From: Phytoseiulus persimilis
Lineage: Eukaryota > Arthropoda > Arachnida > Mesostigmata > Phytoseiidae
NCBI GenBank assembly: GCA_037576195.1
Contig: CM075102.1
Span: forward strand, 42,280,745 to 42,344,744
Direction: 5' to 3'
DNA length: 64,000 bases
Part shown: positions 1-64,000 of the stretch, piece by piece
How the letters are laid out: every line of letters starts with the position of its first letter
How positions within the stretch are numbered: the stretch's first letter is position 1
Program-made: the position numbers and the translations under genes
Notes under the pieces: model-generated
Databases searched by the model: none
Told to the model about the DNA's origin: nothing
What the model saw: only the letters and a program-made list of their open reading frames with translations

Positions 1-3000
1 TTCAGCCCCATCAGCGATCTGCCCCCTCGTCGCGGTATCTGTGTCAGTCTGTCGGTCGACTCCATCTTGGTTGAAATAACTCGGTCGAAGAGACGCCCAC
101 GAATCCTCGATCGGTCTGTTTGCCTGCCGCCCTACTGTTCCATCGCTCCACGATGTTAGGGACGGCTGGTCGGATGGACGTAATTACGAACTTCAGAAAG
201 CCGTCGTCGTCGTGAAGGATTTCACCTTATTCCGAAACGGGTTGATCCCTCTTCCGATTCCTGCCGTCGTGCTCGATCTCGAGCTGCTCAACCAGCCCGG
301 GGCAGTTATTCATGACTCGATCGATGTTGAATGTCATGGAAGGGCGAGCGAACTGTAACGTTGCTCAACAAGCCCTTCCCTCGAGTACTGGCCCGAGGAA
401 AGAAGAGCTCTTTCGTAGGTCATGGGTGATCGATTCAACCGCACCGAATATCCGAGAATTTAGCGAGGAGAAAGTTCACTTTTTGGACGGGCCCGGCTCC
501 TATCAGCTGAAAGTAACTATGGGCTAGGGCGTTTCAAGGGCGCAGCTCCACACAAGGACCTAAAAAACTCACGGAGCCCACTCGTGATCCATAACCTCGA
601 CTGTTCGTGTTGCCTGCCGAAGTTTCGCGGTCTCGTACTCCGTCCAGTACAATGAATCGGTGAGTCTTCTGCACCTGTGCACGATGCGTTATTGTTCTCG
701 GCGCTGCTCGCCGCGGGTTCCGCCGCACAGCTGCTGATGGAAACACTGAGCAAAAACTGCAGGTCCACACAAGCTAGAGCTCAGCTCCGTGAACCATTAG
801 GCATCGTAACGGATTCTAGGATCCCGAGCAATGAGAATCAGATCACGGAACAGCGTTGGTTGTGGCACCCAGGTGATTCGTGAGCCCTGACTTTCGTGCA
901 CGCCGCACTGACGGGCCCGCGCAATGTCAAGTCGTGCACTTTCCGGAAACTGTAACATGAGCCGAAGGCCTAAATTCCGACTGTGAAATCAGTTCGTGAT
1001 CCGAGGGTTCTCTAGCTCTGACCGAAGGATCTCGGCACGCTTGCCGGACTGGAGCAGTGCGGAGCATGCCTCTCAGTTGTTGAACGCCGTGCAGCATTCC
1101 CGATAGGTTGAGGACAGCCTTCGCAAGAGAAACGTTTCCGTAGGCGTTGATATAACCGGTCGCCGTGCGAAACGGTCGTCGTCCCCTGGAACTATCGGAT
1201 GGGCAAACTGTCTTGACACAGGAATGAAGTCTGCATCTGTAGAGCCTCATTTGGCAACAGCAGCAGCTATGTCTGTGTGTGAAAATATTGAGGGTCGAAT
1301 CATTCGAAAGACATCATTCGGATTACGCAACAAGTAATGCAGTTGCTTTGGACGTCGCCCATTCCCAGCAGCAGTACATTTGCCGCTGATGATGGACGAC
1401 AGTGGCGACAATGTTATATCCGCTGGAGAATGCCAGTTCTCGATTACACTAGAACTTGGCTTGCCAACGGAACTTGAGAAATGCTGGAGCGGTCTTCGAA
1501 GAAAGGAATCTCTCCAGAAAAGCGACCCAAAGAAGCCGCACTGGTCGGCAGGTGACTCCTGAGCCGCTGGGCGAGGAGTCAACAACCATAACGACCGGTC
1601 GCGGTGGCCGTGAGCAAATGAAGGCCAATCGATACCAATCATCATGCTCGAAACTCCAAGCATTCGAGACTCGGATGTTTGTCCCGAGCTACATTCGGAT
1701 CATTTCAGCACGAACTCCGGCAGGATTCGAGAGGAGCACTTCATCAGTTTCTCGAAGGTAGTGGGCCAGCGCGACGGACTCGATTTCCTGACTTTCGCAA
1801 AGCACCGCGCCACGAGGGATGCTCGGGTAAAAAAAAATGAGAGTCTCGCGGCGGACTGATTGCTGTGCGAGTAAATGCTCCTCTTCTCCGCCGATACGCT
1901 TGGCATAGCTTCCAGAAGATAGAACCGACGGACAGAAGACGGCGGCGAAACACGAAAAGACGCCACTTCCCTCCGCGGAACGCATGATCCAGTTTACAGT
2001 AACTTTCGTTTGTTCTGCCTGGCCAGCTGTCGTTGAACGGCACCTGAATCGGTGCTTGTTCGGACGGAGAAGCGGAGGCAGGAAAAACTCCGCAGAACGC
2101 AAACGAGGAGCCGCGAAATCTTTAGCTGCGATGGCAATGCCCAAATATTCCTTACCAACTACTCGCCAATGTTGAGGAGCTTCTCGTTAGGAGGAACGTA
2201 ATCGACCTTGCCAACAACAACTTCCTGAGTACGCTCTTCGGATCATCATAATCACAACCCTCCTGATTGACGGTGGAAACGATGATGAAAATCGCGTGAC
2301 TTGCTCCGCCACTGATGCTCGAATCATTCATCCCACGACCGGCAAAGCGAATTCAACTTACAACTTCGATCACTGACAGATGACATCAGCCATTGAAAAC
2401 TCATCTCTTCCCGTCTGCCCGCCGTCATCGCTCTTGTTGACGTAGTAGTTGATGAGTCCGATAGACATTGAAGTTCGGGTTGCCGTTTCTCGTTTCGAGT
2501 GAAAGCAAGTCTGTTCATCGAATTCTCAGCTCGACGAACGAAACGCCGGTGACTTCCGAAAGAACCGGTCAGGCCTTTCGGATCCACCGCGTGCGGGAAA
2601 TCCATGTGGACTTGAAACCCAGGGCACGTGTGCGGAATCGTTTTGCATCTGTAATCGAGTGTGCGCATCTGCTTCGCCTGATTCGATTCAATTTGATTCG
2701 ACCCGCCGATCTCGAGTTTAGTAGAGTTCCATAATCAACGCTGATCGAACAAACAAATCGTAGTGTGGGTCAGGTTCCCAAGAGGCCGCGTTATAAAGGA
2801 GGAAGGAGAGAAATCCTCAATCGAAGAAGAAGAACTCACTGATCAGAAGGCGAAGATCAGAGGTGCGCCGCTCGACTCCTGCGGTAGCGCCAGGCGCCGT
2901 TGCCCCAGACCTCCGGGCGCCGAAGTTTTGAGCGCTGTCAAGACAGGGTCAGGCGACGCGCTACCTTCGAAATCGCTAGCGACGAATTTGAGTAACAAGA

Positions 3001-6000
3001 CACAATGGGGACCAATCCGGATACAACTAACGACAGCTAACGAAAGCCGAAGACTGGTCTCGTTACGCCACGGACCTTTGACCAGAAGACCTTTAAGCCG
3101 AGCTCAACGGCCTTCGCGCCTGCCTATTCTCAACTCAAGTAGCGGAGGAGACAGCATCGATCTGTTGCTGCTGAAGCACTGTAGTTAAACGAGGAGCATC
3201 AGGACCGCGTCAGCCGAACGAAACATGTGGTATCAGCAGCTGTTTTTCTCGCTGTAGTCGAAGCACAAGCAGATGATGCCAAGGGGTTCGAGTAGTCGAA
3301 GCCCCCGGCGGACCCGACTTCCTGTTGACGCACAACAGGAGCATATCCTGGGGACGACAGCGAACCCAGGTCGTGTTGGTTCCTTACAGCGACATCAACG
3401 GCTGCGGCACAGAATCGGTCGCTGTTCTTGGAAACAACTCGGCTGAGGTGCCTCTCTGGGTGCCTCCGTGGTGGCGGCTTTTAAGCACCATACGACAGCG
3501 CTAAGTCGATCGCCAATTGCGACCTAATCATTTTTAATCTCCACAACATTCTACAAGGCTCTTCTGAGGGGAACCCGTCTCCTGAGTGGGAGTCTGATTG
3601 ATCACAGGTTGCTCGCCTACCCTGAATCACTTGTTTTCGCTCCCCTAATTCCGTTCCCGATCGCCGGTCATCCGGTTGGTCGCTCGGCCAGCTGATACCC
3701 TAGTCAACGTTCTTGTTCTTGCGTGGGCATTGTTCTGTCATATTTCACGAGCCGTCTTCTGAATCGCTCGGGAAGATTGATCCCAAGAACGGCCTCGATC
3801 TCTCTCCGCGTCATTGAGATTCCATCCGGAACTCGGTCACTCGGATTCGACGCTAGCTTCACAATCGGGCGAAAACATTGGATCAGATGAATGTCATCGA
3901 ATCGTCCGAACGATTCAGGCGTTTGCATCGTGAGCGACTCCGTCCCGATGCCAAACCCGTTTTCATGAGAGAGAGACCCCATCCAGTGGATGACAGAGTT
4001 TCCCACAATCGCATGACCAACGGAAACTCGTTCAGAGAAGCAGGTTCCGATGTGCCGGGGGCAGGGTTACTCGCCGCCGCTTGAAGTCGGAGTCCAGCCA
4101 GCAAGAACCGAAGCCCAACTGCCATCTCGAGAAAATTATCTGGTTTGCTCCTCCGGTAGTTTTAACTCTCCGTTTCATTTTTTTTTTTGCGATGGGGTTA
4201 TTCGGAGAATTCGCTGGTCTACCTCCATGTGTCGTCGTCGAGCGATCGGCTCGCGCATTGCACTCGAATAGCGACTACAACCAGGCCTCCGACGTCGCAT
4301 GACGCGAGCGTCCTCCACGAACCTCGCAACGTCTTCCGGAGCCTTTCTCACTGAGCAGGTGAATCTCCCGATCCGAAAAGCCTTCCACGACGCGGTGCGT
4401 ATCTCAGGAAGCGCCATCTGTTCTCCTGGGGTACAATGCGCGGATTTGTGGAGCAGTTTGGGATGAGACGTTCAAACTCCAAGCAATTACACGCGCAACG
4501 CCGACGAAGGTGCGCTCGGAGTCGAGCCGGAGCAGAGGGCTTTAAAACGCAAAGCACTCTAAAACTTGAAACCAGCTCCAAAGCGAGGTGTTCGACTACT
4601 CGAGTCACTCCCACCCAGGGTGGGGCACTCTCACGAATCCGAAGTTTCCCCTGCTGACTCGCAACAGCGATGGGAGCTCTGCACTTCGCTCGTCTCTCAA
4701 ACTCACCGCTCCTTTCTCCCGCCGTTCCGATACCCCTGTTTCGGCTCGCGATGCCGAGTTGTAATAGCACGATGTTTGAATTGCCAGTGCCCGTGGCGGT
4801 TGGATCGTCGCTCTGCGTTTTCCGACCGACTTTCGATTGAGCGTGTTCGTTCAAGGAAGAATCTCGGCAGCATTCGTGACCCAGAGAGCAAACGCTGGAA
4901 CAATCTCTTCCGCGTTCGAGTTCGGTCACAGTTGCTCGCCGGCTCGTTCATAGTCCGGCCGACAAGCGGTCAGTAGTCCAGCGGCTCGCTTTCGCTGATC
5001 CGGCCCGCCGCCAGTTCCGTCGGTAAACAAACCCCTGCGCGCTCGAGGTTTCGTGTTGGCGTCGCTAGATTCGTAAATTGCTCACCGAAAACCCCAAGGT
5101 GTCAGTTTACCCAATTACGGAAGGCAGCTGGAGCAACGACGAAGATGAGTATTAAGGAGCCAGCGCCAAACAATACGGGAATGCCACACGGCTGCGTCGA
5201 CAGCGGGCGTGGAGTGGGAAGAGTGTCCGCACTTGAAAAACCGTTGACGATTTGTTGAACGTGAAGAGCTCCGCTGCGGGAAGATTCGTTTCGCTTCGTT
5301 CTCCGATTCACTTGGGCCAATTGAGATTCATCAGAACGAGGACTGTCTTCGCCAGCAGGTCCTAGCTGCTGCCCGGGTGTACGAACTGATAGGAGGTCCT
5401 AACTGCTGTCGTGTACAAAGGCTAGAGAAACAGGAAGGCTACTCGGAAAATGGCGACGGTTCGAGAAGGACGAGTCATGTGCCAGAGGAGTGGAATCCCT
5501 AGAGATTCGCGAAACCGGAAAAGACTCGACAGCAACAACAACAAAAGCAACGAAACCGGGCAGACTATGTGGTCCCGCCCGCGGTCGCCAAGGTTCACAG
5601 GTCATCCATTGAGGCGGATGATGATTTTCTCTCCGGGTACCTCAACAGCTGTCCATGCTTAAAGTCGGACCGAACTGAGCGACTTCCGCTCTCAGAGACA
5701 GTCGGCTAGCCAGTCATTCAGGCCAGCGAGTATCGAGCCTGGGAGGGATCGGACAGCGGAGCGGGCTGCCGAAAGGAAAGTACAAATCCCGAACCTGTAC
5801 GACGCCCCAGATCTCGGGTCGAGATTTCTCTTCAAACAAAGTGGAAGGGCCTCATCTTTCGATTATTCACCGGTGTTTTTTTCTTCTAAGCCCGTTCTTG
5901 ATCAGTTCCATACGGCGATTCTGCATAAGTCGCGGATCGTTTATAACCATAGGGTTGTTTTTGTTCTCTCGATGCGAGAACCTCGTCTCCGACTCCCTCA

Positions 6001-9000
6001 TAGGCCGTGGTCTCGATTTCAAACCCAGCATCGCCGCCGCACCGTCGAGATCGAGGGTGGAACACCGGGTTTCAGTGCGAGATTCAGCCGATCTGTCGTG
6101 CAGGAACCCATCGACGGCGGCCGATGAGACGAGAGCAAGTTTTAGACCCGTCCATTGCGATTGAATCGTTTGCAGAACAGCCCCAATGGCTCGAACGACA
6201 GCTCGCATGGTCGCACAGCGAGGACAACGTCGAATGGACTTCCCGTTGGATTCTACGGATTCGTTCCCAGATTCTCCCAGAACGAACTGAGAACCTCTTC
6301 GAGTATGTTCGTCGCTGGGGGCATGTTGAAGCATTAGACTCAGTACGCAGACGGCGGACCGACGGGGTCGGGACATGTTCTGACAAGACCGAGACGAAGG
6401 TGAGAGCTACAGGAGCGGGGCCGTTATGCATAGGAGTTGTTCACCCGGGAAGCCGCGACCAGTGCCCTACCGCACGCTCCAACTCTCCATGGAACGGGCG
6501 GGCGGCGAAACGAATGAATATTTAACCTCATCTCTCGATGAACACCGTCTTTTGCGTCTCGTCAGCTATTTTGACGACCGAGCGAGCGGAGCTGTGCAAA
6601 ACGCAACCCCACACCACGACAGTATCCATCCGAACATGAACCGATGTTTTTTCGAGACCTCTCCAGAGCTGAAGGCGCAGGGTCACCATTTGGGATCGAA
6701 ACCCTCGCTGCCGTCTCAACCTACCCAGGGTTCGAGCCAGCGCGATCGCGGAAACGTTCTGCATATGGCCGTCTCATCAACCACGACTGACAAGATCTCC
6801 ATGAGACATTCGATTCGCAGCCCGAATCTGAATCGTCGGGCCCGCTCTCCCTTCGTTATTCTTTTCCGTGTCTCAGACCTCCGCAAAAAACCGACGTTTC
6901 CCTACCTGCCAATGCGATCGGCTTTGGAAACGTCATAAAAGTGGCTTACGAACTTTGTCTCTTGTTTCTCGATATCAGATCGCGATGCGCTTTCGCGAGT
7001 GGCGAAGAACAGAGAAACACGGATAGCGAAGGAATAGAAAAGAGCTGATAGATGAGCAACGGCAGCTGGTTGTCACCCGCTGTCAAAAAGTCAAACAGCG
7101 ACCTTCTTCTTCTCCCTCTGCTTCCCTCCTTCTTCTAAAATGAACTTCATGAACGCAGACCATGGTTCTTCTCGCTCTCGTGGAGCAGTGTCAGCAAAAG
7201 CATTCCGACGACCGAGACCATTTACGAAAGCGACTGGAAAACTGAAATACTCAAGGGTGAAGGTTTCCACAGCGGGCGGATGAGTTTCGGGAAGCTTTTT
7301 CCGGAGACTGCAGCTCGGTTAAGCCGATCTCGACCCAAAACCTCGGAAATATTCTCTTTTCATTCGCTGCCAGACAGAGCTCGCTGAATTCTATCCGGAG
7401 AGCAGCTGTCGCAGAGGCGTACGTTTTCTTTGTTCTAAGTCGGTATAGCCATCGTCGAATCTAATGAGGAAAATCGAACCAGCCGATGGAAACGAAACAC
7501 TGGAACAGCAGGTGTGAATCTTCTGTAGCGATGCCTGCAGTATTGTTAGATGTCCCTGGTGGAATTGTCGACAAAGTTGACTTTGTTGTTCAGGTTTCGA
7601 GAGCCAGTCGGAAAACAGTAGCTCCGACAGTGACGGAAGGCTTTGGGAATTGGTCGAGTAAATACATATTAGACTAGATACCGCCAGGGCTCCACGTTGT
7701 CTGCGGCTATCCGAGCGTGCAGCTTGAACATCCTCTTCAACGTCGTTTCATTGCACCAGAAAGGGAGTGCATGAAGTGAACAATATCAATCGGGAGGCTT
7801 CCTCTCCTCAACTGATTGGCCGCTAATTTACCTCATCTCGAACGATCACATCACGACAGTCGCAGCGCGTCAACCCGCGACTCGTTTCGATCGCAGCATC
7901 GCGAAGGGTTTTTCCTCGACAGATTCGCAGTCGAATGCCCAGGCAGCTCGGATTGACGATCCGATGTGCAAATGAACAAAGCTCCTCGCGCTTGCGTGGT
8001 TCGTCATTGACGCGTCGTCTCGGTCGCAAACGTTGGTCATTCAGTTGGCCGAAGATGCACGAGCAACCGATGCTTAGCTTCCAGAAACCGGAGTTGTACT
8101 TGTCTTTCTGTGAGGAGCGAATCACTGGACCGTTCGAACGGTTATGACAGGCAGACATGCGAACGGGCTCCATCCGTTGCGATACAATGCGTAAGAAAGT
8201 GATAGACCAAGAGGCCCTCCTTTCAAGGAGCACGCCGAGTGCCGCAGATATTCCGTGGAGTTCATGTTGACTCTCATCCAGAGACCGATGGATAATTAGA
8301 ATCCTGTTTTCGCTTTTCGATTAGCCACAGCTGAACCAGGCATTCTATCCTCCAGCTCGGCATCGGCTGGAGCTTCTACATGGATAATCGGAGATCTTAC
8401 GCGGAGGGAAGATGCTCATTGAGCGAGCTCTCGTCTGTGGGCTTCCAAGGAATACTTGGCCCTCTAGAATCACTGCCGGATGTCGGGGCATTGGCGCGAA
8501 TGGAGCTCGAAAACGTATGATCTCACCGACTCGGATCGACGGAAACTAGAGAGAGGCCTCCATGTTGTTTACTTTCCTTTTCAGCAGAAACGTCTATTGG
8601 TTGAGGAACTGCAGCAGGCGAAGCAACATTCGTGTTAGACAGTTAGTTGTGTCAATAGAGCTCAAACGAAGTCAGCTCAGCACATAACTGTGCCACGGAA
8701 TGACATCTCGAATGAGAACTCTACTCGAAACTCACTTTCGTGGGGGTCGTTCATGTGGAAACGACGAATCCTAGTCGAGAATCGGATCAACTTCAACTCG
8801 AACGAATCATTGCTCCCCAAACCTTCGAGATTTTTCAGGTATTAGCCGCTTTTTGCATCGTTCCCAGAAACAGTGTGGAAATGAACGAAGCATCCCTCAC
8901 ACGGATGTGCGTTCGGATGACATCCATCCGCGGCTGTGTATACCGGCCAGTTGAACTGAAGTCCGAGCGATCAAACCGGCAGTCCAAGTGCAGTCCAAGA

Positions 9001-9063
9001 TCCACTCGTTTTCGGTAGAGCAGGCAATGCTCAATGGACTTGACGATGTGCTGAATCATTCAC
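1..9063. other. No recognisable gene; probably intergenic or intronic
   Basis: I see no protein family, RNA gene or transposon here on either strand. Open frames are short, overlap on both strands and often lack an ATG, as expected by chance at about 50% GC. A hydrophobic open stretch on the minus strand near 5110-5195 lies between an AG and a GT dinucleotide and could be a membrane exon, but nothing else supports it. Confidence 0.5.
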
Positions 9064-9165
9064 GAGTCTCCGGACCGAATCTGACAGGTGAAACTTAACT
9101 GAGCGTTCGGCTGCGTCTCGAGCGTTACACTGGGCTTGGCCAGCGCGACTGCTAGCGGAACGATT
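9064..9165 (-). CDS. Possible single exon of an immunoglobulin-domain protein
   Basis: This is a 102-base open segment on the minus strand. It is preceded by a pyrimidine-rich tract ending in CAG (9166-9168) and followed by GTGAAT (from 9063 downward), so it has the shape of an internal exon. Read in phase 1 it gives a peptide with an Ig B-strand pattern: a hydrophobic strand, then L-S-F-T-C, then a Gly-Asp turn, similar to the first half of I-set domains in Dscam-type adhesion proteins. I could not find the matching second half with Trp and Y-x-C in the flanking few kilobases. The match is short and could be chance. If real, it would be one exon of a widely split host gene read leftward. Confidence 0.2.
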
Positions 9166-12100
9166 CTGCGAGAGTGAAGAGACCAATACAGAATCGGCCG
9201 GTCACGCGACAACCACAATATCCAGATGGGTCCCGGCCAGGCTTCATTCAAAGGGTTTTTCCACACAGTCTCACACTCGGGTACGCTCTGCACTCCACAG
9301 CAACAACCCGCGCGACCAGAACTGGATACAAACACGAACACCAGCTGCTCCAAGCAGCCGCAACTTCACCCAGCAGATGTTACGTGAGCCCGCTCATGAT
9401 GATTATGATGATGACAGCGGCAACAACAGCGAAAACTGTCCCGGAGAAGGTGCGCCTGACTGCACAATGAACCTGAAGTAGACTCCGGTTCGCAGAAATC
9501 TGCCCGTATTCCAAGAATCAGCGCTGTTCGACCGCGCTCGCACGCTTCCATCCGCTCCCACGACGAACCACTTTGCAACTGCGTGGTTCCGGTGGGCAAC
9601 GACAGCGGAGTGACCGTTGTCTTCCGATTCAAATTTTTGGAAACTTCGTCTTCCTCCGATTCCCCTTCAGGGCGACCACGCTCGAAAAATCCCATTTTGA
9701 GAACAGGTCGGAGGTGTTGTCTCGACGAGAAACGCAGCCTCTGTCGACTTGGAACGATGAGGGGCGGGGATGCCAGTGAACTTGGCGATTATGGGGTTAC
9801 CTCTCTCAGCGAAGACAACAATCTTCCTAAGTCTACAGGATTATCACTCACGGGGGAGTCCGTTGCGTGTTTCCGAATGTCGTTGTTGGTAATCCAAGTG
9901 GCGAATCACTTGTCACTTCACTCACAATGTCGGATAGAGCGCATTGCTCGACGTTGGCTCGCAAGACACGTTTCCCCTCAGAAGACGAACATCATCACAA
10001 GCACAGACTAGTTTTTTCGTTCGGAAGGCTCCTGAGAATCTAATTTCCAAGCCCAACTAAACATGAGCCGACCTGGAACTAACGGATGACCAAACCAGCC
10101 AGCGAGCGGGCGAACCACCATCCAACCAACACCCTGTCTGCCAGCCTGCGTTCGCTGCTCGGCTGCCGCTGGGACCCACGACCCTCACCCTCCTGAACAC
10201 GGAAAGGGAAGCGCCTGGATGCGAGAGGAGGCAGATCAAGCCTCACTGGTGGCGCGACATGTTCTGCCACTACTACAGCTGCCGCGGCGACGACCACTAC
10301 GAGCACAACTACTGCTCTAGCCGCGACTACCCAAGGAAGGACACGGGCATTCTCCCCCTCATGACAGAAGAGTTCACACCTGAGTCCTCGAGAATTCAGG
10401 GAGTTTGAAGACCTTATCATTCATCGATCGTATTCGCTTCGGAAGCGAATTCGCTTGCGAAATTCTATCAACGATGTCAAAAACCTGTATTGAACACGAA
10501 GGCCGACTCGCGAGGGAACAGAGGCGCAGAGCAGGCCGAGGGAGACCGGAACCCGATCTCGACAATGCATTCCGTTAATGTTTTGGGCGTTACTTGGGCC
10601 GAGGATAGAAAACCATCGGGAATATTCCGTGATCTCGCATTGATTTCTCGTGAAATCTACAGTTTCCTACAGAAGCCTGTTGTCTTTGCATCTCTAGCTG
10701 TGGATATCTCCGAGTCTGATACGTTGGCCCACGATGGGAACAGGACAGGAAGGAGAAGAGTCTCGAAGATATCAGCAGCTGCGGGAAACAGCAGGAATTC
10801 GCTCCTTATTCTCTTCTGCCTATAACCGATTCTGGCTTTACTTGGCAATTGAAGTCTCGGCTGCATCTGAACCTGGGAGAGGGCAAACGAGCAAATGCAT
10901 GCGCCTTTCATCGATCTGATTCAATCTCAGATCCACCGGGATGGAGCTCCTGGTTGAGGCTCCTCTGCAGGTCCTCCGAATGGGAACATCGACGCGAAAA
11001 TTTCCTTACCCTCTAAGCTGAATTTAGGGAGACCCGCTCGACCGGGTAGTTCGGTGGACCAGTGATTTCATGAGATGGGAATCTTGGACTTCATCTGACC
11101 CCTTGAGCTCTCTGGCGGATTCCGAGAAACACTTTGTTGAAAGTTCTCTTCATTGAGGAAGCTGTGCAACTAGATCACAACGGAGTCGACTAATAACGGG
11201 GAGACGTTGAAATTCACTCCGAGCGGGATAGGGAAGCACCCAATAGACATTAGCATAGTATTAGACGTGATTCCTCGATAGACGCAAGCATCTGTCCCTC
11301 GGTTCCTGTGTATCCTGCTTTCGCTCTCTATGGGTTCTCTTGACATCTGACGGTTGCCCTGCTAGAGTGCCGGCTAAGCTAGCGTTGAGATTCACTCTTT
11401 CCAACGCAGCATTGGGCCGAACTTTCCGAATGGAGTCCGTGGGAGTCTGCAATGAATCAGTGGACAATATTGGCGGAACAGACACAATTATCTGAGAAGT
11501 TCTTGGCTGTTGTGTGGTGCAGTTGATCCATCCCATGGGCCAGATGAGAGGGAGCCGAACGTTCGGCTCTTGGAACGTATTTCTGAACTTGAACTTCACG
11601 CCTTGGAGAATCGAAAAGTATGAAAAATGGTTGCGTCATTGCTGAACACCGGCCAGCGAGGGCCTTCGAACGGTGCCATGGTCAATTTCTCGTTGAGAAT
11701 CCGAAGCGGATTCCAGTGAGGCGAATTCGATATCTGCAATGATTCCGTGGGAACCAGGAACGAAAAATAGGGATGTCGCAAAAAAAAACACCAGAATAGC
11801 AATATCTGTCCGTCTGCGGATCTACACGCCCTGGGAGCATGTTCGGTGTCTTCGACTCGATTCGATCGGATCTCTTCATGTTTTCAACGGAAGAATACCA
11901 TACGCCGCCGGGGAGCTCCACAAGATCAGAAGTCTGTCAGAAGGTGTGTTGAACGAATAGAGCAATTGTACCTCCTGGAGTCTTGAATTTTTCCTCCAGC
12001 GTCGTCCCGTTCTACTTCAGATGTGATTTTCCTTGGATCGTTCCATCACACGCGTCCTTCCGAAATCCGATGAGAGAATTTTGCGCTTGCGGATCGAATG

Positions 12101-15100
12101 CTACGCCCATCCGGGGTGATTTACTTCGGAGCGGCGTCCGACGCTGAACGTTGCGTTTCCGATAATTAGGAAGGGGGATATGTTACGTCTCAAACAACAA
12201 AGCTTTTCCGGATGCGACAGCTTCCCAGTCAAGAACGCCCAAATGACGCGCAACATTGGCTTAGGATCGCGAGAGAAAGAAAATCTGAGAAGGATTCTCA
12301 GAGGTTTCATGCATGAAGTTAGTCAACACATACGCGAACACATCAGCCGCATATGGTCATAGAGCGCATGTGATGCATTCGAACCTTGTCACGTTGCCTT
12401 ATCACGACCGTTCGTGACGGAGTGGACCCCGGCTTCCGTCAGACCCTGGAAGTCTTTCGATGCAGCCATGGGCACATTATACGCCACCCGTGAGAGCTCC
12501 ATATGGCACCTTGGTTAGGATTCACTTCCTCAGAGTTTTCTGACTCGATCCATTCGAGTCCGGGTTCAGTCGTTGTTTCACGCGCCGTACCTGGTCAACC
12601 CCAGCTTGGAGTGAGCGGGCCAGCGGGGACTCGGAGGGGAGAACGACTGCACTCATACCCGCTCATTCACTCGCCTGCCTGGATACCGTGGGAATCAGCC
12701 GGAGAGTCCACCATCGCTCGGTAGCTGTCATTTTCGTTCCCGAGCTGTCTCATAGTTAGCTCAGTTTCCACTTCTCTGTCAAGGACAGACTCGCCCGGTT
12801 TGGCGGTTTTCGAGAATGCAGTCCTGAGATTCTGAGCTCCTGTGGAACGGGAAACTCGAATGCTCTGAGAGCGAATCTTCGCTCACCGAAGAGTCTCGCT
12901 CCGTGAAGAGGTTCCACCTCGGCCGAAAGGCATGTTAGCTCACTGCGTATTAAACCATGCCCGAGAGAATGTTCTGCTCCCACTTCGGAATTCTAATTTA
13001 GGCGTCAGGCACTAAATGACGCGCGAACGGGGAAGAAAAGACGACGCACTGTGGAATATGATGGATTTTGGGAGAAGTCCCATCTCGTCATCTCACAATA
13101 AGTTAGCTCAGCTAGAACCTCACCAGGCACAAACGTCAGGCCGTTTCATCTCGCGAGAGCCGCTGGTGGTGAGACTCTCACAAGTGCCCCCCCCCCCCCC
13201 ACGAACCGATGAGAAATTTTATCCCGAGTAGAGTCCCTCCTACAACACAGAGTCCATAGAGAAGTGGTTAAGGGGACGGGGGGGGGGAGGGGATTTCAGC
13301 CCGGTATGAATACAGCGAGAGTTCCTTTGTGCGATCCAGTTGAACGCTGTCGAAGAGCGGGAGACGTCCCGTACCAGTAACCCGTTGGCATCGGAATCAC
13401 ATGTTTGTACTACCACGCATTCTGTGGCCCTCGCGGGACTTCTCCCTTGGATTCTTGACTGACTGACTGGCTGGATGTCTGACTAGACACCCACTTAGTG
13501 ATCTTCGTATTTTTCTCTCCGTTTCAAATCAAGGCCACGTCAAATAGACCCTTTGCTGCACCCGACGCTGATGTTGCGACGTCGTAGTCGTCGTCGCGCT
13601 TGTCGACCGCGCTCCAGAAGTTGCAACCGCCGAACTAGGACAGAATTTAGTTTCAGCATGGTGAGCGAAGTAGCTCGAGCTAACACATATCTGAGACGTC
13701 TGGGATTCGCGAAGCTTCGCAGCTCGGACTCGGGCTTACGACCGTAGTGGCTGGGTTCGACTTTCTGGGGAAGCCTCCTTCCTCAATACGCGCAAAACGG
13801 AGTCTAATTCCACCCAAATCTGTGGTTTACGAGACGTTCTTGTTCGCAGCGGCTTCATCGTATCTCCTCTAGAAGCAACAGTGTTTTTGAGTCGCTCATG
13901 GAAAGGACTCCAGGTGACTTCTCGGTCCAACCGGATCCGGATCGTCTCACACCAACGAAGATCCGAGGGCCACTGATGAATCATGAGGTGGAATCCCTGG
14001 TTCCGGGGCAGCACCAGTCACAATTTTTCAGAGAGAATCCTCGCAAGCTATGTTCCGAGTGTTTCTTATTCTTGATGCGGCGCTAAAAATCCTGCTTCTG
14101 AATGAGTCATCGAGTGAACTGTTTTCTTGGGTGATGATCTTCTAGCAAACAAGCCGTCAGAACCTCGTCCGAACTCTTGAAGAAGAAAAATATGAGTCGA
14201 GGAGCAGGTGAAGAAAACGAATCGGACGAACGTGGAACGGGCCAACAAATCCGACGGTGCCACGGCACAGGACACGCATGGACAGAGAGCCTCGGGAGCT
14301 CATTCCGTTCGACCGTTGAATGGTGCTCATCTGCGCCTATGCAAGGGAAATTCGTTCACTTGCGTCGACAATGGCAGCTTTCGCAGCGACCGCTTCTGTA
14401 CTGTAGGAGGGGGAGGCTCCAACATGGGCGCGCATGCCGTTTTCTGAGGTCATTTCTCGCCTTGAGAAATTGAGCCGAATACGGGATCGGCTCCGATAAC
14501 GCGTCATTGGAATCCTCTCAACACGATGAGGGCGATACAAGAGATCTTGGAGCTGCTCTTGTATTTATCCCCCTTTCGAACTCCGCTCTCCACGACTGAT
14601 CATGTGGACGACGAATCATCCACGGCCGATGCTCAAATCCGAACCGAGATTCCCTACGCCGATCGCGCAACTGTGCGCTCCAGACGACTTCACTCCCAGC
14701 AAAAAACGCGTCGGCGAAATCCCGTCTTATTCACAGTGGTTCCCGAAACTCCGACTCCGCGACCCCTTGGCGGGACCCAATCTCAGATTCAGGATTGGTG
14801 GTCTGCTGCGCCACGAGCCGACAAACCGTTCTTCCTTGCTAAGCGGGTTTCGCTCGTTCGTTCGCGAGCCAGAGATGAAACTACCGCCGTCGTTCCAGCG
14901 GATACGTTTCTACGGTTCGGCGACTGCTTCACCGAACGGTGCCCACGCCCTAAATAAATCCAACATTTTGCCACTCACTCACTGCCACATGCAGCCAGGG
15001 AATACCATGTGCTCTGTTCAGCAGTAGGTTCATATCAATTCGGGCTAATTCGGCTCTGAACCTTTGCGTCGTTTGGCATCCTGTGCCACAAAGCGAATCG

Positions 15101-18100
15101 CAACGATCCTCCACGAGCCATAGTTATCCGTCCGATCTTTCAGGAATCTTTTGCTGCTCCCTAGTTAGATACACATCACCGGATGGAGGAGACCAGATCA
15201 TAAAATACCATAAAAAAGCCCACCAACAGCAGCTTGGTTTTGCATCCATACTATTAAAAGGAAGGCGAAGCTGTGAGGAAGTGAGAGGATCTGAGCGGGG
15301 GCGTTCAACCTGATCCCGGCAGGTGCGCCAACAAAGAGGGTTATAGAGCATCGCGTAAACTTGTTCCGCAAGTCTCTCGTTGAGGCTCCCTGCAATCGAC
15401 CAAACGCCCCTTGAAAAACATATGTTAAGACAGGACCCCGAAGATACTGGCAAGTTGATCACGAAAACAATAGCATCTGTTATCGAATGGCTCACGGATT
15501 CATATCCATAGCTCATCAAGATCACGTATGTCGAAGGACAAACATCTCTCGAGAATCTCTCTGTCATACAAAAGCCCAAGAGGGGGCGACTCGAGTCATT
15601 CTCCTAGCGCATACCCGGAATCCCAACGAGAATACCCAGAATTTCGAATACCCGGAATCTCGACAACTCCCCTCAAAAAAAGCCTCGGTGGAATGGAAGT
15701 CGAGGAGACTGCTATGCTCAGCGATTAGTCCGAAAGAGGACTCGGGAGTATGAGAGGCAGCCAAGGCTCCAGAGAAAACAGCTCGATATCGCGAAGTCGG
15801 TGAATTATTGTATACAGTTGGGGTTCACAACTGAGGTTCACTCTGCGGAACCCCAACTGCGACGGGACGACCTTAAATGATCCAAAAATGAGCTCAAGAG
15901 GCGCTTTCTTCCTGGAAGATACTTGAAATGAGCACCAGTTTGTGCTTTTGGGGCACCCAATCCGTGGCTTATATAGTTTCCTCTCGAACCTCAGCTTCCT
16001 CTTAGCCTCCAAGTCTTCAGAAGTCTCCAATAGCGATCAGATTCATCGTGGAGCATAGGAGTCTCGTTGACTTTCACCTAGGCTATTTGAGGGGAGAGAA
16101 GGGGTCGCGACTCCGGGCATTCGGGATTCCGACCCCAAATCATTTCCCTAACCAGAAATATGGAAGTTGAACGTTTCAGGGCGGAAGGACATTTGACAGG
16201 GGCAGCAACTGAATGAAATTCCGTCCCCAAACGTTGAGAACCTCTTGCTCACGATGCCTGTCCCGATTCTTCCACCCCAACGAACGTTCAGGATGTATCC
16301 ATCAATCGACAGCAGCTTCTGTAACGGCGTGGCTTACGTGGACGATACCGTCTCCGACTTACACGTACGTGTTCCCGACTTCATTTCGTGTCACTTAGCA
16401 TCGACTTCCCCAGTCGGAAACAGCTATTTCCTCGATATTCGCTCCATATCCCTTGATATTCGGGCCAGGCTTCACACACCTGAACAACGAACAAAGCGTT
16501 GATGGTTTTTTTTCTTAGAATGGCTTCATACCGTTTTAAAAGCAATATCAATATGGAATCGAACACCACGCTACACCCATTGAGGGTTTTCGAATTGCTT
16601 CCCGTTTCGAGCGCGATTCCGTAACAGTTTCTCAAAGTCGAAAGCGAACCGAAGTTCCAAAGTTCTCCTTCTGTATTTGGAATTCGCTCTCCCGAATTCG
16701 ATGACCCCGCGCACAGCCGGTAGCGAAGATCAAGATGCGATGTGGGAGGAGCCGCTTGAGTCTCTCAAAAATGGAAGGTCTCTTTCGATTCCGGGAGCGG
16801 AAGCAAAAGCCAACAGCGAGCCGGTCGATGTTTGAAGATTTTCTCGGCCATCTCTGTATCTTTCTCGAGGTGGTTGTCACGTAGTAGAAGCGGATGTTTG
16901 ACGTTCGCAACGCAGATCGAGCTCTATAACGATGAGGCTAGCCGTTCTCGCTATCGCTTCGCAGCCAACCTCCAGGATCTGTCATAACCTAAAAGTCCAC
17001 CGTCGCTCCGACCGGCCTCTATTTCAGTGGTCGTACAAATGTTCCCCAAGCCGCCTGGGCAAAAAGGGTTCTGTATTCTCAGGGGAGAACGGTTGAGGTA
17101 GATGCGGTGGAGATACGCAGCATCGGATGATTGCTTCCAAGCTCAGCCAATTCGTCCCTTCCTCCGTTGGCGGGACATGGGCCCAACTTCACCCTTGTTG
17201 GCTCCCAGGTCCTTCAATATAATACGGTACTTTTTCTGATTAGTGAAACATCATGCTAGCTTCGTTCGAATATTGCCAAAAGGACCAGCTACAAACATAA
17301 ACTCGGCGTTGCCAGATTTCGTTCGAACCCTCCGAACGGGCACGCGAGATGTCACCAAGTCCTTGAGACGTCCACCAGCGAATATAACATTGCCTCCCTG
17401 TCCCCTTGAACGGAAAGCCTCTTCCGCCCACGTAAATCACCGCGGTGCTCGGAGGCACAAACACCACACGCACATATGGTACGATGAGTTCGTGGGGTCA
17501 GCAGGCGGTCAGAGCCCATTTGTGAATCGCACTGCTGTTACGTGCACACCATACTTATTATCAGCCATTAGAGACGCGAGGACCATGTGCGGCTGTGTGG
17601 CCTGCGCGTAGGTAAGTCACCGGTCACTCGTAGACTTGAGTCGTTCAGAAGCCGAACTGGAATGCACGTTGCACGATCACCATGCCGACCATGATGATGG
17701 ACAGCGTTGTGATCGCAAGCTTTTAGCCTGCTGGCATCAATGAATATCCATCGACCGAGCTTCCTGAGCGGAGGGCTGAACCGACCATACAGGAAGTCAG
17801 TGACTTCAGCCACGGGGGCGGCGAACTCAGCCCGGAGCATCGAGGAGGATGTTACGGGAGCGGCGATAATTCAGGGAAGCACCGATTCGTGGAGCTTGTC
17901 AGAAGTGTAGTCGGGTTGCTGTTTACTCTTCCCGTTCTCGCCGCTACCGTGCGCCCGGACGGGAACTGAAGCAACAGAATAAGATCAAGGAACATTTCAA
18001 TCCAGAGCAACAATGAAAGTCGTGGATGCTCGCGATCGAATCATCCACGTTTCAAAAGCGTTCCTTGAGTTTGTTTCAGATGGCGCGCATTCTCCGAGGT

Positions 18101-21100
18101 CATTGCTTCGATGACAGGGCGGCAAGCTCAGAACTGAGAACCAAATGAAATCCGCATCTGTATCAAACTCAGAATCTAGGTCCCGTTAGTGAGCGCCGTG
18201 ACTCACTCATCGTTAACGAAGAGTCGTGTAATTATGGCTCGATCCACTGAAGGGAGGGGTCAATGAAAAGTTGGGGCAGAGCGATGAGCAGGTCGACAGA
18301 ATACACGCCATCGTGTTTTGGAACTACATCCATTGTTCCATCGAAACCAGATAAACCTTTGCTCTTGTCTAAATTACATATGGCGTCGCCATCGCCGATG
18401 TTCAGGGGGCGGAGCGTCGGGTGATAGTAGAGAAATCGTGGATGTGTTGAAGGGAGTGTGGTCTGTTTCATTAGAGGGAAGTCTGTCGTTTCTTTGAAAT
18501 TTCCAGGACAGTCTATCTGATTTCTAGCCGTGTCCCGGCCCGCCATTCATACGGGACCGATCCGGTCCTGCCGCGGGATGAAACCTGCTTTGAAAAAAAA
18601 AACAGGAATCCAGTTGTATTCGAGGCAGCTGTTGGCGGCAGCTCCGAGGATCAACACTCCATCCCACTTCCCACTTCGAAGTCTGCGGAAATGGATGGGG
18701 AGGGAAGACAAAAGCCAAAGCAGAGCAAGATGAGGAAAATGAAGATGAAGCTCAGGAGGAACCCACACGCGTGGTATTCGTGACGTATTTCTCGTGTTTA
18801 CCAAAAAAGTACCCATGGCAACTGCGCCAGAAGGAACTGTACTGCTATACAGCGTTCATCAATCAGCAACCTACTTGAATGTTGCGTGGGTTTGCGTTTT
18901 GAAGTGTGAGAATTCCGAGAACAGAACAAAAAAGAAAGCTTTCCGAGTGGTCATTCTGACGTCGGAAAGAGGAATGTTCAGATAAGGGAGATTTGCGAAA
19001 GCTTGACAAGAATAAATTTACTGAAAAGGAATTTAAAACTTTCAACGGACCATGGAGGAGAACTCAGCGAGCCGTAGCAGGATGCGTGCGGCCAGGGATG
19101 AGTGTTTTATTTAGGCCCTTGGAGAAAAGAAGAGAAAAGGAAGGCAAGAGCCTACATCCGGCTCATCTCGCCGGTTTGTGAGGTCCCTTCAATCTCAGTG
19201 GATTGCCCGAATCGCTAGGAGATTGATGACCATCTGACTGACACACTGAGTGACTGACTGACCGCGCGACCGACGGAGCAATAAATTATAGCAGTCGAAG
19301 TTTTGATCTGCGTAAATTCTGTCGGCAGCCAGAGCGGATTCCGGGATCGGTCCGATCATCGGCTTAGATGAGTACACTTTTCTCAAAAAATCCAATCATA
19401 TCCGTGCGTTGCCATGTGAACTCGCTCCCAAGATGGTCAGCGGCCTGGAGCCGCACGGAGATGGTGCATCCGATCGATGGCACAACCAGAGGGGATTCCA
19501 TTCAGCTCTACGCCTCGGCGGTAAGAACTGAACTCATCCCGATCTCATTCTCCGCACGCTTCGTGAACTCGGTAGAGCGGGGACAGCTGTTCAAACTTCC
19601 GCGGCCTCTCAGAGCCTGAGTCAATTCCAATTCGATTCTCCATCGGGACAACAACTGAGGCATTCTGGAAGAACCTGCCCTGTCCACGAAGTGAGATAAT
19701 CGAGTTCAGCCGGAGTTCATTCACTCAGGCACAAGAAATATTCGTGCCAAGAAAACGAAGTTGACGCTGTGTTCTAGCTCTTCGACTCCAAGTATGGTGG
19801 AGTACATGGAGAGTGATGCTGAGAGAGACGGAACTCTCCCGGGAAATTGACCATTCTGGCTGAGGGATTCCTCCACCAAAGTACCGCCGCATACCAGCAA
19901 TGCAGCCCCTGATGCCAACGGAACGTTCAAAGAGCAGAATCTCAATCCGGGCCAGAATGGGGGTTTGAATTGCGAACTTTTTCGGAATCGCATCAAGTAG
20001 TCGCTGATCCGAATCGCAACTTGATTATGGCTTGTTACAACGACCTGTCTAAGACCCACAGAACGAGGTGACAAGAACATCAACAACGGAAAATGACATC
20101 AGTCAAGGCGGCGCGAACGGCGTCGAACTGTCGATCGCAGATTTCGCAGTGCGTCGACTTAGTGAAAACAGCTGAATGACAGAGGAACGAACGAAGCAGC
20201 CAGCCAGCGGTTGGGCTCAGATGCATTTGTGCTACGAAAGAACTCGCGCTCGTTAGGAAGTGAATCTGGGTCCCGGCGTGGCGGGAGAAGGCCTCCACCG
20301 GTTAATTTTTTCTCTCCAGAATGGCGAGTTGTTCGAAAGTTGTAACCCCGACGCAAAGGCTGAGGTCCCCCCAGCGCATCATGACCGTTTTTGCTTGATC
20401 TGCACCTACCTGGAAGCAGGGCACGGATGAGCCAATGCCGACTTTGCTGCAAGAATCAATGCGAAAAAAAATGCGAGGCTTCACGGGAGCTGCTAGGTAA
20501 ACGATCTATTTGGAGTGTATAGTTGGCCACGAGCATCTTTGATCATTGAGTTCCTGGAATGACATGAGCCCGCTCAAATTCGTGGACGATAGCAAAACCA
20601 CGTCCTCACCCTTTAAGAGCTTTCATGCCGAGCTGGTAATCGCACAACCTAACATTGGAATCGTAGTTGGGAACCGCCCCAACCAGGATTAGACTTCTCG
20701 AGATGAAAAATGTATCGACGACAATCCCCGATTAGTTGAGGGGCTTCAAAAACGCCATAGCGTCAAGATTCATCCGAACAACAATGCAGTTATCTCTGCT
20801 CTGCTCTTTCATTGTAGTTGGTCATGTATCAAATTTTTTCTTTCATTCCGTGTCGCATGTTTCCAATTCCTCGTGCGGCTATGGGAGAGCGTCTCGGAAA
20901 TTCTGCAGCAAACAGCGCTTCGGATGATTTTCTGGTGCAAAAGCTGTGGGTGAGTAAATCGTGACATCGGTGACGACTGATCCATTCTTGTGGCTTTGAC
21001 CAAGGCCGCTCCCGTCGCCGGCTGTGGAAGAAAGCGATCCGCAAAATTCGGCAAAGTATCGCGAGCCTCATCCAGAGAAGTTGAATGCGACGAAAAGCCC

Positions 21101-22120
21101 TTCTGTGGTTCTGGAGGAGATGCGGAACAACGCGAAAGAAGAGTCAAGAATCGAATCACAACGGACAAAAAAAGCCAAGAGGAATGAAGTAGTGAGTGTT
21201 TGCTGAGACCCCAAGGCGAAGGGCATACCACATTTGGTCAAAACTGACCCGACACTTGTCATGTTCACTTGAGTTTATCTCCGCCCACGCGAGCTCCTCC
21301 GGAGGAGGGGGACATTGCAGGTCCCAGCAGGCGGTGGGACGCGGTTGAGCTTCATGTATCCATCGACATTTTTCAGTTGACACTGATCCCTCAGTGGGTA
21401 CGCGCAGAAGTGGATCGCTACTCTGGCTGTGGTGCCGGCGAAAAAGCTGTCAAGGGTTCTTGGTTGTAGCCAGAACTGTTCGAACGCCAAATCACGAGCT
21501 TCAAACACTTGAAAATCCACGGAGCCGTTTGGGAACACGGGAGCCGTAGTTTATGTTCGGCTTCGCCTACGTGTTTATGTCGCCCTGTCTCTCCTGACTG
21601 AGAGCTCCATAAAATGCGGAGAGGAGGAGGAGGTAACGATGCTTCGGAGCTATTTTTTATAACCATCTTTTTACGGTGTTGGGGTGCATTGGTTCCCACG
21701 TTGGGGACCCTCGATTACAGCCAGATCCAAGCTGAGTGAGCGCCCCTCATTCAGTCAGGTGGTCAGCTACTGAGTGGATCGAACAGCATCCTTGAGTCCG
21801 TGGCGACCGCAGAGCGACGATGAACTTCACACTTGGTCGATCCCTTCGCTCAACATCATTGTGAGAGGGGTGCCTGAAGGCGCAATGAGTTCCTGAAGTC
21901 TCGTGATACGGTGAGCTTGACTTCAGATGAAAAGTGATGTTGGAGGCAGAGCAAAGTTGTCATATGCCAGTAACCCGAGCAACGGGGACGACTGTTGTCT
22001 ATGGTCCTTGAGAGCTCTTGCGATTTCCTATTCGTTCTCGCCCCTGGTCCAGCGCAATTAAATTCTTGAGTCTTGACATGTGGAGCGGGTGTCCACGTCA
22101 GCGCTTTACGTTTGTTTCAG
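9166..22120. other. No recognisable gene
   Basis: No family-level similarity was seen on either strand. Small tracts of GACT-type simple repeat occur near 13455-13480 and 19228-19262. Three imperfect AATACCCGGAAT-like motifs lie near 15605-15660. Other open frames are short and not supported by context. Confidence 0.5.
13187..13293. repeat. Homopolymer tracts (C run, then G run)
   Basis: A run of 14 C bases (13187-13200) is followed about 80 bases later by G-rich runs (13278-13293). These are simple low-complexity tracts. The two runs are complementary and could pair, but the spacing and lack of flanking symmetry suggest chance. Confidence 0.8.
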
Positions 22121-22208
22121 AATTCGTGCTACCGTAAAGTGGAACGAAAACGAAACGAAGATTGGAGTCCAGACTCTGGAGAATTCCAACAAAATGAAGT
22201 TTGAGATG
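22121..22208 (+). CDS. Possible single exon, function unknown
   Basis: This 88-base segment sits between a good acceptor (TTTGTTTCAG, 22111-22120) and a donor-like GTATGC (22209-22214). In one frame it is open and encodes a hydrophilic peptide rich in Asn, Glu and Lys; the frame stays open past the donor. I do not recognise the protein. Splice-site consensus alone is weak evidence in a 32-kb region with no other anchor. Confidence 0.18.
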
Positions 22209-25200
22209 GTATGCCCTTGTCTGGTCACGGAAGCTCGAGCTGCTCTCGTGTTGGACCTTGGTGAACTCGTAGCTGAAATCAGCAACTCCTGATTCCGCAA
22301 CTCATTCATGCGTCCCGATTCAGTTTTCCTCGACGGAATAATTTCTAGCACAGGCTGCATATTGGGTCACGGGAAAGGTCTAAGATCGCACTTCGTACGG
22401 AAATGGGTGATGATTCGCGGTCGGGCATCCCTGAGCCTCGGCGTCTTTGAATGAACAACGTGTAGCTGTCGGCCCGCCCGGCCATCCATCTATCTGCTCT
22501 TCGCGCTCTCTTTCTGGCTTCCCTCAACGAGGGGGTTTCATTCGGTCTGCAATGAACACTGACGATGCGGCTTGAACAAGACAGGAACCCAACGACACTA
22601 TCAATCGATATTCGGGGTGTCGATCGCACCGAGTGCCGCCGACAGATCGATACGAAACCGTTTCGAAACTCGCGTATGAATCGGCGAGCCGCTCTCGCGA
22701 CCCGTGATCAGCGTTTTACGAACTGTAATCCTTCTCTTGGTCCTTCGTCCTCGAGATACCTCCTAGACGAAAATTGATTCGTCTCTACTCAGTCTCTACC
22801 AGGGCCGAGCATTGAACGCAGTCTCCGTTCAGACCCCTGACGTTACAGCCCGCAAATAGCTCTCCTCGTCGGTCCCCAGGAAGCACCTTTCATTCCTGGA
22901 CGGAATAGAAGTTTTTCGGGATGATATTGGTGATAAATCGCTGTTGAATATACTCGGAGATGATATTGATCTGACATTGCCTCGATTCGAGGCCACGGAA
23001 AATCGTCCAGGTGTATATTCTGAGTGTGTTTGTGGACTGAACCCTTGCGGGTCGTCATAAGCTCAATCTGTTGCAGCCGCAGCGTGGTCATCAAGCGTCA
23101 AGATCGCTTCTGTTTGGTATGTGTGCGTTGTTGTGTTCGGGTCCAGAGTCTTGACTGCTCACAAGTCTTCACAGGGTGTGGTTTCATCGCCCCTGTGTCG
23201 GCTCATCGTTGGTTCACTTTCGGATTTGCATTCAAGTGTGAGTGGCCCTCTGGTAGCCCTTCGCTGCTGATGTATGAGGATTCTGATGGCTTCGCTGCTT
23301 TGCTCCTAGTAGAAGACGGTGTTTGAGCACGTTCCCTCGGAGAACCAGAGGGAAACAGTTCCTATCCCGGTACTTCCAGCACTCGAAGTTCCCCGGAAAA
23401 CCTCCGGTCGAGCAAGTGTTCCCTCTCTGACACGACTGCTTGTCGGAGAGGGAAATCAGATAAGAAGTAAAGAAGCTGATACCGATGGTTGGGGAAGACC
23501 GATCCGCGGCATCGGTTCCGTTCCCCTGCCGCTGGATGCGGAGCTAGAACGAGAATGATAGCGGGTCCACCAACAGATCTCTCAACGAGGGAAGAACTTT
23601 CAGAACCATTCCTCGCTGTTTATACCTCGTTTTCTCTACGCTATCCGTAGTCACGCATCGTACGAAAGAATAGATGGCAGAAAGTCAATGATCAGACTGT
23701 CGGGGCGGACGGTCAAGGAGAAACTATCACAGCTTTGTGACGCAACTTGGTCATAGGGCAGAGCGATTCAACCCAGAATACTCCTGCAGCGAAGCGGTTT
23801 TGTTCTTGGTCAGATGTGGACTGCTTTAGAATTTGCGCCGTGGACGCAGATCCGAGCGAACTTCGCTCGTCGGTGGCGGTGATCTTCATCTGCTGCTGCT
23901 GCTCGGTAGTGGAAGTGGTGGTTGCTTGAGATTGAGTGGCAGAATCAGACGACGTGCCCGCTCACTTCTGTTAGCACAACAGTTTCATCATATTGAACGA
24001 CGCGACGCCTCCGAGGCCCCGACCGACGACTGCTCAACTGAAACGGACTTTTATTCAGCGGGAGCGTCACCGACAGCAAAGATCATTACCCACACCTCCA
24101 TCCTCAGTTACTCACTCATCAGTCCAGCGCTCAGGTTCAAAAACCTCCGGCGGGGAAAAATAGGTATCGTTAGACGACCAAACAAACGTTCTTAACCAGG
24201 GACGAGACAAGTCAAAAACGAATTCCGAACGGGGAGCCAGATCTGCGAGAACCCTCTCAGAGCAACGTCCGAAGAAGCAGGACCTGAATCGAACTCCGTT
24301 ACACAGAGTTAGAAGTAGAAGGATGCAGCAGAACACGGACGGGATTGAAGTTTTGAACAGGATAGGGCTCGGAAGAGCATGTGCCAAGGAGTCATCGAAT
24401 CGTGGAGCTCCGACTTTTCTAAGTACCGATGGTGCTGCTGGTCGGCAGCGGCAGTCTGGAGCCTCGTCGTCGAACTGAGTTCAGGTTTTGAGTTTTCTCA
24501 GCTGAGTGGGAGATTCTCGTGGCAATGAAAACAGCGGATCCGACAAGAAGAGCGGCCGGGAGGGGCTACATGTTAAAATTGAGTTGTGTTCGGTGACAGA
24601 CTCAGTTGGAAAGCTGCGTGTGTCGATCAAGTTGACAATAATCTCGAGTTCTCTCCACGCCGGAGGCCTCCCCCGGATTTTCCTAAAGAGGAGGCAGAAA
24701 GCATTCGACGACATTTCTTCGAGCGGCAACTCAACACTGAAACATTTTTTCCTCGATACCCGCGTCGCCGAGGCGTTCAGCTTTTCGTGACTGAATCAAT
24801 CCCATTAGACGAAATTTCGAGCTCCTAGCGCTATCACTTATAACGCCGGATCACTCGCCTCGGTCGGAATGTGTCATTTTTTTCAGGGCACATTGGAGAT
24901 TGCTGTCTGATTCCGTTCCGGAAGGCGTCGGAGCTGCCGGAATACCCGATATCGTTTGGTGACCGAGCCGTCGACGACACACGATGCGTCGGGCCGTGGA
25001 ATTTTCGAGCGCAATTTTCGCTTCCAGTTCCCGGACCAATTATCCTCCTGACTCCAATCCTTGGGCTACCGATGAGAAGGGGCAGTTTTTCTCGTTGTCC
25101 TCATAGTTCAAATAAAAAAGAGGTTTCCCGATTTGCGTGAAGGGGGACGATCGTTTTTGCAGTTTCGACCCCGACAGCCTAGAAATGGCGTAACATCTGA

Positions 25201-28200
25201 GCTGGCCGTAGTTCTCCAGAAAATAGATCGCGCAGCTGTGAGCTCGTTCTGTGATAACGTTCCCTCTGGATGAATAAGCGGATGAAAACTCGGAAAAAGC
25301 ATTGTCAAAGCAGCCAAAAAATGTCTTAGAAAAAGCCGCCATGAAAAGCGACAGTTGTCGCGCTACACGTGCACGCTTCTTTAGAGAGGTTTCCCAGCGT
25401 TTTCACTCATCGTAACAGCTTTGCTTGACCCTCATGGCCTTCGAGAACGTGTCCAATTTGTTCACGTAGCGTCAATTATTTGTTTCATCCTTAAATAACA
25501 TCCAAGCGGGGAAGCGTACGGCGCACTTTACGTGGAGGCGCTGAAGACGAAACAGCGATGATTGCATTACCGATCGCATGTCAGTGAGCCGTGCCCGCGA
25601 GCTTCGCGCGCTCAATGAACCAGAAGTGTAGCAGACTGAGGCCTTTTATGGTATGATCTGTCAACACAGGCTCGCGATCGGAGCAAACCTGAAGATGAAC
25701 CTGTGGGTAGACGAACAAAAGCCACATTTCCGGGCCTGTTCGGCCGATCGCTGGCAGGCGAGTCTGCGACCCGGCAGGTGAGCCGCTTGGGCATCAAACA
25801 CACGAGCCTTAGATCTGGACGGACCACGACAAACATGAGATTCTGTCGCGTCGATCGGAGACAGTGGCGCAGGGCTCGAAGCTGTTGTCTGTCGGGAGCT
25901 TCGCTCATTTCCGAGCCCGCGAAGCTTTGTGCGTCGCTCACTACGGGCGGCAACGCAGCCTTCGTTGCGGAGATTTTTCCGGCACAGACGAATGCGGCAG
26001 AAATTTGGGCAAACGCCCAAACTCGTTTGCGGAGGCGTGCTCACCGTTGGAGTCGTATAAACATTGCCAACCGAAAGCGTCACCGTTTCCGATGCGAAGG
26101 TAGTCAGTCACGAGACTTGTGTGCGACTGATGAAGTACCTGGACAGCTTTCAAAAATATGGGAAGTGACCGCTGACGACAAGTGCAAATCGAGACGTTTT
26201 GCGCATTTTGTCGACGACAATGGGTGCGACGCATGGGGAGAATGCGACGGAAGGGACTGGCGTGCATCTCATCAACCGTTGAACACGCGTTTCCGGTTCC
26301 TGATTGACGACAGTTTGATAATGATCGACTTTCGATGGCTCTACATAACGGCGCACGCTGTGACCGAATTCTCAAGGGAGATATCGGGACGGAAACCGAA
26401 TGAAACCCAGGAATGCTCAAGCATTCGAGCTCGTGCGAAGTTTTCGGTTGGTCCGCGGGCAGAGGAAACACGAGTCGGAAAGTTTCTGGAACAGCGAGTC
26501 TCCCGCACGAAACTCTCTCCGTGGGCGATCTAGGCCTCGGAGGCGTGAAGGACGCCACGGCTCGAGTCCGTGCAGTCCGACGTCAAGCGACACACCCGGC
26601 TGCCTGTTTGACACACAGCAGATCCACCGAAACTCCCACCGAAAACCACTTGTGGACGCGACCGCTCTGAGCCACCGACGGGCAGAACTGATGGAGCTTG
26701 TCGGGTGCCCGTCTCCCGGGACACCGCTACGTCACCGTTAGCTTCTAAAATTGCCTGAACCGAAGCTGGTGTCTTCAATTTGTTCTGTTCCTCTCCGTTC
26801 GTCCGGCGCACGCTGTGCTTCCGTTGGCTTGCGGCCCCTGCCCGTAACACAGGGGACTTTGGAAATTAACGCGGTCGTCCAACGCACCAATCTAGTTATC
26901 GTTCGCTTGAGGAAGTCCCGTCATAGATCCCGTCGGACTCTAGCGGGCTACTCCGCCGTCGGAGGAGTTTTCTGCCACGCTCGGTTTGTAGTCGGCGATA
27001 GGTGCTTTGGAACAATGCGGCGTTTTCAAATTCCATACAAGTAGCTGGTTGTGGATGTTTGCACTGGCTTGGAGAAGAGAAGGTCTCGTCGTGTCGCCAT
27101 GGCCACCTTCTCTTCCGATGCCACAGTCCACAACAACGATAATAACGCCGGTGTCAGCTCGAGCAGGAGCGCTGTTGCTCTCCTTGGACTATTCTGGCGC
27201 TCGGAGTGGTATACCGAGACTGTTCGGGAAATCATGGAATGTCTCGATTCATTTCGGACCCGAAGTTTCCGTTGATGTTCCCCGGCGGACCGCTGGGTTC
27301 TGGGTGGATCACCGTAGTCAACGGTGCCCAGATCATGAAAAAGAGTGCCGAGGATGCCCCTGTCACACCAAACAACTTTTTCGTTGCGGAGCTGCGGTCA
27401 AACTCTGGGGACCGACTGATTTCTGCGTTTTCGCGTGCTTTGTTCTACGGTTTGCAGGTCTCGTGGCTCCCTTCCAGGCGGGAGCAATGAACAATCTAGC
27501 CACAGTAATTGGACCGAAACCAAAACCAACGGCAAAAAGCAACGCCGCCGGAGGAATCACAAGTCTGTGTCCAGCTGTTGTCGAAGAGGCCTGAGGTCCG
27601 AAGAGTCGAGCGGCGACAACGTCAACAACAACGTCCCATGGAGTGCTCCATATTTTTTGATTGAAAAGTGTTTGCGGTTGACAGCAGACGCCTAGCTTTT
27701 AGACAGAAAAGTGTTGTAGCGGCGGACGCTGATGGTGTTTTTCGAAGCACGACCATTCTACTGCTCGGACGAGAGCGGAGGAGAAAGAAAGATGCCACAG
27801 TGGAAGTCAATCTCGCCATAGAAGTCCTGACATGTTTTGCAGCCATGCAATTAGACTCGACATCTCAATCGTGGACAACTTTACATTGTACCGTGACGTT
27901 TCGTCCGTCGACCGAGCTCCACCCCGATGGAACTCCACGCAGAAGAGAACTTCCGATGATTTCGGGAGGAAACTTGCCTGGTTGATTATTCCGAGTGCCC
28001 GTTTGCAGGTCGCGATCGATATTTAAGAAGTTCATGGGCTGCGTCGACATGTCTATCCAGATCTCTCAATTATTTCGCTGCCTATGTCCTGTGCATCATG
28101 TGCCTGATCGTGAGACCGGATATCTGCCCGTTTTCCTCAAAGGGTTCCGACCATAAAAATGGCAGATTCCACTCGAGTTCAGAGTCTCCTTTAGGAGTTC

Positions 28201-31200
28201 GTTCACCAGTTCGGGCATCCACTGAGGGGCACGAAGAGTAGGCGAACGAGCAGTTTTTTTACGCGAGCACATGGATGAAACCGTGCCCTTTGGCTGGATG
28301 GCTCGAGTTAATCGAGCCATTCACCAAGTTCCTCTCGACAAACAAAAATAACTGCCGGCTCATCGCTGTCTCTCTCTCTCTCTTCCGAGCTTCCTCCCGT
28401 CCAGTCTACAATCTACGGATATAAACACATGCCTACCATGGAAAGAGTGAGGCGACATCCTCTGAACATGCTCTCCGAGCAGATGACGAGATGGGATGCC
28501 ATCCGCGCATGATGATCATGAGCGAATTCTCGTTTCATGAAAAATCCCACCATGACGATCTACCGATTTTTTTTCTATCGCGCCGAGTCCAAGATTTCGG
28601 ATCTCTGAACGCGTCAGGAAGAAGACTGGTTTCTTACGGCGTCGAACGTGACGAGCATGCGAGGATGGGATTTCTTCAGAATCCGTGGTCAAAGCTCCCT
28701 GGGTTCGCTGTTTTCTCCAGACTCATCCTTCGATCCCGGCAAGTTGACCAAGTAGGCTATACCCAAGGACGGTTTTTGTCGTTTCCGAAATCGCAAAGTT
28801 GCGTATGACCTGAGGGCTTTCGCATACTGCGGGTCTCCGATGGCATTCAGTTCTCCGGCTTTTCGATTACAGTTATCAATCGGCTGGCATCGAAGGGAAA
28901 CACGGGTGTGCTGCGAAAAGCTTCAAAATTTACGACTTCCGCATCCTCTTGAACGTTGCAATAGAAATGAGTCTTCTGTGCTCTCATTGAAACGTGAATA
29001 ACTTTGCTCCGAAGAACGTTCCATCCTATGAATCAGGTGAAATTCATCCCTGAAGCGCAGAGTGTGGAACTTGTAAGCCACTAGTCTCGTTCCTTTTCTC
29101 GACTCTCCGTTGCTCCTGCAAGTTTGATCATCGTTCTAGACGGACGCCGGAGTCAAAACGAACTTTTCGAGCAACGCCCGGGTTTCTGGAGTGTCGGAAT
29201 GGGAGGGAGGTTCGAGCTTGTCAAAAATTACGCTGGAAGAAGCAATTTCGAATGAGCTTTTATCTGACTGGCTCCAGGCGTGGGGCGTCAGTGGTTCCGG
29301 TCATCGCGTCGGGGCTTTGACCGGACCAACGTTGTTGCTGTTCTGAACGATGGTGTTGGTGGTGCTGTTGCCGCTGTAGGAATTACTGCAAGTCTCTAAT
29401 GTCGGCACGTCGTAAGGGCGATTTCAAACGCAGTCGAGGTCCCTAGCTGAGCTGTACAAATCAGCCTCTTGACGGAACGAACAGCCCGGCGTCTAAATGG
29501 ATATTGAGCGGACGGATGGTGAGCAGCTTGATTCTCGATGGGAGACAAACGTCAAAGTGGCGCGTAGAGGTTTTCTGTGCGAGCCACCAAAAGCTCACTT
29601 CAATTTGCAAGCCTTACGCAGTCAGTCAGACGAAAACAGGAACGACAGACCAACGCGTTTACGGGACTAACATTCGGTGGACGCTTCATTGCCAGGTCAT
29701 TCTTCTGAAAAACAAAAAAACTTCCGAATCCGTTCAGACAGCAGGTTTAGCGTCGTCAAGCAATGTTGTCCCCCTGAATTTAACAGATGGAGAGGAAGCA
29801 CCCCGTTCTCGGCTGGAAACTCATCAAGGCAGGCGACAACTTCATAGGTTCGCCTTATTTGCCTCGGAGTCATGTTAGATCGCGCTGGTCTTTGATTCCT
29901 GGCGCATCAAGGCTCGAAGAGCACCTGCGGTGTCTTAGTTCTCTTCCGGCGGCGTCGCCAGCGAACGAGGCAGAATCCACTTTCCTCAGCCGGTTTTCGA
30001 CTCCTATTTGACACATTTTCTCGGGGAGCTCCTCTCAGAGGGAAAACCGATCATTTGCTCCATATTGAGGAACCTGTCGAGAGGTCCCTCGTGAGGATAC
30101 GATTCGTGGAAGGCAGTGTCGTTGCTTCTTTTGAGAGATTCCTCCCGTAAAACGGGTTATGTTAGAGTGTTCGCAGAGCCTATGCAACCTTTCAGGACGG
30201 TGGGGTCGACTCGCATTTGGCGATCAAGATCCTGATGGTTTGAAAAAAGGATTCGAATGCTCGTCGAATGAGTCCTATTATTTGAACGAGTTACGCTGGA
30301 TAAGAGGAAAGTGAGCGCGGTGATACTCCGAATCACCTGAACGACACACCCAAGAACATCGTCATGAAAATCAGAGTGAAGACACTATCTGTTCAGGGGC
30401 AGTTATGTATCCTGCCATGGAATGAGAATCTCGCACTCATCGGGCTCAGGGCGCATGGTGCTCCCCTCTCGGAACGAAAACAGTCATGGAAACTGTCCTT
30501 CGAAACAATACCTCCGTCTTGAGGTCAATGATCATCCTGTCTTCCGACAGAAAGGAAGGGAGAAACGTTAGAAGGAAAAACACGTCGTGTGAAAATAATA
30601 CTGGGCGCCGAATGCATCCATTTCCTCGTTCGAAAGCGACTTCCGTTGCTCTGTAGCCTACTCCACGGAGGCCTCTGGTGGCATTCCATACACAGTGCCA
30701 TAACATTGCAAAGCTTCCTCAGCAATGAGGACTATCCACATAATTTCCTCGTTGTCCAGGAGAAAAAAGAAGGAAGACCAGGCCTCGATCTGTCAACGGA
30801 GGAGTCGAGGTGCCACGAACACGAGCTGATGGGAAAAGATGAGCCGTGTATATCATACAAACAGAAGGTTCTCAGGCTTCCAAAGATTCCTGGAATAAGT
30901 GTCGCATCCATCGAAATTTCTGTGACCATAGCATGCTCAATCACTGTAGAAAGCAGAATTCAGAAAAAAGAGACTGTGGCCGGCTGGGTTGGCTCTGATT
31001 GAGGTCCGATTCATTCGAGTCTGGGTTGAGGAATTCTCTCTGACGCGGCACTCCGCATGGCTGCGCATTCGATCCAGGCAACGATGCTGCTTGGAGATAA
31101 TTCCGAACACGACTGCTGTGGATTGTCCAGCGAAGTTCCCTCATGAGTCATGAGCCAAGTTGCCTTTTTTTTTCTCTTCCCTTCGAGTCTGCTGTCGGCC

Positions 31201-32489
31201 CGTGTCTATCAGGCAGTATGCGTCTAATAATAGTTGTATAATTTCAGCATCATTACAATAACAACAGCGAAACACCGTCGTTGGCGATGCTGAAGACGGC
31301 TAGCGTCGAGTCCCATGGCTTCGATGATGCTGTTCAGCAACATAAGCGGCAGCTTATAAAACAGAGGCGATAAATTGCGTATCGACTCGTCTGTCACAGT
31401 AACCGTTTTCCTTCTTGCTGACATTGTTTTCGCTGCAGTCGATGGCGCACGCGAAACGCTGCGGAATCACGCGGGTGGGAACGACCTTGGGAGTATATCG
31501 ACGGAAAACGAATATACACGGGTGGGACCGCCCTGTCGTCGAAACGTCAAGCAGGATCATGTCCTGGAGAACATCGGGCCGAGCATAGCGAAAAACACTA
31601 CGACATGGATTGGTGGGATCCATAGGAATTTACTCAGCGACCTGGAATGGGCTGTGGATTGCATGTACCTCTGGCTGATGTCGGTTTCGAACTTGGGACA
31701 CTGGTTCGCTGGCTATTCGATTCCGACAATTTGTTAAAATCCCAGAAGGCACTCCTGATTTGTTAGATTCCCCGATCCTCGCACTTCGTCTCGTCAAAGT
31801 CTGATGAACGAGAAAAGCTTTACCAGAGTTCTCTCCTACCACGAACTTCGAGACGCTATCCCGGAGAACGTTGTCATGAATTCAACGGCGCGCGAGGTTG
31901 ATGCTGCGATGCCGCCGCCTTTTCCGAATCGGTCGCATCACTCGCGGAAACCGTTCGCCGTTACGATGCTCGACGAAGTTCAATGTCAAAACGTTTATAG
32001 GAGGTGACCCGGCAAGGAACCCGAATAAGAACTCTGCCAGGCGAGAGGAGTCAATCACCTTGCTAAACGCTTTGAAATTTCAATGCCCTCCAGAGCACTA
32101 CCGTCAATGAACGATAGAAAAGTAGCTGAATGGCTTCTCCCACGGGAGAACGGACGAAAGTAGATGCCGCCACATGATCGATTCCGTTCAAAAGACGCGT
32201 TGCCGTTCCGAGCGGCAATCTGGTGGCAATCCCTGTCGCGATCCCTCAGCAGAGATTAGAACGAGATCGCTTCGAATCGATCACGCCGGTCGACGCTGCC
32301 GTGCGTTCCTTCACTACGGTGAGCGGCGCAAGGATCGCTGGGTTTCAACGTCGACCCCACAAATCTTAGAGCACTTGAATGAGAATACAAATGATCAACT
32401 AAGTTGATGTTCTCGGGCCAAAGGTGCCGTCACATGCTCTATTCAGCCTAACAGAGTATGATCAATAGATGGCTATAATCGAAGTTGGG
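22209..32489. other. No recognisable gene; one long unexplained open frame near 26 kb
   Basis: No known family was recognised. On the plus strand a frame is open from about 25640 to 26533, with the first in-window candidate start a GTG at 25703 and no early ATG. A 205-codon frame is open on the opposite strand over 25941-26558. Overlapping frames on both strands usually mark a stretch poor in stop codons rather than a gene, and the translated sequence shows no domain I can name. Acceptor-like tracts occur near 24880 and 27700-28010 without a coherent gene model. Confidence 0.45.
28369..28383. repeat. (TC)n microsatellite
   Basis: Seven and a half perfect TC units form a short simple repeat in otherwise unique sequence. 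Confidence 0.85.
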
Positions 32490-32816
32490 NNNNNNNNNNN
32501 NNNNNNNNNNNNNNNNNNNNNNNNNNNNNNNNNNNNNNNNNNNNNNNNNNNNNNNNNNNNNNNNNNNNNNNNNNNNNNNNNNNNNNNNNNNNNNNNNNNN
32601 NNNNNNNNNNNNNNNNNNNNNNNNNNNNNNNNNNNNNNNNNNNNNNNNNNNNNNNNNNNNNNNNNNNNNNNNNNNNNNNNNNNNNNNNNNNNNNNNNNNN
32701 NNNNNNNNNNNNNNNNNNNNNNNNNNNNNNNNNNNNNNNNNNNNNNNNNNNNNNNNNNNNNNNNNNNNNNNNNNNNNNNNNNNNNNNNNNNNNNNNNNNN
32801 NNNNNNNNNNNNNNNN
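32490..32816. other. Assembly gap (327 N)
   Basis: A run of 327 undetermined bases. It lies just where the window changes from apparently unique sequence on the left to dense repeats on the right, so the missing bases are probably repeat sequence that stopped the assembly. No open frame crossing it should be trusted. Confidence 1.
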
Positions 32817-33213
32817 CAGCCAATAGAAGGAATCGAATCCATAGAAGCTTCGCCCCGAGTTGGAATCCAAAGCGGTCGGAGTGGGAAAGAGCTCTTTTCT
32901 GACGTTTGAGATTCTGGCATCTGAGATTCCGGCATACGATACCCAGCCGCGGTGCCGCGCCGCACACGTCCGCGCTCGTCGCCAGGCGTTGCTCAGAAAC
33001 CCTACTTTCATGTTCAGGTTCTCGATTTCCTGCTCTCTCACGCAGATTTGTCGGTTGAAGAACCCCGAAGACAGATCTCGAGCCATCTTGTCAGCCGCCA
33101 TTCTCACGTGTATCTGTTGACCGTTCTGTCTTCCCTTCCTCCGTCTCCTTCCTCCCTGTACCGCCGGTTGACGGGCTGAGAACTCGCCATTTAGGCTGTT
33201 GTCCTCGCCGCTT
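32817..33213. other. No recognisable feature between gap and first repeat copy
   Basis: Nothing recognisable. The segment follows the gap and runs into the left edge of the first family A repeat copy, whose matching sequence in the 62-kb copy starts at about 33240. Confidence 0.4.
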
Positions 33214-34151
33214 TCAAAGCGAGGCCAAACGCACAAGTACCTGAGCCATTTCTGGCCCGGATGTAATAATGCAGATCCCACCCATCGGATCCGCGAGCCC
33301 ATTTTCCGCAGGGAATGAATGATTGCTCCGCCTCGCGCGGAATGTTCCCGGCCGATCATTCGCAGGGGCAGTGCGTCGCCCCATGCGAGAGGCATGAGGT
33401 TGGTTCTCAACACGCTTCCAGTTGTTTTTTCGGAGCTGAAGGAGTCCTGCGATCATGCACTGTTCAGTGGGGTCCACGTCTTCTCGTTCGTCGAGTGCTT
33501 CACATTGCGCCATCAAATCATAGTTGCTTCTCTTTCCTCATAGAGTTTTGTCAGGTGGGCCGCACAACGAGAGCGCAATAAATCTAGGGACAACCGCTCA
33601 TCCCAGATGACGAAGACGCGGATCGTTGGAAACCTCGAGTTTGGTCCGGTTTCCCGAAGCGATTTCCCGAAAACCCGTGCCAGAGGCACAAGATTCCCCG
33701 GGAACACTCGGCGCCTCCCCGAGAACTCTCGCTCTCGGATTCCCAATGATAGGGAACGAGCGACGGAAGGAGGAACGGCACTCGAGCCCCAAGGATTCCG
33801 AGCCACAACGGAGACAAAGCTCAGATCAGGCCGGTATCAAATTTTCCAAGATCTCAAGCTCAACTCTGTCTGAAAGTTGAGTTACCGCTCGGAGCTTCAC
33901 GGAATTCGGATTGCTCCTGCGCATGAAAACTTCAAACGACAAGATGTCCGAAGTCCGCTTCTGATTTTAGGCTAGAGAATCGCCCCTGCGCTGCCATGAG
34001 TCTCTTTTGATAGATCAAAATGAGATTGCGGTTTCTCAGCGGTTTGTTCGAGTGGATTTTGTCGATTCCAGCTTTATCAAGCAACCCGCCGCGTCAATCC
34101 ACAAATTCCGATCGTGTTTGTGGTGGCTCCTGAATAGGGGTCGCAAAAATC

Positions 34152-34613
34152 CACGAGTCCGAGTCCGGACTCGGACTCGCGAGTCCGGCGAGTCCTCGAG
34201 TCCAGGTGAGGGCGCAAAATCTCGGTTACGGGTTCGAGTCCGAAAATCTCTGATTCTGAGCTAGTACGATCGGAAACGGAGGCTGACTTTCGTTTGAGAA
34301 TCACTGACGAGAGGGATGATTCCGGGACCAGTCTGACCATACTTCGCCAAACCTGGAGGGATGATTCCGGGTCCAATCTGGCCAATACTTTCCAACTCTG
34401 GAGGGATGATTCCGGGACCAGTCTGTCCATACTTCGCCAAACCTGGAGGGATGATTCCGAGACCAATCTGACCATACTTTTCGAAAGCTGGAGGGGTGAT
34501 TCCGAGATCAAGGTCGGACTCGCTGGACTCGCGAGTCCGACGAGTCCAACGAGTCCAACGAGTCCAACAGATAAGGACTCGTCGGACTCGCGAGTCCGAG
34601 TCCGAGTCTGCGT
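34152..34613. repeat. 45-bp satellite array flanked by GAGTCC-rich palindromic arrays
   Basis: Five units begin with GGATGATT or GGGTGATT at exact 45-base spacing (34314, 34359, 34404, 34449, 34494) and share the core CTGACCATACTT. On both sides lie clusters of the hexamer GAGTCC and its complement GGACTC (34152-34208 and 34506-34611), which together form short perfect palindromes such as GAGTCCGGACTC. The array lies within family A copy 1, where other copies have none, so it is a later insertion or local expansion. Related 45-bp units occur at 43.05-43.95 kb. Confidence 0.85.
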
Positions 34614-34862
34614 CCCCTACTCCTGAAGTCCGCTGACATAGAAAGATGCTCTGAGATGCCTCAATCATCAAACGAGAAACTCCGAGGGGCACCTAACGAC
34701 CTGGAATGGTTCCCAATAAGAACGCTCCCTCACGATGTGTGGAGGAGGAGGGGCAATGTCTGATTTCGCCCTACCGAACCGTGTTGAAGCGACAAAATCG
34801 AACATCTTAGACACAACTGACAAGTTCCTCGGATCTTCATGACATCAGGCATTGCGGACGAC

Positions 34863-35125
34863 ATGGATCTCGAGCCTTTAATGAACTTGACTCTCCAAAT
34901 TGCAGCTGCCAGAGGAACTCTATAGAGCCGGTGAAGCAAACTGGGGGCACTCATTTTCTCGCAGAAGCAGACGAGACCAACCCGGAGCATTTTTACTAAA
35001 TCTGCAGGGCTCGGGCTATGCGCCCGGGTAGAGAGCAGCTCAAGAAAAGCACATGCCGTGTCGACGCTTCCTGAAATATTCAACGTTGGTCGCATTAGGA
35101 TCGTCGAATCGCTCTATTCGAAACC
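34863..35125 (+). pseudogene. Decayed inverted relative of the family A gene (copy 1)
   Basis: It starts at an ATG with the same opening as the intact family gene (Met-Asp-Leu-Glu) and lies downstream of a leader that aligns with the leader of the leftward gene at 36560-36760. Read in frame it has TAG and TGA stops about 22 codons in, then continues with a segment resembling the conserved T-L-x-x-[IL]-x-x-[AV]-G-R core of the intact protein. Similarity stops near 35125, where about 520 bases are deleted relative to copy 3. It is not a functional gene. Confidence 0.55.
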
Positions 35126-35898
35126 CCATGACACTCGGAAGAATCTCCTCCGGAGTCCAGACAGAAATGATTGGAATGAAGCTCTTCAGCTCTTCTCGCT
35201 CTGTCTGTGTTTTTGAGTCATCAACTCTAGGAGTTTGAAACCCTTTGTCCACTAACGACGTTGATTTATCGCGAGGCGAACGCTGTGAGTGTGCAAGCGT
35301 TCGCCCCGCTGGCCGTGAATGCTACCTCTAGAAAAGGTTGTGAATCTCCCGCAAAAATTTTCTCTCGGGCGAGTCTAATTCCGAGCCAAACCTCAACGTC
35401 ACAGTTGGAGGGGAAACTCTGTCGGGCCAGAGAGCAACGCTTTGATGCGAACAAGCGGTGATTCGATGGCTCCAGCTGAGGGGCAGCGAGTTATTGAAGA
35501 GGCCATCCACGCAAATACTCGAATGAGGTCTGGAATGCGATCTTCAGGGGTCTTCCTTCGCGCTCGCGGTGGGGTTACTCTCACGAGGTGCTCCCCCTGG
35601 ACTAATGAGATAGCCTCCATCCTCCACAAGGACGAGTGCGAGTGGTTGCGTCAGAGGTCTATCCTTGCCTGCATTTAATGCGCCTTGTCGGCCGGATTCC
35701 GTCTCGGCATACGTGATCCACTCATTTCATTCGGCGCATCATCTCATCGCGAACATTCATCCTTCGAGCAATTGCCTTCCCGGCTTTGAGCTATTCTTGA
35801 GCGGGCAAGGATCTGAGATGAATCCATCAAACATTCTTCTACAGGTAAGTTCGGAGGTTACAGACGGGGAGCGACGGGAGCATCTCCTCAACTGCCAA

Positions 35899-35904
35899 TT
35901 TATT
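35899..35904 (-). promoter_or_regulatory. Polyadenylation signal of family A gene, copy 1
   Basis: AATAAA on the minus strand (TTTATT on plus), about 120 bases past the stop codon. The same hexamer with similar surroundings occurs after the other four family A genes, which supports a real 3' end rather than a chance match. Confidence 0.55.
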
Positions 35905-36024
35905 CGAAAACAACGAGTTTCATTAACTTGACATCCATTTGATTGACTGATGTGGAAGTCGAATAAGAGTAAAATTTCCTCAATTATCAACATAATCACT
36001 CAACCGCCTTCGGTCGAGGGTTTG

Positions 36025-36558
36025 CTATGAACGCGACTTTGGTTTCCAAACAAGTCCGACTCCCATGCGGAGTGCAGGAAGTGGAGCGTCCATCTTCGAC
36101 CGCCGCCTTTTCGGCTTCGTTACTCGAGGAGGCACAGCGCGTTTCGACGGGACACTGTGAGATTGCAACGCTGGGAGCACACGACGGTGAAAGATTTCCT
36201 CGTTCTCGTAAATGATAGCCATCGGTTTGAAGGATTTGCTTGGCAGAAAGCGAGGTTTCTTGAAGAGGCTGGCACTAGGTCTCACCCTTGCACGAAACAT
36301 TTTTGTGAACTTGGCACGGCCTGCGTCGAGCAATTTACGAAGCGTCGTTATGGTGTTTCGTCTCATCGGGCTTGACTGCTTTCCTCCGGTCAGTGGCTTG
36401 AAACCTTGCGCATCCAGCTGAATGCTTCGGGCCGCTGCTGCTTCGGAAGCATCGCTCCCGCGGGAGGATGAGGGGCCACATGTTGGAATGCCGGTCTGGG
36501 AGAGCTTCGCTGGGAATTGCAACTTGGACAGAATTTTGATGAGAACCTCCATATCCAT
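36025..36558 (-). CDS. Family A basic protein, copy 1 (177 aa, unknown function)
   Basis: Single open frame, intronless, 177 residues. I do not recognise the family. The N-terminal 30 residues are mixed hydrophobic and acidic, the middle is Ser/Pro-rich, and from about residue 65 the protein is strongly Lys/Arg-rich. Conserved landmarks with the other copies are a T-T-L-R-K-L-L core followed by G-R and K-M-F-R-A, then P-S-K-S-F-K-P-M, and a basic tail ending near A-L-R-M-G-V. There is no signal peptide and no membrane segment, so a nuclear or nucleic-acid-binding protein is possible but this is inference. Copies 2b and 3 start six codons upstream with Met-Ser-Tyr; here that ATG is mutated, so I chose the internal Met-Asp-Met. 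A TTAAGTAC box lies about 70 bases upstream (36627-36634). It could also be the product of a non-autonomous transposon. Confidence 0.55.
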   Translation of the reverse strand: MDMEVLIKILSKLQFPAKLSQTGIPTCGPSSSRGSDASEAAAARSIQLDAQGFKPLTGGKQSSPMRRNTITTLRKLLDAGRAKFTKMFRARVRPSASLFKKPRFLPSKSFKPMAIIYENEEIFHRRVLPALQSHSVPSKRAVPPRVTKPKRRRSKMDAPLPALRMGVGLVWKPKSRS

Positions 36559-36892
36559 GTCGTATCAAATGGTTGAATACGGTTGAAGATCTGCTGAGCT
36601 TGTAGCTGCGGACCTGGCCTACATAGTTTAAGTACGGTTCTGGGGTGGGGGGCGGAGTCCGCCGCCTCCTCCTCCTCAAATCAAGGGAGAGTGTATCGCT
36701 TGGAACCCATCCCAGATCTGGAGGGTTTCTAGGTTCCCGCTGATTGCCCATATCGATCGATTTAGTGTTTATTGATCAGCTCCATGCTGTATTTTCATTC
36801 CAAACATAGCAGAAGCCGCTCAGTACGGGGCGATGGCTCAGGTGGTCGACGATGCGGTTATTCTTATTCTAGGACATACGCTCTGGGTTTTT

Positions 36893-37022
36893 CGTCCGTC
36901 CCTATGTCTCAAGTATTCTCTTGGTGTCGGATATCATTCTTGGCGTGCTCTCTTCGTGTAGTCCCAGTGATTTCTGTATTAAACACTCAGCATCTGGGAT
37001 TCATTCGCATTCGAGAAGCACA
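36893..37022 (-). pseudogene. LINE-A, 3' end of the ORF (left of the mariner)
   Basis: If the mariner and one copy of its TA are removed, this segment continues the reading frame of the LINE fragment at 38314-39103. The joined zinc-finger motif ends L-L-E-C and is followed, after a TGA that probably replaced an Arg codon, by a helix ending T-K-R-I-L-E-T and a TAG. This is the usual C-terminal tail after a CCHC finger in chelicerate LINEs. It is a pseudogene. Confidence 0.6.
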
Positions 37023-37024
37023 TA

Positions 37025-38311
37025 CCAGGTCTATTCCAATGAAAGTGCACACATTTTTTCTGGCAATTTTTTTTTATCGATCCGACGCAGAGAGCCTGAG
37101 ATCATTCGAAGTAGCTGCTCTCACTAGCCACACACTTCGCCCATCTATCGACTAGGTCGCGGATGCCCTTGCGGTAGAAGACTCCACCCTTGGACTCGAA
37201 CCAAGATTCGAGCCATTTGTTCAACTCGACAAAGTTTGGAAAGTGAGTGTCTTTCATCGCATGGCCCAAGGAGGCGAAAACGTGGTAGTCTGACGGAGCC
37301 AAGTCAGGAGAACATAGCGGGTGGGGTAGCTGCTCCCAGCGAAGACCGGCAAGAGTTTCCCGAGTAGATTTGGATGTGTGAGCCGGGGCGTTGTTGTGGA
37401 GCAAAATCGTTCGTTGCTTCCTGGTGGCGAAATGCGGTCGTTTCTCAGCTACCCCGCGCGTCAAATCGATGAGTTGTTGCTGGTAGCGTGCTGCATCGAC
37501 CGTTTCACCCGGTTTCAGGAGCTCGAAGTAGATCACGCCCTCCTGGTCCCACTAAACACACAGCATCGTCTTTTTTCCGAACTTGTTCGGCCTTGCAGTC
37601 GAAGGACCTGATCCCCCCGGGTTCACCTACGCTGCTTTTCACGCTGGGTTGTCGTACAACACCCACTTCTCATCGCTGGTTACGATCAAGTGCAGGAAAC
37701 CTTTTTTTTGTTGCCGCAGGAGCAGTTCTTGGCAAATGATCAAACGGGTGTTTTTCTGCTCTTCTGATAACTCATGAGGGACCCAGCGCCCGACCTTCCG
37801 GACCTTCCCCAGAGCCTTGAGTCGCTTCGAAAGGGCTGACTGAGTCACATTCAGCTGAGCGGCGAGCTCCTCTTGGGTCTGGCCACTGTATTCCTCCAGC
37901 AAACGCTCCAAGTTCTGGTCCTTTAACTTTTCTTGTGGTCTTCCCCGAGGTTCATTCTCAAGATCGATATCGCCTTCTCGGAACTTCTCGTACCAGTTGT
38001 AACACGTTCTCCGGCCCAGTGCATGCTCGGGATAGGCTTGAACGAGCAAATCGTGGGCTTCACTCGCTGATTTCCCCAATCGAAAGAAGGTCAAAAGCGA
38101 TGCCCGCAAATCGCGGGGTGACGGCACGTAATCGCTCATGTTCGAACGTACACCGAAAATCTCAGCGAACTCCAGGCGCCAATTTGATTTAGGCGCTGGA
38201 AAGCTTTACTCATGCAGTAAACAGCACTACCGATTTGGCGCGAAAATTTGAACCACAGGCTGCTTCAGCGCCATTCGAACAAAGAGTGCACTTTCATAGG
38301 AATAGACCTGG
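37025..38311 (-). mobile_element. Mariner (Mos1/mauritiana-type) DNA transposon, inactive
   Basis: The element is 1287 bases long. Its ends are 26-bp inverted repeats (37025-37050 and 38286-38311), differing at one position and beginning CCAGGT. It is flanked on both sides by TA (37023-37024 and 38312-38313), the target-site duplication of Tc1/mariner elements. It carries one transposase frame on the minus strand. Length, end sequence and a 345-codon frame all fit the mauritiana subfamily, in which Mos1 belongs. It lies inside a LINE reading frame, so it is younger than that LINE copy. Confidence 0.95.
37102..38139 (-). pseudogene. Mariner transposase, broken by three stop codons
   Basis: Counting through the stops the frame is 345 codons, the exact length of Mos1-type transposase, with no frameshift. 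The N-terminal paired helix-turn-helix region is intact and is followed by the W-V-P-H-E-L linker and the first catalytic Asp in T-S-D-E-K-W. In-frame stops are at 37639-37641 (TGA), 37627-37629 (TAG) and 37552-37554 (TAG). The second catalytic Asp, normally in H-D-N-A, reads Asn (37393-37395). The third, in S-P-D-L-A-P-S-D-Y-H, is kept. The protein would be truncated near residue 166 and catalytically dead. All four lesions are G:C to A:T changes. The element could still be moved in trans, since both ends look intact. Confidence 0.93.
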
Positions 38312-38313
38312 TA

Positions 38314-39103
38314 TCCCATGGTTTCGTCCTCCTTTCCACATCGTGGGCAGGTCGCTTCCATGTTTATGTTTCTCGACCTGTATTTCCCAGTCTGTAGACA
38401 TCCCACTTTGGCATTCTCGAGCCGTCGACTGCCTCTACTGTTATCATGGACGTGTTCGATAATTCCTCGATATTTTTTGAAATTACCATATCGCTCAAGA
38501 GTTATTTTACGACATTCCCTCCTGCCATTCCTCAACCAGCCTTATGGTATACTCATCGTCTCCTCTCATGTCCCTTGTAGCTTCTGAGACCCATCCTTGC
38601 CTCGCCGATTGACAGTTCTTCCAACTTTGTGTATTCGCATCGTTCCTCGACCTGCTTAATTCTTTCCTTCGAGAAGGTTTCTGTCCTTGTGCCCTCCAGC
38701 ATGGTGTGCATCGCTTCTGGCCACCTGGCTCCATTCATTTCGCTCATTCTGGCACAGCACAAGAGTCTCGAGTGCCTCGAAGGACGACCATACTGGTTCT
38801 CCGTCTACGAATTCGACAGCGGTGTTCGTGTTCGGTTGTCCCAAGGCCTATCGTCTTGCTTCGCGTTCCAGGTTTCCGAACCGCTGCCGCGATTCAACGG
38901 GCATGATTGTGACCGAATCGGCATACTTTAGTGCTTGATCTTGGTGACTTCAAACCTGTTGACTGAATAGCGATTTCCCGTGCATTTGCCTGATCACTTT
39001 CCCTGCTTTTTCCTCCCAGATCTTCCCCTGTTCTTGCAGGTAGTTTTTCTTGTTGCAGAGCGTGATTCATATGTATCCGTACAAGTCGAGTACCGGTATA
39101 AGT
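38314..39103 (-). pseudogene. LINE-A, region after the RT with C-terminal zinc finger
   Basis: Minus-strand fragments in several frames reproduce the post-RT part of a LINE type common in chelicerates. In order: a Y-L-Q-E-Q-G-K-I-W-E-E-K-A helix, an N-R-F-E-V-T-K segment, a block beginning L-K-Y-A-D-S-V-T, a W-S-S-F-E-A motif, and a finger with C-P-R-C-G and E-D-E-T. At the finger's His position there is Tyr, at the TA used by the mariner. Stops and frameshifts show it is dead. The gypsy element at 39104-41771 separates it from its RT palm (41772-41990) and the mariner separates it from its last exon segment. Confidence 0.65.
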
Positions 39104-39225
39104 TGAAGCGTGTCCGGGAATAGAGAGCTCGGTTCATCTAGACAGCGCAGCCATAGGATGAATTCAGTGACCCCGTTGTCACGAGTACATAACGATCTTG
39201 CCACGACCAGCGCTGGCCCGCTGCA
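39104..39225 (-). repeat. 3' LTR of the gypsy element
   Basis: About 122 bases. It aligns with the 5' LTR through the shared stretches AAGATCG and GAGTTCTC/GAGCTCTC and through the shared end CCCG(G)ACACGCTT. It abuts the polypurine tract at 39226-39237. The edges are uncertain by a few bases. Confidence 0.65.
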
Positions 39226-39389
39226 CCCCTCCCCTCCAGTGTTGGTGCCCGGCTCAAGTTTCGGAATCTTGAAATCGGTCAGGCTGACGTGTTATTCGTT
39301 CTGATCGCCGCACGCGCTCCCGTTGGAGTTTTACGTGGGAGCAAGGCACGGTTCGAGATGTTATCCCGATTTGCTCATCCAAATTATCT

Positions 39390-39614
39390 CTTCCAGGCGA
39401 TCCACTGATATTGAGTTTCTTTTCCATTCCGAACGATTTTGAATGTCTTCCGACCGGTCTCAACAACACGGGACGTTCCTCCATATTGGCGGGGAAGGGG
39501 TGGTTCCAGTGTATCGGTCCTCACGGAAACGTACCTTATGTCACACAGGAGCTGAGGAGTGCATATGCTACTTCTAGCCGGCCCGTTACGTTCCCGCCGT
39601 GGAGGGGTAGGCAT
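39390..39614 (-). pseudogene. Gypsy integrase C-terminal domain fragment
   Basis: One frame shows the chromodomain-like integrase tail of Ty3/gypsy elements: V-S-V-R-T-D, P-L-P-R-Q-Y-G-G, then V-V-E-T-G-R-K-T-F-K-I and the end motif I-S-V-D-R-L, the last two in neighbouring frames. It is the last coding piece before the polypurine tract. Confidence 0.7.
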
Positions 39615-40079
39615 CAGCGTGGTCAGTCTTTCGCGAAGATTGCGACGCCGCTCTGCAGGGATTTCCGAGACTATCTCTTGAACGAACTACCCTGGAAGTC
39701 TAAGCTGTCAGTATGTACTGACGACCATTGGCGTACGGGAGAGGTCCTATTGAGTCGACATGCACGTGAGTGAACCTGGTGGAGGGGAGGCGGAGCCGAC
39801 CGAGGTCACTCTTCACATGACGGTCGGTCTTCGACTGTCTGCAGCTGATGCAGCACCTTGCCTATTGCCGGACGTCCTGGGCCAGTCCGTGCCAGACAAG
39901 TCGTTAAGACAACATTTTGACTGTTGCGTTCGCCCCTGGATAAGACACGTCGTGGAGGGGCTAATGCCCGGTGACGCCTGCTTCGCGGGAGCCCAGGCCT
40001 GGGGGTGGCAGTCGAGAATCGCAGAACAGAACAGGTCCTGACGGAGCGGCGTCGATTCTATGTTTTCCCAGGCTATATT

Positions 40080-40612
40080 CGTTCTAAAGCTGTTGCAGGC
40101 TGCGTACTCTGAATGCCGTTTCCAGAAACGCAGGCCCCGAGAAAATCGACAGCTGAAATACCCAATTTGCCCTTTCGGCGTTGACGACGAATCTTTGGTC
40201 TCTGAGTCGTTATAGAAAGGTTCTCAGGAGCTTCAGCTGTTGTCTCATGCTGCTCCAGGATATGAGAACGTTGTCGAGATTCACGAACAGAAAGAGAAGG
40301 TCGCCCAATGCGGAGTTCATGAGACGTTAGAACGTTTGAGCGCTGTAACTAAGGCCGAATGGCCTCCAGTGTAATCCCAGAGCCCGGAAGGCGTGATGAT
40401 TGCAGTTTTTGGAACGTCCTCTGGAGCCGAAGGAATCTGATGATACCCTTTGAGCCGGTCGATTTTTGAAGAAAGTTTGCAGCGCTCCAAGTTTCCCGCC
40501 GAATCATGTGTGAGGTAGCGCAGGCCTATCGGGCTGGGTGATGTCGTCCACCTGACGGGAATAATCGAGCGGCGTTTCAGTATCGTCGGACTGGGTTACA
40601 ACATGCAGTGGG
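40080..40612 (-). pseudogene. Gypsy reverse transcriptase fragments
   Basis: Reading the minus strand across frames gives pieces in the proper RT order: a Q-T-F-Q-R-L-M segment, then a F-V-N-L-D-N-V-L-I segment at the place of the Y-x-D-D box (second Asp replaced by Asn), then a L-R-D-Q-R-F-V-V-N segment. Several frameshifts separate them. It is non-functional. Confidence 0.6.
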
Positions 40613-40899
40613 CTAGACCATTGCCTGCACGAATTGTTGATGATTCCTAGTCTCTACAAGAATCGGAATTCTTTTTCGCTTCCTGTAATACGTCGGGCGC
40701 GAGTCGTCGGGCCCTAGCCTGTCTTGGAGAGCCTCCTTTTCGTCACCATGTGATGTAGCACTTTGTGTGGCACCTCGGCATCGGAACGAGCCGTGAGAAC
40801 GGAGGGGAACTCCAGGAGAATGGCCTCGAATCCGTTGCTTGCCTTGGATGCCGACGATTTTGTGCGAGCGCGGCGTCTCAAGTGGGATTGATGCCAGTG

Positions 40900-41038
40900 A
40901 GACGCTGTCGACGAGCCTCCGGCCACGAACATCGATCAACAGGCCTACGTTTCCGATGAAGTCGTATCCCACGATGGCGTGCCTCACGTCCTCGATGATG
41001 AAGTTCCAGGTGAAGATGAGGCGTCTCGCAAGATTCAT
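40900..41038 (-). pseudogene. Gypsy aspartic protease, C-terminal part
   Basis: The frame contains the retropepsin C-terminal pattern W-x-F-I-I-E-D-V followed by A-I-V-G-Y-D-F-I and L-L-I-D, equivalent to the I-I-G-x-D-F-L motif of gypsy proteases. The N-terminal part with the catalytic D-T-G is not evident. The remaining frame runs on without clear similarity. Confidence 0.65.
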
Positions 41039-41640
41039 AGAGAGGTTTTTCGTGCTCTCCGTCCCGCGCCGAGGAGGCGGAACTGGCTTGACGCTGCGCG
41101 TGATACCTGTCGGCCAGCTTTTCTAGCTCTTGGATATCGACATCGTCCAAAGCGACCATCTGCTGGCGCAGGTGAAGTGAGAGATTTCCCAGGGAATGGA
41201 AACGGAAATACGAGTTCACTGTGGGCTTGGCATCGGGCCTGTACGAGCCAAGCATTCTTTAGAGAATCCTTGTCGGCGTGTCGTCGCCTATGGTCAGGTT
41301 CACAAATGTCGCTCTGAAGCTGGTTGACTGGGAGAGAATCGAGAACTCGCAGTTTGGAAGTTGCGTGCATCGATCCCGGTTCAGGTGGTTCGTCGAAAGA
41401 ATCTGCGACTCTCTCCAGCGCTCCCTGGTCAAGAGCTGTCAGAATGTACTCGGACCGCGTCTGATCGCCCGTGATCTTTCGAGAGCTGAACTGGGCCTCG
41501 ATGGTCTTGAACCACATGACGGGCTGCTCGTGCAAGAACTGTGGCAGCTTGAGGCTGACGGGGGCAACCCGCCTGGTTGCGATTGTAGTTCTCTGCGGCA
41601 GGTCCTTGATCCCGTCTTCGAACAGGTCTGAATCTGACAT
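41035..41640 (-). pseudogene. Gypsy Gag (capsid) fragment
   Basis: It starts at an ATG at 41640 just inside the 5' LTR. The capsid pattern is visible: L-P-Q-F-L-H-E-Q-P-V-M-W-F-K-T-I-E-A-Q-F, then T-x-S-E-Y-I-L-T-A-L-D, typical of Ty3/gypsy Gag (P-x-F-x-x-x-D-P-x-x-W-F). The second half of capsid (L-R-Q-Q-M-V-A-L-D-D, L-A-D-R-Y) continues in another frame around 41190-41060, so there is at least one frameshift. Confidence 0.75.
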
Positions 41641-41661
41641 GGAGCACGTTCGGGTCACCAC

Positions 41662-41771
41662 TAAAGCGTGTCGGGAACAGAGAACTCGGCTCGTCCGGAC
41701 TGCGCAACTACATAATGATTTATCAATCGTGTTGTTAGGAGTATGTAGCGATCTTGCTTCGCCCCGCCACA
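41662..41771 (-). repeat. 5' LTR of the gypsy element
   Basis: About 110 bases, beginning TGTGGCGGGGC on the minus strand and ending in the shared CCCGACACGCTT. The putative primer-binding site follows immediately. It is short for an LTR, and differs from the 3' LTR at many positions, which suggests an old insertion. Confidence 0.65.
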
Positions 41772-41990
41772 TCAGATGGTTCTGTATTCCGAGTGTCTCC
41801 TCGGAGTTTGAGTCTTTCGCTTCTGCAAGTTCTTTGACAAGCCTTTATCGGGGTTGAATCGAAGCCCCGTCTCTTCTCCGGGTTCCGATACGATTCCCAG
41901 TAGGTTCTCCATGTTTTATGGATTGTGTCACCAGCACCAGGTCATCTAGACGCCGGCCGTTCTGACCTGTGAGACGGAAAACACCGGGGC
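41772..41990 (-). pseudogene. LINE-A, RT palm fragment with D-D box
   Basis: The minus strand, with one frameshift, reads L-D-D-L-V-L-V-T-Q-S-I-K then M-E-N-L-L-G-I-V and G-L-R-F-N-P-D-K, the usual sequence around and after the (Y/F)xDD active site of LINE RTs. The first residue of the box is Leu instead of Tyr/Phe. Its expected continuation begins directly beyond the gypsy element at 39103, so I read the gypsy as inserted in this LINE. Confidence 0.6.
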
Positions 41991-42029
41991 AACGTCTCAA
42001 ACCTCGTATACTCACGCGGAATCGGCCGC

Positions 42030-42960
42030 AACTGGTTATACGCCGCCTGATTCTTTTCGTGAATACCTATGGGAGCCGGAATGCGAAAGAAACTTGACAA
42101 CTTCCTTGTTGCCGGCCGCGGTATTTTCCGCTTCGGAACGGCGCACCTCGTCTGCCGCTGTGTTTTCCACGGTGATGAACCGAGAAAACTTGAAAACTTT
42201 GTCGTCGCTTGCTAACGAACTTTTCCGTTCAAATGAGCTCAACGAGGTCACATGAACGGACAACGGCACGACGCCATCGATGCCGGCTTGGAGGAGGCTT
42301 CAATGATCCACCTTACTATCGACCTCAACAAAAATCTTGATATCGTCCGTCGAAAGTCGCTAGTGGACCCCCGAAGGAAGATAATCGAGAACATAAATAC
42401 TCCAGACGAGAGGACTGAGCCTTGAGGCAAACCACATGGGCAGTCAGCTGGGGGAGGGGGGGGGCTGAGTGTGAACCGAAGACGTGGATGGTGGAACTGG
42501 TCAAATGCTTTCGAGAAGTCGAAGCAGACACAAAGGACCTGTAGTCCGGAAAAGAGGGAAACACCCCATTGCTGAAAGACCTCCAGCAGCTGGGTTTCAG
42601 TCGAGTGGCGATTGATTTCGAGCGAAGCAGCTGAGGAAAACCTCAAGCCCGAAGTCTCGCGAAGACATGCAACACGACGAGAGGGAAAAAACTCGTGGAG
42701 ACCGGCGACCGAAAATATCGATAATGGCCAAGTTTTGCCCCCGTCCTCCCCCCAAGCATGAAAGAACCATGGAAGCATGATGATATGGCATAGGCCTCTT
42801 CGGACATGAAGGACAATTGAAAGTACCCAATTGAGACCTCCGTCGTCATCAATCGATTTGTTGGACTTAAGCTATCGAAACCTGATCTCTTGAATGAACT
42901 GCCTTGGTGCCGTAGATCAGGGGTCGGCAGATTCAGGGCCCCGGGCCAAAAACGCAGCAC
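42030..42960 (-). pseudogene. LINE-B reverse transcriptase fragment
   Basis: Minus-strand frames contain in order T-E-T-Q-L-L-E-V, the palm motif C-F-D-F-S-K-A-F-D, G-L-P-Q-G-S-V-L-S and, one frame away, S-T-D-D-I-K-I-F at the place of the catalytic F-A-D-D. These are RT motifs A, B and C of jockey- or CR1-like LINEs. A poly-Pro stretch between motifs A and B comes from a G/C run (near 42450-42470). Frameshifts and the changed D-D box show it is dead. The order suggests that this LINE lies between pieces of LINE-A. Confidence 0.7.
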
Positions 42961-43049
42961 CGCTGCTGACCAGGGATCTAACCCCAGCGCCGACCAAGGG
43001 TCTTGCCCCGTGCTCGAGTAGGAAACATTCGGGGTCGACAGGGAAATAT

Positions 43050-43955
43050 TCGGGCCCGATCACGGGGTTGATCCGGACATACTTTTTGGAGTCGATCCGA
43101 CCAAACTTCTGTGGGTATATGGAGGTGATTCCTGGGTCGATCTAGCTATTCTTCTTTGGGTTAATAAAATTGGTTCTGGAGTCGATCTGACCATTCTCTA
43201 GATGGTATATTTTGGTGATTCCGAGTTCAAGCTGACCATACTTTTCGTGGTCTATGGAGGCCACCCGTAGTGGATCTGGCCATACTTTCCGGTGTCCAGG
43301 GGGACAATTTTAGATTGGATCTGATCATACGTTTGGAAGTTTAAGAAGGTGCTCCCGGGGTAAATCTGCCCATACTTTCCGGGATGTAGGGGGCTATTTC
43401 GTAGTGGATCTGGCCATATTTTTCGAGGTGTACGAAGGTGGTCCCGGATTAGATCTGCCAATATTTTGGAGGGTCCAGGGAAGCGATTTCGGAGTATATG
43501 TTGGCGTACTTTTGGGGGTTCATTGTGGTCGTTCTTTGGTCGATCTGACAATACTTTCGGGTGTTTATGGAGGTGGTTCCGGAGTCCATCTGGCCATACT
43601 TTCTGGTTTCCGGGAGTGGAGGGTGCGATTCCGGAGTGGATCTTTGCATACTTTTGAGGCTTCATGGAGGTGGTTCCTGGGTAGATTTGGCCATACTTTC
43701 CGGGGCAATGGACTTGATTCCGACGTCGGTCTGACCATATCTCTGGAGGTGCAGGAAGTGATCAAGCATGCTCAAATCGTCCCTGGAATCACCCCAATGC
43801 ACCACGAAAAATATTGTCAGATCGACGTGGGAATCACCTCCATGGACCCCGAAAAGAATAAACAGATCGACTTCGGAATCACCCCCATGGACGCCGAAAA
43901 GTTAGGTCAGATCGACGTCGAGATCACCTTCGTGGAGTCCAAAAAGTATGCTTAG
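43050..43955. repeat. 45-bp satellite array with an orientation switch
   Basis: From about 43050 to 43750 degenerate units with the core GATCTGGCCATACTTTCC recur at 44-45-base spacing (for example CATAC at 43281, 43326 and 43371, and CATAT at 43415). From about 43760 to 43950 the same unit is present in reverse complement (GGAATCACCCCCATGGAC-type). The core matches the array in family A copy 1 at 34.3 kb. The two arms could fold back on each other. Confidence 0.85.
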
Positions 43956-44339
43956 ATCGAAGGGAGCGTATTATCACATCGGAGCGAAATTATCCTCAAG
44001 AAGTCCTCGTGGGGCACGGATTCAAATACCTTGAGGAATCCTCATGATGCCGGAATAGTACTCATGAGGGAAGATGACGACTTTCACGATCCGAATCTAT
44101 TCGGATCCAAAAGCTACGTTGGGATATTCCAGAGAGTTTTCGAAGATAATTTCGCCCCGATTTAATCTCTCTACGCACACTTCGAGTCTTGGGCCTCAGC
44201 GCAATGTTTTGGGCCCCGAGCGGAAAGGGTCGACGGCCCCTGCCGTGGAACCACCTCAAAGGTCGCAAAGGAGCGCGACGGGGTACGCTACTCAGCAAAT
44301 AATATTCCACTCACATGCAAGTATTTCGGCCGTTTCAGA

Positions 44340-44760
44340 TCGAAGATATTCCCCGTCATCCTGACCCAGGATCAAGCTTCGGTTTGCTCCAGCCTTATTT
44401 CCAGGTCGGACATCCTTCTCGGAGTCCTTCTTCGCTTGGAATCGTTCCAGACACATGTGTGCCATATTGAAGGGTCACCTCATTGTCTTTGAACAAACGC
44501 TCAACTGTTTCTGGTATGCTTTTGGGCATCCCTCTTCTCTCAAGCACCTCCGACGAGCGGATTATATCAGTTCTATCATCCGCACGCTCGCAGTGCAGGG
44601 ACCAGGTAACTTGTCCGGTTTAACCCCCCTGGCGGCCACTATCGCCGTTGTGAGGATGGAGATGCAGTCGGCGCCTATCTCGTCTTTCCAGAAGCCATAC
44701 TGGATTTCTCCGAGGATTCCATGATTTTCCATCCAATTCTGGATTTCTTTGCAAAGGATC
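44340..44760 (-). pseudogene. LINE RT N-terminal fragment
   Basis: The minus strand reads L-C-K-E-I-Q-N-W-M-E-N-H-G-I-L then Q-Y-G-F-W-K-D and I-S-I-L-T-T-A-I, matching the Q-x-G-F-R-K-G block (RT motif 0-1) that precedes palm motif A in LINEs. It may be the upstream part of LINE-A. The rest of the segment is out of frame. Confidence 0.45.
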
Positions 44761-44878
44761 TTGGGAACAGCCTACACATAATACTAGTATCGTAAGCGGG
44801 CGATATGTTTCAAGGTCCTTCTCCTTTGAGTTCGCGTTTGGTAGCAGTTTGACTTAACCTTGGCGCCATTGGTGCTAC
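44761..44878. other. No recognisable feature
   Basis: Short spacer between the LINE fragment and the fold-back; nothing recognised. Confidence 0.4.
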
Positions 44879-45599
44879 TCGATTTGAGCGCGGATCGATT
44901 TGAGCGCAGGATCGATTTGAGCGCAGTTGATTTGAGCGAGGTCGATTTGAGCGCAGTTGATTTGAGCGAGGTCGATTTGAGCGCAGTTGATTTGAGCGAG
45001 GTCGATTTGAGCGCAGTTGATTTGAGCGCAACGAATTCACTCGCGCTGCTGTGAGTGTGGAGTATGAGATAGAGGGAGAGGAAAATCCCTCTTATCCTAT
45101 CCGCCTGTTGCAGACTACTCGACAAACAAAGAGAGTACGGTTGCTCGGGGAATATGGAGAGGAGAATCCAAACCTAACCTAACCTCATCGAAAATATTTC
45201 TCCTTCTCGAGCTAAGGCTACGTTCCTTTGTCTGATTCATCGAGGGAATGTCGTCACCGAAGTATCTCATGCCGTTGTCCAAATTCTCCTCTTCATATTC
45301 CCCCGAGCAACCGTTTTTTCCCTATTCGTCGAGTAGTCTACAATCGGCGGATAGGTTGGGGATTTTCCTCTTCCTTTATCTCATACTCCACACTCACAGC
45401 AGCGCGAGTGAATTCGTTGCGCTCAAATCGACCTCGCTCAAATCAACTGCGCTCAAATCAACCTCGCTCAAATCAACTGCGCTCAAATCAACCTCGCTCA
45501 AATCAACTGCGCTCAAATCAACTGCGCTGAAATCGACCTCGCTCAAATCAACTGCGCTCAAATCAATCCTGCGCTCAAATCGATCCGCGCTCAAATCGA
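44879..45599. repeat. Fold-back: two inverted arms of about 300 bp with 15-mer arrays
   Basis: The left arm (44879-45169) reads outward to inward: alternating 15-mers GATTTGAGCGCAGTT and GATTTGAGCGAGGTC, then an 11-base AACGAATTCAC, then about 130 bases of unique sequence. The right arm (45282-45599) is its reverse complement, with an extra repeat unit and scattered changes. The spacer is about 112 bases. A transcript through it would form a hairpin of roughly 300 base pairs. No open frame of interest lies within; translations of the 15-mers are artefacts of the repeat. Confidence 0.92.
45171..45185. repeat. Three AACCT (TTAGG-type) units in the fold-back loop
   Basis: Three perfect AACCT units at the inner edge of the left arm. 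TTAGG is the usual arthropod telomere repeat, but three units occur by chance and inside many genomes. Confidence 0.6.
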
Positions 45600-47099
45600 C
45601 TGACACGATCCGTTAGATATGCTTTCATTTCATGATCCGCGGCGTCTTGGCCGAGTTCATCAGTCGAGCATGCCCATTTTTGTGTTTTTCTATCGTCCTT
45701 CCGCGTAGATTTCAAGAAGCGTTTCGATCTCTGGTGCCCTCATGATACCGTCGTATGATTCCCTAAACCGTCTAGATATTCCTGTCTCGACCTGTTCGTA
45801 TATTCAGTTCCGAGTTGAATACACTTCCACCAACTAAATCCAACAGTCCGTCATCGTCTCCCCTATTCTCCGCTCTCCGTTCAACTCCTCCTTCTCTTCG
45901 ATCATTCTGGAGATTTCTCTCGTCTGAGAGGACCTGTATGTTGAGTTCGAGTTTTTCTCGTGTTTCTCAGAATGTTCTCCCGAATGGTCTCACGCGAAAA
46001 TCCATGTGTATCCGGTAGATTTCTAACCACGTCCGGCGTGATCGACTCTAATGTCGTCATGGTAACTCTATTTTCGTCCACCATGTGCCATTTTTCGTTT
46101 TCTCCCTCCGTTTTACACTACATCCCAGCTCTTTATCAGTTCTGAACACAGCGGAGAGTAGATTGCGATCCGATATCCGAGTGCGTACCCTGTTTTCGTC
46201 TAGCTGCATTTTTCCGAGCTTCTCAAGCGCGGTGGCTGTTCAGAGTAAGTTCGATTCTCCTCTTCCTTCAGTCGCGGGTCTCGTCAAAGTTGGAGACGTA
46301 TCGTTGATTCCACAGGAAAGACTGGAATTCCGCCTCCTCTCCCTAGGTAGGCAGGTAGCTGAACTAATCCGCGTCAAGTGTGACACTCATCATGGAAAGA
46401 ATAACAGGAGAGGCTACTTGGTTTCAGCGCAGGATCCATTTGGGCATAGGATCGATTTGAGCGCGCCTTTCGCAAGCTCCTGGCTCATGCTGGACGAGGA
46501 ACTACTAACGGAGCACCAGAAGACAAATATTCGCAACCATTTGCAGGACGCTTTCAGCTCTAACGACTACGTCGCGGTACAAGCAGATTCTGAGCGAAGA
46601 ATATGCATTCTGTCGGAATCCAGAGCGGCCCACGAGCAAATACAAAGGACTCCCTCTCTGGGGTCACATGGTTATCATGAAGAGCTGCATAATTGGAGAC
46701 GAGTGAATATCTCGGCGTACTTTTGAGACCAAAGCGCTCTCTGAAACCCTAATGCAGTGGCGGGATTGGGATAAGACCACCCCCTTCTTCTGAGCGGAAG
46801 AGTAAACAATTCCGCTCGAGACGCGTACGAATGCTTCGATTGAGCCGCACGATCACCGCCATAATCTCAGGGGAGATTCAGCTATCAGCGTCCATTCCCA
46901 TTCATTTCATGAGGAGAAGTTCGACTTTTGGATGGAAATTCGGAAGAGGCCGCCCAGTTCAATCACTCACTTTGAGCCATGAATCGCGGCGTTGTCTTGC
47001 AGGGAAATCGATTCTGGAGAATGGAATTCGTCCGCCAACGACAACAGGTAGTCCTCCGATGATTGAGCTCATGCTTCTGAGGTTCTCCTACTTCTCCTT
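45600..47099. other. No recognised gene; unexplained open frame 46085-46726
   Basis: A plus-strand frame is open for 213 codons (46085-46726), starting at GTG with no early ATG. It includes a single copy of the fold-back motif (ATCGATTTGAGCGC, 46451-46464). I recognise no domain. On the minus strand 45640-46090 a hydrophilic open stretch is also unassigned. The region may be further decayed retroelement sequence. Confidence 0.35.
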
Positions 47100-47481
47100 C
47101 GAGCTCGGTAGCAACCACAGAAAAGGATGAGGTTACTCATTTCGATCCCATGATCCATCTTGAGAAGTTTGTCTAATGGAGGCAACACGCACGATAGCCC
47201 AGAGATTGACCAGCGTTGAGATAGATACGACCAGAAGGGTAGATAAGCTTCCTGAGCGGATCCATAAAATCCACTCTTAAGGGTCCTTCGATTTCGTTGA
47301 CTATCGCAGCGAAGTTCAACCAGATAACACATGTCGTACCATGAATCACGCTCTTTCATGAGTTGAGATGTAGGAGGAACAATTACTCGCCTCGTCCGTC
47401 CGAGCCATATTAAAGAGAAGGAATCGAACATCGTGTTCACAACTTCATCGGATCTGCATCGGATTAAGCGGCAGCCGCGAC

Positions 47482-47874
47482 ATGGGACTCGAGTTTTTCA
47501 GGAACATTCTCTCCAAATTACGGTTGTCACCGGGACTCACAACCGTGTCGACGCCCCCCACATTGTTCGGAACGGCTCGCACGATTATCAATGAGCTCTT
47601 CCGCGCTTTGCTCAAGCAACGGGACAGCCCCTTTTTCCCCGAGAAACGTCGCTTCTTCCCGAGTAAATCCTTCATGCCGATGGAGACCATCTTCGAGAAT
47701 GAGGAACTCGTTGACCGCCGTCAGCTCTCGGTGTCCCATTCTCAAGGTGTTCCATCGAAGTACGTGGTCATATCTCAATCGGCGAATAAGCTCAAAAAGC
47801 GGCTCCGGAGGAGGTGCGCTCCACTTCCGGGAGCTCGCATGGGAGTTATTATGGGTGGAAAACCACACTCATAG
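47482..47874 (+). CDS. Family A basic protein, copy 5 (130 aa, unknown function)
   Basis: Intact ATG-to-stop frame of 130 residues. Landmarks shared with copies 1-3: L-S-K-L-R near residue 10, a basic E-K-R-R-F-F-P-S-K-S-F-x-P-M block at about residues 54-68, F-E-N-E-E as in copy 1, V-P-S-K, a K-K-R-L-R-R-R cluster and a tail with A-P-L-P-G-A-R-M-G-V. It opens Met-Gly-Leu-Glu, like the decayed rightward relatives in other copies, and lies in that orientation, so it may represent the intact form of that lineage. It lacks about 35-40 residues of the Ser/Pro-rich middle. No signal peptide or membrane segment. Function unknown; survival of the frame despite divergence suggests constraint. Confidence 0.5.
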   Translation: MGLEFFRNILSKLRLSPGLTTVSTPPTLFGTARTIINELFRALLKQRDSPFFPEKRRFFPSKSFMPMETIFENEELVDRRQLSVSHSQGVPSKYVVISQSANKLKKRLRRRCAPLPGARMGVIMGGKPHS

Positions 47875-48004
47875 TCACCATACACCACCACACTCACGAG
47901 TAACACCCATAGCAACTCCTGCTGGTAGCCGAGGGTTTGGGAAAATGCTTCCAGACCTTCAACGAATTGAGTTTCTAGGCCTTTCGAAAATGCGGCTGAC
48001 TTTG

Positions 48005-48010
48005 AATAAA
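48005..48010 (+). promoter_or_regulatory. Polyadenylation signal of family A gene, copy 5
   Basis: TTGAATAAATTGCTC followed by ACGCCAG and a purine run, matching base for base much of the sequence at the 3' ends of the leftward copies. It lies 131 bases past the stop codon. Confidence 0.6.
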
Positions 48011-48020
48011 TTGCTCCCAC

Positions 48021-49439
48021 GCCAGGGAGGGTAGCAGAAGGTCTGACTTTCTCCTCCTGAAATCCTGGGCATGCTTCCGAAGAAAGAACTTGAAGAATAG
48101 AACTGCTTCCTTCAGATCACGAGGACGCAGCTAGTTGAGAACTCGGAGGCCGTCCGGAGTCACAAACTTCGGCAAGAACTTTTCATCATCTCTGATGATC
48201 CGGAGCGCGTCAATGCGATGCGATAGCTTGTGATGCGATGACGCCACCTCAAGGCGAGACTCCGTTTGCATTTGTATCGGAACTCCTGTGATAAGGTCCT
48301 CCCCCTGGGAAGATAGGCTATGTGGCTTGAAATTGATACCTGATGAATTGGTTATTTCGATGAACCACTAGTTTTCGCAAATTGACGAGGGAAATTAGGG
48401 AAAATGAAATGCTCGGGCAGTCGCGGATGAGAAACCTACGGGATACTCCTACTTTCTGCTTGTGGAAAAGATGAATCACTGCGTATTACAAAAATTATAT
48501 TGGAGCTCGTCACGCATGAAGGTTTTCTGCAGTGCATACAGCGTATGGGGTTAGCAAGCGTATTTTGAGGGGTTCGTATTCACTGCGGACAACATCGTCG
48601 ATACCCATATTCAGGGCACTTGAGAATTTTCTAACTTTTTTTCATTTTTCTGATCATTCGTTAACAAACGAGCCGATTCTGGATTTCTCTTCCGCGATCG
48701 ATAGCTCGGGGATGACGCGTCTCCCGTACCTGGAAGGAGAGACTGCGGAAGCTCGATTGGCGAGCGGAACAAAGACCAGTCGCATCGACCCAGCAACTTC
48801 ATCGACGAGTAGTTTGGACCGATCTACGAACGCTTTGCCATAGGATTTTTTACGACGACTCAGAACCCACATCGAGGTCAGGCAGAGAGACGCGGGTAGA
48901 TAGGCCCTGGGAATCCCATACTCCACAGTAGCAGAGGAGTCTATCGAAGGAGAACTCGAATGAAGTTCTTCCAAAGCCAGAGACGCCAATAGAAAAATGA
49001 TGTATAAAGCATATGGACCCAAACAGATGGCCCAAACTTGGTTATGGTTTTATTTGGATCTGTGTGTATACATAGCATAATATATATACACATCAGCCTT
49101 TCACTTCAGGCGCGAGCAAGCTCAGCGGATCCTATTGTCCTCACGGCTATAGGAATCACAAAAACCAAAGTGAGAGCAAACGAAAGCTCAAAACATTGAT
49201 AACCATATTCAACCTTTAACGTCCAGAAATAGCTAGACATATATCAGGTACACTCATTTGTAACACTATTCGTAAAGAACTCAAGACACGGGTACGAGAA
49301 GAAGTGGACTCCATGCGGAAAGAACACATGGCACACGAGGCGGCCGTCTTCGAGGCCTCGCCAGGACGGGGATGCTACAGACCAAGGGGAAATATGCGTA
49401 TGTGTGAGATCGGAATAAATACAATCTAATCTAAGCGGA
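48021..49439. other. No recognised gene
   Basis: The only notable open frame (minus strand, 49022-48654) lacks an ATG and is discussed among the rejected items. A short (TA)n tract lies at 49078-49089. Confidence 0.45.
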
Positions 49440-49672
49440 ACTCTATCGAGCCGATTTAGATCGAATCTACAGAATTTGGACTACACGCCCGGGAAGACAC
49501 CAGCTCAAGGAAAAAGGATGCCGTGTCGACGCTTCCTGGAATATTCAACGTTGGTCGCAAGACGATCATCGAACTGCTTCATGCCCCGGCGGAACGGAAC
49601 AGCCTCTCCGAGAATCGCTGCCTTCTGTCGTGTGAATCCCGCTTTTCGAACGATGACGAGATACCGCGTTCT

Positions 49673-50049
49673 TCAGAAAATTAGCCATCCCCTGAAAATA
49701 AGCCATACCTCGATTTTCGAACATTTCGGTCATATAAGCCGTACCCCGAATATAAGCCGTAGCTGCAACTGATCTCAGCATGGAGCCTGCGCGCGAGGAA
49801 TGACTGGATTGTCGGGTTGTTTGAGTTCTCAAATTGGGTTTAGTGAGCGCCGATTCGAGATGACGCCTGCTAGCTGAGAAGTTCGTGGCGAGGTTTTCAA
49901 GCACGCAGTTGTTGCAGGTTCGTAGTCGTCCCTTGTTCGATCATGTGAGTGAAATCCGCAGTTCGGTTCATGTAAGCCATACCCCGAAAATAAGCCGCAG
50001 TCCAATTTTCGGACCCGAAGACGAATATAAGCCATGGCTTATTTTCTGA
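49673..50049. mobile_element. Small inverted-repeat insertion (MITE-like) with ATAAGCC repeats
   Basis: The 16-bp ends TCAGAAAATTAGCCAT (49673-49688) and ATGGCTTATTTTCTGA (50034-50049) are inverted repeats with one mismatch. Several copies of a CCCCGAAAATAAGCC-like motif lie inside, and the right end includes the perfect palindrome ATAAGCCATGGCTTAT. Copies 2b and 3 are continuous at this point (around 51850 and 60370), which shows it is an insertion. No target duplication could be defined, so the superfamily is open. Confidence 0.7.
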
Positions 50050-50054
50050 AAAAC

Positions 50055-50450
50055 ATGGTAGGAGTCGGCGCAGCTTGGGGTGTGCTCATCAATATAAGAC
50101 ACCCAATCAAAAACTCCGAAAGAGGTGATTCGAGATTCAAATTGGCAAAGAGACCGATGATTCCAGGAACGGAAGAGAAAGCGAGGCTTCCGCGACCACC
50201 ATCGCCGCCCCTTTGGCTGCCGTTCGTGCGTCCGAGGGCGCTCACGAGCGCGGCGCTTCCAAAGCAATCAAGACAACAACTGCGGAGGTCGGGAGGACGG
50301 TACCCCGGCCTTCAAACCTCTGTGCCGGAACGATCCCGGAATCAAGATCAGAACCCTATCGCGGATCTCTCACCGTCAAATCTGAGCATGATTCCGATCC
50401 AGAATGAGTTTCGGCGATTTATCTCACGACTATCTCGTGTACCAGAGTGA
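50055..50450 (+). pseudogene. Decayed inverted relative of the family A gene, C-terminal part (copy 2a)
   Basis: An open frame ends at the stop 50448-50450 and aligns with the frames ending at 52236 and near 60750. Conserved pieces include N-S-E-R-G-D-S-R, M-I-P-G-T-E, P-R-A-L-T-S-A-A-L-P-K-Q-S-R-Q and M-I-P-I-Q-N-E-F-R-R. The product would be basic. Upstream the frame is interrupted by the MITE-like insertion. Two frames are open in parallel here, so the true one is uncertain. Confidence 0.4.
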
Positions 50451-50672
50451 GTGGACTTCGTACAATATTTTCGGCTTCGAATAACCCATCCTGCGCTCTC
50501 CTAAAAACTCCTTCTTCAGCACTGCTCCTTCGAGCGGATGCCTCCCCAGCTTTGAACCATTCTTGAGCAGGCGAGAAGTTAAGATGAATTCATTAATCCT
50601 CTTTTTAAGGGAAAGTTCGGAGATTCCAGACGGGGAGGGACAAAAGCTTTCCCGCCGCTGGCGTCTTAGCAC

Positions 50673-50678
50673 TTTATT
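50673..50678 (-). promoter_or_regulatory. Polyadenylation signal of family A gene, copy 2a
   Basis: AATAAA on the minus strand in the same context (TTGAATAAAGTGCT, then ACGCC) as in copies 1, 2b, 3 and 5. Confidence 0.55.
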
Positions 50679-50776
50679 CAAGAATACAAGTTCAATTACA
50701 TTAATATCCTTCCACTGAGTGATGTGCATGTCGAACAAAAGAAGAGTTTCTTCAAACGTCAACGTGATTCCTTGAC

Positions 50777-50793
50777 CCCCTCTGGTCGAGGGG
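50777..50793 (-). terminator. GC-rich hairpin between gene and poly(A) site (copy 2a)
   Basis: CCCCTC-TGGTC-GAGGGG forms a six-base-pair GC stem with a five-base loop. The same hairpin is in copy 2b (52617-52633) and a weaker form in copies 3 and 1. It is not the histone 3' stem-loop. Function unknown; called here only as a 3' structural element. Confidence 0.3.
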
Positions 50794-51015
50794 TAGCCAT
50801 GTTTGGTATCCCTAGAAGTTCGACTCCCATGCGAAGTGCGGGAACTGGAGCGCCCGTCCTCGGACGCCGCGTTTTCGGCTAAGTCACTCGAGGAGTCACT
50901 ACGCGTTTCTTTGGTACACAGTGAGGACGAAATACTTCCTCGTAAATGGTATCCATCGGTTTGAAGGATTTTCTTGACGAAGAGCGACGTTTCTTCGAGA
51001 GGCTGGCACGAGGTT
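50779..51015 (-). pseudogene. Family A gene, 5'-truncated copy 2a
   Basis: The C-terminal half is recognisable (A-S-L-S-K-K-R-R-S, S-R-K-S-F-K-P-M, V-P-K-K-R-V-V-T-P-R-V) but an in-frame TAG follows the last motif, and sequence upstream of about 51015 is unrelated to the family. It is a dead copy. Confidence 0.7.
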
Positions 51016-51649
51016 TCACTTTTGCACGCAACCACGGTCAGAATAATAGGGCTCGCCTTCAACCAGTTAAGAAACGTGCATCAGTTTCATCTCAAGAAAC
51101 TCACTCAACCACAAAGTTATCCACAAAGAAACTGGGCGAAAACCTGCTTATTATATTCATATCGCTCGATCTAATGATGATGCGTCGAGAGTGGACAGAG
51201 GACCATTTCCTTCGAATCCATGCTATGTCTTTGAATGTTTGAGCTTGACGCTCTTGAATCCTGATTTTCTAGACACAGGAACGATGAGTGACTGGGCTTG
51301 GAATCGCGGACGCAAAGGCATCTGCGGACTGAATTCTAGCTTCCGTTGCCCCTGGTTGCTGGGAGTCAGTTATCTGAAGCTTCCCCTTACGCGGATGCGT
51401 TGACGTCTCGAGCTCACTTGCTTTAATAAAACGCTCACCTTGGAGAAGACAGTGCATTTTAGCCTTCTGTCGATTTGGAGCTGTTTCGAGTCCTCCTGGA
51501 AGGGAACGGAATATGAAAGCGAGCCCAGAGAGCTACTGTTGACAATTCGCAACATGCGATTCGCACGGTGCGACGTGCGGCGAAGAGAGACATGGTGATT
51601 TTGGACGTTCGGCGCTCTCGTTCTGCAAGTTCCATTTGGGCATGGCCCT
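51016..51649. other. No recognised feature between repeat copies 2a and 2b
   Basis: Nothing recognised. Its edges are where similarity to family A stops and restarts, so it is either an insertion or the boundary of two copies. Confidence 0.4.
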
Positions 51650-51652
51650 GGT

Positions 51653-52236
51653 GTGCAACGGAATAGCACCGCCATCCTAGCAAGCTCCTCGGAGAGTGGG
51701 TGTCGACCTGACGCTAGCTCCGAAAGATACCTCCAACATTTCACCGAAATTTTGGCAGCCCGGTATTGCATTTCGGTGATGAAACGGAACAGCCTCTCCG
51801 AAAAACGACGCGTCCTGCCGAGTAGATCCTGCTTATCGAACGAAGACGAAATGGGGTCGGCGGAGGCTGGGAAGTGCTCATCAATACAAAGCAGCGATTC
51901 AGAAACTCCGAAAGAGGTGATTGGAGGCTCAAACCGCCAGAGCGACTGATGATTCCAGGAACGGAGAGAATGCGAGGCTTCCCGCGTACACCATCGCTGC
52001 CCCTCCGGCTGCCGCTCGTGCGTCCGAGGGCCCTCACGAGCGCGGCGCTTCCAAAACAATCGAGACAACATCTGCGGAGGTCGGAAGGACGGTACCTTGG
52101 CCTTCAAACTTCTGTGCCGGAATGAAATCAAGATCGGAACTCTATCGCAGAGCTCTCACCTTTCAATCTGAGCATGATTCCGATCCAGAATGAGTTTCGC
52201 CGACTTCTCTCACGATTATCTGCTGTGCCAGAATGA
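51653..52236 (+). pseudogene. Decayed inverted relative of the family A gene (copy 2b)
   Basis: A first frame (51653-51949) carries K-R-N-S-L-S-E-K-R-R-V-L-P-S-R-S, aligning with the K-K-R-R-x-P-S-K-S block of the intact protein. A second frame continues with N-S-E-R-G-D, P-R-A-L-T-S-A-A-L-P-K-Q-S-R-Q and ends M-I-P-I-Q-N-E-F-R-R-L-L to the stop at 52234-52236. A frameshift and a stop at 52126 break it. Confidence 0.5.
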
Positions 52237-52513
52237 GTAAACTCCGTACAATGTTTTCCGGCTTGGAGTGACCACTCCTGGGCACTCCTCAGAACCCTAT
52301 GACTCTCAGGAGAAGCCCTCCTAGAGTCCACACAGGAATGATTGGAATGAAATTCTCCAACACTACTCCTTCGGGCGAATGCCTCCCCCGATTTGAGCCA
52401 TTCTTGAGAAGGCAAGGAATTAGGATGAATTCATTAATCCTCTTTTTAAGGGGGAGTTCGGAAATTTCAGACGGGGAGGGACAGAAGCTTCCCCCCCGCT
52501 GGCGTCCGAGCAT

Positions 52514-52519
52514 TTTATT
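52514..52519 (-). promoter_or_regulatory. Polyadenylation signal of family A gene, copy 2b
   Basis: AATAAA on the minus strand, 146 bases past the stop codon, in the context TTTTTGAATAAAATGCTCGG shared with copy 3. Confidence 0.6.
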
Positions 52520-52616
52520 CAAAAATACAAGTTTCACAAAACTAATATCTTCCATTGACTGATGTAGATGTCGAACAGAAGTAGAGTGTCCTCGAACTTC
52601 AACGTGATTCCTTAAC

Positions 52617-52633
52617 CCCCTCTGGTCGAGGGG
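52617..52633 (-). terminator. GC-rich hairpin between gene and poly(A) site (copy 2b)
   Basis: CCCCTC-TGGTC-GAGGGG, identical in stem and loop to copy 2a, extended by AA/TT outside with one bulged C. Role unknown. Confidence 0.3.
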
Positions 52634-52664
52634 TTGCCGTGTTCGATCTCCGAATAACTCCAAC

Positions 52665-53144
52665 TCACATGCGAAGTGAGGGAACTGGAGCGTCCGTCCT
52701 GGAACGCCGCGTTCCCGGCTTACTCACTCGAGGGGTCGCAACGCGTTTTATCGGGACCCTGTGCGGACGAAACACTTCCTCGAGGATGGTGTCCATCGGT
52801 TTGAACGATTTCCTCGATGAAGAACGACGTTTCTTCGAGAGGCTGGCTCGAGATTTCACTTTTGCCCGGAACATTTTCTTGATCTTGGGGCGGCCTATGC
52901 CGAGCAACTTTCGGAGCGTCGAGATGAAGCTGGGTCTTTTGGTGCTAAACCGGATTCCTTCGGTCGGTGGCTTGAACTCTTCCGACTCCATCCGAATCAT
53001 CGGAGCCGCTTCTGTCTCGGGAGCTTCGCTCCTGCGGGAGGTTGGGAGCCCCCATGTTGAAGTTCTGGCCTGGGAGGGCTTCGCTGTGAACTGCAACTCG
53101 GACAAATCGTTGTTGAGAACCTCGAGATCCATGTCGTAACTCAT
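52665..53144 (-). CDS. Family A basic protein, copy 2b (159 aa, unknown function)
   Basis: Intact frame of 159 residues. I chose the ATG at 53144 (Met-Ser-Tyr) because the same start and spacing are kept in copy 3 and a TTAAGTAC box lies about 60 bases upstream; the frame stays open further upstream but without a shared ATG. Order of parts: M-S-Y-D-M-D-L-E-V-L amphipathic start; Pro/Ser-rich middle; S-F-I-S-T-L-R-K-L-L-G-I-G-R-P-K core at about residues 75-90; K-K-M-F-R-A-K; S-K-K-R-R; R-K-S-F-K-P-M; basic tail with K-R-V-A-T-P-R-V. Roughly two thirds of residues match copy 3. Across 26 aligned codons of the core there are eight silent changes and one replacement. No similarity to a known family is apparent to me. 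Confidence 0.6.
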   Translation of the reverse strand: MSYDMDLEVLNNDLSELQFTAKPSQARTSTWGLPTSRRSEAPETEAAPMIRMESEEFKPPTEGIRFSTKRPSFISTLRKLLGIGRPKIKKMFRAKVKSRASLSKKRRSSSRKSFKPMDTILEEVFRPHRVPIKRVATPRVSKPGTRRSRTDAPVPSLRM

Positions 53145-53344
53145 GGTTGGGCACGGTTGAAGATTGATGAGTTTGTAGCTACGAAGCTGGGCTCCAAAGG
53201 TTAAGTACCATCCGGGCGAAGGAGGAGTCCCCTCCTCCTCCTCCTCAAATCGAGGGAAAGTTTTTGTCTTGGATGCCCATCCCAGATTTCGCCGGAGGGT
53301 TCGTCGGTTCTTGTCGGAAGTTGGGATCAAGAGGGACGAAGATC

Positions 53345-53613
53345 ATGAGCTCAAAACATCGTTGGCGATCAAGGTCATCGTTTTTTTGCTCGGTAGTGAC
53401 CACACGCGTTGGTGAGAGCTGCCGACGAAGTTGAGTTTTCATCGAGTCCTCGGATCTGAAGCCGTGCGGTTCTCGCTGCCATCAAAGCATCGGACCTTAG
53501 TGCAACCGAACGTTAACTTTCACCTCTTCCTGATCTCTTCGAGTCACGGAAGCCACCGCAGATATCCGATCTCGCAGCATTGGGTTTCCGGAACCGGCGG
53601 TGAAGAGCGCTCG
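53345..53613. other. No recognised feature
   Basis: Spacer between the family A leader and the open frame at 53614; nothing recognised. Confidence 0.4.
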
Positions 53614-54075
53614 ATGTCTGCAGCCTCAGCGACGTCGAGCACGGGCGATAGCGGCTCGAAGCCGACGCCGAAGAATGCGCGGGTCTATGATGTTGTAGGG
53701 AACACCGACGACACAGGTGACATGCACGTCGACACGGCGGATGGCGGGGAATTCGAGTTCCCGAAGAGCCGAAAGCTCCGTTTTCTTCAGAGGAAGCGAG
53801 CGATTATATTCCCCGGCGACATGAAGGACATCACGCCGACCTCCAGGGCTGCGGTCAGGCTCATGAAGAGCAAGCTCACAGAGACGCGGATGACTGCGAA
53901 CGGCGAGTTAGTTGTGGAAGTGGACAACGCCGAGGACGCGCTCACCGGACTCCAGACCAGAGCTGTGCGCCGCGGCGGCGAAGGACTGGAAAACACACAG
54001 CGGCGACGCTCGCCACGGCGAACAGTGGCGGACCGGAAGTGTCGCGGCGCGCCGGGAGATCCGGTCCCTGCATAA
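53614..54075 (+). CDS. Unassigned ORF, LINE ORF1/Gag-like (153 aa)
   Basis: ATG-to-stop frame of 153 residues. The N-terminus is Ser/Thr/Gly-rich and acidic, followed by a basic K-S-R-K-L-R-F-L-Q-R-K-R-A segment and then M-T-A-N-G-E-L-V-V-E-V-D-N-A-E-D-A-L. This last part resembles the RNA-binding-type fold found in Gag proteins of jockey/R1-like LINEs (a strand with G-x-L-V-V-E-V and a helix with D-A-L). No CCHC knuckles follow. It lies upstream, in the same direction, of LINE-C RT sequence (58.05 kb), so it may be its ORF1. It could equally be a host exon. Low certainty. Confidence 0.35.
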   Translation: MSAASATSSTGDSGSKPTPKNARVYDVVGNTDDTGDMHVDTADGGEFEFPKSRKLRFLQRKRAIIFPGDMKDITPTSRAAVRLMKSKLTETRMTANGELVVEVDNAEDALTGLQTRAVRRGGEGLENTQRRRSPRRTVADRKCRGAPGDPVPA

Positions 54076-55270
54076 CTGATGAATCGATTGATTGTCAACC
54101 ATTCCTCGAAATCGATTGTCAACCATCCGTCGACGATGTACATTTGGCCATGTGTGAAAAACCCTTCTCGCAGAGACGGGTGTTCTAAACTAGGTTCTGA
54201 ACCCGTCCAGTATTTTTCGACCACCACGCGAATATCGTCAAATTCTTCTGGCCGGAACGGACCACTCATAACACCCCGTCTTCATGAACACATCGTTACA
54301 GATCACTCTCGTCGGAGATCTGAAACCTTCAGCTGAGAGCCTGACACTTGGAATTCATGGATATGTCTAATATGCCGACGTTCGTTGAGCGATCACTGAG
54401 AACTGAATATCTGTAGTTGGTGTCCGACGCCTGAGTTCACGCGTCGAAGTATCAATGAAATCAAAAGCGGGAGAAGGGAAAATATACGTAGCAGTGAATT
54501 CCGCTTCGTCGTGATTTGTCTTAGCAACCCTGGGATTCGGGCTCGAATCCATGAAGCGCCGCCATGAAAACAATGCGGCGGCGGCGCAGCGGTGCGCTGT
54601 CTGGCCCGGCGCGCCGAAGCGCCGGCGAATCCGTGACGCGGGGCACAGCCCTGCTCCAGACTCTTGTGGGAGTAGCGGTCACTCCCAGGGAATCCAAGCC
54701 GAGGGTCAGCTCTAAGGGCATGGAGTAAGGCGTTCACTTCCTTCCGGAATCGATTCAAGGTCCTTCTCGGAATCCGTGTTACTGGAGTCTCTCAAGAGAG
54801 TCGGCGTCACCGAAGCGGTTCGCGTCAAGGCTCGTGATGATCGCCTGGGAGCTCTCGTTACAACGGAGCAAGGCGCTGCAGCGTTTTCGCTCATGTCTCT
54901 AAGAACTGCCAGGTGCCAGCAGACGCTTCCGTATGTCGTCGTGGCTCGGAGCGCGGCTACTTGTCGAAAAACTGCTCCAAGCCGGAGCGCTGCGCCAATT
55001 GCACCGGTTAGCACTCTACGAAAAACGAAGCTTGCCCCGCCCGATTGAAAATCCTCGAGCCTTGGCGACCGTCGGCGCCTTACGCTGACGGTTTGTATGA
55101 CCGAACGCGATCGTTGCATCAAAGTCTGGCTGAGCGGTACTCTCGACCGGAACCTGGTCTTCGCTGTGGCTCTTGTGCTTAATTCTCCATTCACAGCTAC
55201 GGTCCCGAATCACACGTCCATCTAGAGGAAAAATAATAAAATAGTTCTTATCCAGGATTCGTAAGGGCCA
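54076..55270. other. No recognised gene; GC-rich block at 54560-54720
   Basis: The 54560-54720 block is very GC-rich (GCGGCGGCGC-type). A plus-strand open stretch at 54776-55048 and a minus-strand one at 54712-55194 overlap; neither matches a family I know. Part of it may belong to LINE-C. Confidence 0.35.
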
Positions 55271-55399
55271 CCCGTGTTTTCTGTCCCGTCAGATGAATCC
55301 ACAGTAGTCCTGATTCACAGTGCGGATCGAGCAGCAATTCCACTTTTCCAACAAGTTCGATTTCACTCTACTCCTGAGCACAACGGCGGGAGACAACAC

Positions 55400-55835
55400 T
55401 CCACTTGCCACAAACCGACCGGAGGTCAACGCGCATGCGGATTTCCGTCTTGGTCGTTCCTACACTGGCGCTGCGCGAAACGGCATACGAGTCCCCAAGC
55501 GCACCCAGGCTCCACAGGCTGGTCCCGCCGCCATCGCCGTTCCCGGAGAGGCTCCACGCCAGGCGGTCCCTCCCCAGTCAGCCGCGATCGATGTCGAGGC
55601 TATCACGGAAACTATATTCGCACGCGTCATGAATGCGGCGACCGCTCGTTGTACAGCGCTGTTCGATGAACTGGTTACGGGGGTACTTGCCAAGCTGACG
55701 CCTGGGTTCATGGAGCAGATGGTGGCAGCAATACGCCGCCTGACTCCGCCGAGTCACAGCGCCTTTGACTTCAACGCTCTCGTTCGCAATGCGGCGACTG
55801 CGCATAAGGCTGAAACGGCTCTCCGTAAACTATGA
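55400..55835 (+). pseudogene. Open fragment, possibly LINE-C ORF1 or N-terminal region
   Basis: A plus-strand frame open to the stop at 55833-55835 reads as an Ala/Pro-rich linker followed by a regular helical segment (I-T-E-T-I-F-A-R-V-M-N-A-A-T-A-R and L-A-K-L-T-P-G-F-M-E-Q-M-V-A-A-I-R-R-L). There is no ATG in the first two thirds. The amino-acid make-up looks protein-like, but I recognise no domain. The position upstream of RT suggests retroelement origin. Confidence 0.3.
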
Positions 55836-56254
55836 CCGGTCAAGACCCACAAACAGGAGTGAACGGCGGTGGATAGAACACTGCTCACGGCATCGACGAG
55901 AGTCCAATTCCTTGAGGGAGTTCAAGACACCGATCGCTGATTTGTGGGCTTGCGCCTCGTCGAAGAGCTGCTGTCAACGCCGCTCGCTACGCTCGCGGGG
56001 CACTCCGGTTCTCGCTAGTCGGTGGGCCGTGAATGGCGGCGACGCAAAGAATAATACAAGGGTCAACGATGAGCAAAGGTTGCCCTCTGGTCGAATCCAC
56101 GAAGCTCACAAGCTTGTCAGCGGCATACTTGCTTCGCACTCCGGCACAACGCGCGCACGCAGTCCTGCCTGGCTCTACATGAAACCGATACATTCGAAAG
56201 GAACGAAGTGAAATAAGTTCGAACCACACCAGCGTCTCCCGCACCGCTGCTATC

Positions 56255-56365
56255 CGCTCAAATCGGGCCTTCGCTCAGATCGGGCTTTCGCTCAAATCGG
56301 GCCTTCGCTCAAATTGGGTCTCCGCTCAAATCGGGACTCCGCTCGAATTGGACCTCCGCTCGAAT
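56255..56365. repeat. Array of a 16-bp CGCTCAAATCGGG unit
   Basis: Seven imperfect units of about 16 bases share CGCTCAAATCGG. The core CGCTCAAATCG is the reverse complement of the CGATTTGAGCG core of the fold-back at 44.9-45.6 kb. Confidence 0.85.
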
Positions 56366-56409
56366 GTAGCGGCCCCCGTTCACACACGGACCGCATTCAT
56401 CCTTCCAAC

Positions 56410-56629
56410 CGCACAACCACTCCTAGTCAGCCATATACCTGCCTCTCAGGTCGTGCCAGAAACCCTCGACGTTCTCATCAAGCGCATAAACACCGACAGA
56501 AAGAGCGTGGAGCTCATCATCCCTCACAGTATCCGATCTACGGTGGCCGCGGAGCTAACGGACGTGCTCAATTCGGCTTGCTCGGCTAACGAGTTGGCCT
56601 CCCGGCCTGCGCTGTATTCTGTCTGCGGA
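56410..56629 (+). pseudogene. Open fragment next to the ACATTTTGGCGC array
   Basis: A frame open from the 16-bp array to the next array gives protein-like sequence (V-P-E-T-L-D-V-L-I-K-R-I-N and S-T-V-A-A-E-L-T-D-V-L-N). No start codon and no known domain. It may be a piece of LINE-C interrupted by the arrays. Confidence 0.25.
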
Positions 56630-56631
56630 CC

Positions 56632-56850
56632 CGGACATTTTGGCGCAAGACATTTTGGCGCAACGGACATTTTGGCGCAAGACATTTTGGCGCAACGGAC
56701 ATTTTGGCGCAACGGACATTTTGGCGCAACGGACATTTTGGCGCAACGGACATTTTGGCGCAACGGACATTTTGGCGCAACGGACATCTTGGCGCAACGG
56801 ACATTTTGGCGCAGGACGTCTTGGCGCAGGACGTCTTGGCGTAGGAACTT
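56632..56850 (+). repeat. Array of ACATTTTGGCGCA units (15-17 bp), forward orientation
   Basis: About thirteen units, mostly GGACATTTTGGCGCAAC (17 bases) with some 15-base forms; the last ones degrade to GACGTCTTGGCGCAG. Right of it, 56899-56926 is the reverse complement of 57571-57598 with one mismatch. Long translations through it are artefacts. Confidence 0.92.
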
Positions 56851-57575
56851 TGGGTGCAGATTCAGGTCGAGCTCCCATGAGTTATTCAATCAATCGCGAC
56901 AGTATTGTTCTGTGGCTATCGATGCTTTTTTTGCGATGTGTTGTGGTCTCTCGAAGATGGTCTCGTAGGCCCTCGTAGACTTTTCTTAGAGGCGTCGCCC
57001 ATAGTTTTCTGATCTGACGTAAACTCGGTCGACGTCCTGATGTACATCCATCCTCATTTCTTCAGATTCAATAACGCTCAGCTAATAAATATGTTTGATG
57101 ATTCATGATTTCATCTACCGAAGTCTAAGGTCGTTGAATTGTGCTCCACAATTTCCGCTCGCGGTTGGAACTATTCATAGAAGATGTCGAACCACTTTGA
57201 GAGACAGCAATGTCAGTACTTTTCATGAGGGGTCAATAAGATGTGGACAGCTTTCGGGCGATCACCAATGGAAGTGGGCTGTGGGACCACGAGTCCGTAG
57301 CCTAGATAGACAAGTGATAGTTGTGGACCTCTTGAAATTCGTTCCGACCGAGTCCCACAGCGTGTTCTCCCAGCATACGTCGACATTCCGATCGGGAGCC
57401 CATGCTGACATGCGTTCTTCAACCGAGGATCACTGCCGAGTCTGCATCGACGGCGCCGGTGCATTTCAGAGCGAGTAACTCTCCGAGTGAGCGATTCGAG
57501 CGAACTTTTTCGTGCAAGTGGGAATTGGGACGATTGATGAAAGCTCCGGTGGTCATATTCGTCACATGAAAGCAT
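56851..57575. other. Spacer between inverted arrays; no gene seen
   Basis: Apart from the inverted match at 56899-56926 nothing is recognised. It would be the loop if the forward and reverse ACATTTTGGCGC arrays pair. Confidence 0.45.
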
Positions 57576-58049
57576 CGATAGCCACTGAACAATACTGTTT
57601 TGGTGAGTCCTGACTGCTTCATCTGAATCTGCGCCAAAATGTCCTGCGCCAAAATATCCTGCGCCAAAATGTCCGTTGCGCCAAAATGTCCGTTGTGCCG
57701 AAATGTTCGCGCCAAAATGTCCAGCGCCAAAATGTCCTAGACCGTTCTGTCTGGACCGCTGTTCTCACCGCAGAGCATCCTTGTCGCTGATCCGCGAGAA
57801 CCTCGATAGATTTCATGAGACGATAGCCACTGAACAATACTGTTTTGGTGAGTCCTGATTGCTTCATCGGAATCTGCGCCAAAATGTCCTGCGCCAAAAT
57901 ATCCTGCGCCAAAATGTCCGTTGCGCCAAAATGTTCGCGCCAAAATGTCTGCGCCAAAATGTCCTAGACCGTTCTGTCTGGACCGCTGTTCTCACCGCAG
58001 AGCATCCTTGTCGCTGATCCGCGAGAACCTCAATAGATTTCATGAGACG
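57576..58049. repeat. Tandem duplication of about 245 bp carrying reverse-orientation arrays
   Basis: Two units, 57576-57822 and 57821-58049, are nearly identical from CGATAGCCACTGAACAATAC to TTTCATGAGACG. Each has its own GCGCCAAAATGTCC array (57632-57744 with seven units, 57878-57967 with six). The motif is the reverse complement of the array at 56632-56850. Confidence 0.92.
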
Positions 58050-59579
58050 CACGCCGTCGTTGCCCGACCGCTTCCCGCCTCCAGGGCTAGTGGTGCTTCT
58101 TCCCGAATAGAGAGCCCCTCGCGGGTGGCTCGGCTGATTCAGCCAAAGCTCGCACAAAGCGATGTCTCCTCTGCGGCCCGCACGCTGCTCTCGACCGACG
58201 TCACCGCACCCACTGACGACGAGACGCGGCGAACCCTCGAGGCCAAGCACCCAGAACCTCCTTCCTCTGCGGCGCGGTGCCCTCCGGCGCCCACGCCAGC
58301 TGCTTCCGTCGACGAGGCACAGCTCTCGGATCCAGAGATACGTGCAGCCATCCTTAGCTTTCGCAGCAGGGTTGAGTGGAGGTCCGGATGGAATCCGCCC
58401 GCGTCACCTCAAGGACCTCATCGTTGAAGACTCATGCCCTCTAGTCAGTGCCCTCACTAAACTCTGCACGATGGTGATCAACGGAAGACTTCTAGATTTC
58501 GTTTTGAACACGTTCCATGGTGCCAATCTGCTCGCGCTGCGCGTAAGGATCGGCGGGATCCGGCCTCCCGCTATCACGGCAACACGGTGAGACGTCTCGC
58601 AGCCGAAGTCGCTGTCAGGAAGTTCCGAGACCCTATCCGCGATTTCATTGCGCCCACCCAGCTGGGTTTCGCCGTAAAGGGTGGCTGTGAGGCCGCCGTT
58701 CACGCTGCCACCAGCTTCTCGGAGGTGAACAGCGATTCCGGCAAGATTCTCGTCAAATTGGACTTTGCGAATGCATTCAATACTCTCCGCAGAGATTCCA
58801 TACTCGAAATGATCCGGTCCAACTTTCGTTCGCTCCATCGCATGATCCAACAGGCTTACCGGAGCCCCAGAAAGTTCTTCTGGGAGGACCAGGTCATTCT
58901 GTCGAGAAGTGGGGTGCTGCAGGGAGATCCTTGCCCTCTTTTGCGCCGCTTTGCAGAAACTCGTGTCCACGTTGGTATCGGAGTTCAGGTCCTGGTTCCC
59001 CGACGATGGCACACTCGGTGGATCAATGAAATCCGTTATGGCGGACATCCAGAGAGTCAGAACATTCGTCGAGGTCCCGAGGCTCGTGTCTGGACAACAC
59101 CACACTCCGCATCGCTGCCGGTCTCCGCCTGGGGCTTCCGCTCTGCGCACCTGATCTGTGTGCCAGGTGCAGCTCCACCAAGTCCGCGTTGGGTGACCAC
59201 GGTTTCTGCTGCTCCCGGCGCGCGGGCCGCCATTCTCGCCACAGAGCTCTCAACGCCGTCATCTCCCGTGCGCTCGGTTCCGCGATGATCGCCAGCCAGC
59301 TTGGACCCACCGGCCTGTCGAGAAACTCGGCACTCCGTCCCGGATGGCATTACGCTGTCATCGCGGGCAGCGGGGAGGTCGCTCGTATCGGATGTGAGCA
59401 AGTCAACCGAGGCCTCCCTCAAATACTTCGGTCGCCGAATAGAGGCAACTTCGGGGGACAGAACGACGTCAGAATTCCTGTTGCAAAAACTATCAATCGA
59501 GATTCGAAGGGGCGACAGTGCAGCCGTTATAGGAACACTGCCGACCGGACCCGACCTGGCTGGCATCAGGGAATTCTAG
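58050..59579 (+). pseudogene. LINE-C reverse transcriptase with C-terminal finger and endonuclease-like region
   Basis: The order across frames is: a linker with L-A-Q-S-D-V and L-S-T-D-V-T-A-P (58050-58360); G-G-P-D-G-I-R-P-R-H-L-K-D-L (about 58376); G-G-I-R-P; Q-L-G-F-A-V-K-G-G-C-E-A-A-V-H-A (about 58660); palm motif A K-L-D-F-A-N-A-F-N; S-G-V-L-Q-G-D-P; W-F-P-D-D-G-T-L-G-G-S at the catalytic D-D box, where Pro replaces the usual residue; then a Cys/His region with R-H-S-R-H-R-A-L-N and P-D-G-I-T-L followed by S-L-V-S-D-V, which recalls a restriction-like nuclease core. The frame changes near 58360, 58570, 58930, 59070 and 59335. The tail T-L-P-T-G-P-D-L ends at the stop 59577-59579. The family is widespread in invertebrates; this copy is dead. 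Confidence 0.75.
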
Positions 59580-59639
59580 GATAGTGCCCACTCATCTATT
59601 ATTTGGAAACTTGCCCAATAAATTTTCGTAAGAAGGCTC
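59580..59639. other. 3' flank of LINE-C
   Basis: A short AT-rich spacer containing AATAAA at 59619-59624, then the left edge of family A copy 3. No poly(A) tail is visible. Confidence 0.35.
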
Positions 59640-60048
59640 GCTCGCCATTGATAATAATCTCGACACTACGGATTCGACGAAGATTGTCTCTCCTGATCGA
59701 TCAACATGAGATTGCAGTCTCCAGTTTTGAGTACATTCCTGATTTCTCACATGAAACTGACGCATCAATTCACAAATTCTGATCGAGTTCTCTGTGACTC
59801 CTGAACTCCGCTCACTCGGAGAGAAGAGATTTTGTGCTGAGAAACCGTCCTCTCCATACGAGAAATTCCGAGGGGGCCTTAAGACTTGGAATAGTTTCCA
59901 ATAAGAACGCTCCCTCATGATATGAGGAGGGGGGGGGGACAACATCTCCGTTCACCCTGCCAAGCCGTATTGAAGCGAGTAAATCGAACATCTCAGTCAC
60001 AAGTGACAAGTTCATCAGATCTTCATAAAATCTAGCGTTGCTGACGAC

Positions 60049-60745
60049 ATGGATCTCGAGTTTTTTTAAAACTATTCGAATTTCAGTTGCGAGCGGAACT
60101 ATATCGAGGCGGTTGATGGAACTGGGGGCACTCATTCTCTCGCAGGAGAGCATACAAGTCCAACCCAGAGCATTTCGACGGAATCTACAGAACTTGGACA
60201 ACACGCCCGACAAGAGACTCCGAGAGGAGATAATGCCGTGTCGACGCTCCCCGAAATATTCGACGTTGGTCGCACGAAGATCGTCGAATTGGTGACAACC
60301 CCCGGGGCAACGGAACAGCCTCTCCGAGAAACGCCGCGTCCTGCCGAAAACCTTGCTTTTTAAACGAAGACGGAATGGGGTCGGCGCAGGTTGGGATGTG
60401 CTCGTCGATATGGAGCACCGACTTAGGAACTCCGAAAGAGGTGATTCGAGGCTCAAACTGGCGGAGAGACTGATGATTCCAAGAACGGAAGAGAGTGCGA
60501 GGCTTCCCGCGTCCACCTTCGCTGCCCCTTCGGCTGCCACTCGTGCGTCCGAGGGCGCTCACGAGCGCGGCGCCTCCGAAGCAATCAAGACAACAACTGC
60601 GGGGGTCCGGAGGATGGTACCCTGGCCTTCAAACTTGTGTGCCGGAACCATCCCGAAATCAAGACCAGAACCCTATCGCGGAGCTCCCACCTTTAACTCC
60701 GAGCATGATTCCGATCCAGAATGAGTTTCGCCGACTTCTCTCACG
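60049..60745 (+). pseudogene. Decayed inverted relative of the family A gene (copy 3)
   Basis: It opens ATG with Met-Asp-Leu-Glu and hits a TAA after six codons. Further pieces in shifting frames: S-T-L-P-E-I-F-D-V-G-R-T-K-I, aligning with the T-L-R-K-L-L-G-I-G-R core; N-S-L-S-E-K-R-R-V-L-P; N-S-E-R-G-D-S-R; and the end M-I-P-I-Q-N-E-F-R-R-L-L. It has multiple stops and at least one frameshift. Confidence 0.55.
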
Positions 60746-61040
60746 ATAATATTTTGTACTCAGTAGACTTCGTACAATATTTCCCGGCTCCGAATGACCT
60801 CTCCTGCGCTCTCCTCAGAACCCCATGACTTTCGGGAGAATCTCTTCCGGAGTCCAGACAGAAATGATTGGAATGAAATTCTTCAACTCTGCTCCCTCGC
60901 TCGATTGCCTCCTCAGCTTTGAACCATTTTTCAGCAGACACGGAGTTGGTATGAATTGAATAATCTTTTTTTTTACGGGGGAGTTCGGGAAATCCAGACG
61001 GGCAGGGACCGAAGCTTTCCCCTCGCTGGCGTCCGAGCAA

Positions 61041-61046
61041 TTTATT
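61041..61046 (-). promoter_or_regulatory. Polyadenylation signal of family A gene, copy 3
   Basis: AATAAA on the minus strand, 172 bases past the stop, in the context TTTTTGAATAAATTGCTCGG shared with copies 2b and 5. A short stretch at 61062-61105 with two related ATATGT-like segments is specific to this copy. Confidence 0.6.
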
Positions 61047-61217
61047 CAAAAATACAAGTTTATTTTAGCCGATGCAACTAAATACATATAAACTAATGCC
61101 TATATGTATTCCATTGACTGATGTGGATGTCGAACAGAAGTAGAGTTGCTTCAAAAGTCGGCGTAATCTCTTGACCCCCTATGGTTGAGGGGTTGCCATG
61201 TTTGGTCTCCCAACAAG

Positions 61218-61694
61218 CTAAACTTCCATGCGAACTGGGGCGCCCGTCCTTGAACGCCGCGTTTTCGGCTTGGCTACTCGAGGAGTCACGACGCGCTTTA
61301 TCGGGACACTCCGAGGACGAAACACTCCCTTGTGGGTGCTGGCCATCGGTTTGAAGGATTTTTGCGACGGAGAGCGTCGCTTTTTCGATGAGCTGGCACG
61401 GGGTTTCTGTTTTGCACGGAACATTTTTTTGGCCTTGGGGCGGCCTATGCCGAGCAACTTACGAAGCGTCGAGATGAAACTTGGCCTCTTCAGGCTCATC
61501 CGTGTTCCGTCGGTCGGTGGCTTGGAATCTTCCGAGTTCACCGGAATGCTCGGAGCCCCTCCTGTCTCGGAACCTTTGATCCTGTGGGAGGATGGGAGCC
61601 TCCATGTTGCAGTTCCGGCCTGGGAGGGCCTCGCTGTGAATCGCAACGCGGACAAATCGTTGATGAGAACGTCGAGATCCATGTTGTAGCTCAT
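61218..61694 (-). CDS. Family A basic protein, copy 3 (158 aa, unknown function)
   Basis: Intact frame of 158 residues from ATG at 61694. Same plan as copy 2b: M-S-Y-N-M-D-L-D-V-L start, Pro/Ser-rich middle, S-F-I-S-T-L-R-K-L-L-G-I-G-R-P-K core, K-K-M-F-R-A-K, S-K-K-R-R-S, Q-K-S-F-K-P-M, and a basic tail. Predicted soluble, highly basic; no signal peptide. The leader carries TTTAAGTAC at 61751-61759, about 60 bases upstream, at the same place as in copies 1 and 2b, and could act as a TATA-like element. The short spacing from ATG to that box implies a short 5' UTR and no intron. Product and role are unknown; a nuclear or chromatin protein, or a transposon-encoded accessory protein, are both possible. 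Confidence 0.6.
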   Translation of the reverse strand: MSYNMDLDVLINDLSALRFTARPSQAGTATWRLPSSHRIKGSETGGAPSIPVNSEDSKPPTDGTRMSLKRPSFISTLRKLLGIGRPKAKKMFRAKQKPRASSSKKRRSPSQKSFKPMASTHKGVFRPRSVPIKRVVTPRVAKPKTRRSRTGAPVRMEV

Positions 61695-61750
61695 GGCTGT
61701 GTCCGGTTGGAGATCTGATGAGCTTGTGGCTACGAAGCTTGTTCTCAGAG

Positions 61751-61759
61751 TTTAAGTAC
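61751..61759 (-). promoter_or_regulatory. Conserved TTTAAGTAC box upstream of family A gene
   Basis: Found at the same distance (about 60-70 bases) before the start codon in copies 1 (36627-36634), 2b (53201-53208) and 3. The sense strand reads GTACTTAAA, which could serve as a TATA-like element. Conservation may simply reflect shared ancestry. Confidence 0.3.
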
Positions 61760-61950
61760 GATTTGGGCGGAGGCGGAGTTGCTCTCCTCCTCAAATCGTG
61801 GGAGAGTGTTCTTCTTAGAAGTTCATCCCAGATCTGGAGGGTTTCTCGGTTCTTGTCGGAAGTGGGGTTCAACCCTCAAATTTCGCCACCCTAGTAGAGC
61901 GCCGAAGAGGTCTATTTCAGTGTGCACCCTGAATGTAATAATGCACAACC

Positions 61951-62209
61951 CAGGGGCGTACCCAGCTTTTTTTGGGGGTGGGGGGCAAGGATGTGATGAT
62001 GATGCCTATGATGATGATGATCATCGTCTCGAGATTTTCATGACGCAATCAACATGGTTTTCGAACCTGTGAGAATTTTCCTGATAAGACTGAATCTTTG
62101 TGGAACTTTTTCGTCCATTAAAGTAGAATATAATCCACCCTTCCCAATAATATCGAAGAGTTTTGGGGGGGGGGGCATGGCCCCCTTGGCCCCCCTGGGT
62201 ACGCCACTG
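61951..62209. mobile_element. hAT-type MITE (259 bp)
   Basis: The ends CAGGGGCGTACCCAG (left) and CTGGGTACGCCACTG (right) are 15-bp inverted repeats with one mismatch, of the CAGNG form typical of hAT elements. The 8-bp sequence GCACAACC flanks it on both sides (61943-61950 and 62210-62217), the size of a hAT target duplication. Family A copy 1 has the uninterrupted site at about 33263-33290. The interior is G/C-run-rich near both ends and has no coding capacity, so it needs a transposase from elsewhere. Confidence 0.93.
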
Positions 62210-63247
62210 GCACAACCAACCGATCGGATCCGCGAGCCCATATTCCGCAGGGAATGAATGACTGCCCCGCCTCGCGCGGAATGTTCGCGCCCGATCCTTC
62301 GCAGGGGCAGTTCGTCGCCTTTTGCAACAGTCATGAAGTTGGTTCTCAACTAGGCTCCAGTCGGTTGTTCGGAGTTGAGGGAGTCCTGCGAGCGTGAATT
62401 GTTCAGTGGAATCTACGCCCTCCTGTTCTCCGAGTGCTTCACATGGAGCACCCCTGGAATGAAAGGGACCATAAGTCCATATAGAAGATCGAAATGAATC
62501 CATCCACATTGCGTCATCAAATCATTGTAGCTTCCCTTTTCGCACAGAGTTTTGCTTGGTCGGCCGCACAACGAGAACGCGATGCCTCAAGGGAGAACCG
62601 CTCATCCCAGATGACGAAGACGCGGGCTTCCCGGAAACCCCCTTCACAAACACAGGATTTCACGGGAACCCACCACGCCTCTCCGAGAAATCCCGCTTAT
62701 GAGGCTCGCACCGATAGCGAAACAGGCGACGAGAAAAAAGCGGCACTCGAGCCTTCAGAATTCCGAGCCACAACTAAGACGAAGCTTATATCAGACTGGT
62801 ATTGCTTTTATCAAGATCTCAAGCTTAACCTGCGGAGAAGGATCAGTTTCCGCTCGGAGCTTAGAAGACCGGAATGAGCGAGCATGTTCACGGAATTCGG
62901 ATTGCTTCCGCGCAAAAATACTCCGAACGACGAGCCGCCGGAATCCGCTTCAGATCATGGGCTAGAGCATTGCCACTGTGCTGCCACTAGCTCCTCCTGA
63001 TCGATCAACATGAGATTGCAGTTTCTCACATCAAACTGACGCATCAATCCACAACTTCCGATTGAGTTTTCAGTGACTCCTGAACTCCGCACATTTAGAG
63101 AGGAGAGAAATAGTTCTGAGGAACCGCGATCTCCACAAGAAAAACTCCGAGAGGACCTCAAGACCTGGAATGGTTTCAGAGCTCGGGGATCTCAGTCACA
63201 AGTGACGAGCTCATCGGATCTTCATGAAATCAACCGTTGCTGACGCC

Positions 63248-63590
63248 ATGAATCCCGAGTTTCTCAAAATCAGAACTCTTCGAATTGCAGTTGCCCACGA
63301 AACTCTAGCGAGCCGGTAAATCAACCTTGGGGCATTCATTCTCTCGCAGGGGCAGACAAGTCCAACACAGAGCATTTGACAGAATCTACGGAAATTGGAC
63401 TATCCGCCCGGGAAGAGATCAGCTCAAGAAAATATAACGTCATTGAATAGCTGCGTGCCCCGGTGCAACGGAACAGCCTTCCCGAGAAACGCCGCGCCCT
63501 GCCGAGTAGATCCTGCTCATCGAACGATGACGAAATAGGGGTCGGCGCAGGTTGGGATGTGCTCATCAATATGGAGCAGTGACTCAATCA
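63248..63590 (+). pseudogene. Decayed inverted relative of the family A gene (copy 4)
   Basis: It opens with ATG (Met-Asn-Pro-Glu-Phe-Leu-Lys), has in-frame TAA and TGA stops, and later shows N-G-T-A-F-P-R-N-A-A-L-P-S-R-S in a shifted frame, equivalent to the K-R-R-x-P-S-K-S block. Similarity to the family stops near 63590. Confidence 0.5.
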
Positions 63591-64000
63591 TGCTCGTCGT
63601 CACCATCAAGATTAGCTTCCCTCATCGACCGGAGATCGATACAATATGATCTCGGGAGCACGAGGCTCTGGCAGTACCGAGAAAAAAGATTCGCTTGTCC
63701 ATCTAATCCGCCCCTTGGGGAAAGGCTGCAGCTCGACGCCCTCAGCAGATCTAAACATCGAACCAGAGAATCGGATGAATGGAGCGGTTGAGACTTGAAT
63801 TCATTGTAACCAGCTAACTCGACGAGAAGCGCTCCAGCGATGTCCTGGGTGCCACACGCGATCCACATCCAGGCTTAAATTTTGTAGCTGGGGGCTTTTT
63901 CATTTTTGCGCGCCGCTTTTCGCGCTCCAGGGATAACTGTCATCTGCAGATCCTATCTCAACAGACTACTCGTGCGATTCCCCGTCTCTTTTGCTAATTT
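63591..64000. other. No recognised feature
   Basis: Sequence after the last family A copy. No gene, RNA or repeat recognised. Confidence 0.45.

Follow-up and report, generated by a model that had tools for sequence, protein, structure and literature searches.

Short open reading frames for a small basic protein recur along a stretch of the Phytoseiulus persimilis genome (the window: 64,000 nucleotides, C2:42280745-42344744, in a 181-Mb, 127-contig genome), and raise the question of whether they are host genes, remnants of genes or parts of a repeated element. We favor, at a probability of about 0.68, a lineage-restricted (orphan) family of small basic-protein genes with birth-and-death turnover at a single locus. 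The family would have grown there by tandem and segmental duplication, with copies gained and lost by birth and death. A local family in which open, broken and long-dead copies lie together is a usable case for the origin and death of orphan genes, and it also bears on where along a small disordered protein selection keeps its hold.

Copies at one locus

A sequence-only reading of the window had described a multicopy family with four intact frames and one truncated frame. All four frames (c1, c3, c4 and p; Table 1) are open, and the motif order that it gave is common to them, p being the loosest, with VSTPPTLF in place of TLRKLL. The truncated copy (c2) also exists, although it had been placed about 25 bases away and in the wrong frame: the interval 50779-51015 contains stops, and the correct family frame opens with a stop, after which comes a TAG in frame.

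Table 1. Family copies and associated features, in window coordinates
Feature	Position	Strand	Description
R1	34621..35327	+	decayed copy, tail to tail with c1; extent from DNA alignments; z 10.7-13.2 on +, 0.4-2.4 on -
c1	36025..36558	-	intact frame, 177 aa; most diverged among open minus-strand copies
c1 core, residues 65-113	36220..36366	-	by alignment
p	47482..47874	+	intact frame, 130 aa; start and core retained, linker largely missing
R2	49454..49633	+	weak, doubtful decayed copy; HMM score 11.2
c2	50804..51040	-	5'-truncated pseudogene with in-frame TAG; core and tail only
c3	52665..53144	-	intact frame, 159 aa
c3 core, residues 69-117	52794..52940	-	same codon alignment as c4 core
R4	59843..60659	+	decayed copy, faces c4 tail to tail; extent from DNA alignments; z 9.1-14.9 on +, 1.2-3.9 on -
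3' block of c4	61041..61217	-	AATAAA signal at end, common to c1, c3, c8, c9
c4	61218..61694	-	intact frame, 158 aa
c4 core, residues 69-117	61344..61490	-	basic segment and KSFKPM; constrained part, omega 0.18 (c3, c4, c8, c9)
Block 5' of c4	61695..61859	-	165 bp; aligns with c1, c3, c8, c9, partly p and c5

Five further copies, c5-c9, lie outside the window on the same contig, C2. Genome searches with c4, c1, p and x as queries scored only the best candidates, so that their counts are lower bounds: c1 and x each recovered at least ten C2 family places within 42316769-42373717 (about 57 kb), c4 at least nine (E 5.9e-97 to 2.4e-19, with p missing) and p at least seven. Copy p was itself recovered with c1 as the query (E 2.2e-15). 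All four queries listed one relative on another contig, x, near 18470876-18471109 of C3, with an alignment confined to the core. These places bear out the description of the family as multicopy; the remaining search rows were N-terminal pieces of c5 and c7, and all others, at E of at least 0.334, were treated as noise.

Seven of the ten C2 places listed hold open copies (c1, p, c3, c4, c6, c8 and c9), and c5 and c7 have one frameshift in common. Beyond the window, the c6 protein is identical to that of c4 and the c8 protein is three residues apart from it. Segmental duplication here is large: one pair of stretches about 14 kb apart, for instance, aligns over 8,448 bases at 99.4%; an assembly effect may touch the newest duplicates. 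The clustering of copies at one locus, together with the single relative on C3, fits local duplication and not a dispersed element.

Other elements were seen in and around the cluster. Inside the duplicated unit lie frames for an endonuclease and a reverse transcriptase, as in a non-LTR type element (L022:4641-7532, plus strand), and they recur about 14 kb further along. Within the window, 37639-38139(-) encodes a Mos1-type transposase HTH (Pfam HTH_48, E 2.1e-14) that is probably part of a mariner element, 41035-41772(-) is a DUF7041 frame (E 6.3e-12), and 44879-45597 and 56253-57965 hold six tandem arrays of 15- to 17-bp repeats, some of them oppositely oriented. Elsewhere on the contig, C2:44367927-44368083 (L058) gives a single 5.8S rRNA match at 58 bits (cut-off 42), with SSU- and LSU-like sequence adjoining by eye.

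Gene and protein anatomy

The gene unit looks intronless, with an upstream block, start codon, frame and AATAAA signal held in common. About 150-165 bp of upstream sequence align among c1, c3, c4, c8 and c9, differing by 0.16-0.25 per site (0.04 for c4/c8), and the upstream sequences of p and c5 align with this block in part. In c4 the block contains GTACTTAAAC, which we take to be a putative TATA-like element, and CTCATCAG, presumably Inr-like. An inner ATG (MDxE or MGLE) is common to c1, c3, c4, c5, c9 and p. It is probably the conserved start, because the ATG of MSY, four codons upstream, is missing in c1 and p. The AATAAA signal lies 3' of the stop. Copy c9 ends in a GTGAGT-like sequence, for which reason we considered that a further exon may follow the frame. 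A protein is presumably produced from the family genes.

The product would be very basic and mostly disordered, running from a short N-terminal segment through a drifting linker and a basic amphipathic segment to K-S-F-x-P-M and a K/R-rich tail. Across seven copies the pI is 10.3-12.0, the lowest value being that of x, whose tail is non-homologous; each copy has 23-37 lysines and arginines (18-23%), and the C2 copies have 0-1 cysteines. The AlphaFold model of c1 is poor (mean pLDDT 55.2, pTM 0.13); it places helices at residues 3-12 and 67-87. Tested against 2000 shuffles per copy, the core segment, which was picked by hand, is more amphipathic than 1878 to 1947 of them in five copies, and the first, N-terminal segment is not unusual in three copies. 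From charge and predicted disorder, the likeliest role, which we nonetheless rate below even odds, would be that of a nuclear product whose core and tail bind nucleic acid or some other charged partner.

Constraint on a core segment

The sequence-only reading had also claimed purifying selection, on the grounds that, in 26 codons aligned between c3 and c4, eight differ silently and one by replacement (Ile/Ala). This count is exact, but the codons are unrepresentative, beginning exactly at the start of the constrained core; a short hand-picked run can exaggerate constraint over a whole protein. Over 156 aligned codons c3 and c4 differ silently at 22 and by replacement at 45; the corresponding figures are 23 and 29 of 154 for c3/c9 and 20 and 74 of 155 for c1/c3. 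The argument that replacements should be far commoner between neutral copies suits the 26 chosen codons, but the linker has just such an excess.

We therefore report codon models (GY, F3x4) by segment, with 2dlnL measured against omega = 1; these values may run slightly high because the omega = 1 fits used a grid of kappa values. The modelled copies were picked for being open, segment borders were set after the data had been seen, and codons holding a gap or a stop were removed. The models omit c2, which is truncated, c5 and c7, which carry the frameshift, and c6, whose protein is identical to that of c4.

Full-length dN/dS had been set beforehand as the refuting test, a value near 1 counting against function, and the five copies c1, c3, c4, c8 and c9 come near to that outcome, with an omega of 0.82 that does not differ from 1 (2dlnL 1.46); the four younger copies (c3, c4, c8 and c9) give 0.55 (2dlnL 7.84). 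The claim of purifying selection is not supported for the whole protein in the five copies but is supported for the core, residues 69-117 (49 codons), where the younger copies give omega 0.18 (2dlnL 20.11). With c1 added the core gives 0.41 (2dlnL 10.93), and a wider core in c1, c3, c4, c9, p and x gives 0.43 (2dlnL 23.74). On either side of the core and linker, omega in the younger copies is 0.41 for residues 1-17 (2dlnL 1.13) and 0.54 from residue 118 to the end (2dlnL 2.50); with c1, residues 1-17 leave 13 codons, on which the fit is unoptimised, with omega left at 1 and 2dlnL at -0.89. In the linker, residues 18-68, omega is 3.02 (2dlnL 6.28), or 2.30 with c1 added (2dlnL 6.93).

As a control, we modelled five 147-column windows of the 3' flank in c3, c4, c8 and c9, each in six frames; these overlap one another and partly R4, and so are not 30 independent draws. 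Omega falls below 1 in 16 of the 30 window-frames, with a top 2dlnL of 7.08, and constraint of the core's strength is reached in none. By contrast, omega exceeds 3 in two window-frames with 2dlnL of 5.27 and 5.12. Because the core stands well outside the flank range, we accept constraint on it as real and regional; because the linker sits at the edge of that range, we do not accept diversifying selection there, and find no clear departure from neutral ahead of the core. We regard as improbable a new family of bipartite basic proteins whose core stays fixed and holds a linker under pressure to change (omega 2.3-3.0), much as in proteins involved in a genetic conflict, in the germline for instance.

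Dead copies and the case for a relic

Two relics, R1 and R4, lie on the plus strand of the window. Six DNA comparisons of these with the family give z of 9.1 to 14.9 in the plus orientation and 0.4 to 3.9 in the opposite one (40 single-base shuffles each), as against only -1.6 to 1.9 in twelve comparisons of two control stretches. For R2, z is 4.9 against p, 2.8 against c1 and 0.4 against c4. We at first took frames near 34730-35095 and 63336-63566 to be BTB-like; of the 93 matches in a genome search for BTB, not one fell within the cluster, and these stretches align antisense with the basic-protein family itself.

Such remains lend weight to a family that functioned when it duplicated and is now mostly decaying, its core constraint left over from an earlier time: c2 is truncated, c5 and c7 share their frameshift, R1, R4 and, weakly, R2 are dead, and full-length omega in the five copies is close to 1. 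Yet the core omega of 0.18 in c3, c4, c8 and c9 reflects changes made after those copies parted, and seven copies remain open, so that we consider this reading unlikely, if the best of the alternatives. Under simulated neutral drift to a distance of 0.3 (indels ignored) the frame stays open in 3-6% of runs, and c1 stands 0.31-0.35 from c3, c4 and c9. Counting against the favored reading, the noncoding flank is no less alike between copies than the frame: c3 and c4 differ at 0.164 per site in the 3' flank and, within the frame, at 86 sites out of 468.

Strand and reading frame

Open frames also run antisense to two copies, with 156 aa at 52669-53139(+) over c3 and 153 aa at 61228-61689(+) over c4, and the true product might be one of these or come from a sense-strand frame that overlaps the family frame. 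Of the antisense phases over c3 and c4, the most intact is r1, in which third codon positions coincide with those of the sense frame. In the core of c1, c3, c4, c9, p and x it yields omega 0.44 (2dlnL 18.76, four stop-bearing columns dropped), and the strand is undecided by phase in that set. In the young copies phase alone settles it: the core gives 0.18 (2dlnL 20.11) in the forward frame (f0) versus 0.35 (2dlnL 7.74) in r1. A six-frame comparison of the core gives the strongest signal to the forward frame in both copy sets, without and with c1. Further, over the full frame length of seven copies, themselves chosen for an open f0, r1 has one to five stops per copy and f0 none.

On the sense strand, the linker gives omega 0.53-0.66 in f2 (2dlnL 2.6 and 4.2), where f0 gives 3.0-2.3, a weak hint that a second frame overlaps the first. 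In p, another forward frame, f1, is likewise stop-free. A 138-aa frame in phase f2 overlaps the N-terminal half of c1 (36335-36751, minus strand). Codon usage, trained only on the longest frames of six genome stretches, is weak and mixed: f0 scores above 69 to 308 of 314 open stretches, varying by copy, and f2 and r1 outscore it in c3, c4, c8 and c9. Given the young-copy core and the stops in r1, we hold a product from any of these other frames to be very improbable.

Database searches

Pfam gave no match for c1, c3 or c4 at E 1, and for six family members at E 10 the sole match was of p to SMI1_KNR4 (E 0.05, below its cut-off). No match was returned by NCBIfam at E 1, by PDB at E 10 with c3 or the family profile as query, or by phages at E 1 with c3; PHROGs gave one match, at E 0.11, that is not credible. 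A viral and a prokaryotic origin were considered and set aside, as none of 22 pattern stretches in the viral contigs and 103 in the genome contigs was confirmed. The earlier failure to recognise a known family is thus upheld within the libraries searched, and "orphan" as used here means unmatched in the Pfam, NCBIfam, PHROGs, PDB, phage, viral and prokaryote collections.

That the frames are a portion of a transposable element or satellite is highly unlikely: repeats are plentiful here (endonuclease/reverse-transcriptase frames, the Mos1-type HTH, minisatellites), but the recognisable copies, in counts that are lower bounds, lie at one locus and one C3 place among the best candidates scored, rather than dispersed, and the frame has no transposase or reverse-transcriptase domain. 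Badly decayed copies elsewhere in the genome may have escaped such scoring.

Comparison with known systems

Sperm nuclear basic and protamine-like proteins are small, disordered, rich in lysine and arginine, and fast evolving, and by composition the orphan family resembles them in each of these respects. It differs in a K+R content of 18-23%, far under that of protamines, and in having 0-1 cysteine.

The Neuralized-binding motif of the Bearded family is of NxxN type, and it was not seen in c3-c9 when these were checked by eye. The likeness to Bearded proteins lies elsewhere: these are small proteins with amphipathic helices and little sequence conservation, and their clustered genes form a complex reported from insects and crustaceans (PMC4575448). 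The same account reports no E(spl)-C bHLH genes in four chelicerate genomes (PMC4575448).

Local duplicates, open copies beside broken ones and no outside relative found liken the family to orphan tandem families under birth-and-death. These are a general known kind, and no feature of the present family sets it apart from them as a kind; what is notable in it is how sharply the core differs from the linker.
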